Positions 1-20,345 of a DNA stretch of 20,345 bases are shown one piece after another. The notes beneath the pieces were generated by a model. That model was not told where the DNA came from and ran no database searches. It worked only from the letters and a program-made list of their open reading frames with translations. Location: IMG/VR virus record IMGVR_UViG_3300025168_000889, positions 1 through 20,345 of that record. One strand, 5' to 3'. The DNA is from a virus. Made by a program: the position numbers and the translations under genes. Each line of letters opens with the position of its first letter. The stretch's first letter is position 1.

Positions 1-1211
1 AATTTATTGCAAACCAAGAAACATCTTTCAAAAATTCCGAAGATAAATTAAAGAGCTTAAAATTAAAACTTAAGTCTTACTCTGGTAATCTGAGAAATAA
101 GTATGATGAATATGTAAATCTAGAAAAACAAGCTCTAAGTAAAAACTCAGATCTTAGTCAAATAAAAATAATAGTAAGAAACAAACTAGATAAACTTAAA
201 AAATTAGAAGAACATAAATACGATCCAAATTGCGATTATTGTATAGATAATATTTTTGTTAAAGATGCAATTAAAACAAAAGAAGAATTAAGCAATGACA
301 AAATAAAAGTTTCTAATATATTAAATGGTTTGGATAATTTAAAAAGTTCTATATCTAAATTAGACGGTGCTAAAGAAAAATATAATGAAAAATTAGATTT
401 GGAAACTCTAATTAGAAGTGAGGAATCTACTTTTAATAACTTAACAGCTTCATTATATGAAACTAAAACGAAGTTGGCTTTAAATGATAAAAAAATTGAA
501 GAAGTTTTAAAACACATTGATAAGTTTCATACAAACAAAAGAGATATAGAAAGAAATTTAAAAATATCAAAAACCATAAAAGATTTAGAAAACCAAAGAG
601 TTTTAATTAATACAAGAATTAACGAATTGGATTCTAGCCTTATAGATTTACATGGTGAGATAAAAGTAGCTGATACTACAATAACTTCTATAAACACATC
701 TATTGAAGAAGCTTCTGACTTAGAAGAGAAATCCAAAGCTTATGAGTATTATCTTAATAGCATAAAAAGAAATGGAATTCCATATGAATTAATTTCCAAC
801 GCATTACCTTATTTAGAAGATGAGGTTAATTCTATATTATCTCAGATGGTTGATTTTAATATTAAATTTGAAACCGATGGTAAAAATATTAACACCATAA
901 TAGATTATGGCAATAATGGTAGCTGGTCTCTTAGTCTAACTTCTGGTATGGAAAAATTTATAGCATCTTTGGCTATAAGGGTTTCTTTAATAAGTCTTAC
1001 CAATCTACCATGTCCAAATTTTATAGCAATTGACGAAGGCTTTGGTAACTTAGATCCTGAGAATATAAATTCAATGGGATTGTTTTTTAATTACTTAAAG
1101 AACTACTTTAGTTTTATGCTTATAATTTCACACATTGACACAATGAAAGATACTACTGAAAGTTTGGTTGAGATTAATAAGGTTGGCGATTATAGCTTAG
1201 TTAATTATTAG
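1..1211 (+). CDS. 46: gp46-like recombination endonuclease subunit (Rad50/SbcC family), 5' end outside window
   Basis: The reading frame is open from the window edge (first full codon at 3) to TAG at 1211, giving 402 residues of the C-terminal part. It holds the second half of a long coiled coil, a CxxC zinc hook (Cys codons 231-233 and 240-242, CDYC), the returning coiled coil, an ABC signature LTSGMEKF (936-959), a Walker B block IAIDEGFGNLD with acidic residues at 1032-1037, and an ISHID H-loop near 1128-1142. In this family two ATPase heads and a zinc-hooked coiled coil partner the gp47/Mre11 nuclease to process DNA ends in recombination-dependent replication. The N-terminal Walker A head and gp47 are not in view. 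An internal ATG at 330 is not a credible start because it would lose the hook. Family assignment is firm; the choice between gp46 and a host-type SbcC rests on the T4-like neighbourhood. Confidence 0.9.
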   Translation, partial: FIANQETSFKNSEDKLKSLKLKLKSYSGNLRNKYDEYVNLEKQALSKNSDLSQIKIIVRNKLDKLKKLEEHKYDPNCDYCIDNIFVKDAIKTKEELSNDKIKVSNILNGLDNLKSSISKLDGAKEKYNEKLDLETLIRSEESTFNNLTASLYETKTKLALNDKKIEEVLKHIDKFHTNKRDIERNLKISKTIKDLENQRVLINTRINELDSSLIDLHGEIKVADTTITSINTSIEEASDLEEKSKAYEYYLNSIKRNGIPYELISNALPYLEDEVNSILSQMVDFNIKFETDGKNINTIIDYGNNGSWSLSLTSGMEKFIASLAIRVSLISLTNLPCPNFIAIDEGFGNLDPENINSMGLFFNYLKNYFSFMLIISHIDTMKDTTESLVEINKVGDYSLVNY

Positions 1212-1214
1212 TTT

Positions 1215-1230
1215 GATATTTATATTCGTA
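1215..1230 (+). promoter_or_regulatory. Candidate late promoter motif before tail fibre gene
   Basis: TTTGATATTTATATTCG begins just after the gp46 stop. The core GATATTTAT (1215-1223) is shared with sites at 6433, 12227 and 19369, all before genes or operons. It lies 47 bases upstream of the fibre ATG, leaving room for a short leader. Its promoter role is inferred from recurrence and position only. Confidence 0.5.
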
Positions 1231-1261
1231 GGCATTAAATTTTTTGGAGTTTTAAAATATT

Positions 1262-3067
1262 ATGGCACTTAGAGTTCTCCGTAAATACTTAGATAACATA
1301 GAGGTTTATAAAGATGATACTAGTAATAATTCTTCAGATTATTTTGTACTAGAAGAAGTACCAGAGGTCTTTCGACTTGGTACCAATATAATAAGGTCCA
1401 AACCAAATCTTGATAATTTAAAAGTTAATACTCCAGTAGAGATTGAGGCTTTTGATGCAAATGGGGAAGGCGTTCCTTTTTCTGTTAGACCAATTTCGGG
1501 TACGGATAATAAAATAGAATTGGAGTTGATTGTAAATCCGGATACTCCAATAGAATCTATAAGTATAGTTTTCGTCGGAATATTAAGAGATGATCTTGTA
1601 CCGGTTGGCTTTCAAGATAGATTTAATGTTAGATGGCAAAAAACTTTAATTGTAGATCGTAAGGGTGTTAAGATATTTGGTTCCCCTTCTGGTTCATTAA
1701 TAACGGGGTCTTTTTTTATAGGTAGGAAACCTGGTACCGGAATGGAGATGGCTGGGAAGAATTCTTCTCTTATAAAGTCTACCGATTACGCCGGATTTAA
1801 TACGGCAACTGCATCATTAACTCCTAGTGGATTTATGATGTTTAGTGGATCTGTATTACCCGGAACTTCTGATGATTACAAGGGTGTTGGTTTAGAATTG
1901 GTAGCAGGACCCCAACAATACTTTAAATTCAGATCGAGTCCAGGATCCCTAGAAATAAAAACAGACCAAATTATTGCAAGTGGAAGTAAAGTTGAAATAA
2001 ATACACCAAACTTTTTCTTAGGCTCTGCAACAGCTCCTGCAATGATAAGCGGATCTAATGGAATTTTACAAATAAGCTCTTCTAGATTTGTTGTAGATGC
2101 AGCAGGTGGACTCAGTGCAAGTTCTGCATTATTTCAAAATACATGTAGAGCCGATATGTTTATTTATAGGGAAACTAAGATTAACCCTGGTGCCACCGGC
2201 GGAGATAATCATATATTAAATACATACTCTAATGGTAGTAGGAATTATATTGTTTTAGAGATGACGGGTAGTCCTGATTATGGTGGACCGGATACTGGTC
2301 ATTTTATACGGGTACAAGGATTGAAAGGGACGTATGGATTGGATGCTGAATATCCAATTGGTGCAATTAATATTGCAGGGTATGATGATAATAAATTCGT
2401 TACGTTTATTATGATAGAGAATGCAATGGGCTCTGGCAACACTTTATATTTTGCTCAGAATAAACCTGTACCTGGAACTTCAAATATTGAAATATTAAAA
2501 TCCGACACAGATGATTGGACAGAGAAATCTTGGAACGCAGCAACTGGATCAACCGAGGGAGCTTATTCAGGTCTTCTGGCATTAAATCATGGCGCAAGGC
2601 TTTTACTATTTAAATCTGAATTTGATTGGCGGATCCAGTCTACTTCAGAATATAATCACATTGCTCCATATTTTGCTTCAGGCTCACATCATAAGAATCC
2701 CGTATTTTTAACAGACATAACTAGTGCCGGCGGATTACAAACAGATGGTAGTGGAAAAATATTGGCTACTTCCGATAGGAATCTAAAAACCAATATACAA
2801 GCTTTAAGTGGGTCGTTAGATAAACTTATGTCTTTAAGACCCGTATCATTTGAATATAAAAAAAGTTCGGGTATTAACTTACCAGGAATAAATTATGGGT
2901 TAATAGCCCAAGAAGTAAGTCAATCTCTTTTAACAGAATTACACCACCATGTGAAAAAACCATTTAAGGATGATTATTGGAATGTAAACTATTTACAGAT
3001 AATAACTTTACTATTGGATTCTATACAAGAACTTAACCAAAGGATCCAAAAACTTGAGAATGAATAA
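1262..3067 (+). CDS. Tail fibre / receptor-binding protein with C-terminal S74 intramolecular chaperone
   Basis: This 601-residue protein has an N-terminal part (about 1-130) without a recognised domain, then Gly/Ser-rich beta-type sequence with many SGS and GSL steps typical of phage fibre shafts. It ends in a peptidase S74 chaperone. The S74 hallmark SDRNLKTNI starts at Ser504 (codon 2771-2773), and the block continues through RPVSFEYK, a YGLIAQEV segment and a closing coiled coil (LLLDSIQELNQRIQKLENE). In this family the chaperone trimerises the fibre and then cuts itself off at the SDR serine, releasing here about 97 residues. GGAG at 1246-1249 is 12 bases from ATG, which is a long spacing. 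It follows gp46 and a promoter-like motif, so it probably opens a late unit. The receptor specificity and exact fibre (long tail, short tail or whisker) cannot be told. Confidence 0.85.
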   Translation: MALRVLRKYLDNIEVYKDDTSNNSSDYFVLEEVPEVFRLGTNIIRSKPNLDNLKVNTPVEIEAFDANGEGVPFSVRPISGTDNKIELELIVNPDTPIESISIVFVGILRDDLVPVGFQDRFNVRWQKTLIVDRKGVKIFGSPSGSLITGSFFIGRKPGTGMEMAGKNSSLIKSTDYAGFNTATASLTPSGFMMFSGSVLPGTSDDYKGVGLELVAGPQQYFKFRSSPGSLEIKTDQIIASGSKVEINTPNFFLGSATAPAMISGSNGILQISSSRFVVDAAGGLSASSALFQNTCRADMFIYRETKINPGATGGDNHILNTYSNGSRNYIVLEMTGSPDYGGPDTGHFIRVQGLKGTYGLDAEYPIGAINIAGYDDNKFVTFIMIENAMGSGNTLYFAQNKPVPGTSNIEILKSDTDDWTEKSWNAATGSTEGAYSGLLALNHGARLLLFKSEFDWRIQSTSEYNHIAPYFASGSHHKNPVFLTDITSAGGLQTDGSGKILATSDRNLKTNIQALSGSLDKLMSLRPVSFEYKKSSGINLPGINYGLIAQEVSQSLLTELHHHVKKPFKDDYWNVNYLQIITLLLDSIQELNQRIQKLENE

Positions 3068-3095
3068 TACTTATAATAAACAATAGGATCTTAAT

Positions 3096-6000
3096 ATGCC
3101 ACTAGGGAAATGGATAGTTGATAAATTAATTGCTGAAGATAAAAATATTAAAACAATAGTAGCAATTTATCCTGGGAGGTTCCAACCAATGGGAGCTCAT
3201 CACGCAAAAGCATATAAGTGGTTGGATAAAAAGTTCGACGATGTTTATGTTGCAACAAGTGGAAAAGTAGAAGTACCTAAATCCCCCTTTAGTTTTACAG
3301 AAAAAAGAAAAATCATAAATTCACATGGTATAAAAAAAGTAGTACAGGTAAAGAATCCGTATAAGGCAACTGAGATCCTAAATAAGTATGATCCTGAAAC
3401 TACAGCAGCAGTTTTTATGGTTGGGGAAAAAGACGCTAGTCGCTTAGGTGGTAAGTTCTTTAGACCTTGGAAGGGTAAAGCAGAAGTTGGTTATAAGGAC
3501 GGTGCATATACTATTATAGCTCCTCATGTTTCATTGAAGGTACCCGGCTATGGTGAAATGAGTGGAACTCAGATTAGAAAAGCCTTGGGTGATCCAAAAC
3601 TAGACGATAAGCAAAAGACTGGAGTATTTAAAGCTATTTTTGGTCACACTAAGAATTATTCTATGATAGTTAAAAAGTTATTAAATCTAAGTGAAATGAT
3701 GGAATCGTTTTTATCTAATGTAGATATCAACAAGATATTAAAAGAAGCTTCTAATACAGCAGCATCGGGTAAACAATTAGTAGACGATGGTCCTGCTATA
3801 ACATTTGCTACATTTAAAGGATATGAATCATCCGGCGATTTTTATGCTAAACAAATTGGATGGGAAGTTGTTAATTATATTCTTGGTGGAGCTAAAGAGG
3901 TAAAAATAATACCAGATCGTACTGTAGATGCTGTCACATTTTTCCCAGCTGGGGTAGCTGGTAAATCATCTCCAATAAATAAAACGGATCTTAAAGCAAG
4001 ACCAGCATATAAAATGTGGGCTAAAAAGATGTCTAAAATAGCTCAGCAGGTTGGTTATAAATTTCTTAATTTTATGGGAGCAGAGGCCGCCAAAGAGAAA
4101 AAGACTTTTGATAAAGCAAAGATCGATGAGCCGGATAAAGAAGTTAAAAATACTTTAAATTTAGCAGAAAGATTAAACGATCCTGATATATGGAAACCTA
4201 TACTAGAAAAAATAATGCTACCAGTAGAAATTGGTGATACAGTTTACATGGGTAAATTTAAAAATAAAAAGGTTGTTGTTAAAACTATAGGTTGGAATGA
4301 AAAGGGGGATTTGTTAATTAATGGTAAGTCTGCCATGCGAATGAGAATACCCCCCAAACCAAATATTTTTGACGGAGTTAAACAAGAAACAGAATTGGAT
4401 GAATGTATTATAGTTGCTAAGATGTTTGATGATGATATGGTTCTTGGTAAAAATAGAGATAGAAATTACAAACCCAGATTAAAGATAGTTAGAGATCGGA
4501 CTTCATATGGAATTGAAACTTGTCTTATTGTTGATGAAGATACTGATTGGGTAGAAGGGATGAATGACACAGGAATAGGTTTGGTTAACTCTGCACTGTT
4601 TGTCAAAAGAGATGAAAAGGATTATGATAAAGCTAAAAAGAAAATGGCTCCTTCTAAAGATGGGGCAAGAGTTAGAGAAGCTCTTGGTAAAGGAAGCTTA
4701 AAGGATGCAGTCAAGTCTTTAATTGTATATCATGATGGAATTAAAGGTCACACTACTATAGGAAATGGAAAAAAATTAGTTACTATAGAAAATACTAGTA
4801 GATCTAAGCCAATTGTTAGAATTAAAGATCTAAATAAAGAACCCATAGTAAGAACAAACCATGGGCTGGAACATACAGAGGCCGGCTATCAAGATGGCCC
4901 AGACAAATTGTCTTCGGAATTAAGATTAATAAATGCTTTAAATGTAACACATAAAACATCAAATTGGGAGAATTTATTTCCCAACTTTTATAAGCATACC
5001 CAAGATAAGGGACCTAAATTTGATCTTGTAAGAGCTCAAAATAAATTATGGACTTCTAGTCAAGTGGCTATGAATCTCAATAAAAAAGAAATAATACTAT
5101 ATCTAGTTCCAGAGCAAGTTAAATTTCTTGGATTTGAAAATAACCTACCTAAGGGATATGATCCAAAGATAAAAGTAAAGATAGTTACCTATGATAAAAA
5201 AGTATACAAAAATGAATCAATCATAACAGAGGGTGGCGCTTATGGTCATATGGCTCATCCATTTGACGATAGAGGATTAACCTTTGGGGATTTTAAAAAT
5301 ATTATTGATTTATCCCTTCAGGGAAAATTAAATTTAGAAAGTGGAGCCACAGAAAAAACTGATGGACAGAATCTTTTTATTACATGGTCAGATGGAAAGC
5401 TTAAGGCAGCTAGGAATACTGGTGATGTCAAACGTGGTGGTATGGATATTAAAGGAGTTGCTTTAAAATTTAAAGATCGTGGTAACATTGAAAAAGCTTT
5501 TAATTATGCAATGAATGATCTATCTAAATCTATTGGTGGTTTAAGTGATCCTCAAAAAGATAAGATATTTGATAATGGTAATAATTGGGTTAACATGGAA
5601 ATTATGTATCCCGCCTCAGCAAATGTTATTGTATATGATGCACCCCACCTACAATTCCACAATGTTTTAAAGTATAAAGATGGCAAAGCAATTGGTGCAG
5701 TATCGGATGGAGCCAGAATTTTAGCCGGTATGATAAAACAGATTAATGCTAATGTTCAAAAGAACTTTAAAGTTATCGGTCCACAAATACTCAAGGTTAA
5801 TCCCAATCAAGACTTTTCAGCTAAGGCCCCACTTTTTAAGTCGAAGATAAATAAATTAAAATCGGAATTTGGATTATCAGATTCATCTACGCTTACTGAA
5901 TATCATCAAGCCTGGTGGGAGTCTTATGTCGATAAGAATTTCCCAGGAATAGAAAATACAATAAAAATGGGCTTAGTAAAACGGTGGGCATTTAACGATA

Positions 6001-6422
6001 AGAGTTATAGGTTAAATGGAAAAAATATTCCGGATAAAGAATTACTGGACAAAATAAAAAATACAGATAAAATAAAAGTTGCTGTTCAAGTAAAAAAGAA
6101 TATGCTACCATTTGAAAAGATATTTTTTGAATTGGGAGCCGAAGTACTAAAGAATGTTGAAGGCTTTTTAGCAGCTAACCCAGACAAAGCAGTACAGGCT
6201 ATTAGAAAGCAAGTTGCTCAAGCTATAAAGTTTGTTAGAAAAGGTGGTGATCTTAAAAAGTTAAACAAGCTTAAAGATCAACTGGATAAAATCCAATCTA
6301 TGGGTGGATTTGAAAAAATAATACCATCAGAAGGTTTAGTATTTATCTATAAGGGTAATACTTATAAGTTGACGGGCATTTTTGCTCCTATCAATCAAAT
6401 TACCGGTTTAATGAATTTTTAA
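3096..6422 (+). CDS. Multidomain protein: HxGH nucleotidyltransferase + Ntn-hydrolase-like + ligase-like (KTDG) domains
   Basis: This 1108-residue protein is read from ATG 3096 (AGGA at 3085-3088, spacing 7). Residues 19-165 match the HxGH nucleotidyltransferase fold: YPGRFQPMGAHHAKAY near the N-terminus and SGTQIRKAL at 156-164 in place of the ISSTxxR motif. This is the family of NMN and phosphopantetheine adenylyltransferases. Residues 218-436 have no recognised enzyme; 377-418 (IGDTVYMGKFKNKKVVVK onward) resembles a short module I recall from other T4-like phage proteins. Residues 437-700 look like a cysteine Ntn hydrolase of the C45/TANGO2/choloylglycine type: Cys437, GKNRDR (451-456), GMNDTGIGL (488-496) and TNH (587-589). 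Residues 713-1108 contain EKTDG with Lys754, then RNTGD and NWVNMEIMYP, resembling the covalent nucleotidyltransferase core of RNA/DNA ligases. Substrates are unknown. The motifs are visible; domain names are by recognition, and the ligase-like one is least certain. Confidence 0.7.
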   Translation: MPLGKWIVDKLIAEDKNIKTIVAIYPGRFQPMGAHHAKAYKWLDKKFDDVYVATSGKVEVPKSPFSFTEKRKIINSHGIKKVVQVKNPYKATEILNKYDPETTAAVFMVGEKDASRLGGKFFRPWKGKAEVGYKDGAYTIIAPHVSLKVPGYGEMSGTQIRKALGDPKLDDKQKTGVFKAIFGHTKNYSMIVKKLLNLSEMMESFLSNVDINKILKEASNTAASGKQLVDDGPAITFATFKGYESSGDFYAKQIGWEVVNYILGGAKEVKIIPDRTVDAVTFFPAGVAGKSSPINKTDLKARPAYKMWAKKMSKIAQQVGYKFLNFMGAEAAKEKKTFDKAKIDEPDKEVKNTLNLAERLNDPDIWKPILEKIMLPVEIGDTVYMGKFKNKKVVVKTIGWNEKGDLLINGKSAMRMRIPPKPNIFDGVKQETELDECIIVAKMFDDDMVLGKNRDRNYKPRLKIVRDRTSYGIETCLIVDEDTDWVEGMNDTGIGLVNSALFVKRDEKDYDKAKKKMAPSKDGARVREALGKGSLKDAVKSLIVYHDGIKGHTTIGNGKKLVTIENTSRSKPIVRIKDLNKEPIVRTNHGLEHTEAGYQDGPDKLSSELRLINALNVTHKTSNWENLFPNFYKHTQDKGPKFDLVRAQNKLWTSSQVAMNLNKKEIILYLVPEQVKFLGFENNLPKGYDPKIKVKIVTYDKKVYKNESIITEGGAYGHMAHPFDDRGLTFGDFKNIIDLSLQGKLNLESGATEKTDGQNLFITWSDGKLKAARNTGDVKRGGMDIKGVALKFKDRGNIEKAFNYAMNDLSKSIGGLSDPQKDKIFDNGNNWVNMEIMYPASANVIVYDAPHLQFHNVLKYKDGKAIGAVSDGARILAGMIKQINANVQKNFKVIGPQILKVNPNQDFSAKAPLFKSKINKLKSEFGLSDSSTLTEYHQAWWESYVDKNFPGIENTIKMGLVKRWAFNDKSYRLNGKNIPDKELLDKIKNTDKIKVAVQVKKNMLPFEKIFFELGAEVLKNVEGFLAANPDKAVQAIRKQVAQAIKFVRKGGDLKKLNKLKDQLDKIQSMGGFEKIIPSEGLVFIYKGNTYKLTGIFAPINQITGLMNF

Positions 6423-6432
6423 TGTATGGTTT

Positions 6433-6447
6433 GATATTTATTTATAG
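6433..6447 (+). promoter_or_regulatory. Candidate late promoter motif, near-leaderless
   Basis: GATATTTATTTATAG ends only five bases before the ATG at 6453. The core is identical to the 1215 site and the TATAG tail is shared with the sites before terminase and bS21. If transcription starts a few bases after the motif, as at T4 late promoters, the mRNA leader would be only about five bases. No Shine-Dalgarno is present. Confidence 0.5.
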
Positions 6448-6452
6448 AGATT

Positions 6453-7022
6453 ATGAAAAAAAATATAAAAGAATCTAACGTCCAAAGAATGAGAAATATT
6501 GTTATGGGAAACCATAACGACAAGACTAGAATTCAGTCCGGATGGAAAAAATATAAAAGTCAAGAAAGAGTCGAAGGTGATGTTTGGGAAGAGCGTGGGA
6601 AAACTTGGACAATTAAAAACGGCATTACGCAAAACATTACAAAAATGGATAAAATACGTAAATTATCAATGACTCCTATATTCTGTCCCGTATCAGGAAA
6701 ACCTTTAAAAACTGTTCATGATAAGTTTTGTTATAGGAAATATAAAATGGGTTGGGATGCTTGGATTGAACAAGAGACAAAGAAAAAAATCGCCGGAACA
6801 TGGGAACAGGATGTAAAAAAGAGAAACTTAAAAAGTAACTCTGCTTGGTTAGAAGATATTAAACAGGAATTCGAAGAATGGTTGGTAGAAGATCCGTCTA
6901 GAAAATATATAACCGAAAATGGCCAAATTGAAGATTGGTCTGGTGGTGTAAATAGAGAAGAAACTAAAAAAGAATTTTACGAAAAAGCAAAAGAATTTGA
7001 AAAAGGTTTAAAGGAAGAATAA
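6453..7022 (+). CDS. Conserved-type phage protein with degenerate zinc-ribbon-like motif
   Basis: This 189-residue protein is rich in Lys, Glu and Trp. At about residues 77-105 it has FCPVSGKPLKTVHDKFCYRKY followed by a GWDAWIEQE segment. I recall similar unnamed proteins of marine T4-like phages in which the first part is CPVCG; here the second cysteine is Ser, so a four-ligand zinc site cannot form from these residues alone. The rest is predicted helical with a charged C-terminus and shows no signal peptide or membrane segment. It has no Shine-Dalgarno and sits right behind a promoter-like motif. The next gene begins 3 bases after its stop. Function unknown; it is probably expressed late with the small genes that follow. 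Confidence 0.75.
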   Translation: MKKNIKESNVQRMRNIVMGNHNDKTRIQSGWKKYKSQERVEGDVWEERGKTWTIKNGITQNITKMDKIRKLSMTPIFCPVSGKPLKTVHDKFCYRKYKMGWDAWIEQETKKKIAGTWEQDVKKRNLKSNSAWLEDIKQEFEEWLVEDPSRKYITENGQIEDWSGGVNREETKKEFYEKAKEFEKGLKEE

Positions 7023-7025
7023 AAA

Positions 7026-7337
7026 ATGGGAGCAGACTTAACAAACGATTTTAATCGATTCGGCCATCCCGGAGTATACTATAGAGTAACTAAACATGAT
7101 GGTGGAACTCAACATTTTACAGGCTCTTATTATGGAGCAGGTGCTATTATAGTTACGGGTAGTGGATTTTCAGGAGAAGATTATGTTAGATTTTCTGGAG
7201 GAGGTTCTGCATCATTGCTAGACTTAGGAAGAAGTACTACTGATATGTATCAATTCTCTATAAGTGAAGTTTCATCATCATCTATAAGTAATCATGTTTA
7301 TGTACTACACACTAATAAACCTAGAGGAGTAATATAA
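7026..7337 (+). CDS. Small Gly/Ser-rich protein, possible virion component
   Basis: This 103-residue protein is rich in Gly, Ser and Tyr, with TGSYYGAGAIIVTGSGF and FSGGGSAS stretches and no Lys-rich or membrane segments, which suggests a beta-rich structural protein. AGGAAG lies within the end of the previous gene about 10 bases upstream. Its stop overlaps the next start by one base (TAATG), so the two are probably translationally coupled. No family recognised. Confidence 0.7.
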   Translation: MGADLTNDFNRFGHPGVYYRVTKHDGGTQHFTGSYYGAGAIIVTGSGFSGEDYVRFSGGGSASLLDLGRSTTDMYQFSISEVSSSSISNHVYVLHTNKPRGVI

Positions 7338-7537
7338 TGGTTCAAAGAGCAAAAGCAGTAGTTGATAAATTTATGAGTAGATTTGTAAGCAAAAAGCTAA
7401 CGGTTTGGTTAACAGCAACGGGATTAGCTTTTGTAGGAATGTTAACTTCGGGAGATTGGGTAACTATTTCAATGGTATATATTGGATCCCAAGCAGCAGT
7501 AGATTTAGTTGTTGCACTTAAACAACACGGTAACTAA
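7337..7537 (+). CDS. Putative holin (two-helix small membrane protein)
   Basis: This 66-residue protein has a basic N-terminus (RAKAVVDKFMSRFVSKK), a hydrophobic helix at about 22-38 (VWLTATGLAFVGML), a short polar turn (SGDW), a second helix at about 43-60 (VTISMVYIGSQAAVDLVV) and a short charged tail. This size and topology fit class II holins, and the YIGSQAAVDLV segment resembles small holins I know from other phages. Holins open the inner membrane at the end of infection. AGAGGAG at 7323-7329 gives a good ribosome site. It is followed at once by three further membrane-associated proteins, which supports a lysis role, but no endolysin is seen in this window. Confidence 0.6.
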   Translation: MVQRAKAVVDKFMSRFVSKKLTVWLTATGLAFVGMLTSGDWVTISMVYIGSQAAVDLVVALKQHGN

Positions 7538-7538
7538 A

Positions 7539-7955
7539 ATGCCTCGTAAAACAAATCAAGAATTATTTCTCGAATTAAAAAAAGAGATTGTAGATCTTAA
7601 GAGTGAGATGCCGAATGGCGAATTGGCGGAACTTAAAAAATGTATCAATATAATATCTATTCAACAAAAAGCTTTACATGAAGACTTTTCTGATATGAAA
7701 AACGATCTTTCAATGATGAAAAAGAAATTGTTAAATCCTGAAAATGGAGTAGTTGTTAAGGTTAATAAAAATACAGAAGATATTTCAGATCTTGAAGATC
7801 ACACAAAAAAGTTTCTAGATGATTGCGATAATATGAAACACGATTTCAAAGAAGTTAAAAAATTTAAAAATGGAGTTCACAAAGCTATGTGGCTTGTGTA
7901 TACAACTATAATTGGCATTATTATTAAATTGTTATTTTTTGATGGAGATGTATAA
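7539..7955 (+). CDS. Coiled-coil protein with C-terminal membrane anchor (XhlA-like topology)
   Basis: I chose ATG 7539 (MPRKTNQELF), directly after the holin-like stop; an earlier in-frame ATG at 7509 would overlap that gene and has no better ribosome site. The 138 residues are mostly charged coiled coil with repeated SDMKNDL, EDISDLEDH and DNMKHDF heptads, ending in one membrane helix (MWLVYTTIIGIIIKLLFF) and a short DGDV tail. This resembles haemolysin XhlA-type accessory proteins that work with holins, though sequence identity to XhlA cannot be claimed. No Shine-Dalgarno is visible, so translation probably continues from the upstream gene. Confidence 0.6.
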   Translation: MPRKTNQELFLELKKEIVDLKSEMPNGELAELKKCINIISIQQKALHEDFSDMKNDLSMMKKKLLNPENGVVVKVNKNTEDISDLEDHTKKFLDDCDNMKHDFKEVKKFKNGVHKAMWLVYTTIIGIIIKLLFFDGDV

Positions 7956-7956
7956 T

Positions 7957-8286
7957 ATGATTAAAAAATTTAAAAATTGGGTTATTGCATTAATTTCTAC
8001 AATAGGAAGTATTTTTGTTTTGTTTACTATATTTAAAAATAAAAATCCAAAAAAATCTAAAAAAATATTAGAAAATGAAAAAATTATAGGATTGATAAAA
8101 AAAGATTTATCTCATTTACAAGAAACAAAGAAAAAAGCCAAAGTCAAAGTAAAAGAGTTAGAAACAAAAGCTGATGGTAGAAGTAAAAAAGTAAGAAACG
8201 CCAAAAAAGAAGTAGAAGTATTGAATAAAACCATATCAGAAGTTGAAGCTGACTTAAAGGCAAAAGAAAAGTTAATAGGGTTATAA
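7957..8286 (+). CDS. N-terminally anchored coiled-coil protein (candidate inner-membrane spanin)
   Basis: Translation from ATG 7957 (GGAG 7944-7947, spacing 9) is preferred to an in-frame ATG at 7912 inside the previous gene. The 110 residues start with MIKKFKNW, one membrane helix (about 8-27, WVIALISTIGSIFVLFTIF), then a Lys/Glu-rich coiled coil to the end. An N-terminal anchor followed by a helical rod is the topology of i-spanins such as Rz, which join inner and outer membranes in the last step of lysis of Gram-negative hosts. The strongly basic stretch right after the helix would be unusual on the periplasmic side, so an alternative orientation or role is possible. Confidence 0.5.
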   Translation: MIKKFKNWVIALISTIGSIFVLFTIFKNKNPKKSKKILENEKIIGLIKKDLSHLQETKKKAKVKVKELETKADGRSKKVRNAKKEVEVLNKTISEVEADLKAKEKLIGL

Positions 8287-8289
8287 ATT

Positions 8290-8688
8290 ATGAAGTGGTT
8301 ATTTTTATTTTTTTTGATTATTCCAAATTTAAGTTTTTCACAAGTTGATACTTGCACTGTTTATAAGGACTTGTATAAGACTGCAAAAATATTGAATTTA
8401 AAATACCAGGAAAAAATATCTAAACAAGATAGTATAATATCAGATCAAGATTTTGTAGTATCTATAAAACAACAAATTATATTTCAAAAAGATTTTATGC
8501 TAAAAAATGATAGCTTGCAATTTGATCTATATAGCAAACAGATAAAATTACTAAATGAAAATCTTTCTATTTATGAAAAAGAAAGAGCTAAAGAAGGAAA
8601 ATGGCATAAGAGGTTTATGCCTGGTTTTATATTTGGAATAGTTGGAACGGTTTTATTAATACATTCTGTTGATTATACCTTACCTTAA
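8290..8688 (+). CDS. Secreted coiled-coil protein with Q-rule signal peptide and C-terminal membrane helix (spanin candidate)
   Basis: The 132 residues begin with a classic signal peptide (MKWLFLFFLIIPNLSFS) with predicted cleavage before Gln18 (SFS|QVD). Then comes a helical, Asp/Lys/Gln-rich region (about 30-100, with KQDSII and LQFDLYSKQIKLLNENL) and a C-terminal membrane helix (about 109-126, FMPGFIFGIVGTVLLIHSV). Exported N-terminus plus C-terminal anchor in the inner membrane is the layout of a unimolecular spanin, except that no lipobox is present: Cys22 is not preceded by a [LVI][AST][GA] triplet at the cleavage site. Gln right after the signal peptidase I site is typical of Bacteroidetes secreted proteins. 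The start has no clear Shine-Dalgarno. A role in outer-membrane disruption is inferred from topology and position. Confidence 0.6.
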   Translation: MKWLFLFFLIIPNLSFSQVDTCTVYKDLYKTAKILNLKYQEKISKQDSIISDQDFVVSIKQQIIFQKDFMLKNDSLQFDLYSKQIKLLNENLSIYEKERAKEGKWHKRFMPGFIFGIVGTVLLIHSVDYTLP

Positions 8689-8710
8689 TAAATTTAATTA
8701 ATTATTTTTT

Positions 8711-8725
8711 TATATTTATATATAG
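8711..8725 (+). promoter_or_regulatory. Candidate late promoter abutting the terminase start codon
   Basis: TATATTTATATATAG touches the ATG at 8726 and follows a run of seven T. It is the same motif as before bS21 (16143) with two extra bases. If it acts as a -10-like late promoter, transcription would begin close to the A of the start codon, giving a leaderless terminase message. There is no Shine-Dalgarno. Confidence 0.5.
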
Positions 8726-10309
8726 ATGCATAAGAAAAAATCTATAAAAGAAATTATTGCTGAAGAATACAAAAAGTGTGCTGTAGATCCAATCTACTTC
8801 ATGAAAAAATATTGTAAGGTTCAGCATCCCAAACATGGAAAAATAAGTTTTAACTTATACCCATTCCAGGAAAGGGTTTTAGATCAATTCCGTAAAAAAG
8901 ATTATAATATAATTCTTAAGGCACGACAACTAGGTATTTCTACTCTCACTGGAGGATATTCTTTATGGTTAATGCTTTTCCACAGCGATAAGAATGTTTT
9001 GGTAATTGCAACAAAACAAGACGTAGCAAAAAATCTAGTTACGAAAATTAGAACTATGCATGAAAATTTGCCATCTTGGTTAAAAGCAGAATGTATTGAA
9101 GATAATAAGCTGAGTCTTAGATTTGCAAATGGTTCTCAAGTAAAAGCAGTATCAGCTTCAAGCGATGCAGGTCGATCTGAAGCACTTTCTCTATTGGTAA
9201 TTGATGAAGCAGCATTTATAGATAAAATAGATGAAATTTGGGCATCCTCGCAGCAAGCCCTAGCAACAGGTGGTAAGTGTATTTCACTTTCAACACCTAA
9301 TGGTATGGGCAATTGGTTTCATAAACAATGGGTAAAAGCCGAACATGGAGATAATAGATTTAATACAATTAGATTACACTGGTCGTTACACCCAGAACGG
9401 GATCAAGAATATAGAGATGATCAGGACGAACTTCTAGGAGCTCAGCTAGCAGCCCAAGAATGTGATTGTGATTTTATAACTTCTGGTAATACTGTAATAG
9501 ATGGTAGTTTGATAGAATGGTATAAAGAAACTTATGCTGAAGAGCCCATAGAAAAAAGAGGCTTTGATGGGAACTATTGGATTTGGGAGCCTGCCAATTA
9601 TATGAAAAATTATATGGTGGTAGCAGATGTTGCTAGAGGTGACGGAACCGATTATTCTGCATTTCATGTTATAGATATAGATGAGGTACAACAGGTAGCA
9701 GAATATAGAGGTCACCTTACTCCAAAAGATTTTGGAAATATGTTGGTTGGTGTAGCAACAGAATATAATGACGCATTATTGGTTATTGAAAATGCAAATG
9801 TAGGTTGGGGTTCGTTACAAGCTGCAATAGATAGAGATTATAAAAATTTATATTATACTTATAAACAAGAAGGTACCGTTGATGCAGCGGTCCAATTACA
9901 AAAGGGTTATGATTTAAAAGATAAATCACAAATGACCCCAGGTTTTACAACTTCAATAAAAACTCGTCCACTTTTAATTTCAAAACTTGATATTTATTTT
10001 AGAGAAAAAGCATGTGTTATTAAATCAAGAAGATTGCTTGAAGAAGCAAACGTTTTTATTTGGAACGGTCATAAGGCAGAAGCTCGTTCAGGATATAATG
10101 ATGATTTAATTATGGCTTTTTCAATTGGTCTTTGGGTAAGAGATACCGCTCTTAAGCTTAGAAATGAAGGCCTAGAATTAGATAAAAAAGCTTTGAATTT
10201 AATGGGAAAATCTGCTTCGAGTATATATACGGGAACTGTCAATCAGAGTCCCGGTTGGAGTATGAATGTTAAAGGGAATGACGAAGACCTTACCTGGTTA
10301 ATTAATTAG
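8726..10309 (+). CDS. 17: Terminase large subunit (gp17-like packaging ATPase-nuclease)
   Basis: At 527 residues this is a little shorter than T4 gp17 (610). The ATPase domain has an adenine-binding YPFQERVL (45-52), a Walker A-type loop KARQLGIST (65-73) in which the usual GK(S/T) lysine is replaced by Ile, Walker B LLVIDE (156-161, D160/E161) and motif III STPNG (189-193). The RNase H-fold nuclease has Asp301 (VADVARGDGTDY), Glu355 (LVIENANVGWG) and Asp459/Asp460 (GYNDDLIMAF). The protein docks on the portal, pumps DNA into the prohead and cuts headful concatemers. The start at 8726 retains the conserved-looking KCAVDPIYFMKKYCKVQHP segment, so later Met codons are unlikely. No small subunit gene is visible. 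Portal follows 8 bases downstream. Confidence 0.95.
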   Translation: MHKKKSIKEIIAEEYKKCAVDPIYFMKKYCKVQHPKHGKISFNLYPFQERVLDQFRKKDYNIILKARQLGISTLTGGYSLWLMLFHSDKNVLVIATKQDVAKNLVTKIRTMHENLPSWLKAECIEDNKLSLRFANGSQVKAVSASSDAGRSEALSLLVIDEAAFIDKIDEIWASSQQALATGGKCISLSTPNGMGNWFHKQWVKAEHGDNRFNTIRLHWSLHPERDQEYRDDQDELLGAQLAAQECDCDFITSGNTVIDGSLIEWYKETYAEEPIEKRGFDGNYWIWEPANYMKNYMVVADVARGDGTDYSAFHVIDIDEVQQVAEYRGHLTPKDFGNMLVGVATEYNDALLVIENANVGWGSLQAAIDRDYKNLYYTYKQEGTVDAAVQLQKGYDLKDKSQMTPGFTTSIKTRPLLISKLDIYFREKACVIKSRRLLEEANVFIWNGHKAEARSGYNDDLIMAFSIGLWVRDTALKLRNEGLELDKKALNLMGKSASSIYTGTVNQSPGWSMNVKGNDEDLTWLIN

Positions 10310-10317
10310 GAATTAAA

Positions 10318-12210
10318 ATGGCTGATAAATCACTTTTTAGTAGATTAAAAAAATTATTTTCCACTGGTGTAGTTATAAGACGGATTGGTGATAAGAAATT
10401 AAAAGTTGTTGATACCAATGCATTACAAGCAGATGGTAATTTAGAATCGAATAGACTTGTGGATAGATATAGCAAGTTATATGCTGGTGGTCACAATTCT
10501 AACTACGAACCTCAGCAAACTTATTTGGGAATGCGTACAGAATTGTTTAATGATTATGAAGCAATGGATATGGATTCAATAATAGCTTCGGCATTAGATA
10601 TTTATGCAGAAGAATGTACAGTTAAAAATGCATTCGGATTAACTCTACAAATAAAATCCCCAAAAAAAGAAATTAACGATATATTGCATAATCTATTCTA
10701 TGATATACTAAACATAGAGTTTAATTTATATCTATGGATTCGTAGCATGTGTAAATATGGAGACTTTTTCTTAAAAATGGATATAGTTGATAAGTATGGT
10801 GTAGTTAATGTAGTACCAATTTCTCCATATTTTATGGTTAGGGAAGAAAATATAGATCCAAAATCTCCAGATCTTGTTAAATTTTATATTGATGAATCTA
10901 CTGGCGGAAACTCATATGCTACTGGGATGGTTGGTGGAGGAAGAAAAGCTTATTTAGAAGATTATGAAGTTGCTCATTTTAGATTAATCGGAGATACAAA
11001 CTTTTTGCCTTATGGCAAAGCAATGATTGAACCTGCCAGAAGAGTATGGAAGCAATTAACTCTAATGGAAGATGCAATGTTAATACATAGGATCATGCGA
11101 GCACCCGAGCGAAGAATTTTTAAAGTTGATATTGGAAATATTCCACCAAATGAAGTTGAAGGTTATATGAACAAGGTTATTAACAAGATAAAAAAGACTC
11201 CTTATGTTGATGAAAAAACTGGAGATTATAATCTTAAGTTTAACTTGATGAATATGCTGGAAGATTATTATTTACCTGTTAGGGGTGGACAAAGTGGAAC
11301 GGAGATTGATACTTTAAGTGGAATGGAATTCACGGGAATCGATGATATAGAATATTTAAGAAATAGAATGTTCGCAGCACTTAAGATTCCAAAGGCCTTT
11401 ATTGGTTATGAAGAAAATGTAGAAGGAAAAGCAACGTTAGCTGCGCAGGATGTTAGGTTTTCTAGAACTATAGAAAGAATCCAAAAAATAGTAGTTTCGG
11501 AATTAACTAAGATTGCTATTGTTCACCTATATTCACAAGGATACACAAATGAAGATTTGGTTGATTTTGAATTAAGTTTAACTAATCCATCAACTATATC
11601 AGAAGAGGAAAAGTTGGAATTATGGAGTACTAAAGTAGATCTTGCAAGTTCAATAAAAGACCTACATATGCTTTCTGAAGATTGGATTTATAAATATATA
11701 TTTGATATGGCTGATGAAGACGTAGCTATAGAAAGAAAAGAAGTAATTGAAGATATTAAACAGAGATTTAGAAAAGGCGAGATTGAACAAGAAGGTAATG
11801 ATCCTATTAAGACTGGAGAAATAAGAGGCAGTGAATATGCTCTTGCTCAAGTTGGTGGAGCTGGTGGTGGTGGATTTCCTGGTCAACCTGGTCAAGATAG
11901 TGGTGGAGAAGAACCTGAAGGAACTGAACTTGCTTTTGAAGATACCAAAAATATGGGAAGACCTAAAGAAGGTCCTAAATCTGGAACTCGTGGCAATCAA
12001 GATAGTGCAAGAGGTAGAGATCCTCTTGGAAAAGAAACTAAAAAAAGAGATGTAAAATATAGAGACAGAAAGATAGAATCTAACGTTAAAAGCTCACCTT
12101 TGGCAAAAGGAGTTAAGTATTCTATGGATTCTAAACTAAAAAAGCCAAATATATTAAAAGAGACTTCTTTTTTAGATGAAAAAAACCTATTAAATGATGA
12201 AAATTTATAA
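10318..12210 (+). CDS. 20: Portal vertex protein (gp20-like)
   Basis: This 630-residue protein has recognisable gp20 blocks: LGMRTELFNDYEAMD and YGDFFLKMDI in the first third, the long AHFRLIGDTNFLPYGKAMI segment with ARRVWKQLTLMEDAMLIHR (about 220-255), APERRIFKVDIGNI, and EYLRNRMFAALKIPKAFIGYE (about 345-365). The dodecameric portal is the DNA entry and exit channel, nucleates prohead assembly and is the terminase docking site. The last 130 residues are disordered-looking, with a Gly/Pro-rich linker (GGAGGGGFPGQPGQ) and a basic tail, longer than I would expect for T4 gp20 and perhaps lineage-specific or processed. AGGA at 10308-10311 lies 6 bases before ATG, overlapping the terminase stop region, so the two genes are probably one message. 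Confidence 0.95.
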   Translation: MADKSLFSRLKKLFSTGVVIRRIGDKKLKVVDTNALQADGNLESNRLVDRYSKLYAGGHNSNYEPQQTYLGMRTELFNDYEAMDMDSIIASALDIYAEECTVKNAFGLTLQIKSPKKEINDILHNLFYDILNIEFNLYLWIRSMCKYGDFFLKMDIVDKYGVVNVVPISPYFMVREENIDPKSPDLVKFYIDESTGGNSYATGMVGGGRKAYLEDYEVAHFRLIGDTNFLPYGKAMIEPARRVWKQLTLMEDAMLIHRIMRAPERRIFKVDIGNIPPNEVEGYMNKVINKIKKTPYVDEKTGDYNLKFNLMNMLEDYYLPVRGGQSGTEIDTLSGMEFTGIDDIEYLRNRMFAALKIPKAFIGYEENVEGKATLAAQDVRFSRTIERIQKIVVSELTKIAIVHLYSQGYTNEDLVDFELSLTNPSTISEEEKLELWSTKVDLASSIKDLHMLSEDWIYKYIFDMADEDVAIERKEVIEDIKQRFRKGEIEQEGNDPIKTGEIRGSEYALAQVGGAGGGGFPGQPGQDSGGEEPEGTELAFEDTKNMGRPKEGPKSGTRGNQDSARGRDPLGKETKKRDVKYRDRKIESNVKSSPLAKGVKYSMDSKLKKPNILKETSFLDEKNLLNDENL

Positions 12211-12226
12211 TATAGTTTTTAAATTT

Positions 12227-12263
12227 GATATTTATTTAAGAGTTAATATATTTAAATATATAG
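12227..12263 (+). promoter_or_regulatory. Candidate tandem late promoter motifs after portal
   Basis: GATATTTAT at 12227-12235 repeats the core motif. A second related element follows: a perfect 14-bp palindrome TATATTTAAATATA (12247-12260) running into TAG, resembling the terminase site with one inserted AA step. The second ends four bases before the ATG at 12268. Either could start transcription of the small-gene block. Confidence 0.45.
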
Positions 12264-12267
12264 TGGA

Positions 12268-13128
12268 ATGTTTGAAATGATAAGACATAATAAGATTAAA
12301 AATACTGGAATTATTTTCGAAGTTTTGGTTAGACAATTAACTTCTGATATAATGAATGGTAAAGAAAAAGCTTGTGCATTAAAAATAATGAAAGAGTATT
12401 TTAAAAGTGGAAGCCAATTAAAAAAAGAGCTTAATCTCTATAGGGGCCTTTTTGAAGAGAAATTTTCGTCTGAATCAAAAGCTTCAAAATTTTTAGATTT
12501 GATATTAGCTGAAAGAAGTTCTTTAGATAATACCAAATTAAAAAGAGAAAAGTATAACTTAATAAAAGCTATACAGGAGTCTTATGATATCAATGATTTT
12601 TTCAAAACTAGGATTAATGAATATAAAATTTATGCTTCTATATATCAACTCTTTAATACAGAATCAAAAAAAGCTACTCCAAAAAAAATAACAGAGTCTT
12701 ATTATACTCTTGTTGGAAATCTACAAAAAGTTTCGATTAAAAAAGACAATATAAAAGATCAATTATCCGAACAATCAAAAGACATAAAGCTATTATCTTA
12801 TAAAATTTTAGTTGATAAGTTTAATAGTAAATACGGAAACAAACTAGATGAGAATCAAAAAAGTTTATTGTCTATCTATATTAATAATGTTTCTAAAACT
12901 AAAAGTTTAAAAAATGAATTTCTTGAACAAGTTAATGTTATACAAAGGGAGCTTTTAATTTGTAATAAAAAGATTACAGATAAAGCAGTAAGAATAAAGT
13001 TAAAAGAAATATCAAACTATTTGAAAAAAATAAAAAATACTAATATTATAAAAGAGAATCATATTTTATCTTTAATGAGATATCATGAATTAATTAAGGA
13101 GCTTAAATATGCCAATCAGGGATCTTGA
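12268..13128 (+). CDS. Helical phage protein of unknown function between portal and protease
   Basis: This 286-residue protein is Lys/Glu/Ser-rich, predicted almost entirely helical, with no membrane segment or signal. Its N-terminus (MIRHNKIKNTGIIFEVLVRQLT) resembles an unnamed protein I recall from other marine T4-like phages, where I/LRHxKxKNTGI(L/I)FE is the conserved start. In T4 this genomic slot holds the small prohead core proteins gp67 and gp68, but no similarity to them is visible. ATG 12268 follows TAGTGGA; ATG 12277 is an alternative start. The gene overlaps the next start by 20 bases. A role in head assembly is a guess from position. Confidence 0.75.
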   Translation: MFEMIRHNKIKNTGIIFEVLVRQLTSDIMNGKEKACALKIMKEYFKSGSQLKKELNLYRGLFEEKFSSESKASKFLDLILAERSSLDNTKLKREKYNLIKAIQESYDINDFFKTRINEYKIYASIYQLFNTESKKATPKKITESYYTLVGNLQKVSIKKDNIKDQLSEQSKDIKLLSYKILVDKFNSKYGNKLDENQKSLLSIYINNVSKTKSLKNEFLEQVNVIQRELLICNKKITDKAVRIKLKEISNYLKKIKNTNIIKENHILSLMRYHELIKELKYANQGS

Positions 13129-13543
13129 TGCTTTATTTGAAAAACTATCTAAAGAAGTAGATGAAATTAGTACTACTGCTGGAGTACCTGGATATCAGAC
13201 TCCCTATGCTTTTTCTGATGAAGAAGAAGACGAAAAAGAGGATGATGAAAATAAGCTTAGCGAAAGTAAATATAGAAGTATAATGAGCGAAATTTATGAT
13301 TTAGATTATAAGTCATATAAAAAAGATCCAAGTTTGAATTCAAAACAAAAAGTTAATGGGGCTATTACCGAAATATCGAAGAAACTACTTCAGATAGAAA
13401 GAATCTTAAATCGCAACATTAAATTAAAGAGCGAACAAGGTTTGGAATCGGATTCATACTGGAAGTCTACAAAAGGTAAGATTTATAAGATTTCAGAAAG
13501 AATGAATCGAATAGCAGCTAAAATGAGAACTATTTCTTCATGA
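13109..13543 (+). CDS. Small acidic-helical phage protein, head region
   Basis: This 144-residue protein is translated from ATG 13109 with a strong AAGGAG (13096-13101). It has a helical N-terminus, then a TTAGVPGYQTPYAFS motif (about 22-36) that I recall in unnamed marine phage proteins, an acidic run (DEEEDEKEDDEN) and a helical basic C-terminal half. The start lies inside the previous gene and the stop TGA overlaps the next ATG (ATGA), so it is translationally coupled on both sides. Possible prohead core or connector protein; no family recognised. Confidence 0.75.
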   Translation: MPIRDLDALFEKLSKEVDEISTTAGVPGYQTPYAFSDEEEDEKEDDENKLSESKYRSIMSEIYDLDYKSYKKDPSLNSKQKVNGAITEISKKLLQIERILNRNIKLKSEQGLESDSYWKSTKGKIYKISERMNRIAAKMRTISS

Positions 13544-13668
13544 AAATAAAAAAATTAAAAGAAGGATTGGAAAAATCTGATTTGGAAATTATAAGAAAGT
13601 TAATTAGGAAAGAACTGGCTTCGGTGTATTTTGATCTATATAGATTAAAATCAACTTGGGGTAAATAA
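13540..13668 (+). CDS. Tiny basic protein (42 residues) coupled by ATGA overlap
   Basis: This short gene begins at the ATG of the ATGA overlap with the upstream stop. It encodes 42 residues, MKIKKLKEGLEKSDLEIIRK then LIRKELASVYFDLYRLKSTW and GK, one or two amphipathic helices with net positive charge, ending in TAA at 13666-13668. It fills what would otherwise be a 142-base gap, has codon use like its neighbours and no competing frame. Small basic proteins beside portal and protease occur in T4 (gp67, gp68), but no homology is claimed. The LKE|G at residues 6-9 has the form of a gp21 cleavage site. Confidence 0.6.
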   Translation: MKIKKLKEGLEKSDLEIIRKLIRKELASVYFDLYRLKSTWGK

Positions 13669-13685
13669 ATAACATAGGAAAAAAA

Positions 13686-13967
13686 ATGATACATCAGTTA
13701 AAAAGACCGGTTTTGAGTTGGCCAGAATGGTCAAAGAAGCCAGAAAATAAAAAATTAATAAAAGAAAATATTCATGCAGCAAAAAGAAAATATAATAATG
13801 ATTTATATATTGCTGAAAATTATAATAGATATTTAATGTATATGATGGGTTTGATTTCTACTCCCGGTGTTTCTGCTCCAAGTGGTGGTGGCCAAACAAA
13901 AGCAGGAATTAGTCATTATATGATTGGACAGTCAACTGTAGATTCAGACGAATTTGTAGTAAGCTAA
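13686..13967 (+). CDS. Small phage protein of unknown function
   Basis: The 93 residues have an N-terminal PVLSWPEWSKKPENKK segment, a helical Lys/Asn/Tyr-rich middle with YNRYLMYMMGLIS, and a Gly/Ser-rich tail (STPGVSAPSGGGQTKAG) ending in ISHYMIGQS. The MYMMGLIS stretch is too short for a membrane helix. TAGGAA is 7 bases before ATG. It lies between the 42-residue gene and a fibre-like small gene. No family recognised. Confidence 0.65.
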   Translation: MIHQLKRPVLSWPEWSKKPENKKLIKENIHAAKRKYNNDLYIAENYNRYLMYMMGLISTPGVSAPSGGGQTKAGISHYMIGQSTVDSDEFVVS

Positions 13968-14021
13968 ATTAATTAACGTTAAAATCATTCACAAAGAATG
14001 TAACAAAAAGGAAGAAAGAAA

Positions 14022-14333
14022 ATGGGAAAACAAACAAGATCAACACTACAGGGGTATTTCAATACAGGAGATAAACCTACAGAGCAACAATTTGCCGATC
14101 TTATTGATAGTAATTTGAATTTAAATGATGGTGGATCTGTTTCTGGATCACTTAAAGTTGTTAATTTAAGTGCAGCTACTGCTTCATTTCATACAAGCGG
14201 ATCACTATCTAAGATTAGATTTGAAAATTTACCAACTTCATATGCATTGGCAGCAACTCTTGGTTCAGGATCTTTATTTATATCTGGTAGTGTTAACAAA
14301 ATTGGTGGTGGCAAATTTCTCTGTATAGCTTAA
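14022..14333 (+). CDS. Small virion-type protein with tail-fibre N-terminal module
   Basis: The 103 residues start with TRSTLQGYFNTGDKPTEQQ followed by FADLIDSNLNLND, a module I recall at the N-terminus of fibre-like proteins of Bacteroidetes phages and prophages. SGSLKVVNLSAATASFHTSGS, GSGSLFISGSVNKIGGG and a short tail follow. This is the same Gly/Ser vocabulary as the large fibres at 1262 and 19845, but here the protein stops after about 100 residues. AAGGAAG lies about 7 bases before ATG. It could be a head decoration protein or a truncated fibre; position among head genes favours decoration. Confidence 0.6.
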   Translation: MGKQTRSTLQGYFNTGDKPTEQQFADLIDSNLNLNDGGSVSGSLKVVNLSAATASFHTSGSLSKIRFENLPTSYALAATLGSGSLFISGSVNKIGGGKFLCIA

Positions 14334-14360
14334 TCATTTAAAAATGTTGGAGGAATAATT

Positions 14361-14558
14361 ATGGCTCTAGCAGATTTGGCGGGATCGTCGAAATTTGACA
14401 AAGTTAAAAAAGAATCTCCCTTAGCTGGGATGACCGGTCCGACTGGAAATTATTCTAAGAATAAAGGAAAGCCTTTGGGATCTTTAGCAAAAGATCCTGA
14501 AGCTTCCATATTCAATATAGATGGTATTCCGGAAAAATACTCTAATAAGATAGGATAA
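14361..14558 (+). CDS. Small phage protein upstream of protease
   Basis: The 65 residues are MALADLAGSSKFDKVKKES, then LAGMTGPTGNYSKNKGKPLG and a conserved-looking SLAKDPEASIFNIDGIPEKY end. It is low in hydrophobic residues and probably extended. A strong GGAGGA (14349-14354, spacing 6) suggests high expression. Its stop is two bases before the gp21 start. Similar short proteins are in my memory of marine phage head clusters, but without a function. Confidence 0.6.
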   Translation: MALADLAGSSKFDKVKKESPLAGMTGPTGNYSKNKGKPLGSLAKDPEASIFNIDGIPEKYSNKIG

Positions 14559-14560
14559 CT

Positions 14561-15226
14561 ATGAACAAGCAACTTTTAATCGATTATACTCCATTTAATA
14601 TAACTCCTCAGATGATAAAAGAATCTGAAGAAAGAAATGGTGGCAAAGTAATCGTACAGGGAGTACTTCAAAGAGCCGGCGCTAAAAACCAGAATGGTCG
14701 GATTTACCCAAAAGACATTCTAATAAGAGAAGTTAAAAGGTATAACGACCATCAAGTTAAAGAGCATAGGGCTTTGGGAGAATTAGATCATCCTGAAAGT
14801 TCCGTTGTAAACTTATCCAACGTTTCTCATAATGTATTAGAAACTTGGTTTGATGGCGATGATGTTGTTGGAAAAGTTGAAATATTAGGAACTCCCAGTG
14901 GTAATATACTTAAAGAACTTTTAAAGTCTGGTATAAAACTAGGTATTAGTTCTAGAGGTCTGGGAAGTGTAAAACCATTATACGAGGATGGCGATCACAC
15001 TGTAGAGGTTCAACCCGACTTTGAATTAATATGTTGGGACTTTGTTTCTAATCCTTCTACACAAGGAGCTTTTATGAGACCAATGAATGAATCTGTTGGC
15101 AATAAGCTACCAGTAAATAAATATGATACGGTAAATAGAATTATAACCGATATTATTTGTGAAATGACTGGGGTTTGCAAAATTCCAACTCACAAGAAAT
15201 CTAATTGTAAATGTGGAGGACACTAA
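14561..15226 (+). CDS. 21: Prohead core protease (gp21-like)
   Basis: This 221-residue protein is about the length of T4 gp21 (212). It shows QNGRIYP (44-50), the His-bearing block ALGELDHPESSVVNLSNVSH (71-90, His76 the likely catalytic His), GKVEILGTPSG (104-114), the nucleophile block LGISSRGLGSV (127-137, Ser130/Ser131) and SNPSTQGAFMRP (163-174). This family U9-type serine protease sits in the prohead core, activates itself and cuts scaffold, capsid and internal proteins after (L/I)xE before DNA entry. The C-terminus is unusual: Cys200, Cys206, then CKCGGH, a Cys/His-rich tail that could bind metal. AGGA (14552-14555) lies across the upstream stop. Its stop overlaps the next start. Confidence 0.93.
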   Translation: MNKQLLIDYTPFNITPQMIKESEERNGGKVIVQGVLQRAGAKNQNGRIYPKDILIREVKRYNDHQVKEHRALGELDHPESSVVNLSNVSHNVLETWFDGDDVVGKVEILGTPSGNILKELLKSGIKLGISSRGLGSVKPLYEDGDHTVEVQPDFELICWDFVSNPSTQGAFMRPMNESVGNKLPVNKYDTVNRIITDIICEMTGVCKIPTHKKSNCKCGGH

Positions 15227-15525
15227 TGGCAAATATTAATTTAAAATCACTTGTAAAGGAATCAGCACTAGGTAATTTGCCAAGTTCAAAACTTTTCAAA
15301 TATAACAAGGCCACTGGCAAATATGATTCTCCAGGATCTGTTACAGAAGAATCTGTTAATGAAGCACCTGCTCCAGGAATGGCAATGGAAATTCAGGAAG
15401 ATCTAGATGATGCATACATATTAGTTTGGGAATTATCAAAAAAAGTCAAATCATATAGCCCTAAAGCTTTTAGTAAGATTAGAGACGTTTTAAAGGTATT
15501 AGCCCAAGTTAAAAAAGATATTTAA
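15226..15525 (+). CDS. Small head-region protein after protease
   Basis: Start ATG 15226 overlaps the gp21 stop (TAATG) and has GGAGGA at 15215-15220. An in-frame ATG at 15211 lies before that site and is rejected. The 99 residues include an N-terminal MANINLKSLVKESALG that ends in a (L/I)xE-like element, a Pro/Ala-rich acidic middle and a helical C-terminus (DDAYILVWELSKKVKSYS, then IRDVLKVLAQVKKDI). It may be a prohead core protein cut by the adjacent protease; function is not known. Confidence 0.65.
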   Translation: MANINLKSLVKESALGNLPSSKLFKYNKATGKYDSPGSVTEESVNEAPAPGMAMEIQEDLDDAYILVWELSKKVKSYSPKAFSKIRDVLKVLAQVKKDI

Positions 15526-15543
15526 TTATTATAGGAAAAACTC

Positions 15544-16113
15544 ATGAAACTAAAAAACATACTTAAAGAGGCCAAAAGGCAACAATGGACAGAACAAGAT
15601 AAGGGGACTTTTTTGAAAGCCGTTTCTAAATTTAATGAATATGGGTCTAATATCTACAAAAGCGAAACCATTAAAGAATCTTTAAAAACTATTACAGAGT
15701 TAATACAAAAAGCCGAATCTTTTACTATTAATGAAACGGAAGATTGGTTTGATGAAATCTCTGTTAAAAGAGATATGAAGCAATTAAGAGAAGCTTCAAA
15801 TCTATTTGGCAAAACTGTTAATGAGATGGAAGTTATGCAACAACGTTTAGAATCTTTATATGAAGATATGGGTTATAAGCTTGGTAAATATTTTGAAATA
15901 TCTGAAAAAGTAGATAATATTTCTGATAAAGAAGCTGCTACTGATTTTGATGATCTAGAAGATAAAGACGTTGACAACGATGGTGACACAGACGATTCTG
16001 ATGAATATTTACATCATAAACTTGGTGTAGTTGCTAAGAAAACTGAAGGATATGCTTCTGCATTTTCACGAATGAAATCTACAGGTAATTTAAGTAAATT
16101 TAAAAAAATGTAA
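15544..16113 (+). CDS. Head-region core-type protein with EF-hand-like loop
   Basis: This 189-residue protein is helical and highly charged. Its N-terminus, MKLKNILKEAKRQQ, has the look of the short capsid-targeting peptides of T4 internal proteins, which end in a gp21 site such as IAE|A; here LKE|A at residues 8-10. Residues 142-153 (DVDNDGDTDDSD) form an EF-hand or dockerin-like calcium loop with Asp at positions 1, 3, 5, 7, 9 and 12, followed by EYLHHKLG. Many marine T4-like phage proteins carry a DxDNDGD stretch. AGGA at 15533-15536 precedes ATG by 7 bases. It is likely an internal or core protein; family name unknown. Confidence 0.65.
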   Translation: MKLKNILKEAKRQQWTEQDKGTFLKAVSKFNEYGSNIYKSETIKESLKTITELIQKAESFTINETEDWFDEISVKRDMKQLREASNLFGKTVNEMEVMQQRLESLYEDMGYKLGKYFEISEKVDNISDKEAATDFDDLEDKDVDNDGDTDDSDEYLHHKLGVVAKKTEGYASAFSRMKSTGNLSKFKKM

Positions 16114-16142
16114 ATAAATTTTTTTATCTCGGTTTTATTTCT

Positions 16143-16155
16143 TATATTTATATAG
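16143..16155 (+). promoter_or_regulatory. Candidate late promoter of the bS21 gene
   Basis: TATATTTATATAG matches the terminase-promoter motif and lies 25 bases before the ATG at 16180. The leader that follows (ending TCTCAAAAAAATAGTT) is A-rich and has no Shine-Dalgarno, unlike the capsid genes around it. Confidence 0.5.
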
Positions 16156-16179
16156 TTTATTAATCTCAAAAAAATAGTT

Positions 16180-16455
16180 ATGCAAAAAAATAAATTTTAC
16201 AAAAAGCCCAAAGCTGAAGATTTTATGATCCCTGGGTGTCCCAATGGGGTTAGGGTACCTCACGGTAATATAGAAGCCGCATTGAGGAAATTTAAAAAGC
16301 AAGTAAAAGAATTTGGAACTGTTTCCGAGTTCACAGACAAAAAGGCTTATATTAAAAAATCCGCTAAGAAAAGGATCCAAAAAGAAGAAGCCATAGAAAG
16401 ATTGAGAAGGGAGGTTGTAAAACAAAAAATTCTAGATAAGAATTCTTGTTTTTAA
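16180..16455 (+). CDS. rpsU: Phage-encoded small-subunit ribosomal protein bS21
   Basis: The 91 residues contain the bS21 signature: an N-terminal VRVPHGNIEAALRKFKKQVK (24-43, matching the xAL(R/K)(R/K)(F/Y)K(R/K) helix), GTVSEF (46-51), KKAYIKKSAKKR (54-65, the FIKPS/FYEKP position) and a long basic helix to residue 82. The AYIKKS form is closer to my memory of Bacteroidetes bS21 (AFIKPS) than of the E. coli protein (FYEKPT). About 23 residues precede the domain (MQKNKFYKKPKAEDFMIPG and on), an extension not usual in bacterial bS21. bS21 binds the 30S platform near the 16S rRNA 3' end, where Shine-Dalgarno pairing happens. Phage copies of bS21 are reported in several phage groups, including a SAR11 phage. 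The gene is a lone unit between a promoter-like motif and a strong terminator. Confidence 0.85.
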   Translation: MQKNKFYKKPKAEDFMIPGCPNGVRVPHGNIEAALRKFKKQVKEFGTVSEFTDKKAYIKKSAKKRIQKEEAIERLRREVVKQKILDKNSCF

Positions 16456-16474
16456 CAACAAACATCTTAAAAAT

Positions 16475-16505
16475 AAAGGGCCTTTACATCAAAGGCTCTT
16501 TTTTT
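16475..16505 (+). terminator. Intrinsic terminator after bS21
   Basis: AAAGGGCCTTT, loop ACATC, AAAGGCTCTTT form an 11-bp stem with one G-U pair, followed directly by a run of T to 16505. It begins 20 bases after the bS21 stop and separates this gene from the scaffold-capsid unit. Confidence 0.9.
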
Positions 16506-16534
16506 GTGGCTTTTTTTTGAATTTTTAAAATATA

Positions 16535-16550
16535 ACTATATACTTATATG
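16535..16550 (+). promoter_or_regulatory. Possible variant late promoter of scaffold-capsid unit
   Basis: CTATATACTTATATG contains TATACTTAT, a two-mismatch form of the GATATTTAT motif. It is the only plausible site between the terminator at 16505 and the scaffold ATG at 16647, where a promoter is expected. Weak evidence on its own. Confidence 0.35.
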
Positions 16551-16557
16551 TGTAATA

Positions 16558-16619
16558 CGCTATCCCAATATAGCGGTGTAATAAAATTAACCTACCTATT
16601 ATAGTTCCAAATAACTATA
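16558..16619 (+). promoter_or_regulatory. Structured leader with two hairpins before scaffold and capsid genes
   Basis: Hairpin 1 pairs CGCTAT (16558-16563) with ATAGCG (16570-16575) around CCCAAT. Hairpin 2 pairs TATAGTT (16600-16606) with AACTATA (16613-16619) around CCAAAT. They stand 18 bases before the AGGAGA of the scaffold gene. ATAACTATAT also occurs twice, at 16532 and 16611. The leader is otherwise non-coding. It could protect the abundant capsid message or control translation; role inferred. Confidence 0.45.
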
Positions 16620-16646
16620 TTTCTTAAAACACATTTAGGAGAAGTA

Positions 16647-17600
16647 ATGAGTGATTTACTAAAAGATGCTATTGCAGATGCAAAAGCTGTTCGTGAGACA
16701 GCAATTGAAAATGCAAAAATGGCTCTTGAAGAAGCTTTTACTCCAAAACTACAATCTATGCTATCAGCTAAAATTGAAGAAGAAATGGAAGACGATGCAG
16801 ATCTACCCGCGGGTGTAAGCCCAGACGAAGATTTGGAAGAACAATCCAATTTATCTGAAGATGATGCTGATGAAAGCGAAGTTTACGAAGACGAAGATGA
16901 TGGTGAAGATGAGGATCTCGGAATTGACGAACTTACCGAAGATGAAGACGAATCTATACAAGATGAAGACGAATCCATGGAAGAAGACGATGAAGAAGAT
17001 CTAGAACTCGAATCTATTATCAAAGAACTTGAAGACGAAATGGATGATGAAGAAGAACATGACGAAGAAGAAGTTGATATCGACATGCCTACTGAAGAAC
17101 CCCCTGTCGCTGACATGGATATAGAAGATGATGAAGAAGAAGTTGATCTAGAAGAAATCCTTAGATCTCTAAGAGAAGATGAGGATGATACAGAAATAGA
17201 AGAAGATGACGAAGAAGAAGTTGAAGTTAATGAACTAAAAGGACAATTAGAAGAAGCTTATGGCACTATTCGTTCTTTAAAGGGAACCATTAATGAAGTT
17301 AATCTTTTAAATGCTAAACTTTTATTTTCTAACAAAATCTTTAGAAGCAACACTTTATCAGAGTCAGAAAAAGTTCGAGTAATCGAAAATTTTGACAGAG
17401 CTAAAAACTTACGTGAAATTAAATTAATATATTCGACATTGGCAGAATCTTTTAAGGTTTCGTCAAGGTCTAAGAAAACCAAAATTACCGAAGGCTTTGC
17501 TTCGAAGTCGGTTAAAACAACCGCAGCTTCGAAACCAAAAGTTATTGCCGAAGGTAATGAACTAGCTAATAGAATGAAAAAATTAGCCGGTTTACTTTAA
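16647..17600 (+). CDS. 22: Prohead core scaffold protein (gp22-like), extremely acidic
   Basis: This 317-residue protein is close to T4 gp22 in length (269) but has an expanded acidic centre. Residues 1-43 form a helix (LKDAIADAKAVRETAIENAK). Residues 44-195 are almost pure Asp/Glu with few other residues. Residues 196-270 form the recognisable gp22-type coiled-coil end (LKGTINEVNLLNAKLLFSNK and on to STLAESF). The tail ends ANRMKKLAGLL and contains ITE|G (280-283) and IAE|G (300-303), typical gp21 cleavage sites. The scaffold builds the prohead core and is then degraded by gp21. Strong AGGAGAAG at 16637-16644. It is directly followed by the capsid gene. Confidence 0.9.
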   Translation: MSDLLKDAIADAKAVRETAIENAKMALEEAFTPKLQSMLSAKIEEEMEDDADLPAGVSPDEDLEEQSNLSEDDADESEVYEDEDDGEDEDLGIDELTEDEDESIQDEDESMEEDDEEDLELESIIKELEDEMDDEEEHDEEEVDIDMPTEEPPVADMDIEDDEEEVDLEEILRSLREDEDDTEIEEDDEEEVEVNELKGQLEEAYGTIRSLKGTINEVNLLNAKLLFSNKIFRSNTLSESEKVRVIENFDRAKNLREIKLIYSTLAESFKVSSRSKKTKITEGFASKSVKTTAASKPKVIAEGNELANRMKKLAGLL

Positions 17601-17619
17601 AACTTAGGAGAAATTAAAA

Positions 17620-19287
17620 ATGTCAAACATTTCTAATTTATTAAGTGATGCTGGTTCCTCTTATAAAAATCAAATCAATGAAACTCGAGGTTTGGTAAAT
17701 AAGTGGGATAAAACAGGTCTTCTTGAAGGAATGGACCAAGATTATGATAAATCTGGTATGGCTGTTCTTTTGGAGAATCAAGCTCGTCAATTGATTGATG
17801 AAGCTTCTTCAACAGGGACTGCTACAAATTCTGAAGAATGGTCGGGCGTAGCTCTTCCACTTGTAAGAAGAATCTTTGCTGAAATTGCAGCAAAAGATTT
17901 TGTATCTGTTCAACCAATGAATTTACCATCAGGACTAGTTTTCTATCTTGATTTTAAATATGGAACCACCACCGCTGACGAGGGAAGATTTTCTGGCGAT
18001 ATGTTCGGAAACACTTCTGCGTCAACTGATCCAAACGGCGGTCTTTATGGAGACGGTAGATGGGCATATTCCATCAAAGATAATTCTGTATATACTACGT
18101 TAACTACTGTTACCACTGCATCTTGGAAAGAGATCGGATTCAACTCTGCTCTATCTTCTTCAATTGCAGGAGGTGGTGATAGCGACGGAAATAATACTTT
18201 TAAAATATCTTTTCCTCTATCTATACTAACTAACTCTGATAATGCAGGTGTTAAAGGCTGGACAATGACATCGTCTAACTTTAGTGCTGCTAACAACATT
18301 AGTATGTATAACTACGTTTCTGATACAATACAAACAGCAGGAAGTAATAATCCAATTTTTGGATCAGATCTTTCTGGAGCAGCTTCTGCTTCTATCTTTG
18401 TATTAGGAGAAGGCGTTGTAGGTCCTAGTGCTAGCCCTGAACCTGTAACCGTAAATTATGGTAAACAGCCTACAGATATTTCGAGAGGTGATTTCGAAGA
18501 TACATCTGGCACAGGTACAGATATCAGTATTCCGGAAGTTAACGTACAAATGCACTCTGAACCAATTGTTGCTAAGACACGAAAATTGAAAGCAGTCTGG
18601 TCTCCAGAATTTGCTCAAGATTTAAATGCTTATCATTCAATTGATGCAGAAGCAGAATTAACTTCAATGCTTTCTGAATACATCTCAATGGAGATTGATT
18701 TGGAGATCTTGGACATGCTTATCCAAAACGCAGTAACTACTGAATATTGGTCAGCTACACCAGGAGAAACATTGAATGCTGCAGGAACTGGATTTGATGC
18801 TGGTAACTCTGCTGAAGCTTACAATCAAGGAACTTGGTTCCAAACGATTGGTACTAAGGTTCAAAAAGTATCTAACAAAATCCATGCTAGAACTCTTAGA
18901 GGTGGCGCTAACTTCTTGGTAACTTCACCAGACGTTGCAACTATCATAGAGTCTATTCCTGGATATGCTGCTGATACTGACGGTGGAGCAATGGGAACAC
19001 AAGGATTTGCAATGGGAGTACAAAAAGTAGGTTCGCTAAATAGCAGATTTACAGTGTACAAAAACCCATACATGCAAAGGAATGTTATCCTTATGGGATT
19101 CCGTGGAACTCAATTCTTGGAAACTGGAGCGGTTTACGCACCATATATTCCATTGATTATGACTCCTCTGGTATACGATCCTACTAACTTTACACCACGT
19201 AAAGGAGTAATGACTCGATATGCTAAGAAGATCGTACGTCCTGAATTCTATGGCAAGATCAATATTAAAGGTTTAAACAGAATTTAA
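17620..19287 (+). CDS. 23: Major capsid protein (gp23-like)
   Basis: At 555 residues it is close to T4 gp23 (521). Recognisable blocks are LVRRIFAEIAAKDFVSVQPM (81-100), the YGDGRWAYS region, IPEVNVQMHSEPIVAKTRKL (about 304-323) with AVWSPEFAQDLNAYHSIDAE after it, MLSEYISMEIDLEIL, FLVTSPDVATIIESIPGY (about 431-448) and the closing MTRYAKKIVRPEFYGKI. It forms the hexamers of the head shell. N-terminal processing by gp21 is likely at LIDE61|A62, close to T4's Glu65-Ala66. AGGAGA (17606-17611) gives a strong ribosome site, and a terminator follows 27 bases after the stop. No separate vertex protein gp24 is seen next to it. Confidence 0.97.
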   Translation: MSNISNLLSDAGSSYKNQINETRGLVNKWDKTGLLEGMDQDYDKSGMAVLLENQARQLIDEASSTGTATNSEEWSGVALPLVRRIFAEIAAKDFVSVQPMNLPSGLVFYLDFKYGTTTADEGRFSGDMFGNTSASTDPNGGLYGDGRWAYSIKDNSVYTTLTTVTTASWKEIGFNSALSSSIAGGGDSDGNNTFKISFPLSILTNSDNAGVKGWTMTSSNFSAANNISMYNYVSDTIQTAGSNNPIFGSDLSGAASASIFVLGEGVVGPSASPEPVTVNYGKQPTDISRGDFEDTSGTGTDISIPEVNVQMHSEPIVAKTRKLKAVWSPEFAQDLNAYHSIDAEAELTSMLSEYISMEIDLEILDMLIQNAVTTEYWSATPGETLNAAGTGFDAGNSAEAYNQGTWFQTIGTKVQKVSNKIHARTLRGGANFLVTSPDVATIIESIPGYAADTDGGAMGTQGFAMGVQKVGSLNSRFTVYKNPYMQRNVILMGFRGTQFLETGAVYAPYIPLIMTPLVYDPTNFTPRKGVMTRYAKKIVRPEFYGKINIKGLNRI

Positions 19288-19314
19288 TCCTGGATATTAA
19301 TCTATCTTAAAAGT

Positions 19315-19348
19315 AAGGCTCTATTTTAAAATAGGGCCTTATTTTTTT
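19315..19348 (+). terminator. Intrinsic terminator after major capsid gene
   Basis: AAGGCTCTA pairs with TAGGGCCTT around TTTTAAAA (the A/T bases can extend the stem), with one G-U pair, then ATTTTTTT. It closes the scaffold-capsid unit. Its GGCTC/GGGCC core is the same as in the terminator at 16475. Confidence 0.92.
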
Positions 19349-19368
19349 GCCTTCTTATTTAAAAAAAT

Positions 19369-19377
19369 GATATTTAT
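19369..19377 (+). promoter_or_regulatory. Candidate late promoter after capsid terminator
   Basis: GATATTTAT lies 45 bases before the ATG at 19414 and right after the capsid terminator, where a new start of transcription is needed. The core is identical to the sites at 1215, 6433 and 12227. Confidence 0.5.
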
Positions 19378-19413
19378 TATTGATTTGTTGAATACTAAAC
19401 AAGGAGATATTTA

Positions 19414-19842
19414 ATGTCAGCCGGAATTTATTCTTTTACTATAGAACAAGGAGCTACTGTAGATTTTCAAATTAACTTGGAAGATTCTAGTGGGGAACCA
19501 ATAGACTTAAGTGGCTATGATGCTAGAATGCAGATTCGTCCTACAAAAGAATCTGGAAAGATTATATGTAAATTATCTTCTTCATTACAAGATGATTTTA
19601 CAGGTTTAGATATGACGCCTGCATCTGCTTCAGCAATACTTCCCCAAAGCTCTGGTAGCATCCGATTATACATTTCTGCATTTAGCTCTTCTTTATTTTC
19701 TTCAGGTTCTCAACCGATATGGGATCGAGCATATTATGATATAGAAATACGTAGTGGTAGTGGAGTTACAACCACTGTTAATAGAATATTAGAGGGCAAA
19801 GTTAAGCTCTCAAAAGAAGTAACTAGAAATGGACATCCCTAA
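19414..19842 (+). CDS. Virion/baseplate-type protein with BppU-like fold signature
   Basis: The 142 residues start with IYSFTIEQGATVDFQINLED, then SGEPIDLSGYDARMQIRPTK and, near the C-terminus, YYDIEIRSGSGVTTTVNRIL then EGKVKLSKEVTR. This pattern (QGA-FxI, DLSGYxARMQIR, YDIEI, RILEGKVxLSxEVTR) is widespread in phage proteins that anchor fibres or form baseplate accessory parts, and resembles the N-terminal module of lactococcal BppU. It is followed 2 bases later by a fibre gene, so it may be the fibre's adaptor. AAGGAG at 19401-19406 gives a strong ribosome site. Confidence 0.7.
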   Translation: MSAGIYSFTIEQGATVDFQINLEDSSGEPIDLSGYDARMQIRPTKESGKIICKLSSSLQDDFTGLDMTPASASAILPQSSGSIRLYISAFSSSLFSSGSQPIWDRAYYDIEIRSGSGVTTTVNRILEGKVKLSKEVTRNGHP

Positions 19843-19844
19843 TT

Positions 19845-20345
19845 ATGGCTAATAATGTATCGAGTAATTTGAATGTAGTAACTATATCAATTCCAGGGGC
19901 CAGAGGTAGTACTGGATTAACCGGACCAACCGGGAGTGGATTCCCATTTGTGGGAAACGCATCAATAACCGGGTCTTTACATGTAAGTGGGTCTGGAACT
20001 ATTTCTAACATAGGTCGATTGGATAACTATGGAGAAGCATATTTTACCGGTTCCCTAAAAATGGATGGATTGGGAATTGGAACGGGAATAGTAGGGCATA
20101 ATTTTACTGTTGGTCCTGGTAGTGAGAGTGCTAATTTTATTGGATTACCTGCTGGAGTTAGTGGGTCCTTTAGTGGTAGCTTTACTGGTGATGGTAGTAA
20201 CTTAATTGGAACAACATCTGCAAGTTTTGCATCGACAGCTATTAGTGCTTCTTATGCTGCAACTGCTTCATATGCAATATCCGCCTCTCATGAAATTATA
20301 AAAGAAATATCCTCTTCACATGCTAATACAGCTGATCTTGCTGGG
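19845..20345 (+). CDS. Tail fibre protein, 3' end outside window
   Basis: ATG 19845 opens a frame that stays open to the window edge (167 codons). The N-terminus has a short collagen-like stretch (PGARGSTGLTGPTGSG, about residues 18-33), then ITGSLHVSGSGTISNIGRL, SGSFSGSFTGDGSNLIG and the Ala/Ser/Tyr repeats described separately. The style is that of long marine myovirus fibres. No strong Shine-Dalgarno precedes it, only GGA 11 bases back, so coupling to the adaptor gene is likely. A C-terminal chaperone would be expected but is out of view. Confidence 0.8.
   Translation, partial: MANNVSSNLNVVTISIPGARGSTGLTGPTGSGFPFVGNASITGSLHVSGSGTISNIGRLDNYGEAYFTGSLKMDGLGIGTGIVGHNFTVGPGSESANFIGLPAGVSGSFSGSFTGDGSNLIGTTSASFASTAISASYAATASYAISASHEIIKEISSSHANTADLAG
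20217..20291 (+). repeat. Ala-Ser-Tyr/Phe repeats in fibre gene
   Basis: Residues 125-149 of the fibre show SASFAST, SASYAAT, ASYAIS and SASH steps with a spacing of six to nine residues. The DNA repeats are imperfect (TCTTATGC, TCATATGC), so selection is on the protein. The pattern probably continues beyond the window edge. Confidence 0.65.

Follow-up and report, generated by a model that had tools for sequence, protein, structure and literature searches.

A five-module enzyme chain of a T4-like phage with prohead-protease-type motifs at its joints

Introduction

A marine T4-like phage carries, in its head gene region, a gene whose product appears to join several enzymes in a single chain of 1108 residues. 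Why would a phage keep such enzymes in one protein, and do they act together? The original prediction was that three enzyme-like domains, a nucleotidyltransferase, a cysteine Ntn hydrolase-like domain and a ligase-like one, might be joined to co-operate on one nucleotide-derived modification. We analysed the whole stretch of DNA carrying the gene, hereafter the window, whose 20,345 bp make up an entire virus record, together with relatives of the protein. Two properties of phage T4 bear on the question: its prohead protease gp21 cleaves after L/I-X-E, and its capsid-targeting sequences are N-terminal propeptides of 10-19 aa ending in L/I-X-E (PMC9026906).

Results

The gene occupies positions 3096..6422 of the window, on the + strand, as are all features described below, and it is, as predicted, one open frame of 1108 residues without any stop. 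Gene order in the window is as follows: gp46-like C-terminus, S74 tail fibre, the gene under study, terminase gp17, portal gp20, protease gp21, scaffold-like protein and major capsid protein. Grouping of this gene with gp17, gp20, gp21, scaffold and major capsid protein is also found in Microcystis phage Mel-JY01. The gp21-type prohead protease (14561..15226; phrog_207, E 1.1e-55) is the presumed processing enzyme. As for the major capsid protein (17620..19287; phrog_138), a presumptive maturation site LIDE61|ASSTG was read from its sequence, and is of the same motif type as the sites reported below.

Module borders were placed with profiles built in this analysis and run against 253 loci. Five modules were delimited, rather than three: NT (residues 16-195), MID (219-335), KOW-like (375-424), Ntn (437-704) and LIG (713-1108). 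The folds first proposed for the three enzymes appear essentially right, and the number of modules was not. Residues 218-436, initially taken as one block, contain two modules, MID (3750..4100) and a small beta module, KOW-like (PVEIGDTVYMGKFKNKKVVVKTI; 4218..4367), both recognised by profile. A known family was looked for in MID and none was found; its model is of low confidence. The functions named here for the modules are most secure at the level of the fold.

The NT module (3141..3680) has the adenylyltransferase fold. Its similarity to PF01467 (E 8.5e-6, 20.1 bits) is slightly below the 21-bit cut-off, and its relatives are well over that cut-off, with up to 42 bits. Fold matches in PDB were NMN/NaMN and phosphopantetheine adenylyltransferases (prob 1.00). 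The HxGH motif first attributed to this domain is not literally present, since the signature of the window protein, which also has MSGTQIR further on, is GRFQPMGAHH (G-A-H-H). Among relatives, GxHH was found in 84 proteins and HxGH in 67, as if His and Gly had swapped places. The module would most likely be an adenylyltransferase of the NMN/NaMN/PPAT type, and a role in NAD supply would fit such a predicted fold.

The putative cysteine Ntn-hydrolase module (4404..5207) was recognised by the conserved set C...KNRDR...RTNHG, present in 7 sequences out of 7, by a match to PF03417 in one of these 7 members (E 1.2e-4) and by a weak structural match to the isopenicillin N acyltransferase precursor 2x1c (E 0.012, prob 0.97), which falls in a low-confidence region of the model. 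The model in question covers residues 1-720; standalone Ntn rows, which became misplaced in its alignment, were left out, and its MID and Ntn parts have a mean pLDDT of 61. On this evidence, the Ntn-like fold proposed at the outset is probably right. A single-sequence Ntn query matched only contig L002, and an alignment query reached standalone phage forms; a scan of genome contigs with the Ntn alignment revealed no bacterial relative. Likeness to isopenicillin N acyltransferase and PF03417 lies in the conserved KNRDR and RTNHG motifs, and would extend to an N-terminal Cys if the chain were cut. The phage modules differ in that their Cys follows [ILV]xE, their propeptide is shorter, and KNRDR replaces the GRNxD type.

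The LIG module (5232..6419) is an RNA-ligase-like nucleotidyltransferase with a helical insert. Invariant in 56 of 56 sequences are EKxDGQ, which includes the motif I lysine K754 (5355-5357), as well as R773, E835, E1079-G1080 and K1091, so that the lysine singled out in the original prediction stands within an invariant motif. Motifs I (KxDG), III, IV and V of covalent nucleotidyltransferases are all present. The model of this module has a mean pLDDT of 90.4, and in a PDB fold search its top 17 matches were RNA ligases or a related putative ligase (best E 3.3e-3, prob 0.97), the best ones being fungal tRNA ligase, T4 RNA ligase 1 and archaeal RNA ligases (E 3e-3 to 1e-2). RNA ligases were also among the viral structure matches. 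The fold matches are weak by E-value as well as by TM, and we attribute the low TM to the helical insert. No family was found for LIG in Pfam or PHROGs. Sequence searches of PDB, whether by the whole protein or by the Ntn or ligase profile, yielded nothing credible, only chance matches of the TIM21 kind. Motifs I, III, IV and V and the core fold are common to LIG, T4 RNA ligases 1 and 2, and the archaeal and fungal RNA ligases; LIG differs from these by a large helical insert between motifs III and IV, by its fusion to other modules and by its lack of a Pfam or PHROG family. Judging from motifs and model, LIG is likely an RNA ligase, and RNA repair, one of the functions considered in the original prediction, would fit this module best.

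We then considered the joints between modules, counting sites in 54 distinct full-length homologues. At the N-terminus, residues 1-14 (3096..3137) form a capsid-targeting-like peptide, MPLGKWIVDKLIAE, ending in LIAE|D, and [IL]xE is found at E14 in 51/54 homologues. Further predicted cuts are ILKE|A at E217 (3744..3746), with [IL]xE in 54/54, and IITE|GGAYGHM at E712 (5229..5231), with [IL]xE|G again in all 54. A possible second site after NT is LSE|M at E200 (3693-3695; 51/54), and a possible cut ahead of the KOW-like module is ILE|K at E371 (4206..4208; 3 of the 4 sequences aligned there). The linkers are otherwise variable, the residues flanking E217 being scarcely conserved, and E712 is in a stretch of the model, residues 700-716, which is disordered.

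A caution is that L/I-x-E is short, and is also met in uncut proteins (the terminase of the window has nine). Its distribution was measured in 34 representatives sharing less than 60% identity. Density of [IL]xE was 3.7 times higher outside domains than inside, and the ratio was 0.76-1.11 for control motifs ([IL]x followed by D, K, N, Q or S; ExI/L). Linkers had 261 [IL]xE, for 169.6 in composition-preserving shuffles (z +7.8), and domains had 93, for 159.7 in shuffles (z -5.9). Linkers do tend to be E-rich, by a factor of 1.39, and the shuffle test controls for E content. Within 30 residues or less upstream of the module, [ILV]xE was present for 33 LIG out of 33 (18.0 expected) and 20 MID out of 20 (11.0 expected). 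Enrichment in linkers together with depletion in domains indicates that L/I-x-E is selected for where modules meet and avoided within them. We propose that the protein is probably a polyprotein targeted to the capsid, which gp21 would split into separate enzymes for ejection with the DNA. A point against this is that the P1' residue, usually A, S or G, is often charged (E or D) at E14.

The joint preceding the Ntn module deserves particular attention. Ntn hydrolases require a free N-terminal nucleophile, and the invariant Cys of the module becomes N-terminal only upon a cut at E436. A cut LDE|C is predicted precisely there, between E436 and C437 (4401..4406), and [ILV]xE directly precedes the catalytic Cys in every Ntn copy found, whether fused or standalone. 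In fused copies, the residues are TELDE|C (window), NELDE|C (L002), KEIDE|C (L171) and RKVDE|C (L099 group). In standalone copies, whose genes start M..LINE|C, they are LINE|C (L088, L091), LLNE|C (L090), MINE|C (L092) and FLNE|C (MA9V-1). Given the need for a free nucleophile and the [ILV]xE before Cys, we infer that the head protease supplies the free Cys. Alternatively, the polyprotein may be packaged and cut, and yet the Ntn module free its own Cys by autocatalysis, the preceding E being no gp21 site. Autoprocessing is indeed the usual route for precursor Ntn hydrolases such as isopenicillin N acyltransferase, and 2x1c, which came out nearest among solved structures, belongs to this class of precursors. 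Autoprocessing alone, however, would not require the residues before Cys to match the motif of the prohead protease, whereas these three residues are always [ILV]xE, including in the short propeptides of standalone copies, and the phages with a standalone Ntn have neighbouring proteins bearing the same kind of N-terminal site. We consider self-cleavage a serious candidate, but an unlikely one.

Relatives combine the modules in various ways. Loci confirmed in the viral collection, among the matches listed, were more than 500 for LIG and more than 500 for NT. Full-length relatives comprise 50 proteins with NT-MID-LIG and 31 with NT-MID-KOW-LIG, and other phages have LIG-NT (36 relatives), KOW-NT-MID-LIG or NTN-NT-MID-LIG. 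The version in Microcystis phage Mel-JY01 is NT-LIG, with 639 aa. Relatives reach 2,045 residues, and some have extra modules: P-loop kinase (AAA_33 or zeta-like), PolyA_pol/CCA-adding-like, HD and zinc protease. The window protein itself has no end-healing kinase or phosphatase beside its ligase; AAA_33 kinase, HD and PolyA_pol are all found in its relatives. One of them, L226, whose modules are of NTase, CCA-adding-like, kinase and HD type, could be read as a kit for the repair of RNA ends. As for Ntn, it is an optional cassette, and an exception among relatives: L003 and L004, 85% identical in LIG, are devoid of exactly residues 429-708, L002 shares the arrangement of the window, and Ntn precedes NT in L171, L106, L098, L099 and L119. 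A search for the domains as separate genes, suggested at the outset, was also positive. Ntn is a separate gene in Chryseobacterium phages MA9V-1 and -2 and contigs L088-L092, a separate gene of Pelagibacter phage HTVC008M includes the KOW-like module, and in LR756500 a standalone LIG gene starts with MKFLKSYEEFLNENLILE|GGSYGHL.

This last start brings us back to the targeting peptide. The N-terminus of homologues follows the pattern M.LG.WLA.QIL.E in 53/54 cases. A peptide of the same kind is repeated right before LIG (GGAYGHM) in 24 of the 54 homologues, for example ESLGQWLANQILLVE, with 1 match elsewhere. The simplest history suggested by these sequences is that separately packaged proteins became fused, each keeping its N-terminal peptide.

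A rival view, close to the original prediction, is that the protein stays uncut in the cytoplasm, as a multi-enzyme making or transferring a nucleotide-derived group. NT and LIG, which both handle nucleotides, do occur together in most relatives (NT-MID-LIG, NT-LIG, LIG-NT). This view nevertheless appears improbable in face of the inverted LIG-NT order, the conservation of L/I-x-E in linkers that vary, the disorder around E712, the duplicated targeting peptide and the standalone forms with an N-terminal peptide of their own. Module shuffling, standalone genes and prohead-protease-type sites at the joints point instead to co-packaging followed by separation, and leave co-operation on a single modification unsupported.

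Another possibility is that the protein belongs to the head core or is of scaffold type, its enzyme folds being relics and its gp21 sites having no other purpose than its removal from the head. In T4, gp21 cleaves the core proteins gp22 and gp67 into fragments (PMC9026906), and the NTase HxGH has changed to GxHH in the clade of the window. The ligase catalytic positions are nevertheless invariant (56/56), as is the Ntn set (7/7), and depletion of [IL]xE inside domains argues that the modules are spared from cutting, so that we give this explanation a low probability as well. Finally, that the 1108-residue frame is an assembly join or a chimera, as might be feared for a metagenomic contig of 20 kb with an Ntn cassette seldom found at this position, has a practically negligible probability and is contradicted by the identical five-module order of L002, an independent contig, and by the presence of Ntn within the other polyproteins listed above.

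Discussion

How might such a packaged and cut polyprotein work? The 14-residue N-terminal peptide would act as a T4-type capsid-targeting sequence and bring the chain into the prohead core. There, the gp21 encoded in the same window would cut after L/I-x-E in the linkers, within the head, and release the NTase, MID, KOW-like, Ntn and ligase-like modules. The cut LDE436|C437 would free the catalytic Cys of Ntn, so that the head protease would double as an activator of this enzyme. Ejected together with the DNA, the separated enzymes would be at work when infection begins. LIG would most likely seal or adenylylate RNA ends, for example those of tRNA cleaved by a host defence, and the Ntn module would most likely hydrolyse an amide.

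Two known kinds of phage protein, the T4 internal proteins and the polyvalent proteins, come close to this scheme. T4 IPI, IPII, IPIII and Alt are likewise products of late head-region genes, with a short N-terminal peptide ending in L/I-x-E, presumed processing by gp21 and ejection with the DNA (PMC9026906). The window protein resembles these internal head proteins in having a propeptide of 10-19 aa ending in L/I-x-E, with a gp21-type protease encoded. The T4 proteins, however, give one mature product each, whereas the phage chain holds several enzymes with internal sites, and in its family the targeting peptide can recur internally. Polyvalent proteins are large and multidomain, carry varied enzyme domains and are thought to be delivered with the DNA (Iyer et al. 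2017, PMC5512222). With its five modules, the window protein is within their range of 2 to 15 domains per chain. Domains of polyvalent proteins are released by embedded peptidase domains (PMC5512222), whereas the joints of the window protein match the prohead protease. No peptidase family was found in the window protein, and for this reason we do not file it as a polyvalent protein.

Nucleotidyltransferases in virions have precedents in cyanophages. Purified virions of S-SM1 were found to contain the putative cytidylyltransferase T4-GC190 (PMC3037559), and virion proteins of NMNAT-like or cytidylyltransferase type are reported for S-CREM2 (ORF154) and other cyanophages (PMC10665884). These are also NTases of the HxGH superfamily, and T4-GC190 of S-SM1 begins MKKFSAFLNE|AERSF, that is, with an N-terminal peptide of the LNE|A type. 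They differ from NT in being encoded by a separate gene, in belonging to another NTase family and in having no Ntn or ligase module in the chain. The NT profile matched neither the S-WAM1 sister of the S-SM1 NTase nor HTVC008M proteins. The S-SM1 enzyme, being of a different HxGH family, is thus an analogue of the NT module, and no orthologue; the HTVC008M proteins are likewise regarded as analogues.

In the searchable literature, which is partial, we found no description of shuffled enzyme modules whose joints are of the prohead-protease type and include a site at an Ntn nucleophile, and nothing on an Ntn hydrolase together with prohead. In PMC5512222, 'prohead' occurs solely in the reference list and 'NTN' is absent.

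The more general proposition is evenly balanced: many aquatic T4-like phages may carry exchangeable, capsid-packaged polyprotein kits, in which the prohead protease splits the modules and activates Ntn by the cut before its Cys, coupling maturation to zymogen activation. If true, an enzyme with an N-terminal nucleophile would be activated in a new way. Module boundaries would become predictable by a three-residue code, and many giant proteins of aquatic T4-like phages now called 'hypothetical' or 'cytidyltransferase-like' could be read as lists of injected enzymes. RNA-repair-type enzymes would be expected in the injected cargo of some relatives. The T4 internal-protein idea would then widen from single proteins to shuffled multi-enzyme cargo, which bears on what T4-like phages inject at time zero.

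Module combinations in relatives

The 1636-aa polyprotein of one related locus (L226:2261-7168) looks like an RNA-end repair kit, with a canonical FHKGH NTase, MID, a KOW-like module, a PolyA_pol/CCA-adding-like module, an AAA_33 kinase and HD, and L/I-x-E sites at the joints between modules. Two polyproteins of about 1.6 thousand residues (L099, 1371-6254; L119, 1455-6233) begin with the KOW-like module and a P-loop kinase, followed by Ntn, NT, MID and LIG; LLLM followed by GG replaces L/I-x-E at the usual place before LIG. Where the window polyprotein has a short linker, the L005 polyprotein (5992-9549) carries another kind of cassette, roughly 290 aa long (residues about 344-636), with a weak Glyoxalase_2 match and a HEAGIHATH stretch. 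In Pelagibacter phage HTVC008M (L085, 4673-7079), the KWDGAPA ligase-like, KOW-like and kinase proteins are encoded by neighbouring separate genes, and short L/I-x-E peptides open the ligase-like protein (MYNDLLVE/; slash, predicted cut) and the kinase (MIPFILKE/).

Across relatives, the NT signature is GxHH in 84 and HxGH in 67. One clade appears to have swapped histidine and glycine, perhaps as an active-site change that has been compensated. In LR756508, a canonical FHRGH NTase is preceded, in the same frame, by a ParB-like N-terminal stretch (ILDGHHRW).

Other ORFs of the window

Directly 3′ of the polyprotein gene lies its conserved neighbour, a 189-aa ORF (6453-7022) starting with MKKNIKE/S. 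Proteins at the matching position in Microcystis phage Mel-JY01 (L083:9897-10535) and LR756508 (L084:5563 onwards) look related to it, with paired cysteines. Two head-region ORFs with L/I-x-E close to the N-terminus (15544-16113, MKLKNILKE/AK; 13686-13967, KKLIKE/N) possibly encode additional packaged proteins. Finally, the N-terminus of the ORF at 8290-8688, MKWLFLFFLIIPNLSFSQ, is signal-like and of a type characteristic of Bacteroidetes proteins, which gives a hint to the phage host.
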